Assembly: GCA_902519455.1 (NCBI GenBank)
Contig: CABYJT010000002.1
Location: 1 to 50,592, forward strand
Reading direction: 5' to 3'
From: an uncultured Pelagibacteraceae bacterium
Lineage (GTDB): Bacteria > Pseudomonadota > Alphaproteobacteria > Pelagibacterales > Pelagibacteraceae
Length of the DNA: 50,592 bases
The notes below the pieces were generated by a model. It did no database searches, was not told the DNA's origin, and saw only the letters and a program-made list of their open reading frames with translations. Made by a program: the position numbers and the translations under genes. Shown piece after piece: positions 1 through 50,592 of the stretch (positions are counted from its first letter, which is position 1; each line of letters begins with the position of its first letter).

Positions 1-2
1 AT

Positions 3-593
3 ATTTCTTTTGTTAGATTAGATAAACAATACAAAGGAAACTATAATATGGAATACCCTGATGCATATTTAACAAAATTAGGTTTTAATAATCCTAATAA
101 ATTGTATTTTGCTTGGGTTGATGTAGGACATAGAGATGGTGGACAAGGGAGCGTGCATCATGGATATATTTTTTTAAAAAGTAAATATAACCCAAGTAAA
201 AATAAAAGAATTCTAATTACCTTACATGAATTAATGCATGTAAATGGATTTGCTTGGCCATGCACAAAAGGAGCTAAAAAATCACACAAGTTTGGGACAA
301 TAATTGGAGGGCCTGACGGGGGAGACAAGTATAATTTGGGCTCATCATTGTATAATCATAAAGATCCTACTTGTCCTGATTTTAAAGATTCTGTTTTTTT
401 AGAACCGACTTCTAGTACACCATTTAATCCTGTATACTTGAAATGTGCAATGGCTGCAGAGGTTGGTCGAGGTATTTCTCCTGATAGTAATTATGAATGG
501 AGAGATAGATATTCTCATAAAAAACTAAAAAAAATTAAAAAGAAAAGAACTTGGTGTACATATAATAGATATAAAGATTTCAATAATTTTTAG
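3..593 (+). CDS. Secreted zincin-like metallopeptidase, 5' end cut by window edge
   Basis: I do not recognise a named family. The protein carries a zinc-protease HExxH motif (HELMH, codons at 225-239). An ATG exists at 48, but the frame stays open to the window edge. The residues before that ATG (ISFVRLDK) align with ITFLRVNR of the next gene, so the real start lies outside the window and this is a C-terminal part. It is a clear paralog of the downstream protein: both share HExxHxxG, a Cys 8 residues after the second motif His, another His 16 residues after it, and a C-terminal CPD..DSV..PTS.TPF.P block. Peptidase activity is inferred from the motif only. It ends 2 bases before the next start, so the two are probably cotranscribed. 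Confidence 0.75.
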   Translation: MSFVRLDKQYKGNYNMEYPDAYLTKLGFNNPNKLYFAWVDVGHRDGGQGSVHHGYIFLKSKYNPSKNKRILITLHELMHVNGFAWPCTKGAKKSHKFGTIIGGPDGGDKYNLGSSLYNHKDPTCPDFKDSVFLEPTSSTPFNPVYLKCAMAAEVGRGISPDSNYEWRDRYSHKKLKKIKKKRTWCTYNRYKDFNNF

Positions 594-595
594 AG

Positions 596-1585
596 ATGAA
601 AAAAATATTAATAATTTTTTTCTCATTAATTTTAATAATTTCAAATGCATATGCTGATAAATGCTATGATAGCGACACAACTCCTATAATTTTAGATAGC
701 GATAAAAAACTGGGTAGATTTTTTGAGGATCAACCAGATGTTAATGATGATTTTCAAGTTCATATTGTTTACACGTTATTAATGGATTCTAAAGATAAAG
801 AAGGGGATATAAATGGAGATGTAGAAAAATGGGTAGAAATTGCCGATAATTGGATTTTGAAGAAAACTGCTAAAGCAAATAAAAAATCAAATTTCAATGA
901 TGGTGAAGGTCAAAAATTAAAATGGGATAGACGTGAAGACGGAAAGCTGGATATTACATTTCTTAGAGTTAACAGAACCAAAAAAGATATGAAAAAATCT
1001 AAATGGGGAAGTTGTGGAAATATATTTGGAAGATCGATAATTAACAATGGTATGAATAATCCTAAAAAAATTTATTTTAACTTTGGAGACTTTAGTTATA
1101 AAGATTGGCCATTTTCTGGTGGGTTTCCAATATTCAATGTATTTTCTAAACATCAAAAAAAATGGCCACTTAATAATAAAGAAGTTGGATATTTTATTTT
1201 ACATGAAGTTTTACATGCTATGGGAGGAATTTATACATGTTCATCAAATTATATTGAAGGACATAATACTAAAAAAACAAAAGACATGATGAGCAGATCA
1301 GGCGATGGAACAAATCATACTTTAGATCCAAAGAATGATGATTATTGGGGTCATGACATTGAAAGTTGTCCAGATATGCAAGATAGTGTTTATTTTACTC
1401 CTACTTCAAATACTCCTTTTGACCCATTTGAATTAACCTGCCTTTCAAAAGATAAATGGAAAGTTACTAAACATGATTATATAAAATTTGAACCTGAAGA
1501 AGGTATTGGATATCAATGTTTTTATGCTAGAAGAGATGTTACTGCATCTTGGGAGGATGAGCTAGACATTTATCAAGAAAACTAA
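596..1585 (+). CDS. Secreted zincin-like metallopeptidase, tandem paralog
   Basis: This 329-residue protein begins with a signal peptide (basic MKK, a hydrophobic stretch, cleavage after about NAYA), so it should be exported to the periplasm or beyond. A zinc-protease-like motif HEVLH lies at residues 203-207, followed by Gly210, Cys215 and His223. An MMS sequence further on could serve as a metzincin-like Met-turn. The spacing to the third His is longer than the classical HExxHxxGxxH, and the same spacing occurs in the upstream paralog. Several cysteines conserved between the two suggest disulfides. The family is not one I can name; substrate and activity are unknown. It ends 2 bases before the stop of a convergent gene. 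Confidence 0.78.
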   Translation: MKKILIIFFSLILIISNAYADKCYDSDTTPIILDSDKKLGRFFEDQPDVNDDFQVHIVYTLLMDSKDKEGDINGDVEKWVEIADNWILKKTAKANKKSNFNDGEGQKLKWDRREDGKLDITFLRVNRTKKDMKKSKWGSCGNIFGRSIINNGMNNPKKIYFNFGDFSYKDWPFSGGFPIFNVFSKHQKKWPLNNKEVGYFILHEVLHAMGGIYTCSSNYIEGHNTKKTKDMMSRSGDGTNHTLDPKNDDYWGHDIESCPDMQDSVYFTPTSNTPFDPFELTCLSKDKWKVTKHDYIKFEPEEGIGYQCFYARRDVTASWEDELDIYQEN

Positions 1586-1586
1586 T

Positions 1587-1790
1587 TTATCTAAAAAGCA
1601 AATCATTAACAGAATAAATAATTAATCCTAAAATAATTACAAAAAATATTAAAAAAGCTATTTGTTCACTAACTTTTTTAGTAACTCTAATTTCACCCTT
1701 CTTAAATTTTCTGATTTGGAAAATGCCAAATCTCATTACCGCTAAGCCACCTAATACAAATGCTACAGCAATAATAAATCCAGTTAACAT
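1587..1790 (-). CDS. Small two-helix membrane protein, unknown function
   Basis: This 67-residue protein has two predicted transmembrane segments: a Gly/Ala-rich N-terminal helix (about residues 3-20) and a second one (about 45-62). They are joined by a basic, Lys/Arg-rich loop that should face the cytoplasm. It lies 3 bases downstream of the flavin-binding protein gene on the same strand and converges tail to tail on the zincin pair. I can assign no function. Its operon position suggests cotranscription with the two oxidoreductase-like genes upstream. Confidence 0.6.
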   Translation of the reverse strand: MLTGFIIAVAFVLGGLAVMRFGIFQIRKFKKGEIRVTKKVSEQIAFLIFFVIILGLIIYSVNDLLFR

Positions 1791-1793
1791 TTT

Positions 1794-2399
1794 TTACGGA
1801 ATGAGCCAGTTTTGATTTTCATTTATAATATCAAATCTTGCTCTTCTATGACCTTTTGCTGCAAGATAAAGCCATTCAATACTTTCAATTTTACATTGTA
1901 TTACCGTAAAGTTTTTATAACCTTCTTCACTTTGTTCCATTGTAAATCCTGACTTTTCAATATCTTCACTTAAACCTGAGCTTGGTTTATCCGTTTCTGT
2001 TCCTGGTCCATTGTTTACTAAATAACATTTTCGACTCACGTGAGCAGTTTTTGACCATGATTCCTCAGTTATTTCATTATTATGATTGACAACACATTTA
2101 ACTTTAACCCTAAGTTGAATCTTTTCCTCTTTATCATAAAATATAAGTGCTGCACTGCTGTTTTTTTTTAACTTTGGAATTTTATCAGATCTAATATCAC
2201 TATGAAATTGAATTAAATTATTTGATTGATCTGATTTTCTAAGAACTACAATCCTTCCATCAAAGTCTGATTGATCTCCACAAACAAAAACTGGAATTCG
2301 AAAAGGTGATGATCTATTGGTGACTGCATCATCAAGCATTGACCAAATTTTTTTCTTTATTTCAGAAAAGTCCTCATAGTATGGGACAGTATTTGACAT
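1794..2399 (-). CDS. Pyridoxamine 5'-phosphate oxidase-like flavin-binding protein
   Basis: About 201 residues, resembling the Alr4036-type FMN-binding split-barrel group of the PNP oxidase family: the N-terminal part reads like the flavin-binding barrel (GRIVVLRK, then a stretch resembling FHSDIRSDKIPKL) and the C-terminal part ends in a basic region after SIEWLYL. Family members bind FMN or F420; the true substrate is unknown, so pdxH is not assigned. A longer frame starts at 2429, but that would overlap the end of the upstream dehydrogenase by 26 bases. The internal ATG at 2399 (MSNTVPYY) lies 4 bases after that gene's end and fits better. It appears to be in an operon with the dehydrogenase. 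Confidence 0.7.
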   Translation of the reverse strand: MSNTVPYYEDFSEIKKKIWSMLDDAVTNRSSPFRIPVFVCGDQSDFDGRIVVLRKSDQSNNLIQFHSDIRSDKIPKLKKNSSAALIFYDKEEKIQLRVKVKCVVNHNNEITEESWSKTAHVSRKCYLVNNGPGTETDKPSSGLSEDIEKSGFTMEQSEEGYKNFTVIQCKIESIEWLYLAAKGHRRARFDIINENQNWLIP

Positions 2400-2403
2400 A
2401 GGA

Positions 2404-3279
2404 TTATTTCTTTTTTTTAAGTCTAGCAATCAGACTAGAGCTATCCCAACGGTTACCACCCATTTTTTGAACATCTGCATAATATTCATCAACTATTTCA
2501 GTAATTGGAACTGGTGAACCATTTCTCTTTGCTTCCTCAATTACAATTTTTAGATCTTTTCTCATCCAATCTACAGCAAAACCATAGTCAAATTTATCTT
2601 CAACCATAGTTTTATATCTGTTTTCCATCTGCCAAGATTGAGCAGCACCTTTAGAAATTGTCTCCATTACTTTATCAATATCTAAACCAGCATTTATTCC
2701 AAAATTGATAGCTTCTGATAAACCTTGAACAACTCCTGCAATACACATTTGGTTCATCATTTTGGTTAGTTGACCACTTCCTGATGGACCAATTAATTTT
2801 ACTTTTTTACTATAGCAATCAATTACTGGTTCTGCTTTTTTGAATGCTTCCTCATCACCCCCTATCATGACAGTCAATATTCCACCTTCTGCTCCAGATT
2901 GCCCCCCAGAAATTGGGGCATCTAAAAATGCAAATCCTTTTTCTTTGGCATTTTTATAAAGTTCTCTGGATACTTCTGCTGATACTGTTGAATTATCTAC
3001 ATAGATCGAACCTTCTTTAGCACTATGATATAAACCATTTTCACCCAAAGTTACTTGTTTCAAATCTTCGTCATTACCTACACAAGTAAAAATAAAATCA
3101 GCACCTTCCGCAGCTTCTTTTGGTGTTGAAGCCATTTTACCTTTATATTCAGAAATCCATTTTTCAGCTTTGGCAGTTGTTCTATTAAAAACAGTTACAT
3201 TATGCCCAGCTTTTGATATATATCCAGCCATCGGATAACCCATTACCCCGAGACCTATGAAAGCAACATTACAAGTCAT
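2404..3279 (-). CDS. 3-hydroxyisobutyrate dehydrogenase / tartronate semialdehyde reductase family protein
   Basis: An NAD(P)-dependent beta-hydroxyacid dehydrogenase of 291 residues, the usual length. The N-terminal Rossmann motif GLGVMG is at residues 9-14, the substrate motif DAPISGG at 120-126, and the catalytic Lys in the KMMNQ motif at residue 173. Members reduce or oxidise short beta-hydroxyacids such as 3-hydroxyisobutyrate or tartronate semialdehyde; the exact substrate cannot be read from the sequence. Its ATG is only 11 bases from the start codon of the divergent MFS transporter, which might import a substrate. A second member of the family is at 45115-46119. Confidence 0.88.
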   Translation of the reverse strand: MTCNVAFIGLGVMGYPMAGYISKAGHNVTVFNRTTAKAEKWISEYKGKMASTPKEAAEGADFIFTCVGNDEDLKQVTLGENGLYHSAKEGSIYVDNSTVSAEVSRELYKNAKEKGFAFLDAPISGGQSGAEGGILTVMIGGDEEAFKKAEPVIDCYSKKVKLIGPSGSGQLTKMMNQMCIAGVVQGLSEAINFGINAGLDIDKVMETISKGAAQSWQMENRYKTMVEDKFDYGFAVDWMRKDLKIVIEEAKRNGSPVPITEIVDEYYADVQKMGGNRWDSSSLIARLKKKK

Positions 3280-3290
3280 AAATTATTTAT

Positions 3291-4499
3291 ATGTTTAAAA
3301 GTTTAAGTTTAAAAGTAATTATATTTGGTTTTATATTTACATTTTTTTCGTGTTTTGGACAGAGTTTTTTTATAGGTTTATTTAATTCAAGTATAAGAGA
3401 AACACTTTCTATAACACATGGACAATTTGGCACGATTTATGCATCTGCAACTCTATTTAGTAGCTTGCTTCTTATTTGGATTGGTAAAAAAATTGATGAT
3501 GTAAATGTGATAAAATTTGCTATCTTTGTTACAATACTTTTATCCTTTTCCTCTTTTTTCTTTTCCAAAATATCATCTGTAGCTTTTTTATTTGTTGCTA
3601 TTTTTTTAATGAGATTTTCTGGCCAAGGATTAATGTCTCACACAGCCTCAACTACCATTTCAAGATACTTTATAAAATCTAGAGGTAAAGCGTTAAGCAT
3701 TATATGGTTTGGTTTATCTTCTGCAGAATTTATAATGCCAGTACTAATAGTTTATCTTTTAACCCTGTTCGTTTGGCAAGATCTATGGGTAGCTTTTTCT
3801 TTATTAGTATTAATTTGTTTACCATTAGCATCTTATATTTTAGTTAAAGATGTGAAATTAGACACCAGGGAAAGTAATCAAAATGAAAATTTTAAAGAGG
3901 AAAATATTAAAAACTGGAAAAGAATTGAAGTTCTTGGTGATTATAGGTTTTACATTGTATCATTAAATATGTTGGCAATGCCATGGATAGCGACAGGAGT
4001 ATTTGTCTATCAGTCATTTGTTGCAAACTCCAAAGGGTGGGGTGAGTACACAATTGCACAATCTTTTATGTCTTACTCAATTTTTTCTGTAATTACTTTA
4101 ATTATTGCTGGTTATTTAATTGACAAGTTTACAAGTAGAAAATTACTAATATATATGAATATTCCATTACTATTAGGAACTTTAGTTATCATATATTTTG
4201 ATGCCCCACAGTCTGCTTTTTTATTTCTTGGATTAGTAGGAATATCTAATGGTCTTGCAAATTTATTAGGATCATCAACATGGGCAGAAATTTACGGTGT
4301 AAGATATATTGGATCAATAAAAGCATTAACTACTGCCTTGATGGTGTTTGCTACCGCTTTTGGCACAGCATTATTTGGTTTTTTTATTGATGCTGGATTT
4401 TCAATTGAAAAAATTGCTTTAATTGCTGCAATAGCAATTGCATGCTCTATAGCCTTACTTTTCATCATTAGAAAAAAATTAAATCCAATTTACATCTAA
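3291..4499 (+). CDS. Major facilitator superfamily transporter
   Basis: A 402-residue inner-membrane protein with about 12 hydrophobic segments in two halves and a charged central loop near residues 190-210, which is typical of MFS carriers. The first helix begins almost at once after a short basic start (MFKSLSLK), supporting the ATG at 3291. The substrate cannot be inferred from sequence alone; monocarboxylate-porter-type MFS proteins look broadly similar. It is divergently arranged with the beta-hydroxyacid dehydrogenase, with only 11 bases between the two start codons, so its promoter must lie inside that neighbour's coding sequence. It is followed 42 bases later by rpoZ. Confidence 0.85.
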   Translation: MFKSLSLKVIIFGFIFTFFSCFGQSFFIGLFNSSIRETLSITHGQFGTIYASATLFSSLLLIWIGKKIDDVNVIKFAIFVTILLSFSSFFFSKISSVAFLFVAIFLMRFSGQGLMSHTASTTISRYFIKSRGKALSIIWFGLSSAEFIMPVLIVYLLTLFVWQDLWVAFSLLVLICLPLASYILVKDVKLDTRESNQNENFKEENIKNWKRIEVLGDYRFYIVSLNMLAMPWIATGVFVYQSFVANSKGWGEYTIAQSFMSYSIFSVITLIIAGYLIDKFTSRKLLIYMNIPLLLGTLVIIYFDAPQSAFLFLGLVGISNGLANLLGSSTWAEIYGVRYIGSIKALTTALMVFATAFGTALFGFFIDAGFSIEKIALIAAIAIACSIALLFIIRKKLNPIYI

Positions 4500-4524
4500 T
4501 ACTGCTTGATTTTTTTATATTCGA

Positions 4525-4537
4525 GGTGTATCACACC
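4525..4537 (+). promoter_or_regulatory. Small hairpin over the rpoZ ribosome-binding region
   Basis: GGTGT-ATC-ACACC forms a 5-bp stem with a 3-base loop immediately before the rpoZ ATG at 4542. It includes part of the GAGG stretch (4523-4526) that would be the only Shine-Dalgarno-like sequence for this gene. It could tune translation, but a stem this short may be chance. Confidence 0.3.
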
Positions 4538-4541
4538 GTCC

Positions 4542-5060
4542 ATGGCAAGAGTAACAGTAGAAGATTGTATTGATAAAGTTGATAGTCCTTACGAATTGGT
4601 ACTGGTTGCAAAAGAAAGAGCAACACAACTTAATTCTGGATTAGAACCAACATTAGAAAGAGATAATGATAAAAATACTGTTATAGCATTAAGAGAAATT
4701 GCCGAAGAAACAATTAAAGTTCCAGATTTAACAGAGGCAGCAGTTTACAAATTAAGAAAACATGTAGAGCAAATAGATGACACTTCAGAGGATGAAGATG
4801 ATATAGGCGATGATTTTGAAAATCTTTATAAAGGAGAAATTTCAAAAAGTGGAGTGCCAATTCTTCCATCTAAAAGGGCTAGAAAAATTCCAGAGAAAAT
4901 TCAAGTTTCAAAAGATGATCTGTCTGAACTACAAAATACAACTGAACAACCTGCTTCTGATCCTCTAGAAGAAGCCCAAGATGAAGAAGTTGATATTTCT
5001 TTAGATGAAATGAAAGATCAAGAAGAGTCTGTACCTGATGAAACAGAAAACCAAGAATAA
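4542..5060 (+). CDS. rpoZ: RNA polymerase omega subunit with long acidic C-terminal tail
   Basis: The small omega subunit binds beta-prime and assists RNA polymerase assembly. The N-terminal [20 protein letters not shown] and the following ATQLNSG..P region with conserved N/D/K residues are the omega signature. The frame is open from a TTG at 4506, but family alignment puts the start at the ATG at 4542, giving 172 residues. That is longer than the roughly 90-130 residues usual for omega; the extra is a Glu/Asp-rich, probably disordered tail from about residue 80 onward. The gene sits alone between an MFS gene and a convergent CoA-transferase gene, whose stop is one base away. Confidence 0.9.
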
Positions 5061-5061
5061 A

Positions 5062-6204
5062 TTAACTAAATTCCTTTATTATTTTTTCCCTGTGCTCATC
5101 TAAATCAGGGATATCACCTCTTGTATTTTCATCTTTATAGGTAGACATTTTGATTGGATTTCCAGCAGATTTAAATTCACCAATAATTTTATGGTATGAT
5201 TTTACAATCATATTTCTTTCTTGAACTTGAGGGTTTTCTACTGCTTGTTTAATATTAAAAATTGGTCCACATGGGATTTTTAATTCCTCCATTTCTTTGA
5301 CCCATTCATCTGTAGTTTTTAAATTTAATTGTTTTTCAAAAATTTCTTTTAATATATCCATATTTTCACATCGTAATGAATTTGAATTAAATCTTTCATC
5401 AATTGAAATCTCAGGAATTTTTAATACGTCACAAAGTTTTGCAAAAAGTTTATCATTTCCTGCAGCAATAATTATGTGACTATCTTTTGTTTTAAAAGCT
5501 TCAAAGGGAGCAATAGATGGATGTCTTGAACCCATTGGTCCTGGAATTTCATTCTTGGAAAGATACCTTGCAATTGCATTTTCTAAAATTGCAATTTGAC
5601 AATCTAACATTGAAACATCAATGAATGCACCCTTGCCAGTTTTTTGCCTATCGTACAAAGCTGCATTAATTCCAATTGCCGTAAATAGACCAGCAGTAAT
5701 GTCTCCGATAGATGTTCCAACTCTTGTAGGTTCAGAATTGGGATGACCAGTAACACTCATTAAACCTCCCATTCCCTGAACTACCATATCGTAAGCAGGA
5801 AGTTCTTTTAATGGTCCGGTTTGTCCAAAACCAGATGCTGATGCATAAATTAGTTTAGGGTATTTATTACTTAAATCTTTCCAACCAAAACCCCATTTGT
5901 CTAATGTTCCAGGCTTAAAATTTTCTACTAAAATATCTGCTTTGGATAAGATTTTATCAAAAATTTTTTTGTCATCCTCGTTTTTCAAGTTTAAAGCAAT
6001 ACTTTCTTTACCTCTATTTAAGGACATAAAGTATGCAGAATAATCTTTAACAAAAGGCCCAAATTTCCGAGAGTCGTCACCTGTTTCTGGTGCTTCAATT
6101 TTTATAACTCTCGCACCTAAATCTGAGAGTATCATCGTACAATAAGGTCCTACTAAAACCCTTGTTAAATCAACAACTAATAAATTTTTTAATGGTCCAT
6201 CCAT
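5062..6204 (-). CDS. Family III CoA-transferase (CaiB/BaiF type)
   Basis: A 380-residue protein of the CaiB/BaiF (formyl-CoA transferase) family, which moves CoA from an acyl-CoA to a carboxylate without a covalent ping-pong intermediate. Signatures are the N-terminal LVVDLTRVLVGPYCTMILSD and KIE in the CoA-binding fold, the SLNRGKES strand, VENFKPG, and a central D(V)SMLD segment. It is divergent from the TRAP transporter operon that ends in malonyl-CoA decarboxylase, so I infer that it activates a dicarboxylate such as malonate to its CoA ester. The donor and acceptor are not shown by sequence. A good sigma-70-like promoter lies directly upstream on the minus strand. Confidence 0.88.
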   Translation of the reverse strand: MDGPLKNLLVVDLTRVLVGPYCTMILSDLGARVIKIEAPETGDDSRKFGPFVKDYSAYFMSLNRGKESIALNLKNEDDKKIFDKILSKADILVENFKPGTLDKWGFGWKDLSNKYPKLIYASASGFGQTGPLKELPAYDMVVQGMGGLMSVTGHPNSEPTRVGTSIGDITAGLFTAIGINAALYDRQKTGKGAFIDVSMLDCQIAILENAIARYLSKNEIPGPMGSRHPSIAPFEAFKTKDSHIIIAAGNDKLFAKLCDVLKIPEISIDERFNSNSLRCENMDILKEIFEKQLNLKTTDEWVKEMEELKIPCGPIFNIKQAVENPQVQERNMIVKSYHKIIGEFKSAGNPIKMSTYKDENTRGDIPDLDEHREKIIKEFS

Positions 6205-6224
6205 AATTAAATATATGACATTTC

Positions 6225-6253
6225 CTTATATTGACTCTTACTAATAAGTTCAA
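6225..6253 (-). promoter_or_regulatory. Promoter for the CoA-transferase gene
   Basis: Read on the minus strand, TTGAAC (6253-6248) and TATAAG (6230-6225) are 17 bases apart. The predicted transcript start near 6218 gives a leader of about 14 bases with no clear Shine-Dalgarno sequence. The elements interleave with those of the divergent TRAP promoter. Confidence 0.6.
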
Positions 6254-6259
6254 TTTAAT
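6231..6259 (+). promoter_or_regulatory. Promoter for the dctPQM operon
   Basis: TTGACT (6231-6236) and TTTAAT (6254-6259) are 17 bases apart, followed by a strong ribosome-binding site (AGAGGGG, 6281-6287) before the dctP ATG at 6293. Its -35 abuts the -10 of the divergent CoA-transferase promoter and vice versa. The shared spacer 6231-6253 is an imperfect dyad (TTGA..CTTA-CTAA-TAAG..TCAA) that could be an operator. Confidence 0.65.
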
Positions 6260-6292
6260 ATGTTTATTAAATTAATTTAAAGAGGGGAAAAC

Positions 6293-7303
6293 ATGTTTAA
6301 AAAAATAAGTTTTTATTTCACAACATTATTTTTAGCTTTCTCATTAATTGGATCAGCTTATGCTGTGACACTAAAGGCTAGTCACCAATGGCCAGGTACT
6401 CCAAGAGCTGATGGTTCTTTTGATCCAAGACATGAAATGGTTCAAATAATTGCTGATGAAGTAAAAAAAGCAGGTGTGGATTTGGATATTAGAATTTATC
6501 CAGCAAAGTCACTTTATAAACCAAAAGAACAATGGAAGCCAATGACTACTGGTCAGCTAGATATTTCTGCATTTCCATTAGCATATGCATCTAAATTTCA
6601 TCCTGAATTTGATGCAACACTAATGCCAGGAACAGTAAAAAATCATGATCATGCCTTAAGATTTAATAAAGGTCCAATGATGACAGAGATTAAAAGAATA
6701 ATTAACGATGCTGGTGTAGTTGTGTTATCTGATGCTTGGCTTGGTGGTGGATTTGCATCAAAATCTAAATGCATTAAAAATCCATCAGATGCTAAAGGAC
6801 AGGTAATGAGAGCAGCTGGTAAAGCATTTAACCAAATGTTAGAAGCAGCAGGTGCGGGTATTCAAAGTATGCCTTCATCTGAAATTTATACTGGACTACA
6901 AACAGGAGTACTAACTGGTGCAAATACTAGTTCAGGAAGTTTTGTAAGTTACAAAATTTATGAACAAGTATCTTGCGCAACACCTCCAGGAAAATTTGGA
7001 TTATGGTTTATGTATGAGCCAATTTTAATGTCAAAGATGAGTTTTGATAAATTAAATTCAAAACAACAAAATGCTTTAATGGCAGCAGGTAAAGTTGCTG
7101 AGAAATATATGACTGCGCAAGTCGAAAATCTAGATAAAAAATTTGAAGATGCATACAAAGCAGCAGGAGTAAAGTTAGTATATATGGATGCAAACGACCA
7201 TGCAGCTTGGGTTGAGATTGCAAAACAATCTTCTCACAAAGCATTTGCTGAAAAAGTTCCAGGTGGCGATAAGCTGATGGAAATGGCTTTGGCAGTTAAA
7301 TAA
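6293..7303 (+). CDS. dctP: TRAP transporter periplasmic solute-binding protein (DctP family)
   Basis: The solute receptor of a tripartite ATP-independent periplasmic transporter. The 336-residue protein starts with a signal peptide (cleavage after about GSAYA), then the DctP fold beginning with TLKASHQWPG, and the conserved G-[LI]-Q-TG-type stretch near IYTGLQTGVLTGAN. Family members bind organic acids using an arginine; which acid is not obvious. The adjacent permeases and malonyl-CoA decarboxylase point to a dicarboxylate. It has the strongest ribosome-binding site of the locus and is followed by an intergenic terminator hairpin, a layout that gives more receptor than permease. Confidence 0.92.
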   Translation: MFKKISFYFTTLFLAFSLIGSAYAVTLKASHQWPGTPRADGSFDPRHEMVQIIADEVKKAGVDLDIRIYPAKSLYKPKEQWKPMTTGQLDISAFPLAYASKFHPEFDATLMPGTVKNHDHALRFNKGPMMTEIKRIINDAGVVVLSDAWLGGGFASKSKCIKNPSDAKGQVMRAAGKAFNQMLEAAGAGIQSMPSSEIYTGLQTGVLTGANTSSGSFVSYKIYEQVSCATPPGKFGLWFMYEPILMSKMSFDKLNSKQQNALMAAGKVAEKYMTAQVENLDKKFEDAYKAAGVKLVYMDANDHAAWVEIAKQSSHKAFAEKVPGGDKLMEMALAVK

Positions 7304-7317
7304 AAAGATATATAAAG

Positions 7318-7352
7318 AACCCCTATTTAAAAATTAAATAGGGGTTTTTTTT
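7318..7352 (+). terminator. Intergenic terminator/attenuator between dctP and dctQ
   Basis: A perfect 13-bp stem: AACCCCTATTTAA (7318-7330), loop AAA, TTAAATAGGGGTT (7334-7346), and a run of eight T (7345-7352). The dctQ ATG follows directly at 7353. The only Shine-Dalgarno-like sequence for dctQ, AGGGG (7340-7344), is inside the descending stem, so the hairpin may both terminate transcription and mask dctQ translation. Confidence 0.9.
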
Positions 7353-7847
7353 ATGAAAGAAAAATATTTAAAATTTTGTAATTTTTCATCAAAGGCTTGT
7401 GGTGCTTTTGCTGTTCTAGCCTTAATATTATCTATTTTAGTAATTGTAGAGCTTGTCTTTGAAAGATATTTTTTTCAAAGAGCAATTACATGGCAAACTG
7501 AATTAGTTACCATGTTATTAGTCGCTTCAACTTTCATTGGAAGTGCCTATGTTTTAAGTGAAAAAGCTCATGTCAGCATGGAATGGATTTATGATTTTTT
7601 GTCCAAAAAAAACATACTGAAACTTAAAATATTTACATCGTTAATTAGTTTATTATTCTTTTTAATTTTATTCTATTTTGGATTTTTAATGGTTGAGGAA
7701 GCTTTCACCAAAAATTATTCAACCGGAACAGTTTGGGATCCACCTTTATGGATACCTTATTCTTCAATGATGATTGGAGCAGCTTTAATGATACTTCAGT
7801 ACATTGCTGAAATTATTAAACTTTTTGACGAAGAAGGTATTAATTAA
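7353..7847 (+). CDS. dctQ: TRAP transporter small permease (DctQ family)
   Basis: The four-helix small membrane subunit (164 residues, usual length). Hydrophobic segments lie near residues 16-35, 48-68, 90-110 and 125-148, with the family W(Q)TE motif (ITWQTELVTMLLV) between the first two. It partners DctM to form the sodium-driven permease. The ATG follows immediately after a terminator T-run, and its AGGGG ribosome-binding site is within that hairpin. Its stop overlaps the dctM start by one base (TAATG), indicating translational coupling. Confidence 0.9.
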   Translation: MKEKYLKFCNFSSKACGAFAVLALILSILVIVELVFERYFFQRAITWQTELVTMLLVASTFIGSAYVLSEKAHVSMEWIYDFLSKKNILKLKIFTSLISLLFFLILFYFGFLMVEEAFTKNYSTGTVWDPPLWIPYSSMMIGAALMILQYIAEIIKLFDEEGIN

Positions 7848-9178
7848 TGGATCCCTTATTAATAGCAGTAATAGTTGCAGTTTTTACTTTAATAGTTTTA
7901 TTTTCAGGAATACCAATCGCGTTTGGTTTAAGTTTTGTCTCGATAGCACTTTTAGTAGCATTTGAAGGGTTTCAAATGTTAGACGTTTTTGCTGAAACCT
8001 TTTATGCAGGATTAAACTCTTTTGTTCTACTCTCAATACCAATGTTTATTTTGATGGGAATGGCAGTTGCTAATTCTCCAGCAGGAAAAGACCTATATAC
8101 TGGATTAGATAGATGGCTTTGGAGAGTTCCAGGTGGACTAGTAATATCTAATATTGGGGCTTGTTCAGTTTTCGCCGCTCTGAGTGGATCAAGTCCAGCA
8201 ACTTGTGCAGCAATTGGAACTATGGGAATACCTGAAATGAGAAAAAGAGGGTATTCAGATCAAATAGCAACAGGGACAATAGCAGCTGGTGGTACTCTAG
8301 GAGTTTTAATTCCACCTAGTATTGTTTTAATTGTTTATGGAATTGCAACCGGAACATCAATAGGAAGATTATTTTTATGCGGGTTGGTGCCTGGCTTTAT
8401 GTTAGCAGGAATGTTTGCAATTTGGGCTCTTATACATAGTTACTTTATTGATAAGGACTCGGCAAAAGCTCTAAAAAATAGAACACCCCCAACATTAAAA
8501 GAGAAAATTGAGGTGTTACCTAGAATTCTTCCTTTCTTAGCAATCATAGCTGGTGTCTTGTATGTTTTGTATGGCGGTGTTGCTACACCATCAGAGGCTT
8601 CAGGTGTAGGAGCATTTTTAGTTTTCGTATTGATAGCTGTTGTTTACAAAATTTATCAACCAAAAAAAATATGGAATATTGTTAAAGTTTCGATGAAAGA
8701 AAGTGTGATGATAATGTTTATCATTGCTGCCTCTTACCTTTTTGCGTTTACATTATCTCAACTTTATGTAACGCAATCATTAGCTCAGAGCATGGTTGAA
8801 TTAAGCTCTAACAAATGGGTAGTATTTATATTAATAAATATTTTCTTATTAATAGCGGGTTTCTTTTTACCACCTGTTGCAGTCATTGTGATGACTTCAG
8901 CAATATTATTACCAGTAATAACTACATTAGGTTTTGATCCATACTGGTTTGCAATTGTATTTACTATAAATATGGAAATTGGCCTTATTACTCCACCTGT
9001 TGGACTAAACCTTTATATAATCAAAGGTATTACTCCAGACGTTAGTTTGTCTGAAATATTAAAAGGATCTGTACCTTTTATGATAATTATGGCTTTAGCT
9101 ATATTAATTTTGTGTATTTTTCCTGAAATTGTTACTTGGCTTCCTGATAAAATAATGGGCAAAAGTTTAGGTTTTTAA
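7847..9178 (+). CDS. dctM: TRAP transporter large permease (DctM family)
   Basis: The large membrane subunit of 443 residues, normal for the family, with about 12 hydrophobic segments. Family stretches are visible: FSGIPIAFGL near the start, SIPMFILMG, the GSSPATCAAIGTMGIPEM block, AAGGTLGVLIPPS and, near the C-terminus, EIGLITPPVGLNLY. With DctQ it carries out Na+-coupled uptake of the DctP-bound organic acid. Start and stop overlap tightly with dctQ, and malonyl-CoA decarboxylase follows after 15 bases. Confidence 0.95.
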   Translation: MDPLLIAVIVAVFTLIVLFSGIPIAFGLSFVSIALLVAFEGFQMLDVFAETFYAGLNSFVLLSIPMFILMGMAVANSPAGKDLYTGLDRWLWRVPGGLVISNIGACSVFAALSGSSPATCAAIGTMGIPEMRKRGYSDQIATGTIAAGGTLGVLIPPSIVLIVYGIATGTSIGRLFLCGLVPGFMLAGMFAIWALIHSYFIDKDSAKALKNRTPPTLKEKIEVLPRILPFLAIIAGVLYVLYGGVATPSEASGVGAFLVFVLIAVVYKIYQPKKIWNIVKVSMKESVMIMFIIAASYLFAFTLSQLYVTQSLAQSMVELSSNKWVVFILINIFLLIAGFFLPPVAVIVMTSAILLPVITTLGFDPYWFAIVFTINMEIGLITPPVGLNLYIIKGITPDVSLSEILKGSVPFMIIMALAILILCIFPEIVTWLPDKIMGKSLGF

Positions 9179-9193
9179 TATATAAAAAACACC

Positions 9194-10501
9194 ATGTTGA
9201 ATATAAAAAGAATTTTTGAGACTATAGCTGATGCTGGACAAAAGATTTTAGAAAAAAAATCCTTTAAAAGCATTGCAAAAAAAAGAGATCTATTAGATCT
9301 TTGTGATGATCTATTGTCTACAAAAGGTGCAGCCTTTGGAATCACATTGGCAAGGGACATATTATTTAGATATCAAAATTTATCTACTGAAGAAAAAAAT
9401 AAATTTCTAATTGATGTTAACAAAAAGTATAAGCCAGATCCCTCTAAAATTGATGAGGCTATTAAGAAATACAGCGTTACTCAAGATGACTATTCAATTC
9501 TAAATTTATCAAAAGTAACCTCTGGCATAAGGAAGGAACTATTCGTAAGATTGAATATGGCTCCAAATGGAACTTCAGAAATTGTATCTTTAAGAGAAGA
9601 CTTGCTTAAGTTAATAATTGATAAACCTGAACTAAAAAGTTTAGATTATGACTTAATTGATATATTTAAAAATTGGTTTAACCCAGGTTTTTTAAAATTA
9701 AGAAAAATAACTTGGGACACAAAAGCTAATATTTTAGAAAAACTATTAAAATACGAGAAAGTTCATTCAATGAAAGATATGAATGAATTAAAAAGAAGAC
9801 TTGGAAAAGATAGAAGGTTCTTTGCATACTTTCATCCTGCTTTAGAAGATGAGCCTATTATATTTGTTGAAATAGCTTTGACCAAAGGATTAAGTCAATC
9901 TATACAAGAGTTAACAAGACCTTCAGATGAAAAAATAAAAAACTATGATACAGCAACTTTCTATTCAATAAGTAACTGCCAAGATGGTTTATCAAGAGTA
10001 ACCTTAGGAAATTTTTTAATTAAAAGAGTTGTTTATGAACTTCAAGAAGAACTTCCAGATATAAAATATTTTGGAACTTTGTCACCAATGATTGGCTTTG
10101 CTCATTGGTTTAAAAAAATGGACAGTTCTCAAGCATCAGAGATTTTGGGTGAAGCTAATAAAAATAGTTTAGATTTTTTAAAATCATCTGATTTAAAAAT
10201 AGGGGACAAAAGAATTGCTGATAATAAGCCTATGATAAGTAAACTTGCGGTAAATTATTTGGCAAAACAGAAAAATGATTTTGGGTTTCCAATTAATGAT
10301 GTTTGTAGATTTCATCTTAAAAACGGAGCTGATATCGATGATATTGCCATAAATGCAAACGTCTCAGAGGTAGGTTTTAAAAGGTCTTTTGGAGTAATGG
10401 TTAATTATAGATATGAATTGGCAAAAATTGAGAAAAATCACCAAGAATATGTAAACGAGAAGAAAGTTAATTTATCCAACAAAGTTAAAAAATATGTCTA
10501 A
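9194..10501 (+). CDS. Malonyl-CoA decarboxylase
   Basis: This enzyme converts malonyl-CoA to acetyl-CoA and CO2. The 435-residue protein has the MCD features: an N-terminal helical region, then FAYFHPALEDEPIIFVEIAL, FYSIS.CQ.GL..V.LG.FLIKRVV, the GTLSPM.GF..W segment, FHLKNGA with the catalytic-region His, and the C-terminal MVNYRY. Position right behind dctPQM and opposite a family III CoA-transferase suggests a route malonate (import), malonyl-CoA (CoA transfer), acetyl-CoA. That pathway is inference; the enzyme family is clear. No obvious ribosome-binding site precedes the ATG. The end overlaps dusA by 8 bases. Confidence 0.92.
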   Translation: MLNIKRIFETIADAGQKILEKKSFKSIAKKRDLLDLCDDLLSTKGAAFGITLARDILFRYQNLSTEEKNKFLIDVNKKYKPDPSKIDEAIKKYSVTQDDYSILNLSKVTSGIRKELFVRLNMAPNGTSEIVSLREDLLKLIIDKPELKSLDYDLIDIFKNWFNPGFLKLRKITWDTKANILEKLLKYEKVHSMKDMNELKRRLGKDRRFFAYFHPALEDEPIIFVEIALTKGLSQSIQELTRPSDEKIKNYDTATFYSISNCQDGLSRVTLGNFLIKRVVYELQEELPDIKYFGTLSPMIGFAHWFKKMDSSQASEILGEANKNSLDFLKSSDLKIGDKRIADNKPMISKLAVNYLAKQKNDFGFPINDVCRFHLKNGADIDDIAINANVSEVGFKRSFGVMVNYRYELAKIEKNHQEYVNEKKVNLSNKVKKYV

Positions 10502-11495
10502 GATTAATAGATTGGTGTCAGTTGCCCCTATGATGGATTGCACTGATAGGCACGAAAGATACTTTTTAAGATTGATAAGTAAACATGTACTTCTTTACAC
10601 AGAAATGGTTGTTTCCGAAGCAATTGATAGGGGAGATAAAGATAAACTATTATCGTTTGATTTAAAGGAAAAACCAGTTGCTTTACAATTAGGCGGCTCC
10701 ACGCCAAAATTATTATCAAATGCTGCTAAAATTGGTGAAGATTATGGTTATGATGAAATTAATTTAAACTTAGGCTGTCCAAGTAAAAAAGTTCAAAAAA
10801 ATAGATTTGGCGCATGTTTAATAAAAGAGCCAAATTTAGTGGGAGACTGTTTATTAGAAATGATGAATTCAACATCTTTGCCAGTCACAGTAAAGACTAG
10901 AATTGGTTATGATGACGTCGAAGACTACGAACATTTTTATAATTTCATTAAAACTTTAAAGGAAACGGGAGTTAAAACTTTTATAATACATGCAAGAAAA
11001 GCTATGTTGGGTAAATTTACACCTAAGCAAAACCTTAATATACCTCCTTTAAAATATGATTATGTGTATAGACTAAAGCAAGATTTCAATGATCTCGAAA
11101 TAATTATTAATGGTGGTGTCACTTCAGTTAAAGAAGTAAAAGATCATTTAGATAAAGTGGATGGAGCAATGATTGGAAGATCTGTTTATCATTCTCCTTA
11201 TCTTTTAGCTGATATTGAAAAAGAGATATTCAACAATCATGATATTAAAGAACGGGAAGAAATTGTTGAGGAGTTAATTGATTATGTTAAGGTTCAAGTA
11301 CAAATGGGTACGAGAGTAAATCAAGTTATGAGACATACACTAGGTTTATTCCATGGACAAACAGGTTCAAGCCATTGGAAAAGATATTTAAGTGAAAATA
11401 TGTGTGTAAGAGATGCGGATGTAAAAAAAATCGATCATATTATGGATAAAGTTAGACTTTCTCCTAAATTACATTCGGCAGGTCGAATTGATTAA
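10494..11495 (+). CDS. dusA: tRNA-dihydrouridine synthase A
   Basis: An FMN-dependent enzyme reducing uridine to dihydrouridine in the tRNA D-loop, with 333 residues as in other DusA proteins. Family signatures are VAPMMDCTDRH at the start of the TIM barrel, NLGCPSKKVQ with the following FGACL, in which Cys108 is the expected catalytic acid, VTVKTRIG, the FIIHARKA segment and GGV near the phosphate site. The C-terminal helical domain ends with HSAGRID. The ATG lies inside the end of the malonyl-CoA decarboxylase gene, and the end overlaps the next permease gene by 8 bases. The genes are probably cotranscribed without being functionally linked. Confidence 0.94.
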   Translation: MSKINRLVSVAPMMDCTDRHERYFLRLISKHVLLYTEMVVSEAIDRGDKDKLLSFDLKEKPVALQLGGSTPKLLSNAAKIGEDYGYDEINLNLGCPSKKVQKNRFGACLIKEPNLVGDCLLEMMNSTSLPVTVKTRIGYDDVEDYEHFYNFIKTLKETGVKTFIIHARKAMLGKFTPKQNLNIPPLKYDYVYRLKQDFNDLEIIINGGVTSVKEVKDHLDKVDGAMIGRSVYHSPYLLADIEKEIFNNHDIKEREEIVEELIDYVKVQVQMGTRVNQVMRHTLGLFHGQTGSSHWKRYLSENMCVRDADVKKIDHIMDKVRLSPKLHSAGRID

Positions 11496-12318
11496 TACTA
11501 TTCTTTCTAATCAGTATTATCTTTTAATTTTATTAATGATAATAACTGCATTTCCAGTTGGATTTTTTGCGGGTTATTTTGGCATAGGTGGAGGCCTAAT
11601 TTCTGTGCCGGTGCTTTTTTTTATTTTTGAAACAGCAGATGTCGATAAATCTTATTTGATGCATCTTTCAGTAGGAACAGCTTTTTCTATTACAATTTTT
11701 ACTGCTTTTGTTTCAGTTATGACTCATAGAAAACATAAAGCTGTAGATGTAAATATTCTAAAAACTTATGGTCTATTTGTTATATTTGGAGTTTTGCTTG
11801 GTACATACATGGCAGCATTATTAAATACAAAATCTTTAGTTTTATTTTTTGCTTTGGTTGTATATTTTTTTGGTGGATATTTATTATTAGTAAAACAAGA
11901 ATTAAAAAAGAATAAGAAATTTAAATTTCTTCCTAGAGCAACCTTTGGTTTCATTTCTGGTTTTATATCTGCACCTATGGGCATTACTGGAGCTATGATG
12001 AATGTTCCCATTCTAAGATATTTTGGATATCCTATTAGCAGAGCAATTGGAAGTTCAGCTGCAATTGGATTTATAATAGCATCTATTGGCTCAATTGGTT
12101 TTTTGACATCTGGTTTTTTACTAAATGCAAATCTTCCTTTAAGCGTAGGCTTTATAAATATCCCTGCTTTTTTAATATTTATTCCAATTACATCTTTTAT
12201 GGCTAGAATTGGAGCAAATATGGTTCACACCACAGATAAAAATAAAACTCAAAGAATGTTTGGGGTATTTTTATATGTAATAGGGACTCTGTTTTTGATT
12301 AGGTTCTTAGATCTTTAA
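11488..12318 (+). CDS. TSUP (TauE/SafE) family membrane permease
   Basis: A 276-residue inner-membrane protein with about eight hydrophobic segments. The TauE/SafE repeat signatures are visible twice: FAGYFGIGGGLISVP near residues 27-41 and FISGFISAPMGITGAMMNVP in the second half. The family exports or imports organosulfur anions such as sulfite, sulfoacetate or taurine-derived compounds; the substrate here is unknown. The TTG start at 11488 overlaps dusA by 8 bases. An ATG at 11536 is a later alternative that would trim part of the first helix. It ends one base before a convergent gene's stop. Confidence 0.87.
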   Translation: MINTILSNQYYLLILLMIITAFPVGFFAGYFGIGGGLISVPVLFFIFETADVDKSYLMHLSVGTAFSITIFTAFVSVMTHRKHKAVDVNILKTYGLFVIFGVLLGTYMAALLNTKSLVLFFALVVYFFGGYLLLVKQELKKNKKFKFLPRATFGFISGFISAPMGITGAMMNVPILRYFGYPISRAIGSSAAIGFIIASIGSIGFLTSGFLLNANLPLSVGFINIPAFLIFIPITSFMARIGANMVHTTDKNKTQRMFGVFLYVIGTLFLIRFLDL

Positions 12319-13773
12319 TTAAATCTTTTGATCGTATTCACCTATTTTACCAGTTTTTTGGAGTAAATCGTCGATAAATTCGAAGATTTTTTTCTTTCTC
12401 TCATTAGATGTTGGGCTTTCGGTAACAACTACTAGTGATGGTTTGTTAGACGAGGCTCTTACTAATCCCCAAGAACCATCTTTGAATGAAAATCTTATAC
12501 CATTTACAGTGAGTATGTCCTCAATTTTTTGATTATCAATTTGAACATTGTTAGATTTTAAATTTTCAATTTTTTTAATTATTTCATCAACAACTTGATA
12601 TTTTTCGTTATCTTCACAAAAAGGAGCCATGGTAGGTGATTGATAGGTATTAGGTAATTCACTTATAATTTCACTCATTTTTTTATGATTATTGTTTAAT
12701 AAATGGCAAACTTGTATAGCTGAATTTATACCATCATCATATCCATAACCTAAAGGTTGATTGAAAAAGAAATGACCACTTTTTTCAAAGCCCGCAAGTG
12801 CTTTTTCATTATTTACTTTTCTTTTGATATGGGAATGTCCTGTTTTCCAATATAATGTTTTACACAGGTTATTCTTTAAAACATCATCTGTTGAATATAG
12901 TCCAGTTGATTTGACATCTACAACAAATTTAGATCCCTTGTAGTTTGAAGATAAATTTCTTGCAATCAGTAATCCAATTTTATCTGAAAAAATTTCTTTA
13001 CCGTCGTCATCTATGACGCCCACACGATCACCATCACCATCAAATCCAAATCCTATATCAGCGTTATTTTTTTTTACAGATTTGCTTATTGCATGTAACA
13101 TTTCAAGATCTTCAGGATTAGGGTTATACTTAGGAAAGGTATAGTCTAAATTGCAATCAAGTTCTATTACTTCACATCCTATTCCTCTTAATATTTCTGG
13201 TGCAAATATTCCTGCAGTTCCATTTCCACAGGCAACAACAGCTTTAATTTTTTTCTTAATTTTATTTTTATTTATAAGATCATCTTTATAAACACTTTGA
13301 AAATTAGATATTTCTTTTTCGTTTCCTTCTCCCTCAATAAATTTATTTTTTAAGGTTATATCTTTTAATTCTTTCATTTCTTCTGGTGCATGAGTTAATC
13401 CCTTCTTGATTCCCATCTTCACGCCTGTCCAACCATTCTCATTATGACTGGCCGTCACCATTGCAACAGCATCACTTTCTAAATTAAATTGTGCAAAATA
13501 AACCATTGGCGATAATGCTAACCCCACATCTTCAACATAACAACCTGTCGAGATAAGTCCTTTTTTTAAAGCTGATTTTATTTCTTCACTATATGATCTG
13601 TAATCATGACCAACTACGATTCTTGGATTCCCTTTTTTTGTATGATTAATAACCTGGGTTCCTAAACCTTTTCCCAAATTTGTCACACCTTCTAAATTGA
13701 TATTATCAGGGTACAACCATCGAGCGTCGTACTCTCTAAAGCCAAAAGGATCAATTTTTATTGAATTTTTCAT
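12319..13773 (-). CDS. Phosphomannomutase/phosphoglucomutase (phosphohexomutase)
   Basis: A 484-residue alpha-D-phosphohexomutase that interconverts hexose 6- and 1-phosphates. The order of motifs is the family one: the catalytic phosphoserine loop TASHN (Ser109), the metal-binding DGDGDR, the sugar-binding GFEKSGH segment, and the C-terminal phosphate-binding region RASSNKPSL. It best resembles the AlgC/ManB PMM/PGM branch, which accepts mannose and glucose phosphates. GlmM-type glucosamine activity cannot be excluded but is not indicated. It feeds nucleotide-sugar synthesis for the envelope. It is divergent from nrdA across a 159-base spacer. Confidence 0.9.
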   Translation of the reverse strand: MKNSIKIDPFGFREYDARWLYPDNINLEGVTNLGKGLGTQVINHTKKGNPRIVVGHDYRSYSEEIKSALKKGLISTGCYVEDVGLALSPMVYFAQFNLESDAVAMVTASHNENGWTGVKMGIKKGLTHAPEEMKELKDITLKNKFIEGEGNEKEISNFQSVYKDDLINKNKIKKKIKAVVACGNGTAGIFAPEILRGIGCEVIELDCNLDYTFPKYNPNPEDLEMLHAISKSVKKNNADIGFGFDGDGDRVGVIDDDGKEIFSDKIGLLIARNLSSNYKGSKFVVDVKSTGLYSTDDVLKNNLCKTLYWKTGHSHIKRKVNNEKALAGFEKSGHFFFNQPLGYGYDDGINSAIQVCHLLNNNHKKMSEIISELPNTYQSPTMAPFCEDNEKYQVVDEIIKKIENLKSNNVQIDNQKIEDILTVNGIRFSFKDGSWGLVRASSNKPSLVVVTESPTSNERKKKIFEFIDDLLQKTGKIGEYDQKI

Positions 13774-13881
13774 GTTAATATTTTTATATTTTGTTTATTT
13801 TTATATTGATAATTTTTTTCTCAAGTTCTATAAATGTTCTATTGATTTGTTGGTCATATAGTATATTTACCAAACCATCAT

Positions 13882-13896
13882 ACAACATCTAGTTGT
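13882..13896 (+). promoter_or_regulatory. Dyad in the nrdA upstream region, possible regulator site
   Basis: ACAAC-ATCTA-GTTGT is an exact 5-bp inverted repeat 37 bases before nrdA. The 159-base spacer 13774-13932 holds nothing else clear except AT-rich promoter-like sequence (for example TATAGT at 13857-13862 and 13911-13916). nrd operons are often controlled by NrdR through paired 16-base boxes; this dyad is similar in character but does not match the NrdR consensus well. Confidence 0.3.
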
Positions 13897-13932
13897 TTTA
13901 CTAAATTAAGTATAGTACAAAAAAGGAGCTAA

Positions 13933-15870
13933 ATGAACAAGATTTTATCACAAGCTATTAGGAAAGCTGTCTCTGATTATACACCAAATTTGAATCAAGA
14001 TCCTAAAGATAAAAGATTAGATTTATTTTCTCTTAATAGTGAAACAGAACTATTTCAAAATTCAAAAGGCATAACAATTAAAATTGATAGAAGTAAAGAT
14101 GATAATTTAACTGACTTTGGAAAAGCTACTCTTAAAGATAGATATTTGGGTGCTAATGAATCGTTTCAAGACTTGTTTGCTAGAGTTGCAAGTCATTATG
14201 CTGATGACAACTTGCACGCTCAAAGATTATATAATTACATTAGTAATCTTTGGTTCATGCCAGCAACACCAGTTTTATCAAATGGAGGAACTACAAGAGG
14301 ATTGCCAATATCTTGCTTTCTAAATGAAGCTAGCGATAGTCTTAATGGTATTCTAGATTTGTGGAGTGAGAACGTTTGGCTAGCTGCAAGAGGCGGTGGT
14401 ATTGGAAGTTATTGGGGAAATCTTAGATCAATAGGTGAGAAAATTGGAAGAGTTGGTAAAACTTCAGGTATAATTCCATTCATTAAAGTAATGGATTCTT
14501 TAACTATGGCAATTAGCCAAGGTTCATTAAGAAGAGGCTCAGCTGCTTGTTATATTCCAATAGATCATCCAGAAATTGAAGAGTTTATTGAGATGAGAAG
14601 ACCAACTGGAGGAGATCCTAATAGAAAATCATTAAATTTACATCATGGTGTCTTAGTTTCAGACGCTTTTATGAGAGCTGTTGAACTAGACGAACAATGG
14701 GGACTTAAAAGTCCAAAAGATGGAGCTGTTCAAGCAACTGTTTCTGCTAGAAATTTATGGATAAGATTATTAACAGCAAGAATTGAGACAGGTGAACCAT
14801 ATATTGTTTTCATAGATACTGTTAATAGACAAATTCCTCAACATCATAAGCTTGCTGGTCTAACTGTTAAAACTTCAAATCTCTGTAGCGAGATTACACT
14901 TCCAACAGGAATTGATAAAGATGGAAGAGATAGAACTGCCGTATGTTGTTTATCATCATTAAATGTAGAAAAGTATGATGAGTGGAAAGATGATGAAAAC
15001 TTTATACAAGATGTCATGAGATTTCTAGACAATGTTATGACTGACTTCATAGAAAATGCTCCTGAACAATTTAGCGATGCCACATATTCAGCAATGAGAG
15101 AGCGAAGTGTAGGATTGGGCGTAATGGGATTACATTCTTATTACCAAAAAAAGATGATCCCAATAGAATCTGTAATGAGCAAAGCTTGGAATAAAAAGAT
15201 TTTTGAGCATATTAATAAAAATGTGGATAAGGCATCAAAAGATTTGGCTGAGGAAAGAGGTTCATGTCCTGACGCTGCAGATTATGGTATAATGGAAAGA
15301 TTTTCTAATAAAACTGCGATAGCACCTACAGCTTCTATCTCAATAATATGTGGTGGAACATCTCCTGGTGTTGAACCAATAGCAGCTAATAGCTTTACTC
15401 ACAAAACATTATCCGGTTCATTTAATGTTCGAAATAAATATTTAAAACAACTATTAGAAAAACATGGAAAAGATACAGATGAAGTTTGGTCAAGTATTAC
15501 AACTAACCAAGGATCAGTATCACATTTAGATTTTTTAACTCAAGATGAAAAAGACGTTTTTAAAACAGCTTTTGAGTTAGATCAAAGATGGCTTGTTGAT
15601 TTAAGTGCAGACAGAACACCTCATATTTCTCAAGCTCAATCTATTAACTTATTTTTACCTGCAGACGTACATAAAAGGGATTTGCATCAAATTCACTTCC
15701 AAGCTTGGAAGAAAGGTTTGAAGAGTCTTTATTACTGCAGGTCTAAATCAATACAGCGTGCTGAAAATGTTAATGATGCAAACTCAACAGACATTGCAGC
15801 AAACGTCTATAAATCAAAAGAAGAAAATAATAACCAACAAGATTATGAGGAGTGTTTATCGTGTCAGTAG
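13933..15870 (+). CDS. nrdA: Class I ribonucleotide reductase, catalytic alpha subunit
   Basis: The large subunit reduces ribonucleotides to deoxyribonucleotides using a radical supplied by NrdB. Visible essentials: active-site Cys128 (SCFLNE), Cys318 within NLCSEI (thiyl radical position) with Asn and Glu around it, the partner Cys338/339 (CCLSS), the radical-transfer tyrosine pair in SLYYCRSK, and a C-terminal CLSC redox pair. At 645 residues it is shorter than the E. coli type, and the N-terminus lacks a recognisable ATP-cone, so activity control by ATP/dATP at that site seems absent. A strong AAGGAG sits 6 bases before the ATG. The end overlaps nrdB. Confidence 0.95.
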   Translation: MNKILSQAIRKAVSDYTPNLNQDPKDKRLDLFSLNSETELFQNSKGITIKIDRSKDDNLTDFGKATLKDRYLGANESFQDLFARVASHYADDNLHAQRLYNYISNLWFMPATPVLSNGGTTRGLPISCFLNEASDSLNGILDLWSENVWLAARGGGIGSYWGNLRSIGEKIGRVGKTSGIIPFIKVMDSLTMAISQGSLRRGSAACYIPIDHPEIEEFIEMRRPTGGDPNRKSLNLHHGVLVSDAFMRAVELDEQWGLKSPKDGAVQATVSARNLWIRLLTARIETGEPYIVFIDTVNRQIPQHHKLAGLTVKTSNLCSEITLPTGIDKDGRDRTAVCCLSSLNVEKYDEWKDDENFIQDVMRFLDNVMTDFIENAPEQFSDATYSAMRERSVGLGVMGLHSYYQKKMIPIESVMSKAWNKKIFEHINKNVDKASKDLAEERGSCPDAADYGIMERFSNKTAIAPTASISIICGGTSPGVEPIAANSFTHKTLSGSFNVRNKYLKQLLEKHGKDTDEVWSSITTNQGSVSHLDFLTQDEKDVFKTAFELDQRWLVDLSADRTPHISQAQSINLFLPADVHKRDLHQIHFQAWKKGLKSLYYCRSKSIQRAENVNDANSTDIAANVYKSKEENNNQQDYEECLSCQ

Positions 15871-16868
15871 CAGAAAAAATAAATAAAGAAATAATTCAAC
15901 CAAAAAAAATGGGTTTATTAGTTGAGAACCCAGTATACAAACCTTTTAGATATCCATGGTGCTATGATGCATGGTTAACTCAACAAAGAATTCATTGGCT
16001 ACCTGAGGAAGTACCGTTAGGAGATGATGTAAGAGATTGGCAAAAAAATTTATCTCAGCCTGAAAAGAACTTATTAACTCAAATTTTTAGATTTTTTACA
16101 CAAGCGGATGTTGAGGTTAACAACTGTTACTTGAGACATTATACAACTGTATTCAAACCAACTGAAGTTTTAATGATGATGACTGCGTTTGCTTCGATGG
16201 AAACTGTTCATGTTGCAGCTTATTCACATTTATTAGATACAATTGGAATGCCAGAATCAGAATATTCAGCGTTCATGAAATATAAAGAGATGAAAGACAA
16301 GTACGATTACATGCAAAACTTTAATGTAAATTCAAAAGAGGATATTGCAAAAACTGTTGCAGTATTTAGTGCATTCACAGAAGGTCTGCAGTTATTCGCA
16401 AGTTTTGCTATTCTACTTAACTTCCCTAGACACAATAAAATGAAGGGAATGGGCCAGATTGTGACTTGGTCAGTAAGAGATGAAACACTTCATTGTAATT
16501 CTATGATTAGAATCTTTAAGGAATTTATTAAAGAAAATCCTGAAATTTGGACACCAAAACTTAAAAAAGAACTTTATGAAGCTTGTAGAACAATCGTTGA
16601 GCATGAAGATTCATTTATTGATTTAGCTTTTGAAATGGGCCCTATGGAAGGATTAACCGCAAAAGAAGTAAAAGAATATATAAGATTTATTGCAAATAGA
16701 AGATTAGATCAATTAGGTTTAGAGCCTATTTATGATGTTCAAAAAAATCCATTAACATGGCTTGATACTATGTTAAATGCAGTTGAACATATGAACTTCT
16801 TCGAAGGTAGAGCAACAGAATATTCAAAAGCATCTACAAGAGGATCTTGGACTGAAGCTTTTTCTTAA
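15861..16868 (+). CDS. nrdB: Class I ribonucleotide reductase, radical-generating beta subunit
   Basis: The small subunit houses the metal cofactor and tyrosyl radical for NrdA. Ligand motifs are present: Glu114, His117 and the radical Tyr121 in ETVHVAAY, a further Glu in FTEGLQLF, and Glu/His in RDETLH. The frame is open from a GTG at 15852, but GAGGAG at 15846-15851 is ideally spaced for the GTG at 15861 (MSVAEKINKE), giving 335 residues. The start lies within the nrdA end (10-base overlap), so translation is coupled. No ATP-cone is seen at its N-terminus either. It is followed by a convergent prpC-like gene 3 bases away. Confidence 0.95.
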   Translation: MSVAEKINKEIIQPKKMGLLVENPVYKPFRYPWCYDAWLTQQRIHWLPEEVPLGDDVRDWQKNLSQPEKNLLTQIFRFFTQADVEVNNCYLRHYTTVFKPTEVLMMMTAFASMETVHVAAYSHLLDTIGMPESEYSAFMKYKEMKDKYDYMQNFNVNSKEDIAKTVAVFSAFTEGLQLFASFAILLNFPRHNKMKGMGQIVTWSVRDETLHCNSMIRIFKEFIKENPEIWTPKLKKELYEACRTIVEHEDSFIDLAFEMGPMEGLTAKEVKEYIRFIANRRLDQLGLEPIYDVQKNPLTWLDTMLNAVEHMNFFEGRATEYSKASTRGSWTEAFS

Positions 16869-16870
16869 GA

Positions 16871-17995
16871 TTATCTTTGATTTAACTGAAGAACTTTTCT
16901 GTGTTTGTTACCCCTGTAGCTTGCAAGAGGTCTAATCAGTTTATTTGCAGCATGTTGCTCAATAATATGAGCTGACCAACCTGTTATTCTTGAAATTACA
17001 AATATTGGAGTAAAAAAATCAGTATCAAAACCCATTAAGTGATATGTTGGACCGGTTGGATAGTCTACATTTGGGTGAATATTTTTTCTATCTATCATCA
17101 CTTTTTCAACTATGTCGTAAATTTTCTCAAATTTTTTATCTTTCTTAATTTTAGCAACTTTACCAAAGTATTCTCTCATTGTAGGCACTCTAGAGTCTCC
17201 GCTTTTATAAACTCTGTGACCAAATCCCATAACTACATCTTTATTATCTAAAGCTTTATTTATCCATTTAAGTGCATTTTCTGGTTTCTTGATTTTATTC
17301 ATCATATGCATTACTTCCTCGTTTGCTCCTCCATGAAGAGGACCTTTTAAACTTGCTATTGCTCCAGTAATTGCACCGTGAATATCAGATAAACTACTCG
17401 TTATTGTTCTTGCAGTGAAAGTTGAAACATTAAAACTATGTTCAGCATACAAAATTAGAGATACATCGAATGCTTTTACAATTTCTTTATTTGGGACTTT
17501 GCCAAAACACATATGGAAAAAGTTCTCAGAAAATGAAAGGTTCTTTTTTGGTGGAATAATTTTCTTTCCTTTTCTAGCTCTATAAAAAGCAGCTAGCGCA
17601 ACTGGCATTTTTGCAAAAATTCTCATTACCTTTCTCATATTAGCCTTTGGAGAATTATCTTTTGTCTCTTTATCTTCAAGGCCCATAATACTCACAGCTG
17701 TTCTTGCAGCATCCATTGGGTGAGATTTTTTTGGAAATTTTTTAATATCGTCTAATAAAGTTTTTGATATTTTTCTCTCTTTTCTCTCTTCTTTTTCGAA
17801 TTTTTTTAATTGTTTTTTTGTTGGAAGTTCTCCATTAAGTATAAGGTAAGCGACCTCCTCAAATTTACATTTTGCACATAGATCTTGAGCAGCATAACCT
17901 CTATAAGTTAATGAGTTGATCTCAGGCATAACTTTGGAAACTTCTGTTTCATCAACAACAATGCCTAATAACCCTTTTTTGATTTCATCATTCAT
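16871..17995 (-). CDS. prpC: 2-methylcitrate synthase
   Basis: The enzyme condenses propionyl-CoA with oxaloacetate, the first step of the methylcitrate cycle. The 374-residue protein belongs to the citrate synthase superfamily: GLLGIVVDETEVSKV..NSLTYRGY is characteristic of PrpC; HGGANEEV and GFGHRVYK supply the catalytic histidines, and VDYPTGPTYHLMGF the PrpC-like C-terminal core. Assignment to methylcitrate rather than citrate synthase is supported by adjacency to prpB and prpD. Its start overlaps the end of prpB by one base. Some PrpC enzymes also make citrate, so dual activity is possible. Confidence 0.9.
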   Translation of the reverse strand: MNDEIKKGLLGIVVDETEVSKVMPEINSLTYRGYAAQDLCAKCKFEEVAYLILNGELPTKKQLKKFEKEERKERKISKTLLDDIKKFPKKSHPMDAARTAVSIMGLEDKETKDNSPKANMRKVMRIFAKMPVALAAFYRARKGKKIIPPKKNLSFSENFFHMCFGKVPNKEIVKAFDVSLILYAEHSFNVSTFTARTITSSLSDIHGAITGAIASLKGPLHGGANEEVMHMMNKIKKPENALKWINKALDNKDVVMGFGHRVYKSGDSRVPTMREYFGKVAKIKKDKKFEKIYDIVEKVMIDRKNIHPNVDYPTGPTYHLMGFDTDFFTPIFVISRITGWSAHIIEQHAANKLIRPLASYRGNKHRKVLQLNQR

Positions 17996-18891
17996 TATTC
18001 GTGCCCATCAGTCTTAAAATTATAAATTTTTTCGTCTAAAGAATTGTATTTCTCGTATTCTACGAGATCATATAACCTTTTCCGCGTTTGCATTTTATCA
18101 ATAATATTGTTTTGGTGTCCATCAGCAAAAATGGCACGTAAACCATCCTCTACATTCTTCATTGCCAATCTTTGTGTAGAAACAGGATATATAACGATAT
18201 TATATCCAAGGTCCTGTAATTGATTATAATTGAGTAATTTTGATTTACCAAATTCAGTCATGTTAGCTAAAAGATAACAATCTAAAGACTTTCTAACTAA
18301 TTCAAACTCACTTTCATCTTTTAAAGCCTCAGGAAAAATTACTTCAGCACCAGCATCCACGTATGCCTTACATCTATCAATCATGCTATTTATTCCCTCA
18401 ACACTTTTTGCATCTGATCTAGCTATGATTTTAAAATTTTTGTCTTTTCTAGCATTCACACACTCTTTAATTTTAGAGACCATTTTTTCTTTAGTTATCA
18501 ATTCTTTGTTATCTAGATGACCACATCTTTTTTGTTCAATTTGATCCTCTAAATGAACAGCAGCAACCCCAAATTCTTCAAATGTTTCAATTGTTTCTTT
18601 GCAAGATTTAAATCCAGTATCTATATCAACAATTGTTGGTAAATTTGTTACTCTAGAAATTAAATATGATCTTGTACTAACATCTTGAAGGGTTGTTAAA
18701 CCAATATCTGGAAAACCTAAATCATTAGCCATTACCCCGCCAGATACATAAACGGCATCATAACCAATTTCCTCTATTAACTTAGCTGTCAATGGATTGT
18801 ATGCACCAGGTACTCTTAAAATCTTATTGGATTTAAGTTTGGTATCTAGATCAATTCTTTTTTGTGTTAAATCTTTCTCAACAAAATGCAT
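17995..18891 (-). CDS. prpB: 2-methylisocitrate lyase
   Basis: It splits 2-methylisocitrate into pyruvate and succinate, the last step of the methylcitrate cycle. The 298-residue protein has the isocitrate lyase/PEP mutase barrel motifs: PGAYNPLTAKLIEEIGYDA at the start, YVSGG, VDIDTGFKS for Mg2+ binding, LEDQ, the lyase signature KRCGH with catalytic Cys123, and IARSDA. This matches PrpB rather than the longer isocitrate lyase AceA. It sits between prpC (1-base overlap) and prpD (directly abutting) in one operon. Confidence 0.92.
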   Translation of the reverse strand: MHFVEKDLTQKRIDLDTKLKSNKILRVPGAYNPLTAKLIEEIGYDAVYVSGGVMANDLGFPDIGLTTLQDVSTRSYLISRVTNLPTIVDIDTGFKSCKETIETFEEFGVAAVHLEDQIEQKRCGHLDNKELITKEKMVSKIKECVNARKDKNFKIIARSDAKSVEGINSMIDRCKAYVDAGAEVIFPEALKDESEFELVRKSLDCYLLANMTEFGKSKLLNYNQLQDLGYNIVIYPVSTQRLAMKNVEDGLRAIFADGHQNNIIDKMQTRKRLYDLVEYEKYNSLDEKIYNFKTDGHE

Positions 18892-20394
18892 TTAAAAAAT
18901 CCCCTTTTTATTATTTTTCTTTAAATATTTTCTACTTACCTCAATATTTAATTTATTAAGACTTCCTTTTTTTAATTTTTTAAGATTTTGTACAGTTTTT
19001 ATAAATCTATCACTTTCTTTTTTTGATAATATTTTATTAGTTAAAGTTAAAAATTTCTTAATATAATCTTTTCTTTGAAAAGGTCTTGCTCCGTATGGAT
19101 GTGCATCAGCTCTTTCAAGCTCTTCAGATATTTTTTTCCCGTTATTTAATTTCACAATAACTTTTGCTCCAAATGATTTCTTTTTTGGATCTGGGTGATG
19201 ATATTTTTTAGTCCACTTTTTATCTTCATGGGTTGTTATTGATTTCCATATTTTAATAGTACTTTTTTTATTCGCTCTTGCTTTGGTATAAGATTTTACA
19301 TGATGCCAATCTGCATCTTCTAGAGCTACGGCAAAAATATACATTATAGAGTGATCTAAAGTTTCTCTAGATGCATTTGGGTCCATTTTTTGTGGGTCAT
19401 TCGCACCTGTTCCGATCACAAAGTGTGTATGATGGCTGGTGTAAATATCAATTTTTTTTATACTTTTTAAATCTTTAATTCTCTTATTTAATTTTTTACC
19501 AATATCTATGAGTGCTTGTGCTTGGTATTCTGCAGAATATTCTTTTGTATATGTTTCTAGAATTGCTTTTTTAGGTTCATTCTTTTTAGGTAGTGGAACG
19601 TTATATTTTGCATTTTTTCCATCTAATATTCTAGCAATAACACTGTCTTCTCCTTCATAGACAGGACTAGGAGCACCTTCACCTCTCATAGCTCTATCAA
19701 TAGCTTCTATTGCTAATTTACCTGCATGTGCTGGTGCATAAGCTTTCCAGCTTGAAATTTCACCTTTTCTAGATTGTCGAGTAGAAATAGTTACATGAAG
19801 GGCCTGTTGAACAGCTTGATATATAGTTTCTGTATTTAATTTTAACATAGTACCTATGCCTGCAGCCACACTTGGTCCTAAATGAGCAACATGGTCAATT
19901 TTATGTTTGTGAAGACAAATTCCTTTCACTAAGCTTACTTGAACTTCATAAGCTGTAATAATCCCTCTTAGAAGATCCAATCCACTTTTTTTAAGCTTTT
20001 GACCAACTGCTAAAATTGGAGGAATGTTATCTCCTGGGTGACTATAGTCTTTAGCTAAAAAAGTATCATGAAAGTCTAACTCTCTAACAGCTGTTCCATT
20101 TGCCCAAGCCGCCCATTCCACATCAAATTTTATCTTTGAATTAACTCCAAATAATGTTGATCCACCATTTCTTAAATGTGCTTTAGCCATTTCACGTGCT
20201 GATATAACTGGTTTTCTATTTAATGAAGCTATTGCAACAGAAGCATTATCAATAATTCTGTTAATTGTCATTTCAATCGCATCATTATTTAATTTAGCAT
20301 TATCAGATGCTATTTCTGCAATTTTCCAAGCTAATTGCTTTTTCTTTGGTAGAACAATTTTTGATGGATAAACTTTTACTTTATGTAATATCAA
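18892..20394 (-). CDS. prpD: 2-methylcitrate dehydratase
   Basis: MmgE/PrpD-family dehydratase that converts 2-methylcitrate to 2-methyl-cis-aconitate without an iron-sulfur cluster. At 500 residues it is close to bacterial PrpD. Features include an all-helical N-terminal domain, the SARE...HLRNGG segment, [24 protein letters not shown] around the active site, [11 protein letters not shown], and [19 protein letters not shown]. It is the first gene of prpDBC. No methylisocitrate isomerase, prpE or prpR is nearby, so propionyl-CoA probably comes from amino acid or lipid breakdown. The final residues are Lys-rich. Confidence 0.92.
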
Positions 20395-20408
20395 AATATT
20401 TCCTTTTT

Positions 20409-21095
20409 TTAATTAATATACGGCAACACTAATTTTTCCAAATCAATAAAATCTTTAACAAGATAATTATGGTAAATTTCATCAGGATTTTTATCAGTAT
20501 AACCATCTTCAACTAAAATAAAGGGCATATTTGCAGCTTTAGCAGATTCAGCATCTGTCTCACTGTCACCAATCATAATTGTTTTTTTAAGGTCCCCTTT
20601 TAAAATTTCTACTACATTGGTTAAATGTCTTGGATCTGGTTTGCAGTACTCAAAAGTATTATAACCAGCAACATATTCAAAATAATCATAAATTTTAATT
20701 TTTTTAAGAAGATCTATTGCTAAATGTTCTGTTTTATTAGTGCATACAGCCATAGAAATGTTATTTTTTTTACACCAATCTAAGAATTCATTTACTCCTT
20801 TGATTAGTTTGCTCTCATTTGCAATGTTGTTACCATAAAAATCTATAAATTCTTTAACCATTTGAGATTTAATTTCTTTGTCACCAATTTTTTTTAACTC
20901 TTTTTTTGCCTGATTCCACATTGAACGACCAATCATCGACTCAGCACCTTTTCCAACTAAATTCCTGATTTCGTCAGTTGATCTTGTCTCATAACCAAAT
21001 TTTTTCATAACATGATTATGGGCATTCATTAAATCAGGCGCTGTATCAATTAAAGTTCCATCTAAATCAAAGAGAATTGTAAATTTTTGTGTCAT
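20409..21095 (-). CDS. gph: Phosphoglycolate phosphatase-like HAD hydrolase
   Basis: A 228-residue HAD-superfamily phosphatase with all four motifs: FDLDGTLID (nucleophile Asp near residue 10), the CTNK threonine/serine motif, a Lys in YCKPDPRHL, and [15 protein letters not shown] with the Mg2+ Asp. The cap domain begins [12 protein letters not shown] and contains [10 protein letters not shown], as in Gph. Phosphoglycolate arises from DNA repair; relaxed substrate range is common, so the exact substrate is likely but not certain. It is 14 bases upstream of prpD on the same strand and could be cotranscribed with the methylcitrate genes. Confidence 0.82.
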
Positions 21096-21163
21096 TTAAA
21101 AGTATTATTAAGAAATATATTGTGAATTAATTTAACTAATACCCAAATATATAAAAATATCAA

Positions 21164-21784
21164 ATGAAACCAAAAAAATTTACAAATATTCAAATAAAGC
21201 TAAGAAACGTATTTTTAAAAAAAGGAGTTAAAATGATTGCACCTGAGACAGTTTTTTTCTCTAAAGATACCAAAATTGGAAAAAATGTAATTATTGAACC
21301 TTATGTTGTTATTTCTGAAAAAGTGACAATAGGAAATAATGTAAGAATTTTGTCTTTCTCTCATTTAGAAGGTGTAAAAATTGAAAACAATGTACACATT
21401 GGTCCATATGCAAGAATAAGACCAGGAACAATTCTTAAATCAGGATCCAAAGTCGGAAACTTTGTTGAGGTAAAGAAAAGTATTATTGGTAAAGAAACTA
21501 AATTAAGTCACCTTTCATATATTGGTGACACAAATTTAGGTAAAAAAGTAAATATTGGCGCAGGTACTATTACATGTAATTATGATGGTGTTAAAAAAAG
21601 TAAAACAATAATTGATGATGGCGTTTTTGTTGGCTCAAATTCTTCACTCGTTGCCCCAATTAAGATCGAAAAAAAAAGTATAATTGGTGCAGGATCAGTA
21701 ATTACTAAAAAAGTTTCAAAAAATTCATTAGCTTTAACAAGAGCTGAGCAAATCGAAGTTAAGAACTATAAAAGAAAAAATTAA
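21164..21784 (+). CDS. GlmU-type glucosamine-1-phosphate acetyltransferase domain alone
   Basis: This 206-residue protein matches only the C-terminal left-handed beta-helix half of GlmU. After a short basic N-terminus come hexapeptide repeats (IGKNVIIEPYV, IGNNVRI), RIRPGTIL, GNFVEVKKS, the catalytic His116 in SHLSYIGD, NIGAGTITCNYDG and FVGSNSSLVAP. Full GlmU is about 450 residues and begins with a uridylyltransferase domain, which is absent here. It probably acetylates glucosamine-1-phosphate for UDP-GlcNAc synthesis, with the uridylyltransferase encoded elsewhere. It abuts glmS with no gap, supporting this role. Confidence 0.82.
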   Translation: MKPKKFTNIQIKLRNVFLKKGVKMIAPETVFFSKDTKIGKNVIIEPYVVISEKVTIGNNVRILSFSHLEGVKIENNVHIGPYARIRPGTILKSGSKVGNFVEVKKSIIGKETKLSHLSYIGDTNLGKKVNIGAGTITCNYDGVKKSKTIIDDGVFVGSNSSLVAPIKIEKKSIIGAGSVITKKVSKNSLALTRAEQIEVKNYKRKN

Positions 21785-23605
21785 ATGTGTGGAATAATTG
21801 GGATAATAAGTTCAAAAGAAGTTTCAACTAGAATAGTTAATTCACTAAAAAAACTTGAATATAGAGGATACGACTCAGCAGGTATAGCTACCTTAGTTGA
21901 TGGGAATATTAACGAAGTTAAGTGCGAGGGTAGGGTAGATGTTCTAGAAAAAGATATATCAAAATTTAATCTTAAAGGAGATATTGGTATCGGTCATGTT
22001 AGGTGGGCCACACATGGCAAACCAAGTAAAATTAATGCTCACCCTCACTCCTCAGAAAAAGTTTCAGTTGTACATAATGGTATTATAGAAAATTCAACTA
22101 TTTTAAAAAAACTTTTAGAAAAAAAGGGATATGTATTTAAATCTCAAACCGACACCGAAGTAATCGCGCATTTAGTTACGGATTACTTAAAAAAAAATTC
22201 ACTTAAAGAAACTATTATTAAAGTTTTGAAAAAACTTCATGGAAGTTTTGCATTAGGAATAATTTTTAAAGATAAGAATGATTTAATGATTGGAGCAAGA
22301 AGAGGCTCTCCTTTGGCTGTTGGATATGGTCCAAATGAAAATTATCTAGGTTCAGACTCATATGCCCTTAAATCTATGACTAACAAAATTTCTTATTTAG
22401 ATGATGGGGAGTTTTGTATTGTTAAAAGAGATCAAATTGAATTTTTTGAAGGCAATGGTTTTAAAGTAAATAAAAAAGTAATGAATCTTTCTAAAGAAGA
22501 ACTTAGTTACGACAAGGGTGATTATAAATATTTTATGGAAAAAGAGATAGATGAACAGCCTTCAACTATTAATGATTGTATTAATGAATATGTAGATAAA
22601 TATAATAATCAAATAAATATTTATAATTTTCCATGGAAAATAAGTTCTTTAAAAACCATTATATTGATTGGCTGTGGAACAGCATACCATTCATGCTTAC
22701 TTGCAAAATATTGGTTTGAGCAAAATACAAATTTAGATGTGAGTATAGATATAGCTTCTGAGTTTAGATATCGAAAAGTTAGATTTAAAAAAGATTGTTT
22801 ATACGTATTCGTATCACAATCAGGAGAAACTGCTGATACGTATGCAGCTTTAAAAATGTGTAAGAAAAACAAAATGAAAACTTGTTCAGTTGTTAATGTT
22901 GTAGAAAGCTCAATAGCAAGAGATGCAGATTTAGTTTTACCTATATATTGTGGACAAGAAATAGGTGTTGCATCTACAAAAGCTTTTCTTGGGCAAATGC
23001 TAGTACTTTATATATTGTCCTTAAAAATTTCTTATGATCAGAAAGTAATTACAAAGAAAATATATCACTCAAAGATTAAAAATTTACTATTATTGTCAAA
23101 TTCTGCAAAAAAAACACTTAAATTAGATCATAAACTTTTAAAAATTGGTAAAGTTTTTGCTCAGGCAAAAGGATGTATGTTTTTAGGAAGAGGTTACTCT
23201 TTTCCTATTGCTCTAGAGGGTGCATTAAAACTAAAAGAATTAGCATATGTGCATGCTGAAGGTTACCCAGCAGGTGAAATGAAACATGGACCATTAGCCT
23301 TAATAGAAGAGGGTATGCCTGTAGTCGTTATAGCTCCAAGAGACGAGCACTATTTAAAAACTATGTCTAATATGCAGGAAGTTATCGCCCGTGGAGCAAA
23401 GGTATTGTTAATAACAAATAAAAATAAAGATGAAATAATTTCTGAAAATATTTGGGAGCAAATAGAAGTTGATAAATTAAATGATGAGCTGATTCCTTTT
23501 TTGACAACTATTCCATTGCAAAAACTGGCTTTTTACTCAGCATTAGAAAAAGGTTATGATATAGATAAACCAAGAAATTTAGCAAAATCTGTAACAGTAG
23601 AATAA
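21785..23605 (+). CDS. glmS: Glutamine:fructose-6-phosphate aminotransferase
   Basis: It makes glucosamine-6-phosphate, the entry step to UDP-GlcNAc, peptidoglycan and lipid A. The 606-residue protein has an N-terminal glutaminase domain with the Cys2 nucleophile (MCGIIGI), RGYDSAG, HVRWATHG and HNGIIEN, then two SIS isomerase domains (GCGTAYHS, SQSGETADT, E(I)GVASTKAF) and the conserved C-terminus PRNLAKSVTVE. The ATG follows directly on the stop of the acetyltransferase gene, forming a glucosamine operon. There is no sign of a glmS ribozyme, as expected outside Firmicutes. Confidence 0.97.
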   Translation: MCGIIGIISSKEVSTRIVNSLKKLEYRGYDSAGIATLVDGNINEVKCEGRVDVLEKDISKFNLKGDIGIGHVRWATHGKPSKINAHPHSSEKVSVVHNGIIENSTILKKLLEKKGYVFKSQTDTEVIAHLVTDYLKKNSLKETIIKVLKKLHGSFALGIIFKDKNDLMIGARRGSPLAVGYGPNENYLGSDSYALKSMTNKISYLDDGEFCIVKRDQIEFFEGNGFKVNKKVMNLSKEELSYDKGDYKYFMEKEIDEQPSTINDCINEYVDKYNNQINIYNFPWKISSLKTIILIGCGTAYHSCLLAKYWFEQNTNLDVSIDIASEFRYRKVRFKKDCLYVFVSQSGETADTYAALKMCKKNKMKTCSVVNVVESSIARDADLVLPIYCGQEIGVASTKAFLGQMLVLYILSLKISYDQKVITKKIYHSKIKNLLLLSNSAKKTLKLDHKLLKIGKVFAQAKGCMFLGRGYSFPIALEGALKLKELAYVHAEGYPAGEMKHGPLALIEEGMPVVVIAPRDEHYLKTMSNMQEVIARGAKVLLITNKNKDEIISENIWEQIEVDKLNDELIPFLTTIPLQKLAFYSALEKGYDIDKPRNLAKSVTVE

Positions 23606-23606
23606 T

Positions 23607-24323
23607 TTGTATTTTTATTTGTCAAAAATTTTAACCCCTCTTTTAAATCCAACTAATTTATTGTTTTTTGTTATACTATTTACATCTATAATTTATTTTA
23701 TAACAAAAAAAAAATTTTTATTTAATTTTTTTACTATAAATGTTCTAATACTTTTCTTAATTGCTTTTTCTCCAATAGGCAATATTGGATTAAAATATCT
23801 TGAAAATAATTTTATTAACCAAAAAGAATATAAAAATATAAAAAATATCATTGTTCTATCAGGTTCAGATAAAAGAATTATTGCATCAATCAAATTTGCT
23901 AATAAGTTTAAAAACTCTCAAATATATTTTGTTGGTGGTAATGCTTATATGATTAAAGATAATCGGAATAACGAACCCTCAAAAGCTTTAAATTTGTACA
24001 ATGATTTAAACTTTAATTTAAAGAGAATTACCTTTGTTGGTAAATCAAGGAATACAATCGAAAACTTCAAAAAAATAAAAAAGCTGAATCTTGTTAGTTC
24101 AGAAAGTATTCTTATTACTTCAGCTTTCCATATGAAACGATCTATGATGATTGCCGATAAATTAGATTTAAATTTTAAAACTTATGCATCAGATTTTCGT
24201 TCTTTTTCTCAAAAATCTTTGATAAATAAATATCAGTCATTTAACGTTACTCGAAACTTAAGTCAATTTAATCTGTTTTTTAGGGAAATTCTTGCTATTT
24301 TAGTGTTTAAAATAATCACCTAA
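23607..24323 (+). CDS. YdcF/ElyC-like DUF218 membrane protein
   Basis: A 238-residue protein with two N-terminal hydrophobic segments (about residues 12-30 and 36-55) followed by a DUF218 domain: IIVLSGSDKRI, FVGGNAY, VGKSRNTIENF with the conserved NT.EN motif, and LITSAFHMKRSM. ElyC/SanA/YdcF relatives are linked to envelope integrity and undecaprenyl-phosphate use, which suits the glmS neighbour; the biochemical function is unknown. It begins at a TTG one base after the glmS stop; a second TTG at 23619 is possible. No Shine-Dalgarno sequence is obvious. Confidence 0.75.
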   Translation: MYFYLSKILTPLLNPTNLLFFVILFTSIIYFITKKKFLFNFFTINVLILFLIAFSPIGNIGLKYLENNFINQKEYKNIKNIIVLSGSDKRIIASIKFANKFKNSQIYFVGGNAYMIKDNRNNEPSKALNLYNDLNFNLKRITFVGKSRNTIENFKKIKKLNLVSSESILITSAFHMKRSMMIADKLDLNFKTYASDFRSFSQKSLINKYQSFNVTRNLSQFNLFFREILAILVFKIIT

Positions 24324-24365
24324 ATCTTTTTTTTTAAAAAAAATCAGTATATATTGCAGGTTGTA

Positions 24366-25745
24366 ATGAAAAAATGGAAAATAAATAGTTGGAGAAACTA
24401 TCCAGTTAAGCATATCCCTGATTACAAGGATCAGAATGAGTTAAATTTAGTATTAAGTAAACTAAAAAATTTTCCACCTCTAGTATTTGCAGGTGAAACA
24501 AGACATCTCAAAGAACAACTTGCTAATGTAGTTGATGGAAAAGCCTTTTTATTACAAGGTGGAGATTGTGCCGAAAGTTTTGCAGAATTTAATCCAGACA
24601 ATATAAGAGACTACTTTAAACTAATGCTTCAAATGTCGTTAGTGTTAACTTATTCGGCATCTTTACCAGTTGTTAAACTTGGAAGAATAGCTGGCCAGTT
24701 TTCAAAACCTAGAAGTGCTCCAACAGAAAAACAAGGAGATACAGAACTTCCAAGTTATTTAGGAGACAATATAAATGGTATGGAATTTACAGAAGCTGCT
24801 AGAATTCCTGATCCAAAGAGATTATTTAGAGCGTATTCGCAATCTGCTTCTACAATAAATTTAATAAGAGCCTTTTCAAATGGAGGTTTTGCTGATTTAA
24901 AAAAGGTTCATTTATGGAACTTAGGATACATTAAATCTGCGTCACAGGCTAAAAAGTTCAAAGAATTAGAAGATAAAATTGCTGACGCCTTAGCTTTTAT
25001 GGAAGCTTGTGGTATTACATCTGACTTCAATAGAAGACTTTATACAGTAAATTTTTGGACTTCTCATGAAGCTTTACATTTACCATTTGAAGAAACTATG
25101 ACTAGGGTAGACTCTACTACAGGTGAATATCATGATACGTCTGCTCATTTTGTATGGATAGGTGATAGAACGAGACAAATTGATGGAGGTCATGTTGAAT
25201 TTTGTAGAGGAATAGAGAATCCAATTGGAATTAAATGTGGCCCAACTTCCAAACCTGAAGAAATAGCTAAAATTTGTGAGCTGATTAATCCTAAAAATGA
25301 AAAAGGCAAAATTACATTAATTTCTAGATTTGGTCATGATCAAGTTGAAAAATTTTTACCAAAACTTATTAGAGGAATCAAAAAAGAGGGAATCAATGTT
25401 ATTTGGTCATGCGATCCCATGCATGGAAACACAATTAAATCAACCACTGGATTTAAAACAAGACCTTTTAATAATGTTTTAAATGAAGTTAAAAATGTAT
25501 TTGGTGTTCATCAAAGTGAAGGTTCTTACGCAGGTGGGCTTCATATAGAAATGACTGGACAAAATGTGACAGAATGTACAGGTGGAGCACAAAAAATATC
25601 AGACACAGATTTATCAAGCAGATATCACACACAATGCGATCCAAGACTTAATGCTAATCAAGCACTTGAGTTAGCTTTTTTAATCTCAGACGAGATTAAA
25701 AAGAATACCTTGTATGCTAAAAATGGTATTAGAGCGGCATCTTAA
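24366..25745 (+). CDS. 3-deoxy-7-phosphoheptulonate synthase, class II
   Basis: First enzyme of the shikimate pathway, joining PEP and erythrose-4-phosphate. The sequence is the plant/Mycobacterium type (class II): W.NYPVKHIPDY, PPLVFAGETR, LLQGGDCAESF with the metal-binding Cys, GRIAGQFSKPRS, GDRTRQIDGGHVEF, CDPMHGNT and GGLHIEMTGQNVTEC. The frame opens at a TTG (24354), but the ATG at 24366 (MKKWKINSW) with GCAGG before it fits family members, giving 459 residues. It is unrelated in sequence to E. coli AroG. It stands between the envelope gene and nadE. Confidence 0.94.
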   Translation: MKKWKINSWRNYPVKHIPDYKDQNELNLVLSKLKNFPPLVFAGETRHLKEQLANVVDGKAFLLQGGDCAESFAEFNPDNIRDYFKLMLQMSLVLTYSASLPVVKLGRIAGQFSKPRSAPTEKQGDTELPSYLGDNINGMEFTEAARIPDPKRLFRAYSQSASTINLIRAFSNGGFADLKKVHLWNLGYIKSASQAKKFKELEDKIADALAFMEACGITSDFNRRLYTVNFWTSHEALHLPFEETMTRVDSTTGEYHDTSAHFVWIGDRTRQIDGGHVEFCRGIENPIGIKCGPTSKPEEIAKICELINPKNEKGKITLISRFGHDQVEKFLPKLIRGIKKEGINVIWSCDPMHGNTIKSTTGFKTRPFNNVLNEVKNVFGVHQSEGSYAGGLHIEMTGQNVTECTGGAQKISDTDLSSRYHTQCDPRLNANQALELAFLISDEIKKNTLYAKNGIRAAS

Positions 25746-25782
25746 TCATTTAATTTTTTAAATTAATTATTATATTTCAATT

Positions 25783-26520
25783 ATGAATTCGAAAGAAAAA
25801 GTTGTATTTATTAAAGATTGGATTTTGAATTATGTTAATTCAATGCCTAAAAAAGCTGAGTCTTTGATAATTGGAATATCAGGTGGAATAGACTCGTCTG
25901 TTTCAAGCACGTTGAGTGCGATGACAGGACTTAGAACTATTGTTTTATCAATGCCTATAAAACAAAAAAGTGCACAACATGATTTAAGTTTAAAGCATCA
26001 AGAGTGGTTAAAACAAAATTTTAAAAACGTTGAAGGTGTCACAGTAGAGTTAGATAGCCTTTTTTCCACATTTGAAAATACTCTAAAAAATTTTAATAGT
26101 TTGCATGGAATGGCAAACTCCAGAGCTAGATTAAGAATGACAACTCTTTATCAAGTTGCTGCAGCAAACAACGGAATAGTAGTCGGCACAGGAAACAAAG
26201 TTGAAGACTTTGGTGTTGGTTTTTACACAAAATATGGTGATGGTGGAGTTGATATATCACCAATAGCTGATTGCAATAAAACAGAAATTTGGCAATTAGG
26301 AAAAGAATTAAAAATTTTACAAGAAATCATAGATGCTCCTCCAACAGATGGCCTATGGGACGATGGTAGAACTGATGAAGGCCAGTTGGGTTTAAGCTAT
26401 AAAGAACTTGAAGAAGCAATGGAAAATGAAAATTCAAAAAATAGAGAAAAATATATCCAAATAAGAAATGCAAATTTGCATAAAATGGATCCAATTCCAG
26501 TTTGCAAGATTCCTAACTAA
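25783..26520 (+). CDS. nadE: NAD synthetase, ammonia-dependent type
   Basis: It amidates nicotinic acid adenine dinucleotide to NAD+. The 245-residue protein lacks a glutaminase domain, so it uses ammonia directly. The PP-loop SGGIDSS is at residues 33-39; RARLRMTTLYQ and GTGNKVEDFGVGFYTKYGDGGVDISPIAD are NadE signatures, and PPTDGLWDDGRTDEGQLG closes the substrate. The start lies 37 bases after the DAHP synthase gene. An AT-rich spacer of 45 bases with a 7-bp hairpin (26525-26542) separates it from cysS. Confidence 0.93.
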   Translation: MNSKEKVVFIKDWILNYVNSMPKKAESLIIGISGGIDSSVSSTLSAMTGLRTIVLSMPIKQKSAQHDLSLKHQEWLKQNFKNVEGVTVELDSLFSTFENTLKNFNSLHGMANSRARLRMTTLYQVAAANNGIVVGTGNKVEDFGVGFYTKYGDGGVDISPIADCNKTEIWQLGKELKILQEIIDAPPTDGLWDDGRTDEGQLGLSYKELEEAMENENSKNREKYIQIRNANLHKMDPIPVCKIPN

Positions 26521-26524
26521 TCAA

Positions 26525-26542
26525 ATAGATTCACAAATCTAT
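26525..26542 (+). terminator. Weak hairpin between nadE and cysS
   Basis: ATAGATT-CACA-AATCTAT is an exact 7-bp inverted repeat just after the nadE stop. It lacks a T-run and is AT-rich, so it may only stabilise the nadE 3' end or be chance. Confidence 0.3.
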
Positions 26543-26565
26543 AATTTAAGTATATTCCTAGAATA

Positions 26566-27927
26566 ATGAATAAAGATATTTTTTTAACAAATAGCTATGG
26601 TGGAAAAAAAGAAAAATTCCAACCAATTGATAAAAATAATATCAAAATGTATGTTTGTGGCCCAACAGTTTATGATGACCCACATATAGGTAATGCAAGA
26701 CCATTAGTTGTATTTGATTTACTTTTTAAAGTTCTAAAGTGTAAATATGGTAATGACAAAGTTACATATATTAGAAACATCACAGATATTGATGACAAGA
26801 TAATTCAATCCGCAAAAGAGAAAAAAATCTCAATTAAAGATCTAACCACTAAAATTAATAATAATTTTCAAGAAGATTGTAATTATCTTAATTGTGAAAA
26901 ACCTAGCTTTCAACCTAAAGCAACAGAAAACATTAAAGAGATGATAGAAATGATCAGTATTTTACTTGAAAAAGGTTTTGCATATGAAAGTAAAAACCAC
27001 ATCTATTTTGAAGTTAATAAATTTAATGATTATGGAAAATTGTCAAATAAAAAAATAGATGAGTTAATATCTGGATCTAGGGTAGAGGTATCAAGCAATA
27101 AGAAAAATGATGAGGATTTTGTATTATGGAAACCCTCAAACGAAGACGAGCCAAGTTGGACTTCACCTTGGGGCAATGGCAGACCTGGCTGGCATTTAGA
27201 ATGTTCAGCAATGTCAAAAAAATATCTTGGTGATAAATTTGATATTCATGGAGGTGGTAGAGATCTATTATTTCCACATCATGAAAATGAAATTGCACAA
27301 TCATGTTGCGCTAATGGAACGGAATCTTTCTCTAATTACTGGGTTCATAATGGATTTATCACACAATCAAATGAAAAAATGTCTAAATCGCAAGGCAATA
27401 TTTTGAAAATAAGTACTTTTAAAGATAATGTTAACGGTCAAGCTATAAGATTAGCTCTATTCAGTTCACATTATAGACAGTCATTAGATTGGAATGATAA
27501 ACTTTTAGGAGAATGCCAAAAAACAATTGACAAATGGTACAAAAGCTACATTGAGTTAGAGAAACCAAAATTAATCTCTGATGATGATCTCCAACCTTTG
27601 TACGATGATTTAAATACACCAAAGTATATAGCTAACCTTCATAAACTATACGAAAAATCACAATCAGGAAAATTAGAAGATAAAAAAGAATTTGTATCTG
27701 CATGCAATTTTATAGGACTGCTCACTGAAACAAAAGAAGAATGGAATAATTTTAAAAAAAATAAATCCACTTTAAGTAATGAATTAATTGAAATTAAAAT
27801 TAAAGAACGAAATAAGGCTAGAGATGACAAAAATTACGAATTAGCTGACAAAATCCGCAATGAGCTTTTGGAAAAAGGAGTTCAAATAGAAGATAAAGAT
27901 GGTAAAACCTCGTGGAAATTTAAATAA
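26566..27927 (+). CDS. cysS: Cysteinyl-tRNA synthetase
   Basis: It charges tRNA-Cys. The 453-residue class I synthetase has MYVCGPTVYDDPHIGNARP, combining the first zinc Cys and the HIGH-type motif, WHLECSAMS with another zinc Cys, HGGGRDLLFPHHENEIAQS, and the KMSKS loop (EKMSKSQGN). The C-terminal anticodon-binding part ends in a short KDG region. The length is normal. Its stop overlaps the cimA ATG by one base (TAATG). Confidence 0.97.
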   Translation: MNKDIFLTNSYGGKKEKFQPIDKNNIKMYVCGPTVYDDPHIGNARPLVVFDLLFKVLKCKYGNDKVTYIRNITDIDDKIIQSAKEKKISIKDLTTKINNNFQEDCNYLNCEKPSFQPKATENIKEMIEMISILLEKGFAYESKNHIYFEVNKFNDYGKLSNKKIDELISGSRVEVSSNKKNDEDFVLWKPSNEDEPSWTSPWGNGRPGWHLECSAMSKKYLGDKFDIHGGGRDLLFPHHENEIAQSCCANGTESFSNYWVHNGFITQSNEKMSKSQGNILKISTFKDNVNGQAIRLALFSSHYRQSLDWNDKLLGECQKTIDKWYKSYIELEKPKLISDDDLQPLYDDLNTPKYIANLHKLYEKSQSGKLEDKKEFVSACNFIGLLTETKEEWNNFKKNKSTLSNELIEIKIKERNKARDDKNYELADKIRNELLEKGVQIEDKDGKTSWKFK

Positions 27928-29525
27928 TGTCAGATAAAATATACATTTTTGATACTACTTTGCGTGATGGTGCGCAAACACAAGGAGTTGATTTTTCTTT
28001 AGATGATAAAGAAAAAATCTCAGTTGCATTAGATAGTCTAGGAGTTGACTATATTGAAGGTGGTTGGCCAGGAGCAAATCCAACAGATACAGAATTTTTT
28101 AATAAAAAACATAATTTCAAGAATTCTATGTTAACTGCTTTTGGGATGACCAAAAAGTCTGATCATAGTGCTGAGAATGATCCAATGATTTCATCATTAA
28201 TAAATTCTAAAGCAAATTCAATTTGTTTGTTTGGAAAATCTTGGGATTTCCATGTCGATGTTGCATTAGGTATTTCAAAAGAACAAAATTTAAAAAATAT
28301 AAGCGAAAGTGCAAAACATATTATTAATTCTGGAAAAGAATTTATGTTTGATGCTGAACATTTTTTTGATGGTTTTAAATCTAACAAAGAATATGCATTA
28401 AGCTGTATTAAGTCTGCCTATGATCAAGGAGCTAGATGGATTGTTCTATGTGATACTAATGGTGGAACGTTACCTCATGAAATATCTAAAATAGTTAAAG
28501 ATGTAACAAATCACATCCCAGGCGAAAATTTAGGAATCCACGCACACAACGATACAGAAAATGCAGTTGCTAATTCATTAGTTGCAATTCAAGCTGGCGT
28601 TAGACAAGTCCAGGGAACGATAAATGGTTTAGGAGAAAGATGTGGTAATGCTAATTTAATGTCGTTAATTCCATCTTTATATTTAAAACACGAATTTTCT
28701 AATAATTATGAAATAAATATAAATGAAGAGAATATTAAACATCTTACACAATGTTCAAGACTATTAGATGAAATTTTAAATAGAAAACCAAATAAACATT
28801 TACCTTATGTTGGTGCTGCAGCATTTTCGCATAAAGGCGGAATGCATGTTTCTGCAGTACAAAAAGACCCAAAAACTTATGAACACATTGATCCCCAAGA
28901 AGTTGGGAACACAAGAAATATTGTTGTTTCAGATCAATCTGGGCAATCTAATATTTTATCAAGATTAAAATCTATAGGTATTGATATAAAAAAAAATGAT
29001 CCAAAAATTAAACAACTCTTAGAAGAAGTTAAAGGAAGAGAATTTATTGGTTATAGTTATGATGGTGCAGATGCCTCATTTGAATTATTGGCTAGAAGAA
29101 TAGTAGGAGAAATTCCAAGGTATTTAATAATTAAAGCTTACGATGTATCCGTTAGAAAAAATTCATCTGGAGAAATTGTTTCATCAGCTAAAGCAGAGCT
29201 AGAAGTCGATGGGGAAACAATTGTTTGTGAGGGAGAGGGTAATGGCCCAGTAAATGCTCTAGATAATGCAATCAGAAACAACATAAAAAAGATTTCTAAA
29301 TATACTGATTACCTTAAAGATTTAAGATTAGTTGATTATAAAGTAAGAATATTAAATACAGGAACAGAGGCTGTAACTAGAGTTTCAATTGAAAGTACAG
29401 ACTCTCAAGGTAAGAATTGGTTTACAATAGGTGTATCACCAAATATTATTGATGCTTCATTTAAAGCATTAATAGATAGTCTTGATTATAAGTTATTTAA
29501 AGATAATGCACCAGCAAGTGTTTAA
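27927..29525 (+). CDS. cimA: Citramalate synthase
   Basis: It condenses pyruvate with acetyl-CoA to (R)-citramalate, giving 2-oxobutyrate for isoleucine without threonine deaminase. At 532 residues it has the HMGL-like barrel (FDTTLRDGAQTQGVDFSLDDK, GGWPGANPTD, LCDTNGG, GIHAHNDTENAVANSLVAI, GTINGLGERCGNANL) and the C-terminal LeuA-like dimer regulatory domain (YSYDGADASFELL onward). The DTEFF and GWPGANP features favour CimA over isopropylmalate synthase. Feedback by isoleucine is likely for the family. It sits between cysS and trmJ with single-base overlaps. Confidence 0.92.
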   Translation: MSDKIYIFDTTLRDGAQTQGVDFSLDDKEKISVALDSLGVDYIEGGWPGANPTDTEFFNKKHNFKNSMLTAFGMTKKSDHSAENDPMISSLINSKANSICLFGKSWDFHVDVALGISKEQNLKNISESAKHIINSGKEFMFDAEHFFDGFKSNKEYALSCIKSAYDQGARWIVLCDTNGGTLPHEISKIVKDVTNHIPGENLGIHAHNDTENAVANSLVAIQAGVRQVQGTINGLGERCGNANLMSLIPSLYLKHEFSNNYEININEENIKHLTQCSRLLDEILNRKPNKHLPYVGAAAFSHKGGMHVSAVQKDPKTYEHIDPQEVGNTRNIVVSDQSGQSNILSRLKSIGIDIKKNDPKIKQLLEEVKGREFIGYSYDGADASFELLARRIVGEIPRYLIIKAYDVSVRKNSSGEIVSSAKAELEVDGETIVCEGEGNGPVNALDNAIRNNIKKISKYTDYLKDLRLVDYKVRILNTGTEAVTRVSIESTDSQGKNWFTIGVSPNIIDASFKALIDSLDYKLFKDNAPASV

Positions 29526-30238
29526 TGAATTTGAATAATATTTCATTTATTCTTCACAAGCCTCAGCTATCTGAAAACATTGGATTATGTGCAAGAGCTA
29601 TGAAAAATTTTGGTTTTAACAATTTATCAGTAATAGAACCAAAACCAATATTTCCAAATGATAAAATTATAGCAACATCTGTTGGAGCCAAAGATATAAT
29701 AAAAAAAACTAAAATTTATTCAAACTTAGAAAAATCATTAATTAAGACTGATATTTTAATTGCAACTTCAGCAAGGTTTAGAAATAAAAATATTAAACAT
29801 ATTTCATTAGATGACTTAAGAAAAATAAACTTCACGAAGAGAGTTAGTTTTTTGTTTGGTTCAGAAGCCTCTGGATTAACAAATGATGAAGTAAGTTATG
29901 CCGATTATACATTACAAATTCCAAGTAATAGTAAATTTAGATCACTAAATTTATCACATAGCTTAGTAATTGTAGCACAAACAGTTTCATATTTAATATC
30001 AGTAAACAAAGCTGATTTTCAAAAGTCAAAAAAAATACAAACAGCTACTAAGAAGGAAATATCTAGTATGCTTAATTTCTGTCTATCTACTCTAGAAAAC
30101 CAAAATTTTTTTAAACAAAAGGCAAAAAAACCTATTATGATAGAAAATTTACGAAGTATTTTTTATAAAATAGAACTCTCAAAAAAAGAAATACGCATTT
30201 TATCAAGTGTATTTGCTGGTCTAACCAAAAAACCTTGA
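29525..30238 (+). CDS. trmJ: tRNA/rRNA 2'-O-methyltransferase of the SpoU/TrmJ group
   Basis: A SAM-dependent SPOUT methyltransferase; TrmJ methylates nucleotide 32 in the tRNA anticodon loop. The 237-residue protein starts with ISFILHKPQLSENIGLCARAMKNFGF (motif 1), then VFGSEASGL-type motif 2 (FLFGSEASGLTNDE) and motif 3 SLNLSHSLVIVAQ. A C-terminal helical extension after residue 165 fits TrmJ. The precise tRNA target is inferred from the family. The ATG overlaps the cimA stop by one base, and the stop is immediately followed by the -35 of the rpsD promoter. Confidence 0.85.
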   Translation: MNLNNISFILHKPQLSENIGLCARAMKNFGFNNLSVIEPKPIFPNDKIIATSVGAKDIIKKTKIYSNLEKSLIKTDILIATSARFRNKNIKHISLDDLRKINFTKRVSFLFGSEASGLTNDEVSYADYTLQIPSNSKFRSLNLSHSLVIVAQTVSYLISVNKADFQKSKKIQTATKKEISSMLNFCLSTLENQNFFKQKAKKPIMIENLRSIFYKIELSKKEIRILSSVFAGLTKKP

Positions 30239-30266
30239 TTGACAAAAATATTTTGATGTCTATAAA
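30239..30266 (+). promoter_or_regulatory. Consensus promoter for rpsD
   Basis: A perfect TTGACA (30239-30244) and near-perfect TATAAA (30261-30266) are separated by 16 bases. The likely transcript start near 30273 leaves only about 8 bases before the rpsD ATG at 30281, with no Shine-Dalgarno sequence. This is the clearest consensus promoter in the window. Confidence 0.8.
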
Positions 30267-30280
30267 CCCATTACCACAAT

Positions 30281-30898
30281 ATGACAAAACGATTAAACTC
30301 AAAACATAAAGTAGATAGAAGGCTTAAAGTTAATTTATGGGGTAGACCTAAAAGTCCTTTTAATACTAGGGCATATCCTCCAGGCCAGCACGGACAAACT
30401 AAATCATCTAAACCATCAGATTATGGTATTCAACTTCAAGCTAAACAAAAACTTAAATGTTATTATGGCAACATCAATGAAAGACAATTTCGAAATATGT
30501 ATAAAAGAGCCATTATGAAAAAAGGTGATACTGCAGAAAATTTAATTGGTTTACTTGAGAGAAGGTTAGATGCAGTAATTTATAGATCAAAATTATCAAA
30601 TACTATTTTTTCATCTAGACAATTAATAAACCATGGACACGTTAGAGTTAATGGTAAAAAAGTTAATATATCTAGCTATCAAGTAAAAGAGGAAGATAGT
30701 ATTGAAATAAGAGACAAGTCTAAGCAATTGGCTTTGATAGATATAGCTCTTGCCAACAAAGAAAGAGAAGTTCCTGAGTATTTACAGCTAGATGAAAAAA
30801 ATAAAAAAGTTAAATTTGTAAGAGTTCCAAAGTTTGAAGAAGTTCCTTACCCTGTTGTCATGGAACCAAACCTTGTAATTGAGTATTATTCTAGATAA
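30281..30898 (+). CDS. rpsD: 30S ribosomal protein S4
   Basis: A primary 16S rRNA-binding protein of 205 residues, standard length. It begins [15 protein letters not shown], has [22 protein letters not shown] and the S4 RNA-binding domain [12 protein letters not shown]...ARQL-like [20 protein letters not shown], and ends [15 protein letters not shown]. It is not in a ribosomal protein operon but stands alone with its own strong promoter at 30239-30266. The grxD gene converges on its 3' side, 25 bases away. Confidence 0.97.
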
Positions 30899-30923
30899 TT
30901 AATCTATAAGTCTAATAATAAAC

Positions 30924-31262
30924 TTAGCTTTTCTTTTTAAAATCTATTCCGTTATCTTCTAGTAGTTTTGCTAATTCTCCACTTTCGTACATTTCTTTAA
31001 CAATATCACATCCACCAATGAATTCATTTTTTATATATAGTTGGGGGATTGTAGGCCAATCACTATAAACTTTAATTCCTTCTCTAAGATTTTGATCAGC
31101 TAAAACATTTACACCTTTAAAATTCACCTCAAGCATTTTTAAAATATTTGTAACAGCCATAGAAAAGCCACACTGAGGAGCGTCTGGCGTCCCTTTCATG
31201 AATAAGCACACTTCGTTACTTTTAATTTCATTATTAATTAATTCATTAGTCTGATTATCCAT
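30924..31262 (-). CDS. grxD: Monothiol glutaredoxin
   Basis: A 112-residue CGFS-type glutaredoxin that, with glutathione, carries [2Fe-2S] clusters and partners BolA proteins. Cys31 sits in the CGFS motif, with KGTPDAPQ before it, and WPTIPQLYI and GGCDIV form the glutathione-binding part. It is the last gene of the purine run, directly following the bolA-like gene (adjacent end to start), as in many alphaproteobacteria. That pairing supports a Grx-BolA iron-sulfur role. Its Lys-rich end (FKKKS) gives a T-rich tract on the plus strand that could help end rpsD transcription. Confidence 0.95.
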
Positions 31263-31493
31263 TTAGTTCTCCTTAGTTTTAACTGCTAGTGCATGTAATT
31301 CGTTACCCATTTTTCCTTTGAGAGAATTATATACCATTTTATGTTGTTGAATTTTACTCTTACCTGCAAATTGCGACGAAATTACTGTAGCTGAGTAGTG
31401 ATTACCATCTCCTGCAAGATCCTGAATTTCTATCTTAGCATCTGGTAATGCTTCTTTTATTAAGCTTTCAATTTCTTTTAAATCCATTGCCAT
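31263..31493 (-). CDS. BolA/IbaG family protein
   Basis: A 76-residue BolA-like protein. Visible are an N-terminal helix (LKEIESLIKEALPDAKIEIQDL), the GDGNHYSATVIS strand with the conserved His, and FAGKSKIQQHKMVYNSLKGKMGNELHALAVKT, the BolA signature with a His for cluster sharing. It teams with the adjacent monothiol glutaredoxin in iron-sulfur or iron regulation. The start overlaps the purL stop (TAATG); a second ATG two codons later is equally possible. It is closest to the short IbaG-type members. Confidence 0.9.
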   Translation of the reverse strand: MAMDLKEIESLIKEALPDAKIEIQDLAGDGNHYSATVISSQFAGKSKIQQHKMVYNSLKGKMGNELHALAVKTKEN

Positions 31494-33688
31494 TAGTTAA
31501 CCATATATTCCTTTAGCCAATTTTTATAGCCTTCTTTAATATCGTCAATTGATAATTTTAAATCATTTTCTAATGTAATATTATTGCCTTCTACCAAACC
31601 CAACTTGTCAAAATGAATAGAGTCATTTTTCAGCATATTTTCAACATTTTCTAAATTTTCTGGTTTAACTTCAATAATATACCTTCCTTGATCTTCACCA
31701 AAAAAATACTCAAATTTATTTACTAAGCCCTCCAAGGGAAATAATTTTACGCCCTTATCACTTTTTATACCCATTTTAGATATAGCAATTAAAATTCCTC
31801 CTAAAGATACGTCGTGACAGGCCTCAATTAATTTCTTATTTTTTAAATTTAAAACACTCATTCCATTTTGTTTTTCGTTGAACAAGTTAACTTCTGGCGG
31901 AGGACCATTAAATTCTGATAATATATTTCTTGCAAATATTGATTGATCTAAATGTCCTTCAGTTTTACCTATTACAATAAGATAATTACCTTCATTTTTT
32001 AATTCCATTGTCATCATCTTTTTGTAGTCAGATAATAGTCCTATACCTCCGATTGAGGGTGTGGGTTTAATTCCTTTATCTTTTGTTTCATTGTAAAAAG
32101 AGACATTTCCTGAAACAACTGGGTAATTTAAATATTTAGATGCCTCAGTAATACCCTCAACACATTCAACAAATTCACCCATATTTCTCTCTTTTTCTGG
32201 ATTACCAAAATTAAGGCAATTTGTAATTGCTATTGGTTTTGCACCTACAGAAATCATATTTCTCCAGCTTTCACAAACTACTTGTTTCCCTCCCGTTAAT
32301 GGATGTGCATGACAATAAGTTGCTGAAGAGTCTACAGATGCGGCAACAGCTTTATTTGTGCCGTGAACTCTAACAACACCAGCATTCCCTCCAGGTTTTT
32401 GTATAGTATCACCCATAACAGTATGATCATATTGGTCCCAGATCCATTCTTTATCTGCAATATTTGGATCAATTAAAATTTTTTTTAAACAATCACCAAG
32501 TTTTAAAGATTTAAATTGTTCCTTTGAAAAATTATTTTCTTTTGGAAGTTTTGCTTTTATCCATTTTCGATCATACATAGGTGCATTCTCTGCTAAAAAA
32601 TCAATCGGAATTTCAGCAACTTTTTTATTCTTAAAATACAATTCAATATTTTTACTATTTGTTGTTTTTCCAATTACTGCAAAGTCTAAGTTCCACTTAT
32701 CAAATATTTTTTTTGCTTCATTTTCTTTTCCTTCCTCTAAAACTATAAGCATTCTCTCTTGGCTTTCTGAAAGCATTATCTCATAAGGTGTCATATTTTC
32801 TTCTCTACAAGGAACTTTTGTTAAATCTATTTCAATACCTAAATCTCCTTTAGATGCCATTTCAATACTAGAAGATGTTAAACCTGCAGCACCCATATCT
32901 TGAATTGATATTATTGATTTACCGGCCATAAGTTCAAGGCAAGCCTCAAGAAGGAGCTTTTCTGTGAACGGATCACCAACTTGAACCGTAGGTTTTTTTT
33001 CTTCTATTTTATCATCAAAAATAGCTGATGCCATACTTGCACCATGTATTCCATCTCTACCTGTCTTTGAGCCAACATAAATTACTGGTTTGTTAATTCC
33101 CGCAGCTTTTGAATAAAATATTTTATTTTTATTAACTAAACCTAATGTCATTGCGTTTACTAAAATATTTCCATTATAAGACTCATCAAAGCAAGTTTGA
33201 CCAGCAATTGTTGGAACACCAATACAGTTACCATATCCACCAATACCTTTAACAACTCCTCTTAATAGATTTCTTGTTTTTTCATGGTCAGGAGAGCCAA
33301 AATGAATAGAATTTAAATTAGCAATAGGTCTAGCACCCATTGTGAATACATCTCTCATAATCCCACCAACACCTGTGGCTGCCCCTTGATAGGGTTCAAT
33401 AAATGAAGGATGGTTATGACTTTCTATTTTAAATACAATCGCATCATCGTCTTCAATATCAACAACTCCAGCATTTTCTCCTGGACCCTGAATTACCTGT
33501 TCGCCTTTGGTATGCAATTTTTTTAAATGTCTTCTGGATGATTTGTAAGAGCAGTGCTCATTCCACATTGCCGAAAAAACACCCAATTCAGTAATATTAG
33601 GTGTTCTCTTTAAAAGATCACATATCTTCTTATATTCATCACTTTTTAATCCATGCTCAATCGCAATTTTTTCATTAACTTCAACCAT
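31493..33688 (-). CDS. purL: Phosphoribosylformylglycinamidine synthase, large subunit
   Basis: The ATP-dependent subunit of FGAM synthase, step four of purine synthesis. The 731-residue protein is the small bacterial PurL, which needs PurS and PurQ; both genes lie directly upstream. Motifs: [84 protein letters not shown] and [10 protein letters not shown]. It overlaps bolA and purQ by one base each. Confidence 0.97.
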
Positions 33689-34368
33689 TATAAGCTTTCA
33701 ATTAAATTATTAAAAAATAATGATCCATCTTCACCTGAGAGAAATGGATCAATCATTCTTTCTGGATGTGGCATCATACCCAAAATATTTTTATCTTTAT
33801 TAAATATTCCAGCTATATTTTTTAAGGCACCGTTTGGGTTGTTTTTTTCATCTTCATTTCCCTTATGGTCACAATATGTAACTGCAATTTGACCATTATC
33901 TTCAATTGATTTTAATTCATCGTTTGAGCAAAAGTAATTTCCTTCATTGTGAGCAATGTGAAGCTCTAAAACATCTTTATCAATTTTTTTAAAATATTTA
34001 TTTTCTTTATTTTTTATTTTTACAAAAACATTTTTACAAATAAAGTTTAAGTATTTATTTTGTTGGAGTATTCCTGGAAGTAGACCTGTCTCTGTTAAAA
34101 TCTGAAAACCATTACAAATTCCAAGAACTAATCCTCCTGAGTTAGCAAAATCTATTACAGATTTTATTATTCTTGATTTTCCAGCAATACTTCCACATCT
34201 AAGGTAATCTCCGTAAGAAAAACCTCCAGGTAGTACAATTAAATCACACTTAGGAATTTTAGCATCATTGTGCCAAACCATTTGATTTTCAAACCCAAAT
34301 TTTTTAAGAGCCACGTCCATGTCTCTATCACAATTTGAACCAGGAAATATAATTACAGATGATTTCAT
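33688..34368 (-). CDS. purQ: Phosphoribosylformylglycinamidine synthase, glutaminase subunit
   Basis: A class I glutamine amidotransferase supplying ammonia to PurL. The 226-residue protein has [12 protein letters not shown] at the start, [15 protein letters not shown], the nucleophile Cys85 in GICNGFQ, an ELHIAHNEG segment, and MMPHPERM with the catalytic His and its Glu. It lies between purS (7-base gap) and purL (1-base overlap). Confidence 0.97.
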
Positions 34369-34375
34369 TCAGTAG

Positions 34376-34609
34376 TTACAAGATTTTATAATCCTCAATA
34401 ACTAGGTTTGCTAAAAGCTTTTTACACATTTCCTCTACTTGTGATTTAGCTTTATTTTCATCACTCTCATTTACATCAATATCAAAATATTTACCTTGTC
34501 TTACTTCTGAAACATTATCAAAGGTCATTCCATTTAAAGTTTGTTGAATTGCTTTACCTTGTGGATCTAGCACTCCATTTTTTAAAGTGACTATTACTTT
34601 TACTCTCAT
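34376..34609 (-). CDS. purS: Phosphoribosylformylglycinamidine synthase subunit PurS
   Basis: The small 77-residue bridging subunit that holds PurL and PurQ together. It has VIVTLKNGVLDPQGKAIQQTLNGM, then VRQGKYFDID and a C-terminal helix with LLANLVIEDYKI, all typical. Its start overlaps the end of purC by 4 bases (ATGA-type). Confidence 0.95.
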   Translation of the reverse strand: MRVKVIVTLKNGVLDPQGKAIQQTLNGMTFDNVSEVRQGKYFDIDVNESDENKAKSQVEEMCKKLLANLVIEDYKIL

Positions 34610-35391
34610 TTTTTCTTAATTTTTACAGCTTTTGGTTTTGGATATGTCAGTGGTCTTATATTTGATTGTTCGTGCAATATATTTAGTCTAATTGCCACTT
34701 CCTGGTATGCTTCAACTAAGTTTCCCAGATTATTTCTAAATCTGTCTTTATCTAGTTTTTTATCTGTTCTCATGTCCCAAAGTCTACACGTATCAGGACT
34801 AATTTCATCAGCTAACATAATTTCTCTTTTGCCATCAACTTCAAATCTTCCAAATTCAACTTTAAAATCTACTAATTTAATTCCAACACCTCTAAACATG
34901 CCTTGCAGAAAGTCATTTATTCTTCTTACCTCTTCATAAATAAAATCTAATTCGAAAACATCCATCCATTTAAAAGCTAAAATATGTTCTCTGCTTACAA
35001 GAGGATCTCCTAGATCATCATTTTTTAAGCAATATTCAACTAGTGGATAATCAAGCACCGTTCCATCCTCTATACCCAATCTTTTTGTCAAAGAACCTGT
35101 CGCAATATTTCTAACAACAAACTCAATTGGAATAATTTCCACTAACTTAACAAGTTGTTCCCTCATATTAAGTCTTTTTACTAAATGATTTTTGATACCA
35201 ACATTGCTTAATTGAGTAAGAATATGTTCTGAAATCCTATTGTTTAAAATTCCTTTTCCTTCAATGACATCTTTTTTTTGATTATTAAAAGCAGTTGCAT
35301 CATCTTTGAAATGTTGAATTACTAAATTTTTATCATTAGTGGCATAAATAATTTTAGCTTTTCCTTCGTATAATTTTTTTCCTTTTTTCAT
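34606..35391 (-). CDS. purC: SAICAR synthetase
   Basis: It joins CAIR and aspartate, step seven of purine synthesis. The 261-residue protein shows KKLYEGKAKIIY, HFKDDATAFN, SFYEV-equivalent EFVVRNIATGSL, LVDFKVEFGRF and LADEISPDTCRLWD, all SAICAR synthetase signatures. It is one base from purB and overlaps purS. The C-terminus (KAVKIKKK) is basic. Confidence 0.96.
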   Translation of the reverse strand: MKKGKKLYEGKAKIIYATNDKNLVIQHFKDDATAFNNQKKDVIEGKGILNNRISEHILTQLSNVGIKNHLVKRLNMREQLVKLVEIIPIEFVVRNIATGSLTKRLGIEDGTVLDYPLVEYCLKNDDLGDPLVSREHILAFKWMDVFELDFIYEEVRRINDFLQGMFRGVGIKLVDFKVEFGRFEVDGKREIMLADEISPDTCRLWDMRTDKKLDKDRFRNNLGNLVEAYQEVAIRLNILHEQSNIRPLTYPKPKAVKIKKK

Positions 35392-36683
35392 TATTTGAAG
35401 ACCCTACTAAAAATTAAATCAACATTCTTAAAGTGTGAAGAATAATCAAATATTTTTTTCATTTTCTTGCTTGATATTCTAGATGTAATGTTTTTGTCAC
35501 TCATCACAACATCTAAAAGATTAAGATTATCTGCTATGCATTTTTTGGCATGTGCTTGAACTAATCTATAAGAGTTTTCTCTAGTCAAACCTGATTTTGT
35601 CAGTTCTAACATCAACTCTTGGGAGAAAATGGTACCTTTGGTAATATTAAGGTTATTAAGCATTTTTTTTGGATAGACGATCATCTTGTCTAATAAGTTT
35701 GCTAACCTTACTAATGCAAAATCTAAAGTTGTATTAGCATCTGGACCAATATTTCTCTCGACGCTTGAATGTGAAATATCCCTTTCATGCCAAAGAGCAA
35801 TATTCTCTAGTGCTGGAATAGTATAACTTCTAACCATTCTTGCTAGCCCAGTTAAGTTTTCAGACAATATTGGATTTTTTTTATGTGGCATTGCACTTGA
35901 GCCTTTTTGTTTTTTTGAGAAAAATTCTTGTAATTCGTAAACCTCTGTTCTTTGTAAATGTCTTACTTCAGTTGAAACTCTCTCAATTGATCCAGCAATT
36001 ATTCCTAAGACTGAAAAGTAATAAGCATGTCTATCTCTAGGAATAACTTGAGTAGATATGGGTTCAGCCTTTAATCCTAGTTTTTTAGCAACGTGTTTTT
36101 CGACATTAGGGTTAATATTAGCAAAAGTACCAACAGCACCAGATATTGCACAAATTGATATTTCATCTATCGCACTAATTAATCTTTTTCTATTTCTTTT
36201 AAATTCCTCATAATATGAAGCTAATTTAAGTCCAAATGTAATTGGTTCTGCATGAATACCATGACTTCTACCCATACATGGGGTAAATTTATATTTTCTA
36301 GCTTTTGATTTTAAAACTTTTAATATTTGATCAATATCCTTTACTAAAATCTTTCCAGATTGAACTAACTGAATATTAAAACTTGTATCTACTACATCTG
36401 ATGAAGTCATTCCTTGGTGTAAGTATCTTGCTTTAATACCTACTTTTTCTGTTACAGAGGTTAAGAAAGCTATAACATCGTGTTTCACTTTAGCTTCTAT
36501 GTTGTGAATTCTTTTAACATTAATTTTAGCTTTTTTTCTAACTGCACTTGCAACACCTTTTGGAATTGTACCCAATCTTTCCATTGCTTCGGCTGCAGCA
36601 ATCTCTACATCTAACCAGATTTGATATTTATTATATTCAGACCAAATATCTGTTAGTTCTTTTCTAGAGTATCTTGTTATCAT
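35391..36683 (-). CDS. purB: Adenylosuccinate lyase
   Basis: It cleaves SAICAR and adenylosuccinate, acting twice in purine synthesis. The 430-residue protein has the fumarase/aspartase superfamily regions: HGMTSSDVVDT (catalytic His region), GRSHGIHAEP, and the signature GSSAMPHKKNP with the mobile-loop Ser. The start overlaps the map stop by one base and the end overlaps purC by one base. Confidence 0.96.
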   Translation of the reverse strand: MITRYSRKELTDIWSEYNKYQIWLDVEIAAAEAMERLGTIPKGVASAVRKKAKINVKRIHNIEAKVKHDVIAFLTSVTEKVGIKARYLHQGMTSSDVVDTSFNIQLVQSGKILVKDIDQILKVLKSKARKYKFTPCMGRSHGIHAEPITFGLKLASYYEEFKRNRKRLISAIDEISICAISGAVGTFANINPNVEKHVAKKLGLKAEPISTQVIPRDRHAYYFSVLGIIAGSIERVSTEVRHLQRTEVYELQEFFSKKQKGSSAMPHKKNPILSENLTGLARMVRSYTIPALENIALWHERDISHSSVERNIGPDANTTLDFALVRLANLLDKMIVYPKKMLNNLNITKGTIFSQELMLELTKSGLTRENSYRLVQAHAKKCIADNLNLLDVVMSDKNITSRISSKKMKKIFDYSSHFKNVDLIFSRVFK

Positions 36684-37453
36684 TAATTATATGGAGGCCT
36701 CGTATAACCTTTAACAGATTCTGTAAAAATTTCATAAGAGTCTTCTGTTATCCCTATTGTATGCTCAAATTGTGCAGATAAAGACTTGTCCTTTGTAACT
36801 GCTGTCCATCCATCGTTAAGAACTTTTACATCTAATTTACCTACATTTATCATGGGCTCTATTGTAAAGGTCATACCAGGTGTTAGTTCATGACCTGTAT
36901 TTTTCTTACCATAATGAAGAATATTAGGTTGCTCATGAAAAGTATTGCTAATACCGTGACCACAAAAATCTCTAACAACTGAAAAACCTCTTTCTTCAAC
37001 AAAGGATTGAATTTCAAATCCAATATCTCCCAATTTTACTCCTGGTTTAAGAATTTTAATTCCTCTCATCATAGACTCGTAAGTTGTTTCTATTAAATTT
37101 TTAGCTTTTACTGGTATTTCCCCAATGGTAAACATTCTACTTGTGTCACCATAGTACTCATTAACTATTGCTGTTACATCTATATTAACAGCATCTCCCT
37201 CACTTAAAACTCTAGCAGAAGGAATACCATGACAAACAACGTGGTTTAAAGATGTACACAAAGATTTTTTAAAACCCCTGTAGTATAGTGGAGCAGAGTG
37301 TCCACCATTGTCTCTTATAAACTCATAACCCAATTGATCAATTTTATCTGTTGTAACACCTGCCTTTACTTCATCTGTTAACATATCTAAAGTTTTAGAT
37401 GCAAGTTTCCCAGCTATTCTCATTTTTTCAAATTTTTCTAAATAATTACTCAT
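36683..37453 (-). CDS. map: Methionine aminopeptidase type I
   Basis: It removes the initiator methionine from nascent proteins. The 256-residue protein shows SLNHVVCHGIPS with the first His, the metal ligands in NIDVTAIVNEYYGDTSRMF (Asp, Asp), GHGISNTFHEQPNI with His, FTIEPMINVG (Glu) and FEHTIGIT (Glu). It overlaps sfsA by 8 bases and purB by one, so it is part of the minus-strand operon. Confidence 0.96.
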   Translation of the reverse strand: MSNYLEKFEKMRIAGKLASKTLDMLTDEVKAGVTTDKIDQLGYEFIRDNGGHSAPLYYRGFKKSLCTSLNHVVCHGIPSARVLSEGDAVNIDVTAIVNEYYGDTSRMFTIGEIPVKAKNLIETTYESMMRGIKILKPGVKLGDIGFEIQSFVEERGFSVVRDFCGHGISNTFHEQPNILHYGKKNTGHELTPGMTFTIEPMINVGKLDVKVLNDGWTAVTKDKSLSAQFEHTIGITEDSYEIFTESVKGYTRPPYN

Positions 37454-38132
37454 CTATAATTTTTATTTTTTTTTCAATTTTAATTTCTTTAGAATTTAAA
37501 CTACATCTGTAAGCAAGAAAGCTTACACCAGATTTTTTAGCATCTAAATATTCTTTATAATAAGTAGAGTCTATATCTTTTGCTATTCTAAAATTATTTA
37601 TACCCTGAATTTGAGTTAAAAATAAGACATAAGGCTTATATCCTTTTTTAATTGATTCTTTTAACTTTTGGAGGTGTTTTGTACCCCTTGATGTAACAGC
37701 ATCTGGAAATTCTGCAATATCATCTTCTCTAATTAATGTTGTATTCTTTACTTCTAATATTTTCTTATCACACAAAAAGTCAAATCTAGTATCATCAGAA
37801 TACTTAAATTCAGCTCTTATATTTTTGATAGTACTAAATTCTTTTATCAATTTATTTTCTAAAGCATGTTCAACAATTCTATTAGCTCTATGAGTATTTA
37901 CCCCAATTATTCTTTTTTTTACTTTTATCATCTCTAGAGTATATTTTAATTTACGCTTTGGATCATTGTGTTCGCTTATCCAAGCTTCATTTCCTTGATC
38001 TAATAAACCCATCATAGAGCCCGTATTTGGACAATGTGCTACAACAGTTTTATTATTTACTTCTATATCTGCGAAAAATCTCTTATATCTCCGTTGTAAT
38101 TTGCCTTTTAATAAAGTGTTGGTAAATTTCAT
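37446..38132 (-). CDS. sfsA: Sugar fermentation stimulation protein A homolog
   Basis: A 228-residue SfsA-family protein: KGKLQRRYKRFFADIE with the OB-fold, CPNTGSM.GL, ANRIVEHAL, and the nuclease-like core FDFLCDKKILEVKNTTL, DAVTSRGTKHL. SfsA proteins bind DNA and resemble restriction-type nucleases, but the biological role is unclear. It is the first gene of the minus-strand purine run. The divergent cinA-like start is only 22 bases away. Confidence 0.9.
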   Translation of the reverse strand: MKFTNTLLKGKLQRRYKRFFADIEVNNKTVVAHCPNTGSMMGLLDQGNEAWISEHNDPKRKLKYTLEMIKVKKRIIGVNTHRANRIVEHALENKLIKEFSTIKNIRAEFKYSDDTRFDFLCDKKILEVKNTTLIREDDIAEFPDAVTSRGTKHLQKLKESIKKGYKPYVLFLTQIQGINNFRIAKDIDSTYYKEYLDAKKSGVSFLAYRCSLNSKEIKIEKKIKIIDE

Positions 38133-38154
38133 AGAATTTTATTTATATTTAGAA

Positions 38155-38907
38155 ATGACTAATAAAAAAGAAATATCTGCAGCAATTATCATTATAGGTA
38201 ACGAAGTATTATCAGGCAGAACAAAAGATTTGAATACAAGTACATTAGCTACTTGGCTTAATTCTCTTGGAATTTCTGTTGGAGAGGTAAGAGTAATTCC
38301 AGATGTGGAAAAAACCATTATAGATACTGTTCATGAGTTAAGAGTTAAATACAACTATGTGTTTACTACAGGTGGTATTGGACCAACACATGATGACATA
38401 ACTGCAGAATCAATATCAAAAGCTTTCAATATTGAATATGGATTTCATAAAGAGGCTTTTGCTATTTTAGAAAAATACTATGAGCCAGGTAACTTTAATG
38501 ATGGAAGACAGAAAATGGCAAAGATGCCAGTTACAGCTAATTTAATTTTAAACCCAACCAGCGGTGCTCCAGGATTTTATGTAGAAAATGTTTTTTCTCT
38601 TCCAGGCGTTCCATCGATATTAAAAGCAATGATTGGGGGACTTGGTAATGTATTAGTAGGTGGAGACCCCATTCTTAGCAAAACAATAAATTTAATGACC
38701 TATGAAAGTGAAATCGCAAGCTCGTTAACTAATGTTCAAGATAATAACAAAGATGTAGAAATTGGTAGTTATCCTTTCTTTAGACAAGGTAAATTAGGTG
38801 TATCAATTGTATTAAGATCAAAAGACCAAGATAAAATAAACCTGTGTAACTCACTAATTCTAGAATTTGTAAAAGCAAAAAATATTAAAATTGTTGAACT
38901 AGAGTAA
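38155..38907 (+). CDS. CinA-type molybdopterin-binding domain protein
   Basis: A 250-residue protein of the competence/damage-inducible CinA N-terminal (MoCF_biosynth) family: ISAAIIIIGNEVLSGRTKDLNTSTLATWLNSLG and FTTGGIGPTHDDITAESISKAF are the signatures. The C-terminal nicotinamide mononucleotide deamidase domain of full CinA is absent. The reported frame opens at 38101 inside sfsA; the ATG at 38155 (MTNKKEI) fits the family. Relatives hydrolyse ADP-ribose or bind molybdopterin, so the specific role is uncertain. It abuts the gamma-glutamylcyclotransferase gene with a one-base overlap. Confidence 0.87.
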   Translation: MTNKKEISAAIIIIGNEVLSGRTKDLNTSTLATWLNSLGISVGEVRVIPDVEKTIIDTVHELRVKYNYVFTTGGIGPTHDDITAESISKAFNIEYGFHKEAFAILEKYYEPGNFNDGRQKMAKMPVTANLILNPTSGAPGFYVENVFSLPGVPSILKAMIGGLGNVLVGGDPILSKTINLMTYESEIASSLTNVQDNNKDVEIGSYPFFRQGKLGVSIVLRSKDQDKINLCNSLILEFVKAKNIKIVELE

Positions 38908-39314
38908 TGTTGTATTTTGCTTACGGAAGTAATCTTAATCTTTTTCAAATGAAGCGAAGATGTAAAGACTCGGTTTTCATAAAAAAATATGAACTTAAGG
39001 GCTACAGATTAAACTTTAGAAGTAAATATAGAGCCGCTGACATAGAACAGAGTAAAAATTCTTTAGTTCCAGGTGCTTTATTTGAAATATCAAAAAGTGA
39101 TGAAAAAAAACTAGATGTCTATGAAGATTATCCAATTCTTTATAAAAAACTTTATTTTACTTATTACAATAAAACAGTGATGACTTACATTATGGTAAAG
39201 AAAACAGAATTTAGATATCCAACTGAAAGATATTTGAATGTTGTTAAACGAGGTTACAAAGATTGTAAGCTAGACACTAAATACTTAAAAGTTGCTCTTC
39301 AAACAGTTAAGTAA
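38907..39314 (+). CDS. Gamma-glutamylcyclotransferase-like (AIG2/GGCT) protein
   Basis: A 135-residue protein with the GGCT beta-barrel fold: substrate loop YFAYGSNL at the start and the putative catalytic Glu73 in VYEDYP. Family members cyclise gamma-glutamyl amino acids to 5-oxoproline or act on related amides. The substrate is not defined here. Its ATG overlaps the cinA-like stop (TAATG), and the azlC ATG follows directly after its stop. Confidence 0.75.
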   Translation: MLYFAYGSNLNLFQMKRRCKDSVFIKKYELKGYRLNFRSKYRAADIEQSKNSLVPGALFEISKSDEKKLDVYEDYPILYKKLYFTYYNKTVMTYIMVKKTEFRYPTERYLNVVKRGYKDCKLDTKYLKVALQTVK

Positions 39315-40001
39315 ATGCTATCTAAAAAACAAATATTTAATAAAGGAATATTAGCTGTTGCGCCGCACATGTTTTCAGTAATTCCTTTTGGAATTGTATG
39401 TGGAGCAATTGGTATTGAATTAGGTTTTAGTCCTATCTTAGTTTATGCAATGTCTATCATTATATTTGGTGGAGCATCTCAAATTGTTTTTTTACAGCTT
39501 CTTTCTGGAGGAGCTTCTGCATTGATTGCAGTTACATCAGTTGGGGTAATTAATTCAAGACACTTATTATACGGGGCTGTTTTATCTGAATACTTGGAAA
39601 AGTTATCATTTATCAAGAAGCTACTAATATCTTATTTAGTCGTAGATCAAGGTTTTGCTGAGTCTAATAAGTTCTTTCAAAAAAATAAAAATGAAACACA
39701 TCTTCACTATCATTTATTAGGGAGTGGTGGAACTTTATGGGTTTGTTGGCAGATATCTACATTAGCTGGAATAATTCTTGGCTCGTTTGTGCCCGAGGAA
39801 TTAGGATTGAAATTTGCAGTTCCTTTAACTTTTATTGCAATTGTAGTTCAAGATATAAAAAAATTAGATCATGTAATAGTTATGATTACATGTGGATTGA
39901 GTTCTTTATTATTTTTTGATGCACCTTTTAAATCCTACATAATCATTTCTCCTATAATTGCATTGTTTGTTGCTGCATTAGTTTTGAGGTTAAAAAAATG
40001 A
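39315..40001 (+). CDS. azlC: Branched-chain amino acid exporter subunit AzlC
   Basis: Large subunit of an AzlCD exporter (LIV-E family), 228 residues with about six to seven hydrophobic segments. FGIVCGAIGIELGF, FGGASQIVFLQLL, and NSRHLLYGA are AzlC signatures. With AzlD it exports branched-chain or related amino acids and analogs; the natural cargo is unknown. The next gene begins 4 bases before its stop. Confidence 0.88.
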   Translation: MLSKKQIFNKGILAVAPHMFSVIPFGIVCGAIGIELGFSPILVYAMSIIIFGGASQIVFLQLLSGGASALIAVTSVGVINSRHLLYGAVLSEYLEKLSFIKKLLISYLVVDQGFAESNKFFQKNKNETHLHYHLLGSGGTLWVCWQISTLAGIILGSFVPEELGLKFAVPLTFIAIVVQDIKKLDHVIVMITCGLSSLLFFDAPFKSYIIISPIIALFVAALVLRLKK

Positions 40002-40309
40002 CTTGGTTATCAATTATTATTGCAGGGATAATTACTTATTTTATGAGAATGACTATGGTTGCTTTGGTAGATAGGGATTTATTAGGAGAAAAAGTTAAAG
40101 CAGTATTAGCTTATGTTCCATCAGCAGTATTTCCAGCAATAATATTTCCAGGAATATTCATTAATGATTACGGAACTTTTATAGAAATGAATGATCCAAA
40201 AATCTTCGGTGCCATAATTGCTATATTGGTTGGTTATTTTTCAAGAAATGTAATAGCCACTATAATATCTGGTCTATTTTCGTATTGGATTATTATATTT
40301 TTATTATAA
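39998..40309 (+). CDS. azlD: Branched-chain amino acid exporter subunit AzlD
   Basis: Small AzlD-type membrane protein of 103 residues with about four hydrophobic segments; ITYFMRMTMVAL and VLAYVPSAVFPAIIFPGIF are the family signatures. It partners the overlapping AzlC subunit upstream (4-base overlap). The PhyH-like dioxygenase gene follows after 9 bases. Confidence 0.87.
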   Translation: MTWLSIIIAGIITYFMRMTMVALVDRDLLGEKVKAVLAYVPSAVFPAIIFPGIFINDYGTFIEMNDPKIFGAIIAILVGYFSRNVIATIISGLFSYWIIIFLL

Positions 40310-40318
40310 AATTTAATT

Positions 40319-41218
40319 ATGAGCATCACTAGATCTGAAAGTAACTTCTATAAAAAGAACGGCTACTTAATTAAAGATCAGCTTATTTCAAAGAAAGATA
40401 TCAGTAAATTAAATACTCTTATTAATAAGATTGTAACTAAAGAAAAGAACAGTAAAAGAAAAGTCAAGGATCAAGGTGGAACTCAAAGTTATGATAATTA
40501 TCACTTTGTATTCAATAGCAATTCTTCAAAAAATAAAGAAATATTAAGATTAAATAACCCTCAAAATAACAATAAATTATTTTATGATTTATCAAGAAAC
40601 AAAAAGATTATAGATATTGTTAAAAAGCTAATTGGTGGAACGGTAAGATTTCATCTTGGCAAATTAAACTTTAAACTACCTAATAAGAAAAAGGGGAGTT
40701 TAGTTGAATGGCATCAAGACTTTGCATTTTACCCTCATACAAATGACGATTTAATAACAGTTGGTATTTATCTTGAAGATTGTGATGAAAAAAATGGCCC
40801 CTTAAAGGTTATAAAAGGTTCTCATAAAAAAGAACTATTTAGTCATCACAGCAATGATAATTATTTTGTAGGCAAAATTAATATTAAAAAAAACAAAATC
40901 AATTTAAAAAAGTCAGTCTCTTTAACTGGTAAAGCAGGATCAGTTGCTTTCTTTCATTGTCGAACAATTCATGGTTCAGGCTTAAATCATACTAATGGAT
41001 CAAGACCTCTAATATTATTTGGTTATAGAGCATGTGATGCATGGCCTATTATTAATGATGGTAATCCTCATCCAGAAACAAACTTTGAAAATTATGATGC
41101 AAATATTATTTATGGAAAAAAATCAATAGTGCCAAGATGTACTGATGTGCCTGTTATTATTCCATTACCTAAAAAAAAACACTACGTTTCTATTTATCAG
41201 CTTCAAAAAAGTAATTAA
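40319..41218 (+). CDS. Phytanoyl-CoA dioxygenase (PhyH) family protein
   Basis: A 299-residue 2-oxoglutarate/Fe(II)-dependent oxygenase. The iron-binding facial triad is visible as His132-x-Asp134 (WHQDF) and His218 (HGSGLNH), with Arg in RPLILFGYR for 2-oxoglutarate. GPLKVIKGSHK is also typical. PhyH-family members hydroxylate very varied substrates, including fatty acyl-CoAs, ectoine and phosphonates; the substrate cannot be told. It is the last gene of the cinA-ggct-azlCD run. A second family member is at 47060. Confidence 0.85.
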   Translation: MSITRSESNFYKKNGYLIKDQLISKKDISKLNTLINKIVTKEKNSKRKVKDQGGTQSYDNYHFVFNSNSSKNKEILRLNNPQNNNKLFYDLSRNKKIIDIVKKLIGGTVRFHLGKLNFKLPNKKKGSLVEWHQDFAFYPHTNDDLITVGIYLEDCDEKNGPLKVIKGSHKKELFSHHSNDNYFVGKINIKKNKINLKKSVSLTGKAGSVAFFHCRTIHGSGLNHTNGSRPLILFGYRACDAWPIINDGNPHPETNFENYDANIIYGKKSIVPRCTDVPVIIPLPKKKHYVSIYQLQKSN

Positions 41219-41271
41219 AATATTAGTCCGAAAAGACTAAGTATAAGTAGAGCTTCCATTCCAACAAACAC
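41215..41271 (-). CDS. Candidate 18-residue hydrophobic microprotein
   Basis: A tiny frame on the minus strand with a GTG start at 41271-41269 encodes an almost wholly hydrophobic 18-residue peptide (MFVGMEALLILSLFGLIF). Its start is 2 bases after the stop of the periplasmic protein upstream, and AAGGAG, formed by that gene's last codons, is 6 bases before it. A second start (ATG at 41259) gives 14 residues. The spacing suggests coupled translation. There is no homology evidence; a frame this short could be chance. Confidence 0.35.
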   Translation of the reverse strand: MFVGMEALLILSLFGLIF

Positions 41272-41273
41272 AG

Positions 41274-41852
41274 TTAACTCCTTAATATTTTTGATGGTTT
41301 GCCTGCACATATTTCATAAGCTTTACCAATGTGCTCCGGAAATTTATCTAACACCCAATTATTCTCTGTTAAATCAAAATATTTATTAGGATTAAAGCCA
41401 TCCTCATTTAATAGTTTAATTCTAAACTTATTTTGTCTTGAATATATGACCATAAGTGCATTTGAAAATTTCTCTAGATTTTTTGGACCAGGTGCTGACA
41501 TTAATACTAAATGACCAAATTTAAGAAATGGTTTTACTATCCAAACCTCAGCTGCACCAGTGGTAGGTAAATTATTAATTTGAATAGGTATTTTAGTACC
41601 CTCAAGACTTTTAATAGTGTCTGGCGCCTTAGTGGTCATAAATGTAAAAAAAACACCAACCTCATCACAATTTTTTTTATTTAATATAAATTTCAATTTG
41701 TCGCCGTGAATAACTTCACCAGAAACACTTGTAATAACATGACTTCCAACATCTTCTACCAACCATTCACCCGAAGCTTTTGCATGCGGATGAACGATTA
41801 GTAGGATCACGAAAGCAACTAAATGAAGAAAAAAGAATAAAGATAATCTCAC
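41274..41852 (-). CDS. Hypothetical exported protein
   Basis: A 192-residue protein with an N-terminal signal peptide (basic start MRLSL, hydrophobic core, cleavage near HAKA). The mature part is mixed alpha/beta with no family I recognise; notable are the paired cysteines (NCDEVG and YEICAG) that could form a periplasmic disulfide. It is the only sizable minus-strand gene between the PhyH gene and 42714. A microprotein frame may follow on the same transcript. Confidence 0.65.
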   Translation of the reverse strand: MRLSLFFFLHLVAFVILLIVHPHAKASGEWLVEDVGSHVITSVSGEVIHGDKLKFILNKKNCDEVGVFFTFMTTKAPDTIKSLEGTKIPIQINNLPTTGAAEVWIVKPFLKFGHLVLMSAPGPKNLEKFSNALMVIYSRQNKFRIKLLNEDGFNPNKYFDLTENNWVLDKFPEHIGKAYEICAGKPSKILRS

Positions 41853-41961
41853 GATTCTATTTTTAGAATATTGATTTGTTTTAATTAGGTTCTAATTTCG
41901 TTACGATTATGAATAATAATCACATTTTAAACACACATTATTTTAGGTATAAGATTAATAT

Positions 41962-42030
41962 ATGAAATATATTTTATTAGGTGCTGCTATCGCTTTTGCA
42001 ATGTATTTAGGTGATAAATACATTCTTTAG
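41962..42030 (+). CDS. Candidate 22-residue membrane microprotein
   Basis: ATG at 41962 opens a 22-residue frame (MKYILLGAAIAFAMYLGDKY and two more residues) with one short hydrophobic helix after a Lys and charged residues near the end. Codon choice resembles the neighbouring genes. A TATAAG at 41948-41953 with a weak TTTTAA 17 bases upstream would give an almost leaderless message. It sits in the 232-base gap 41853-42084, which otherwise holds only an AT hairpin (ATTCTA-TTTT-TAGAAT, 41854-41869). Translation is unproven. Confidence 0.45.
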   Translation: MKYILLGAAIAFAMYLGDKYIL

Positions 42031-42084
42031 GATACGTCAATTTTATCCATAAAAATTTAAAGTTAATTGATTATATCTATCAGT

Positions 42085-42267
42085 ATGAAACCGATTTTAA
42101 TAATATTTTTCTTATTTTTTTTGGCTAATTGTACTTATGATAAAAATGTGGCAATTAATAATGTTAAGTATCAAAAAGCTAAAAGTGAATGTGTATGGAT
42201 AGGGTACTATAAAATGGATGATCAATTTAATAAATGTATAAAAGAAAAAATGTCTAAGGAAAATTAA
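42085..42267 (+). CDS. Small predicted lipoprotein
   Basis: A 60-residue protein starting at ATG 42085 with a lipoprotein signal: MKP, a short hydrophobic stretch, then the lipobox-like LANC (Cys about residue 17). The mature part (about 44 residues) is hydrophilic with two further cysteines (SECVWIG, NKCIKEK). A TTG at 42067 would extend it by 6 residues, but the ATG gives a normal signal. The function is unknown. It precedes the DUF4396-like gene by one base. Confidence 0.65.
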   Translation: MKPILIIFFLFFLANCTYDKNVAINNVKYQKAKSECVWIGYYKMDDQFNKCIKEKMSKEN

Positions 42268-42268
42268 T

Positions 42269-42712
42269 ATGAGTGCTGAAGCAATAAGTTTTAATTGGAA
42301 ATGTAAACATACCTGGAGAAGAAGTGCCAAAAATACAGCCTGGTGCTTGTTGGGTTGTGCTATTGGTGATTTTGGAACGATATTATTTTTTCAATTAACT
42401 AAAATTCCATTCCCAGTTTTAAGTATTATGATTTTAGCAATAATTAATGGTTTAATTACAAGTATAATTTTAGAGACTTTTATTTTAATTAAGCAAAATT
42501 TTTCTTTTCAAAAAGCATTAAAGACTGCATTAGGAATGAGCTTTATCTCAATGATTAGCATGGAAATTGCTATGAATATTACAGATTATGTATTAACAGG
42601 TGGTGCAATGCTTACTTGGTGGGTTGTGCCTATAATGTTGGCAGTTGGATTTGTTACCCCTTGGCCTTACAATTATTGGAGACTTAAAAAGCATAATCAA
42701 GCTTGTCATTAA
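42269..42712 (+). CDS. DUF4396-like integral membrane protein
   Basis: A 147-residue protein with four probable hydrophobic segments. The pattern KHTWRRSAKNTAWCLLGCAIGDFGTI, MSMEIAMNITDYVL, a WWVVPIMLAVGFVTPWPYNYWRLKK segment and a terminal ACH are like the DUF4396 family, which is rich in potential metal-binding Cys/His/Met/Asp. Some relatives are found near metal-handling genes. Here no such gene is adjacent, only the small lipoprotein. Function unassigned. It ends 1 base from a convergent gene's stop. Confidence 0.7.
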   Translation: MSAEAISFNWKCKHTWRRSAKNTAWCLLGCAIGDFGTILFFQLTKIPFPVLSIMILAIINGLITSIILETFILIKQNFSFQKALKTALGMSFISMISMEIAMNITDYVLTGGAMLTWWVVPIMLAVGFVTPWPYNYWRLKKHNQACH

Positions 42713-42713
42713 T

Positions 42714-43322
42714 TTAAAGACTTCTTGCTAATTTTTTAACTTTTTCCATATGTTTATCAAAAACTTCTTTTTCCATATTTGGCAATACTGAATAAAATCT
42801 TAGATATTTTGTTTTAAGACCACCCAATTTGAAGACAATTTTTTTTATTCTTCTAAACGGGATGTTATCGAAAATTGAAAAATTTTGATAAGTAATCATT
42901 GGACCACCATATGTAATAGAGACAATACCAAGTTTACCTTTCATAGCTCCTGGTACTGGATAGCCATAATTTTTAAAATACTTATTACCTGGAACTAGTG
43001 ACCTGTATGAAAAGAACCATTTTGGATGTAGTACCCAATCAACCCAATTTTCTAAAATTGCATTTAATCTTAAATTATGACAACTCCCTATTAACATCAT
43101 AACCGAACATTCCTCTAACCTTTTACGATAATCTAATACTAATTGAGGTGGTGGATTTACATTTTGATTATAAAATGGAAGTTGTTCTTTTTCTTCAAAT
43201 AAATTTATTAAATCAACTTTGTACCCATTTTTTTTAACTTCTGTTATAAAAGTATCTCTAATAGCTGCATTAAAGGAATTTGTTGTATTATGATGTCCAT
43301 AAGCAATAAATATCTTCTTCAT
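42714..43322 (-). CDS. NAD(P)H-dependent quinone reductase-like flavodoxin-fold protein
   Basis: A 202-residue member of the Flavodoxin_2/NQO1-like family: KKIFIAYGHHN.TNSFNAAIRD (FMN/FAD phosphate loop), VMMLIGSCHNLRLNAILENWVDWVL (the substrate-side helix) and the GKLGIVSITYGGP stretch. Members reduce quinones or related electrophiles with NAD(P)H. The substrate is unknown. It stands alone on the minus strand, with 77 bases of upstream sequence before the divergent ABM gene. Confidence 0.8.
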   Translation of the reverse strand: MKKIFIAYGHHNTTNSFNAAIRDTFITEVKKNGYKVDLINLFEEKEQLPFYNQNVNPPPQLVLDYRKRLEECSVMMLIGSCHNLRLNAILENWVDWVLHPKWFFSYRSLVPGNKYFKNYGYPVPGAMKGKLGIVSITYGGPMITYQNFSIFDNIPFRRIKKIVFKLGGLKTKYLRFYSVLPNMEKEVFDKHMEKVKKLARSL

Positions 43323-43399
43323 TTTAGATTTTTAATTCTGACTAATTCTGCGACAATCATATTTTGTATAGAATCAAATAATTAGAATAAAAGGTTACC

Positions 43400-43702
43400 A
43401 TGTTTATAGCAATGAATAGATTTAAAATTGTATTAGGAAAAGAAGCTGAATTTGAGAAAGTTTGGAGAGAAAGAGATACTCATCTTGATGGTGTTGATGG
43501 TTTTAAAGAATTTCATTTAGTTAAGGGTGAAAAAAATAATGAATTTTCACTGTATGCTTCACACAGTGTATGGAATTCAAAAGAAGATTTTATTAACTGG
43601 ACTAAATCAGACGCATTTAGACTAGCACATAAAAATGCAGGTCAACATAAAGACTTATATCTTGGAGCTCCAAATTTTGAGGGTTTTGAAGCGGTACTCT
43701 AA
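43400..43702 (+). CDS. ABM (antibiotic biosynthesis monooxygenase) domain protein
   Basis: A 100-residue ferredoxin-like barrel protein of the ABM family (MFIAMNRFKIVLGKEAEFEKVWRER, then FHLVKG, YASHSVWNSKEDFINWTKSDAF). Relatives include small heme-degrading enzymes (IsdG/HmoB group) and oxygenases; the conserved Asn-His-Trp set of IsdG is only partly evident, so heme degradation is a guess. It begins a plus-strand run with a 61-residue protein, a DUF4149-like protein, a hydratase and a dehydrogenase. Confidence 0.75.
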   Translation: MFIAMNRFKIVLGKEAEFEKVWRERDTHLDGVDGFKEFHLVKGEKNNEFSLYASHSVWNSKEDFINWTKSDAFRLAHKNAGQHKDLYLGAPNFEGFEAVL

Positions 43703-43735
43703 GTATAATTTAAACTTAAATAATAGGAGAGAAAT

Positions 43736-43921
43736 ATGAGAATTTTAAAAGAATTAGAAGATGCTAAATTAGTAATTGTTGATTTAGAGGTAAGATTAGG
43801 TGAAGAAGTTAGAAGTGCGCCTACTTTATGTGCTAAATATAAAGGTAAAATTATACCTCTTAATACTGCACATGATGGTAGACCAATATTAATGAAAGAA
43901 GAAAATTCAATAGAAAACTAA
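43736..43921 (+). CDS. Small hypothetical protein
   Basis: A 61-residue soluble protein that I do not recognise. It has a mixed acidic and basic N-terminal half (LKELEDAKLVIVDLEVRLGEEV) and a conserved-looking APTLCAKYKGKIIPLNTAHDG. A strong ribosome-binding site (AGGAGAG, 43724-43730) supports it. It lies between the ABM gene and the DUF4149-like gene with close spacing, so it is probably part of the same operon. Confidence 0.6.
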   Translation: MRILKELEDAKLVIVDLEVRLGEEVRSAPTLCAKYKGKIIPLNTAHDGRPILMKEENSIEN

Positions 43922-43924
43922 ATT

Positions 43925-44314
43925 ATGATCGAACAAGTAAGTATTTATTTAACAGCAATGATCTTAGGAATTATGTTATTCTTTTCATTTGTTATTGCAC
44001 CAGTAGTATTTACTACTTTAGATGAAGATAATGCTAGAAAGTTTATTAGAAAAATATTTCCTTTTTACTATAATGTTAACTTAGGATTAAGTTTTATTGT
44101 TTTATTAATTTTTATATTCTTAAGTAAATTAGGAGTAGATTTCTACTTAATAATTGCAATTACACTTCTATTTGCTACTTCAAATTATTTATTAATGCCT
44201 TTAATTAATAAATATAGAGATGAAAAGCAGGATAAAAAATTTAAATATTCACACTTTATTTCTGTAGTGATTAATTTTATTCAGATGTTATTCTTAGTAG
44301 TTATGTTAATTTAA
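43925..44314 (+). CDS. DUF4149/TMEM205-like membrane protein
   Basis: A 129-residue protein with four hydrophobic segments (about 5-30, 52-70, 74-92 and 108-128). The MILGIMLFFSFVIAPVVFTTL pattern with the following RKIFPFYY is typical of DUF4149/TMEM205 proteins, whose function is unknown. Its stop overlaps the start of the hydratase gene by one base (TAATG). Confidence 0.75.
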   Translation: MIEQVSIYLTAMILGIMLFFSFVIAPVVFTTLDEDNARKFIRKIFPFYYNVNLGLSFIVLLIFIFLSKLGVDFYLIIAITLLFATSNYLLMPLINKYRDEKQDKKFKYSHFISVVINFIQMLFLVVMLI

Positions 44315-45096
44315 TGAACAACTTATCTACAAAAGAATTAGATTTATATTCAAATCAAATTCTTGAAGATTATGATGCAAAAAACCCCAGCCAAATTTTT
44401 AAAAATAAAGTAAAAATAAGTAACGAGGATGCTTTACATATTCAAAATAAAGTTACCGAATTAAGAGTATCAAGAGGTGAGGAAATCATTGGTTATAAAA
44501 TAGGGTGTATTTCAAAGGATACCCAAAAAAAAATGGATCTTTCCCACCCAGCAAAAGGCACGCTTTGGAAGCATGAATTACATCAAAACGGAGTTGAGCT
44601 TAATAGAAAGGATTATTCTAATCCTGCTATGGAAGCAGAATTCGGAGTAATACTTAATAGAGATATTAATCCTGATTTAGTATCATTTGATTACATATTA
44701 GAGTCTGTTCAATCAATTTATCCCTTAATAGAAATACATAATTTAGTTTTTAATGGAAATGCTCCAAATGGTGCAGAACTTTTAGCCAATAATGCAATTC
44801 ATGCTGGAGTTATTTTAGGACCAGAGAACAAAGTTCCAAACAGCAATAAAATCACAGATTTAAAACTAATCTATGACAATGAAGTAGTTGATAAATGGAT
44901 AGATAAAAAATGGCCTTTTGATATGCTTGGTGAAATAGAGTGGTTAGTAAGAGATAAAGAAAAAACAAAAAATATTTTGAAAAAAAATGATTTAATTTTA
45001 ACAGGAGCATATGGATTTCCTGTTCCTATTAATGAAAAGAAGTTGATCGAAGTTACCTCATCAGCTTTTGGAGATGTATCTTCAACATTTATTTAA
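44314..45096 (+). CDS. 2-keto-4-pentenoate hydratase-like (FAH superfamily) protein
   Basis: A 260-residue enzyme resembling MhpD/4-oxalocrotonate decarboxylase: IGYKIGCISKDTQKKM, the acidic metal site region MEAEFGVIL, PLIEIHN, ANNAIHAGVILGP and LKKNDLILTGAYGFPVP. Relatives hydrate or decarboxylate 2-oxo unsaturated acids in ring-cleavage and sugar-acid routes; the actual substrate is unclear. The adjoining beta-hydroxyacid dehydrogenase (18 bases downstream, with its own AAGGAGAG) suggests a joint catabolic step. Confidence 0.82.
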   Translation: MNNLSTKELDLYSNQILEDYDAKNPSQIFKNKVKISNEDALHIQNKVTELRVSRGEEIIGYKIGCISKDTQKKMDLSHPAKGTLWKHELHQNGVELNRKDYSNPAMEAEFGVILNRDINPDLVSFDYILESVQSIYPLIEIHNLVFNGNAPNGAELLANNAIHAGVILGPENKVPNSNKITDLKLIYDNEVVDKWIDKKWPFDMLGEIEWLVRDKEKTKNILKKNDLILTGAYGFPVPINEKKLIEVTSSAFGDVSSTFI

Positions 45097-45114
45097 ATTA
45101 CGAAAGGAGAGATC

Positions 45115-46119
45115 ATGAGCGATATCATAACAATAGGGGTGATTGGCTTAGGAAATGCTGGTACACCAATTTTAAATAATTTATACAAATCAAAGAAGTA
45201 TAACCTTGTAGCCTTTGATATTGATAAAAATAAACTCAATGATGTTCCAAAAGATATCAACAAAGCTAATTCTATCAAAAATCTTGCAGAAAAATGCAAG
45301 GCAGTTTTAACTTGTTTACCAAAACCAGAGCATGTTTTGCAAGTTGTTGATGGTGAGGATGGCTTATTACAAAATGCTACATCAGGAATGATATGGATAG
45401 ACACATCCACAACCGACTTTAAACAAACACAAAAATTAGCAGAAAAAGCAAAAAACTATGGTGTTTCAATGTTGGAAGCTACTCTAACTGGAGGTGTTCA
45501 TGCTTTACAAAATAATAATATGGTTTGCTTAGCTGGTGGAGATAAGGAAATTTTTAATAATTGGAAAGAAGTTTTGCAAGATGCAATTGGTGAAGTTGTT
45601 GTTCTTTGTGGAGATATAGGAGCAGGAGCTATTGCAAAAGTTGTTTCAAACATGCTTGCATTTACTAATATGGTTGCTGCATCTGAATGCATGATGATTG
45701 CTAAAAGAGCAGGATTAGATTTAGAAAATTTTTTTGATGCTATAAGAGTTTCAGCTGGAAATTCCTTCGCGTGGGAAACAGTTGTGCCTCATATCTTTAA
45801 TCAAAAATATGAAGCCGGATTTACAATGGATTTAGCATGCAAAGATATGAATTTAAGTTATTTACTTGGGAAACATTTAAATGTTCCACTAGACTTACAC
45901 ATGGAAGTTAAAAAAAAAATGGAAGAAGCTAGAGCTCAATATGGAGATAGTGAAGGCTGTTATGTATACCCTCGAACACTTGAGGACAAACTTGGTGAGC
46001 CATTATCATTAAAAGGTTGGGATAATTGGGGTTATGACATTAAAGTTGTTGATGGATCAATCGTTGTAAATCATAAAAACAGACCTAAATCTAAACATAC
46101 TCAACACAATTCTCAATAA
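45115..46119 (+). CDS. Beta-hydroxyacid dehydrogenase family oxidoreductase
   Basis: A 334-residue NAD(P)-binding dehydrogenase related to 3-hydroxyisobutyrate dehydrogenase. The Rossmann motif GVIGLGNAG (residues 8-16), LTGG at 124-127 in place of the usual SGG, and catalytic Lys175 (AIAKVVSNML) are visible. It is about 40 residues longer than the other copy at 2404 because of a C-terminal extension with many charged residues. Substrate unknown; the hydratase upstream suggests a sugar-acid or aromatic-derived hydroxyacid. AAGGAGAG precedes the ATG. Confidence 0.85.
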   Translation: MSDIITIGVIGLGNAGTPILNNLYKSKKYNLVAFDIDKNKLNDVPKDINKANSIKNLAEKCKAVLTCLPKPEHVLQVVDGEDGLLQNATSGMIWIDTSTTDFKQTQKLAEKAKNYGVSMLEATLTGGVHALQNNNMVCLAGGDKEIFNNWKEVLQDAIGEVVVLCGDIGAGAIAKVVSNMLAFTNMVAASECMMIAKRAGLDLENFFDAIRVSAGNSFAWETVVPHIFNQKYEAGFTMDLACKDMNLSYLLGKHLNVPLDLHMEVKKKMEEARAQYGDSEGCYVYPRTLEDKLGEPLSLKGWDNWGYDIKVVDGSIVVNHKNRPKSKHTQHNSQ

Positions 46120-46127
46120 AGTAAATA

Positions 46128-47012
46128 ATGGCTTATAAAATTTTACTTAAATGTATTTTTATTTTACCATCAATTCTATTGTTTATTAGCATATTTAATA
46201 TTTTTTTCCCTACAGATTATAGAAATGATAAATATTTAATAAATGGTTATTTCTCAAAAGAAAATATTAAAATTTTAAACTACATTTTAGAAGAAAAAAG
46301 AACTGAAATATTAAAATATGAAGATGCAATTAATAAATTTGACGAATTATTTTCAACTTATGGATACTCATTAAAGTTTTTAAATGAAGCTACAAAGGTC
46401 TATTTTACCGCTAAATCTCCAATGAAATATAGCTGGCAGAATAGATATGCAAAGGTTAAATTTCAAGAAAACTGGATACTTTTCTTAATTAGAAAGTTTG
46501 AAGAAGTCCAAATATTTTATACACAAAAAAGTAGGTATGGGGGTTCATATATTTTTTATCAATCATCAGATTATAAGTTTGCTTTAAAAAGAGGAATAAG
46601 CATATGCTCACAAGACGCAATTAGTTTCGCTAACTTATTAAAAAGAAGATACGATATTGATTATAACATTGTTGGTTTAGGTGAACATGTAGTAATGCAG
46701 GCAAAAATAAATAATAAATTTTATTTATCTGATCCAAATATGGGATTAACTTTTGATTTTAGTATTGAAGAATATTATGACAGTTACGAAAATAAAATAA
46801 AAATTAAAAACGCATATAACAGTATAGGTCGATCAGATATAATTAAGTCATACAGAAAAAATTCTTTTAGAAAATTTGAATATACTGGACCAAAGGCTTT
46901 GGATAGTACATATAACCCTGACAGTCTTACCTTCTATTCAAATTATCTAAAATGGTTACTTCCAATATTAATTTTATTTTTTGGAATTTTTTTAAGATTT
47001 AGAAGAAAATAG
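46128..47012 (+). CDS. Membrane-anchored transglutaminase-like protein
   Basis: A 294-residue protein with hydrophobic segments at both ends (about 8-25 and 272-288), suggesting a domain held at the membrane. In the middle, Cys160 (SICSQDAIS), His187 (GEHVVMQ) and Asp202 (YLSDPN) have the order and spacing of a transglutaminase-like Cys-His-Asp triad. Such proteins act as peptidases or amide-forming enzymes; the activity here is inferred from the triad only. It lies 9 bases after the dehydrogenase and before the second PhyH gene. Confidence 0.65.
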   Translation: MAYKILLKCIFILPSILLFISIFNIFFPTDYRNDKYLINGYFSKENIKILNYILEEKRTEILKYEDAINKFDELFSTYGYSLKFLNEATKVYFTAKSPMKYSWQNRYAKVKFQENWILFLIRKFEEVQIFYTQKSRYGGSYIFYQSSDYKFALKRGISICSQDAISFANLLKRRYDIDYNIVGLGEHVVMQAKINNKFYLSDPNMGLTFDFSIEEYYDSYENKIKIKNAYNSIGRSDIIKSYRKNSFRKFEYTGPKALDSTYNPDSLTFYSNYLKWLLPILILFFGIFLRFRRK

Positions 47013-47059
47013 CTTTCTATATCATTAAAAAAAATTATATAATAGGTCTTAATATTTTA

Positions 47060-47905
47060 ATGAAAAATTTAAATAATTTGTCAAACAAAGTAATCAATGA
47101 GATTTATAGGGATGGTTATTCTATTGTAAAAAATGTATTGAATAAAAAAAAATGTAACGACATAATTAAACATCTAGATAAACTTGAGGATAAGGAAGCT
47201 AATAATAAATACCATACCGATGAGAGATCAAAATTTGGTCAGGTTGTTATTAGAGATTTAGTATTAAGATCACCAAAACATTTTTTAAAATTGATTGATA
47301 ACAATCTTATAATCAAAGTATTAAATAAAGTATTTAAAGAACCATCTATTCTTGATAATTGTATGGCAAGCAAGACAACCAATGTAAATAAAAATTATTT
47401 TGGTTTAGTGCATATTGATTCTCATTTACCATCTTATTCTAATGAAAATACATCTGACATAGTTGCATGTTATTGTTTAGATGATTTTACAAAAGAAAAT
47501 GGAGCAACAAAAGTATGGCCCAAAAGTCATTTGTCAGGAATTCGTATACAAAATAGTAAAAATTATTCAAATCTAATCAAAAAAAAAAATAAATATGTCG
47601 AGGCAAAAAAAGGATCAATTATATTTTTTTTGGGTCAAACTTGGCACCAGATTGGAAAAAATATAAATAATCAAAGAAGATGGGGTATATTGTGTCATTA
47701 TAAAAGATGGTGGATTAAACCATCTACAGAGTGGACAAAATGTGGACCAAGTATTTATAAGTTATTAAATAATAAGCAGAAAGAATTGTTTGGTTTTAAT
47801 TCAATTTCCCCAGAATTTAATTTGAAGAAACAATATAAAAATTTAAAAACTCTTCGTAAATCATCTAAACTTAGTAAGAACTATTTTAAGGTTATACAAT
47901 ATTAG
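47060..47905 (+). CDS. Phytanoyl-CoA dioxygenase family protein, second copy
   Basis: A 281-residue Fe(II)/2-oxoglutarate oxygenase. The iron triad is His118-x-Asp120 (HIDSH) and His196 (TWHQIGKN), with Arg residues in QRRWGILCHYKRW for 2-oxoglutarate. ENGATKVWPKSHLSG is a typical PhyH sequence. It is divergent from the copy at 40319, indicating separate substrates. A TATAAT at 47038-47043 lies just upstream, although the matching -35 is poor. The protease gene starts 8 bases after its stop. Confidence 0.83.
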   Translation: MKNLNNLSNKVINEIYRDGYSIVKNVLNKKKCNDIIKHLDKLEDKEANNKYHTDERSKFGQVVIRDLVLRSPKHFLKLIDNNLIIKVLNKVFKEPSILDNCMASKTTNVNKNYFGLVHIDSHLPSYSNENTSDIVACYCLDDFTKENGATKVWPKSHLSGIRIQNSKNYSNLIKKKNKYVEAKKGSIIFFLGQTWHQIGKNINNQRRWGILCHYKRWWIKPSTEWTKCGPSIYKLLNNKQKELFGFNSISPEFNLKKQYKNLKTLRKSSKLSKNYFKVIQY

Positions 47906-47912
47906 ACTTAAA

Positions 47913-49913
47913 ATGATTAAAATAATTATTTATTTTACTCTTATATTATTTGTTAGCTTTGATGCTCAAGCATTAATAGGTAATAAAAAACATCAATCCT
48001 CTACAAACCATATTTATGTGAGTAACAAAGACTCTAAGGATGCTAATGTAAGATTTAATATAGCTAAAAGGCATTGTTCTAAATATAAAAAAAATACATT
48101 TCATTTTAAAAATGACTGGTATAAAGGAAATCCGCTTCCAACAGGTTTTAGAAAGAAAAATTTTCGATTTATTTGTGCGCTAAATTCCTCAGTAGCAAGA
48201 GAAATATTGTACGATTTTATAGCAAACAAAAAACCAAAAAAAAAATACAATAAAAAAATTGGCAAACAGAAATCTATAGTTCTTCAATTTTCCTCAAGAG
48301 ATTTTGAAACTAGAACTCCACAACAAATAGAAAAAGATAAAGCTGAAAAAAAAAGAATTGAAGAGGAAAAACGATTAGCTGAAATCAAAGCTAAAGAGGA
48401 AGCAGAAAAAAGAAGGCTTGCTGCAATTGCAGAAAAGAAAAGGAAAAAAATTGAAGCAGGTATCACAGATAACACAACACTTGTAAAAATTAAAAAAAAT
48501 ATTGATAAGTCAAATCTTTTTCCTGAAATTGATAATTTAAATGAGGTTAATCTTATTAGTCTTAATGATATCGACAGGAACAATTTTAACAATATTATAA
48601 ACAAAAATAATGAAGTATATTTCATAACCAAGGCTGATTATCTAGCTACATCAAATATAGTAAATCAAATTAAAAAAAAATCGCAGATGAAAGTTGGTGA
48701 AACATTGGTTCCAAATCCAGATTTATCAGGTTTAAAAACTGAAATTAATAATCTTGATAGGCAAAGAACAATTGCGTATCGCAAGCTAGAAGTTGCAGAT
48801 GCTCGTGTAAGTTATAATATTGGTGTAAACTGTGGTGCAGACTGGATATGCTTGGCAAATCAAGCAGCTGACATAAAAGTTTTAACAGATGCTCAAAAAT
48901 CAGTTAAAGCAATTAATATTAAACTAAATAATTTAATTGATAAATTGGCCAACACCCCAGCTGAAATAGCAAGACCAAGATATAAATCTTATGAGTATAT
49001 TGAACAAGATGTAGAAGCAAAAAAAGAGGCAATTTTTATAGTAATAAAATATTCAAATGGAAAGTTTCAAGAGACAGAAATAAACTTTTTTGAGACAAAA
49101 AAATTTAGAACATCAAGTGGAATAAATGCAAAAGACAAAAGTTATGAAAGATTAAAAAATAAATATGATGGCATAAATAAAATAAGTAACTGGCAAAATA
49201 TTAAATTTTCAAGCATTGGATATTTAGATCTTTTTAAAAAAATTAATAACCAAAGTAAATTTAAACTTGTTAGTAACAGGAATAAAATTATTCCAATACT
49301 TAAAGAAACAAAAATAGCAAAAATTAATGTAGAGGAATCTACTTTAGATTCATCAGATTTAGGTAAAACATCAAATGATAGTAGGTTTAATAGTGTAGTT
49401 GTAGTAAATACTAATGAAGGAATGGGTGCAGGTTTCTACGTGTCTTCTAATTTAATACTGACTAATTATCATGTGGTAGAAAATTCCTTAAATATTACGA
49501 TAGAGAATATTAATGGAAAAAAATCTTCAGCAAGGCTTATAAAAAAAGATTTATCTAAAGATTTGGCTCTCCTTAAAGTAAATAAAAGAGGCAAACCTGT
49601 AAGATTTTTTAATGGAAAACTTAATCAAGGAAGCGAGGTAGAAGCCTTAGGTCATCCAAGAGGACTTAAATTTTCACTTTCAAAAGGCACTGTCAGTGCA
49701 ATAAGAAAATATGCTAGTACTTATGACGCTTTAGGAACTCCCAATGTATTATTTATTCAGACAGATGCAGCTATTAACCCAGGTAACTCAGGGGGACCAT
49801 TATTCTATAAAAATAAAGTTGTAGGGGTAAACACTCAAGGATTATCTAAAAGTGAAAACGAGGGATTAAATTTTGCAGTTCATTATAATGAAGTTAAGAG
49901 GTTCTTAAAATAA
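47913..49913 (+). CDS. Secreted trypsin-like serine protease with coiled-coil region
   Basis: A 666-residue exported protein: signal peptide (about 1-20), a basic N-terminal domain, a long charged coiled coil (roughly 135-180, rich in E/K/A), a central region of unknown fold, and a C-terminal S1C-type protease. The triad is His520 (TNYHVVENS), Asp550 (KDLALLKV) and Ser626 (NPGNSGGPLF), like DegP/HtrA. No PDZ domain follows the protease; it ends 40 residues after Ser626. That is unusual for the HtrA family, and the N-terminal part has no name I can give. Probably periplasmic. Confidence 0.87.
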   Translation: MIKIIIYFTLILFVSFDAQALIGNKKHQSSTNHIYVSNKDSKDANVRFNIAKRHCSKYKKNTFHFKNDWYKGNPLPTGFRKKNFRFICALNSSVAREILYDFIANKKPKKKYNKKIGKQKSIVLQFSSRDFETRTPQQIEKDKAEKKRIEEEKRLAEIKAKEEAEKRRLAAIAEKKRKKIEAGITDNTTLVKIKKNIDKSNLFPEIDNLNEVNLISLNDIDRNNFNNIINKNNEVYFITKADYLATSNIVNQIKKKSQMKVGETLVPNPDLSGLKTEINNLDRQRTIAYRKLEVADARVSYNIGVNCGADWICLANQAADIKVLTDAQKSVKAINIKLNNLIDKLANTPAEIARPRYKSYEYIEQDVEAKKEAIFIVIKYSNGKFQETEINFFETKKFRTSSGINAKDKSYERLKNKYDGINKISNWQNIKFSSIGYLDLFKKINNQSKFKLVSNRNKIIPILKETKIAKINVEESTLDSSDLGKTSNDSRFNSVVVVNTNEGMGAGFYVSSNLILTNYHVVENSLNITIENINGKKSSARLIKKDLSKDLALLKVNKRGKPVRFFNGKLNQGSEVEALGHPRGLKFSLSKGTVSAIRKYASTYDALGTPNVLFIQTDAAINPGNSGGPLFYKNKVVGVNTQGLSKSENEGLNFAVHYNEVKRFLK

Positions 49914-49934
49914 TTTATAAGATTTTATAGGATA

Positions 49935-49954
49935 ACTAGACGTAGACTAGACGT
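49935..49954 (+). repeat. Tandem 9-base direct repeat
   Basis: ACTAGACGT occurs at 49935-49943 and again at 49946-49954 (11-base period) in the 185-base gap after the protease gene. The GC-containing repeat stands out in an otherwise AT-rich spacer. The rest of the gap 49914-50098 contains a weak AT hairpin at 49916-49929 and the tRNA-Leu fragment. The function is unknown. Confidence 0.55.
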
Positions 49955-50037
49955 TAGGGAGATAAAATAAAAAAAATTTACTTATTAGACTTGTTCAATT
50001 ATAAATATTGGCATAAACGCTCATGAAATTCATTAAT

Positions 50038-50077
50038 GCCCTCGTGGTGAAATTGGTAGACATAAAGGACTTAAAAT
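50038..50077 (+). pseudogene. 5' half of a tRNA-Leu(UAA), truncated
   Basis: From GCCCTCG at 50038 the sequence has the 5' acceptor strand, a tRNA-Leu-type D-arm (TGGTGAAATTGGTAGA) and an anticodon arm AAGGA-CTTAAAA-T, giving anticodon TAA. Instead of the matching TCCTT, the sequence after 50077 continues as an AT-rich run, and the rest of the anticodon stem, variable arm, T-arm and 3' acceptor are missing. It cannot fold as a tRNA. It lies 22 bases from the end of the next gene, so it is a remnant and not an active tRNA. Confidence 0.8.
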
Positions 50078-50098
50078 ATTTTTTTAGAAAAAGTTAAC

Positions 50099-50592
50099 TT
50101 ATTTATCTTTCACAGAAATTAATTCTGGATACTTATCAAATAAAATTTCAGCAGGTCTCTCTCCAGACCTTAATGGATCAATTAGCATTACTTGGCTAGG
50201 CATAATATTAGTTAAATTACAGTCTGTACCAAAGAGTTCAAAATAATTAAGTATATCTGAATACCATCTCACTTCAGCTTCCTTTGGTGAAGTAACTTCA
50301 AATGCAACTTTATTTTTACCAAAGTGTTCGATCACTCCAGTTAATACATCTGACTTACTATCATGAAGTTCAATTTCTTCATGATCAATAAGCATTGAAA
50401 ATGCGCCATATTCAAAAAAAGGTTCAGCACTTTCAACAATTTGTTTTAATGTTGCAGGAGTATTTTTTTTTGTTTTATCCCATCCACTTTCTGGATGATG
50501 TTCATAAATTATATTCATTCCATTTTTAATCGCATGATTGCACCAAGCTTTAATTTGATTTTCAGGGATGTCTCCAAATGTATTCATGAATT
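50099..50592 (-). CDS. Phosphosulfolactate synthase (ComA)-like protein, partial
   Basis: The C-terminal part of a protein resembling the ComA family, which adds sulfite to phosphoenolpyruvate. The visible 162 residues contain KNKVAFEVTSPKEA, FELFGTDCNLTNI and LRSGERP, corresponding to the KVIFEAP, FG..VNLANI and LRRG.R segments of ComA. An ATG at 50587 exists, but the frame continues to the window edge, and ComA is normally about 250-280 residues, so the N-terminal half is probably outside. The pathway here (for example sulfolactate metabolism) is uncertain. Confidence 0.6.
   Translation of the reverse strand, partial: FMNTFGDIPENQIKAWCNHAIKNGMNIIYEHHPESGWDKTKKNTPATLKQIVESAEPFFEYGAFSMLIDHEEIELHDSKSDVLTGVIEHFGKNKVAFEVTSPKEAEVRWYSDILNYFELFGTDCNLTNIMPSQVMLIDPLRSGERPAEILFDKYPELISVKDK

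Follow-up and report, generated by a model that had tools for sequence, protein, structure and literature searches.

Cassettes of integrons are short, contain one to a few genes in the same orientation and are stacked at one site, with the integrase encoded outside the cassette. Among the other systems closest to the one considered here, additive flexible genomic islands with repeats of tRNA fragments were described in Candidatus Actinomarinales (passages of PMC7771536) and, as fGI-2, in Candidatus Methylopumilus (passages of PMC10872708). The tycheposons of Prochlorococcus, as outlined in a passage of PMC10872708, are tRNA-bordered cargo islands of 4-200 kb with a tyrosine recombinase. Phage satellites include PICMI (PMC10803314, in part) and VEIME, named in passages of PMC10803314 and PMC10187409. 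In the Pelagibacterales, excerpts of PMC3861242 report the integration of pelagiphages at tRNA-Leu, and excerpts of PMC12416821 report tyrosine recombinases and tRNA genes beside the phn operon.

In this work, a comparative genomics approach was applied to a 50,592-nucleotide stretch of DNA of an uncultured Pelagibacteraceae (SAR11) bacterium, hereafter the window, which is an entire contig. The window carries a tRNA-Leu(UAA) 5' half, and the right contig end (50592) lies 515 bp past it. This half is probably an attachment site, located at the right-hand end of a small mobile cassette that has no integrase and belongs to a SAR11 cassette system. The arrays of such cassettes are similar to additive islands, as these are presented in the passages cited, in having gene cassettes at tRNA genes and direct repeats of a part of the tRNA. 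The repeat in SAR11 is the 5' half with a replacement promoter, whereas in Methylopumilus it is the last 20 nt of tRNA-Lys (passage of PMC10872708). The SAR11 cassettes also differ from additive islands in that their attachment arms are defined at both ends and an integrase-bearing relative was found; the passages of PMC7771536 and PMC10872708 name no integrase for the Actinomarinales and Methylopumilus cassettes. In contrast to tycheposons, 128 of the 133 distinct SAR11 units are 0.9-6.5 kb in size, and 130 are devoid of the integrase family. The autonomous element of the SAR11 system shares with PICMI and VEIME, as far as the cited parts describe them, an integrase, a DUF5906 primase, a small protein whose model is winged-helix-like, and forms that are apparently circular, but it integrates at the SAR11 tRNA-Leu and gave no AlpA match. 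Pelagiphage sites, according to the excerpts cited, involve the same tRNA-Leu 5' half, which lies beside the integrase gene in the HTVC105P record; the phage, however, has different flanks, a full phage genome and no cassette arrays. Similarly to integron cassettes, SAR11 cassettes are short same-orientation units at one site that have no integrase within, but their site is a tRNA half with iteron arms, and promoter-like sequence is present at most right ends. No account of the SAR11 arrays, the two-ended integrase-less cassettes or the word pair described below was found in the open-licence literature, subscription papers being mostly outside this scope (passages of PMC12324425, PMC3861242, PMC10872708, PMC10187409, PMC7771536, PMC7318151, PMC7542561, PMC10803314 and PMC12416821 included). 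Thus, the additive tRNA island is already known, and the integrase-less two-ended cassettes with unit-specific repeat words look new.

The features of the window are given below; G144 is a relative used for comparison.

45115-46119, + strand: left flank, 3-hydroxyisobutyrate-dehydrogenase-like gene, which adjoins the ComA-like gene in G144 (comparison with G144)
46162-50098, no strand: insert of 3.9 kb relative to G144, bounds approximate within about 40 bp
46128-47012, + strand: cassette gene 1, 294 aa, no Pfam family (Pfam scan)
47060-47905, + strand: cassette gene 2, 281 aa, PhyH dioxygenase family (Pfam scan)
47913-49913, + strand: cassette gene 3, 666 aa, C-terminal Trypsin_2 domain (Pfam scan)
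49916-50037, + strand: conserved module of the right end, preceding the half and made up of a P-arm-like region, the repeat pair and the promoter
49936-49953, + strand: paired 7-mer word CTAGACG/CTAGACG, 11 bp apart, copies at 49936-49942 and 49947-49953
49991-50019, + strand: putative tRNA promoter TTGTTC, 17 bp, TAAACG, 18 bp upstream of the half (from sequence)
50038-50077, + strand: tRNA-Leu(UAA) 5' half, nt 1-40, attachment-site core and cassette right end (39/40 identity)
50078-50098, no strand: right junction to non-attachment DNA, no AGTC-iteron arm (comparison with relatives)
50099-50592, - strand: right flank, ComA-like gene, incomplete at the end of the contig (comparison with G144)

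The half differs from nt 1-40 of the tRNA-Leu(UAA) genes of the same genus by a sole C-to-T mismatch at tRNA position 26. The initial annotation had recognised a tRNA-Leu(UAA) 5' half broken at the anticodon loop; the intact genes of relatives confirm the former, and the break indeed falls one base past the 7-nt loop CTTAAAA. A chance match is excluded, since a 62-base query built from the half gave E = 4e-27 to itself and about 1e-13 to the tRNA genes of relatives. Over the window, ARAGORN detected zero tRNAs, and thus no complete cloverleaf of a functional tRNA gene, the matching 3' half is absent, and Rfam at gathering thresholds gave no match; three weak snoRNA/miRNA matches that appeared at relaxed thresholds scored below gathering, and none of them was at the half. 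Neither an intact tRNA-Leu(UAA) nor the NAD-kinase gene that flanks it in relatives was found in the bacterium's own 52.7%-complete assembly (the NAD-kinase search had no positive control); since both are missing from such an assembly, the intact gene is probably unassembled.

The half is part of an attachment module of about 162 bp (49916-50077) that combines the repeat pair, the promoter and the 5' half, and is not an eroded tRNA. The portion at 49916-50037 is 92% identical over 122 bp (E 5e-47) to the module upstream of a relative's tRNA, and a similar module precedes many halves and intact tRNAs in other genomes. The 9-base repeat noticed earlier near the half is real, consisting of two copies of CTAGACG, and lies within the same conserved module. 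The host-type promoter string is present at 193 of 293 catalogued sites.

The change of gene content that had been claimed at the half was borne out by comparison with G144, where the half closes the right end of a 3.9-kb insert. Positions 44227-46161 (93%) and 50099-50592 (97%) of the window match adjoining stretches of locus L224 in this genome, and the equivalent spot there is a short gap between the dehydrogenase gene and the ComA-like gene. Because the flanks of the insert are neighbouring non-tRNA genes in G144, the window half is joined to non-tRNA DNA. The three-gene cassette, which has an intact right end and no left arm, is evidently off-site, between two genes that are neighbours in G144 and not at the tRNA. 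Integration at a secondary site or later recombination would explain this position; the former fits the right end, and the absent left arm does not fit it. In G144 a series of metabolic-looking genes occupies this neighbourhood, with a satellite next and tRNA-Leu beyond it. The series, in L224:1-16600 just upstream of the satellite, includes the hydratase-like, dehydrogenase and ComA-like genes that flank the window insert, together with transporter-like and aldolase-like genes (names assigned by eye), and is possibly a catabolic operon.

The cargo of the window cassette is rare. Cassette gene 1 has a single relative (58%) among 150 other genomes. The product of cassette gene 3, the stop codon of which is 2 bp ahead of the right-end module, has a protease family as its best PADLOC match and one near-full-length relative (41%), and the remaining matches among those listed cover essentially the protease domain.

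Halves of the same kind are common in relatives, where they are arranged in tandem, in the orientation of tRNA-Leu and on its 5' side, so that the tandem insertions are bounded by repeats of a part of the tRNA as in additive tRNA islands; the window itself has one half. A promoter-plus-half query, for which five candidates per genome were scored and matches include intact tRNAs, matched 111 of 151 same-genus genomes (a single match may be the intact tRNA) and at least two places in 56 of the 151. The loci scanned in GenBank were at most 8 kb long (at least 120 stretches), and fetched stretches were at most 19.5 kb, which leaves large units under-sampled. A first catalogue comprised 297 sites, of which 190 were halves, including near-repeats, viral-contig sites and one truncated intact tRNA; it is the basis of the word counts below. 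The cleaned catalogue of bacterial loci, from which these and 6 sites near sequence ends were removed, contains 264 distinct sites (86 intact tRNAs and 178 halves), those from related genomes not being independent. Of the 178 halves, 144 are followed by an arm that fits a strict pattern, with AGTC-type iterons spaced by about 10 bp, and the other 34 were read as 16 degenerate arms and 18 armless halves, the window half being among the latter. The arm pattern alone gave 35 matches in 30 of the 151 genomes, and its reversed control gave 0. A common armless half, decayed to variable degrees and adjoining the same minus-strand gene of 406 aa, was observed in L190, L066, L073, L055 and L065; it is best read as an old scar at several stages of erosion.

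The mode of insertion was derived from empty and occupied sites, for which sequences of 400 bp or more upstream of halves were compared with those upstream of intact tRNAs. In total, 44 distinct pairs were obtained from 19 half contexts and 14 intact contexts, with 81.8-100% identity upstream (at least 95% in 12 pairs). In each pair, a given cassette is continued by the remainder of the tRNA in one genome, whereas in the other genome different DNA comes next, in most cases the arm of another unit. For instance, one cassette with the CTAGACG word precedes an intact tRNA in L060, whereas in L033, L212, L153 and L053 it precedes an arm that differs in each of the four. All 44 pairs agree at no fewer than 37 of the 39 nt of the half and at only 6-14 of the 36 nt that come next. 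Exact insertion at the tRNA site, as in additive islands, was thus found in every distinct pair from relatives, the window unit being off-site. These pairs show, at the level of genome comparison, that the insertion point of cassettes is at about nt 39 of tRNA-Leu(UAA), ahead of the remainder of the gene, that the old 5' half is left on the left of the cassette, mostly followed by an AGTC-type iteron arm, that the right end of the cassette supplies the 5' half and promoter of the restored tRNA, and that repeated insertion leads to tandem arrays 5' of the tRNA. The earlier suggestion of a site-specific recombination junction in tRNA-Leu with crossover at the anticodon loop is supported, and the pairs diverge at the end of the half. 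In 95 arrays, mismatches in the 39-nt half increase with distance from the tRNA: their mean is 0.18 in the intact gene and 0.48, 0.75 and 3.33 at ranks 1, 2 and 3 (n = 95, 95, 16 and 3, the outer ranks being few, and one site each at ranks 0 and 1 having 15 mismatches, probably from a misplaced frame). This rise fits growth of the arrays at the tRNA end.

A search of viral contigs (IMG/VR) with the half plus arm identified three records. L092, L093 and the related L222 have terminal direct repeats of 99, 123 and 99 bp, respectively, as expected of circular DNA, and are therefore apparently circular. These satellite-like elements of 7.7-8.9 kb possess an integrase, a primase and the same tRNA half. 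The L092 integrase (545 aa) matches a PHROG integrase at E 4e-20 and Pfam at 4.9e-5, the latter below the curated cut-off; the element also encodes a primase-like protein (DUF5906) and a RusA-like protein. Relatives of all three proteins are encoded in L093 and L222, the primase-like protein of L222 being remote (24%). The combination of integrase and replication primase by which phage satellites are recognised was therefore found (matches to PHROG integrase and primases and to the Pfam families DUF5906 and AEP-TOTE). Among the columns that are invariant in six members of the integrase family are R373, K400, R485, H508 and Y518, which we take to be the tyrosine-recombinase catalytic residues. 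A structure model of the integrase was poor (pLDDT 69) and was discarded. When the integrase alignment was used for a broader search of viral sequences, a single further weak relative (22% identity) appeared. In viral contigs, an exact-pattern search for the promoter module had no match, and no circular integrase-less cassette was found. In the 13.8-kb viral contig L094, a ResIII/Mrr restriction-helicase-like gene (9405-12305) adjoins the satellite integrase.

In bacterial genomes, the integrase of L224, L225 and L227 lies in units bounded by the same tRNA-Leu halves. The arms of the satellites match cassette arms at 55/60 positions for L225, 50/60 for L224 and 45-46/60 for L222, L092 and L093, compared with 23-30/60 for best-of-182 random controls. 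The arm of L227, the integrase of which is more distant (31% identity), matches cassettes at the chance level of 28/60. This unit (L227:7189-17392) combines the distant integrase with GACCC-type arm repeats, seen by eye, and a different word, as if arm repeats followed the integrase clade. The satellite-like elements are the likely source of the integrase for cassettes: integration would be catalysed in trans by their tyrosine recombinase of about 545 aa, a proposal that builds on the same core and similar arms of these elements. Such supply in trans is made less secure by the presence of the family in only 6 of 399 genus genomes and by its absence from the profile search of the bacterium's own 52.7%-complete genome, which was run without a positive control.

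The 133 distinct units between successive sites have a median size of 2,243 bp and a range of 306-10,242 bp, units shorter than 300 bp having been dropped. Their ORFs of at least 60 aa, called mechanically and uncurated, amount to 89,557 aa on the tRNA strand versus 9,632 aa on the opposite strand. The integrase family is present in the three largest units (7.8, 8.8 and 10.2 kb), and 3/133 is not a population rate because large units are under-sampled and those with an integrase thereby under-counted (compare the 6 in 399 genomes). A profile of four members of the family recovered only these three known members among the unit ORFs of at least 60 aa, and a Pfam-A scan of 91 of the 110 de-replicated unit proteins gave 87 families, the 25 most frequent of which include no integrase family. 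The 300 ORFs of at least 90 aa, satellite genes included, fall into 195 clusters with 156 singletons. Trypsin_2 and Trypsin are the most frequent Pfam families, the former being present in 8 of the 91 proteins, and the 666-aa protein of the window has the same C-terminal Trypsin_2 domain. Caspase and ResIII domains occur in 3 proteins each, restriction-enzyme models match as well, and the cargo includes restriction-type and helicase genes.

The paired 7-mer word is another component of the right end. A strict word frame fitted 131 of the 297 sites of the first catalogue, in which related sites are not independent, and at 103 of these 131 the two copies are identical at 7/7 positions, with 40 distinct second words. 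The mean identity of the pair is 6.52/7 versus 4.25 after shuffling (maximum 4.52 over 1000 shuffles); a looser frame gave a perfect 7/7 pair at 139 of 289 sites versus 3 of 289 for shuffled sequences. The word thus differs between units, and its two copies within a unit mostly agree. Of the five distinct satellite words measured, four are also present at right ends elsewhere (CTAGAAA at 11, CCAGCAC at 4, CTAGTAA at 2 and CTAGGAT at 2), and the fifth, CTAGGGT, has no cassette partner among them. The words have a loose consensus in which the first base is always C and the fourth is mostly G, and therefore the sharing of words is weaker evidence than it would be for random 7-mers. In L203 and L032, the cassettes at the right ends are 99.7% identical over 770 bp and the words are CTCGGAA and CTCGGAC, with both copies changed, suggesting an exchange of the end module.

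Phage excision factors bind tandem sites. By analogy, we infer that the word pair may be the binding site of a unit-specific directionality factor, through which only matching units would be excised. A candidate factor is a 97-aa protein encoded about 0.6 kb after the L092 integrase gene, which was modelled as winged-helix-like (pLDDT 87.5). It has no Pfam match at E 0.1, and in a fold search against the PDB the best E value was 0.34 and a putative excisionase was fifth (E 1.2); as no fold match was significant, the protein can be called an excisionase only tentatively. For stacked elements with an identical core, the word pair offers a specific prediction of how they would escape joint excision.

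Four other explanations of the half were weighed. The initial annotation regarded it as a possible old integration scar that would fit imprecise loss of an element or a break by recombination; in the first alternative, a pelagiphage prophage integrated at tRNA-Leu was lost imprecisely. The tRNA-Leu 5' half does lie just past the integrase gene in HTVC105P, HTVC109P and MedDCM-OCT-S35-C6, and this part of the proposed pelagiphage link stands, the link being indirect. The flanks of the phage halves, compared by eye, nevertheless differ from those of the window scar and the arrays and have no host-type promoter, and the window flanks resemble the satellite-like integrase element and not the pelagiphage attP. 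The scar is also tied to the conserved 122-bp module found at many other halves. Instead of being a damaged tRNA left behind, the half is the element's own attachment copy with promoter and repeat pair, it closes a 3.9-kb insert, and 177 other distinct halves were catalogued in relatives. Ten proteins scanned at 40.3-50.6 kb contain neither a phage family, as a pelagiphage remnant would, nor a tyrosine recombinase, as a tycheposon would. Loss of a prophage is thus very unlikely. The half is missing beside the right-flank gene in all four relatives compared that have this gene, and hence it is not a fixed intergenic sequence. Still less likely is an amplification or assembly chimera that joined the half to unrelated DNA. 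The assembly is fragmented and half-complete, the contig ends 515 bp from the junction, and the junction of the half with the ComA flank occurs in this genome only, among the loci fetched; but in G144 the sequences on either side of the insert adjoin each other and are colinear, so an assembly join would need two matching chimeric joins. Least likely of all is a retained 5' tRNA half that functions as a small RNA or in a split tRNA: promoter-like sequence and 39/40 conservation would agree with it, but the window has no matching 3' half, and the mismatches accumulating with rank are as expected of remnants.

A larger share of probability, somewhat short of even, goes to rearrangement of an array, in which the half was at first a member of an ordinary tandem array, and the neighbour's arm was later lost, or the segment moved to its present place, by deletion or homologous recombination. 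The window unit is armless at either end, an armless decayed half adjoining another minus-strand gene recurs in several genomes, and the ComA-like gene is adjoined by different genes in G144, G004 and G163/G092, all of which favour such events. They do not readily account for a right junction at the crossover base, nor for the spacing between the TTAAA motif and the stop codon of the ComA-like gene, which by eye is about the same in G144 as in the window, at about 37-38 nt.

A question for SAR11 biology is how these small-genome bacteria, in which few prophages are known, acquire accessory and defence genes. Apparently, cassettes stack at tRNA-Leu after insertion by enzymes of virus-like satellites, which provides a slot for new genes in streamlined genomes. 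The slot may be a rotating defence locus, considering the trypsin-like and caspase-like proteases and the restriction-type and helicase genes of the cargo. This route of gene acquisition is testable, given that the slot is defined, an enzyme can be proposed, the two recombination sites are at hand and natural cassettes are numerous. More tentatively, and with chances well below even, one of the ocean's most abundant bacterial groups might possess an addressable integron-like system. In it, integrase-less cassettes with one tRNA-Leu core would be inserted by the recombinase of roaming satellites, a unit-specific word and a matching excision factor would choose which cassette leaves, and the promoter brought by each cassette would first serve the rebuilt tRNA and, after its displacement, drive transcription of the cassette that follows. 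Among the natural cassettes, the unit at position 3829 of L058 carries a run of prepilin-like genes, which belong to a cluster with 20 members across units.
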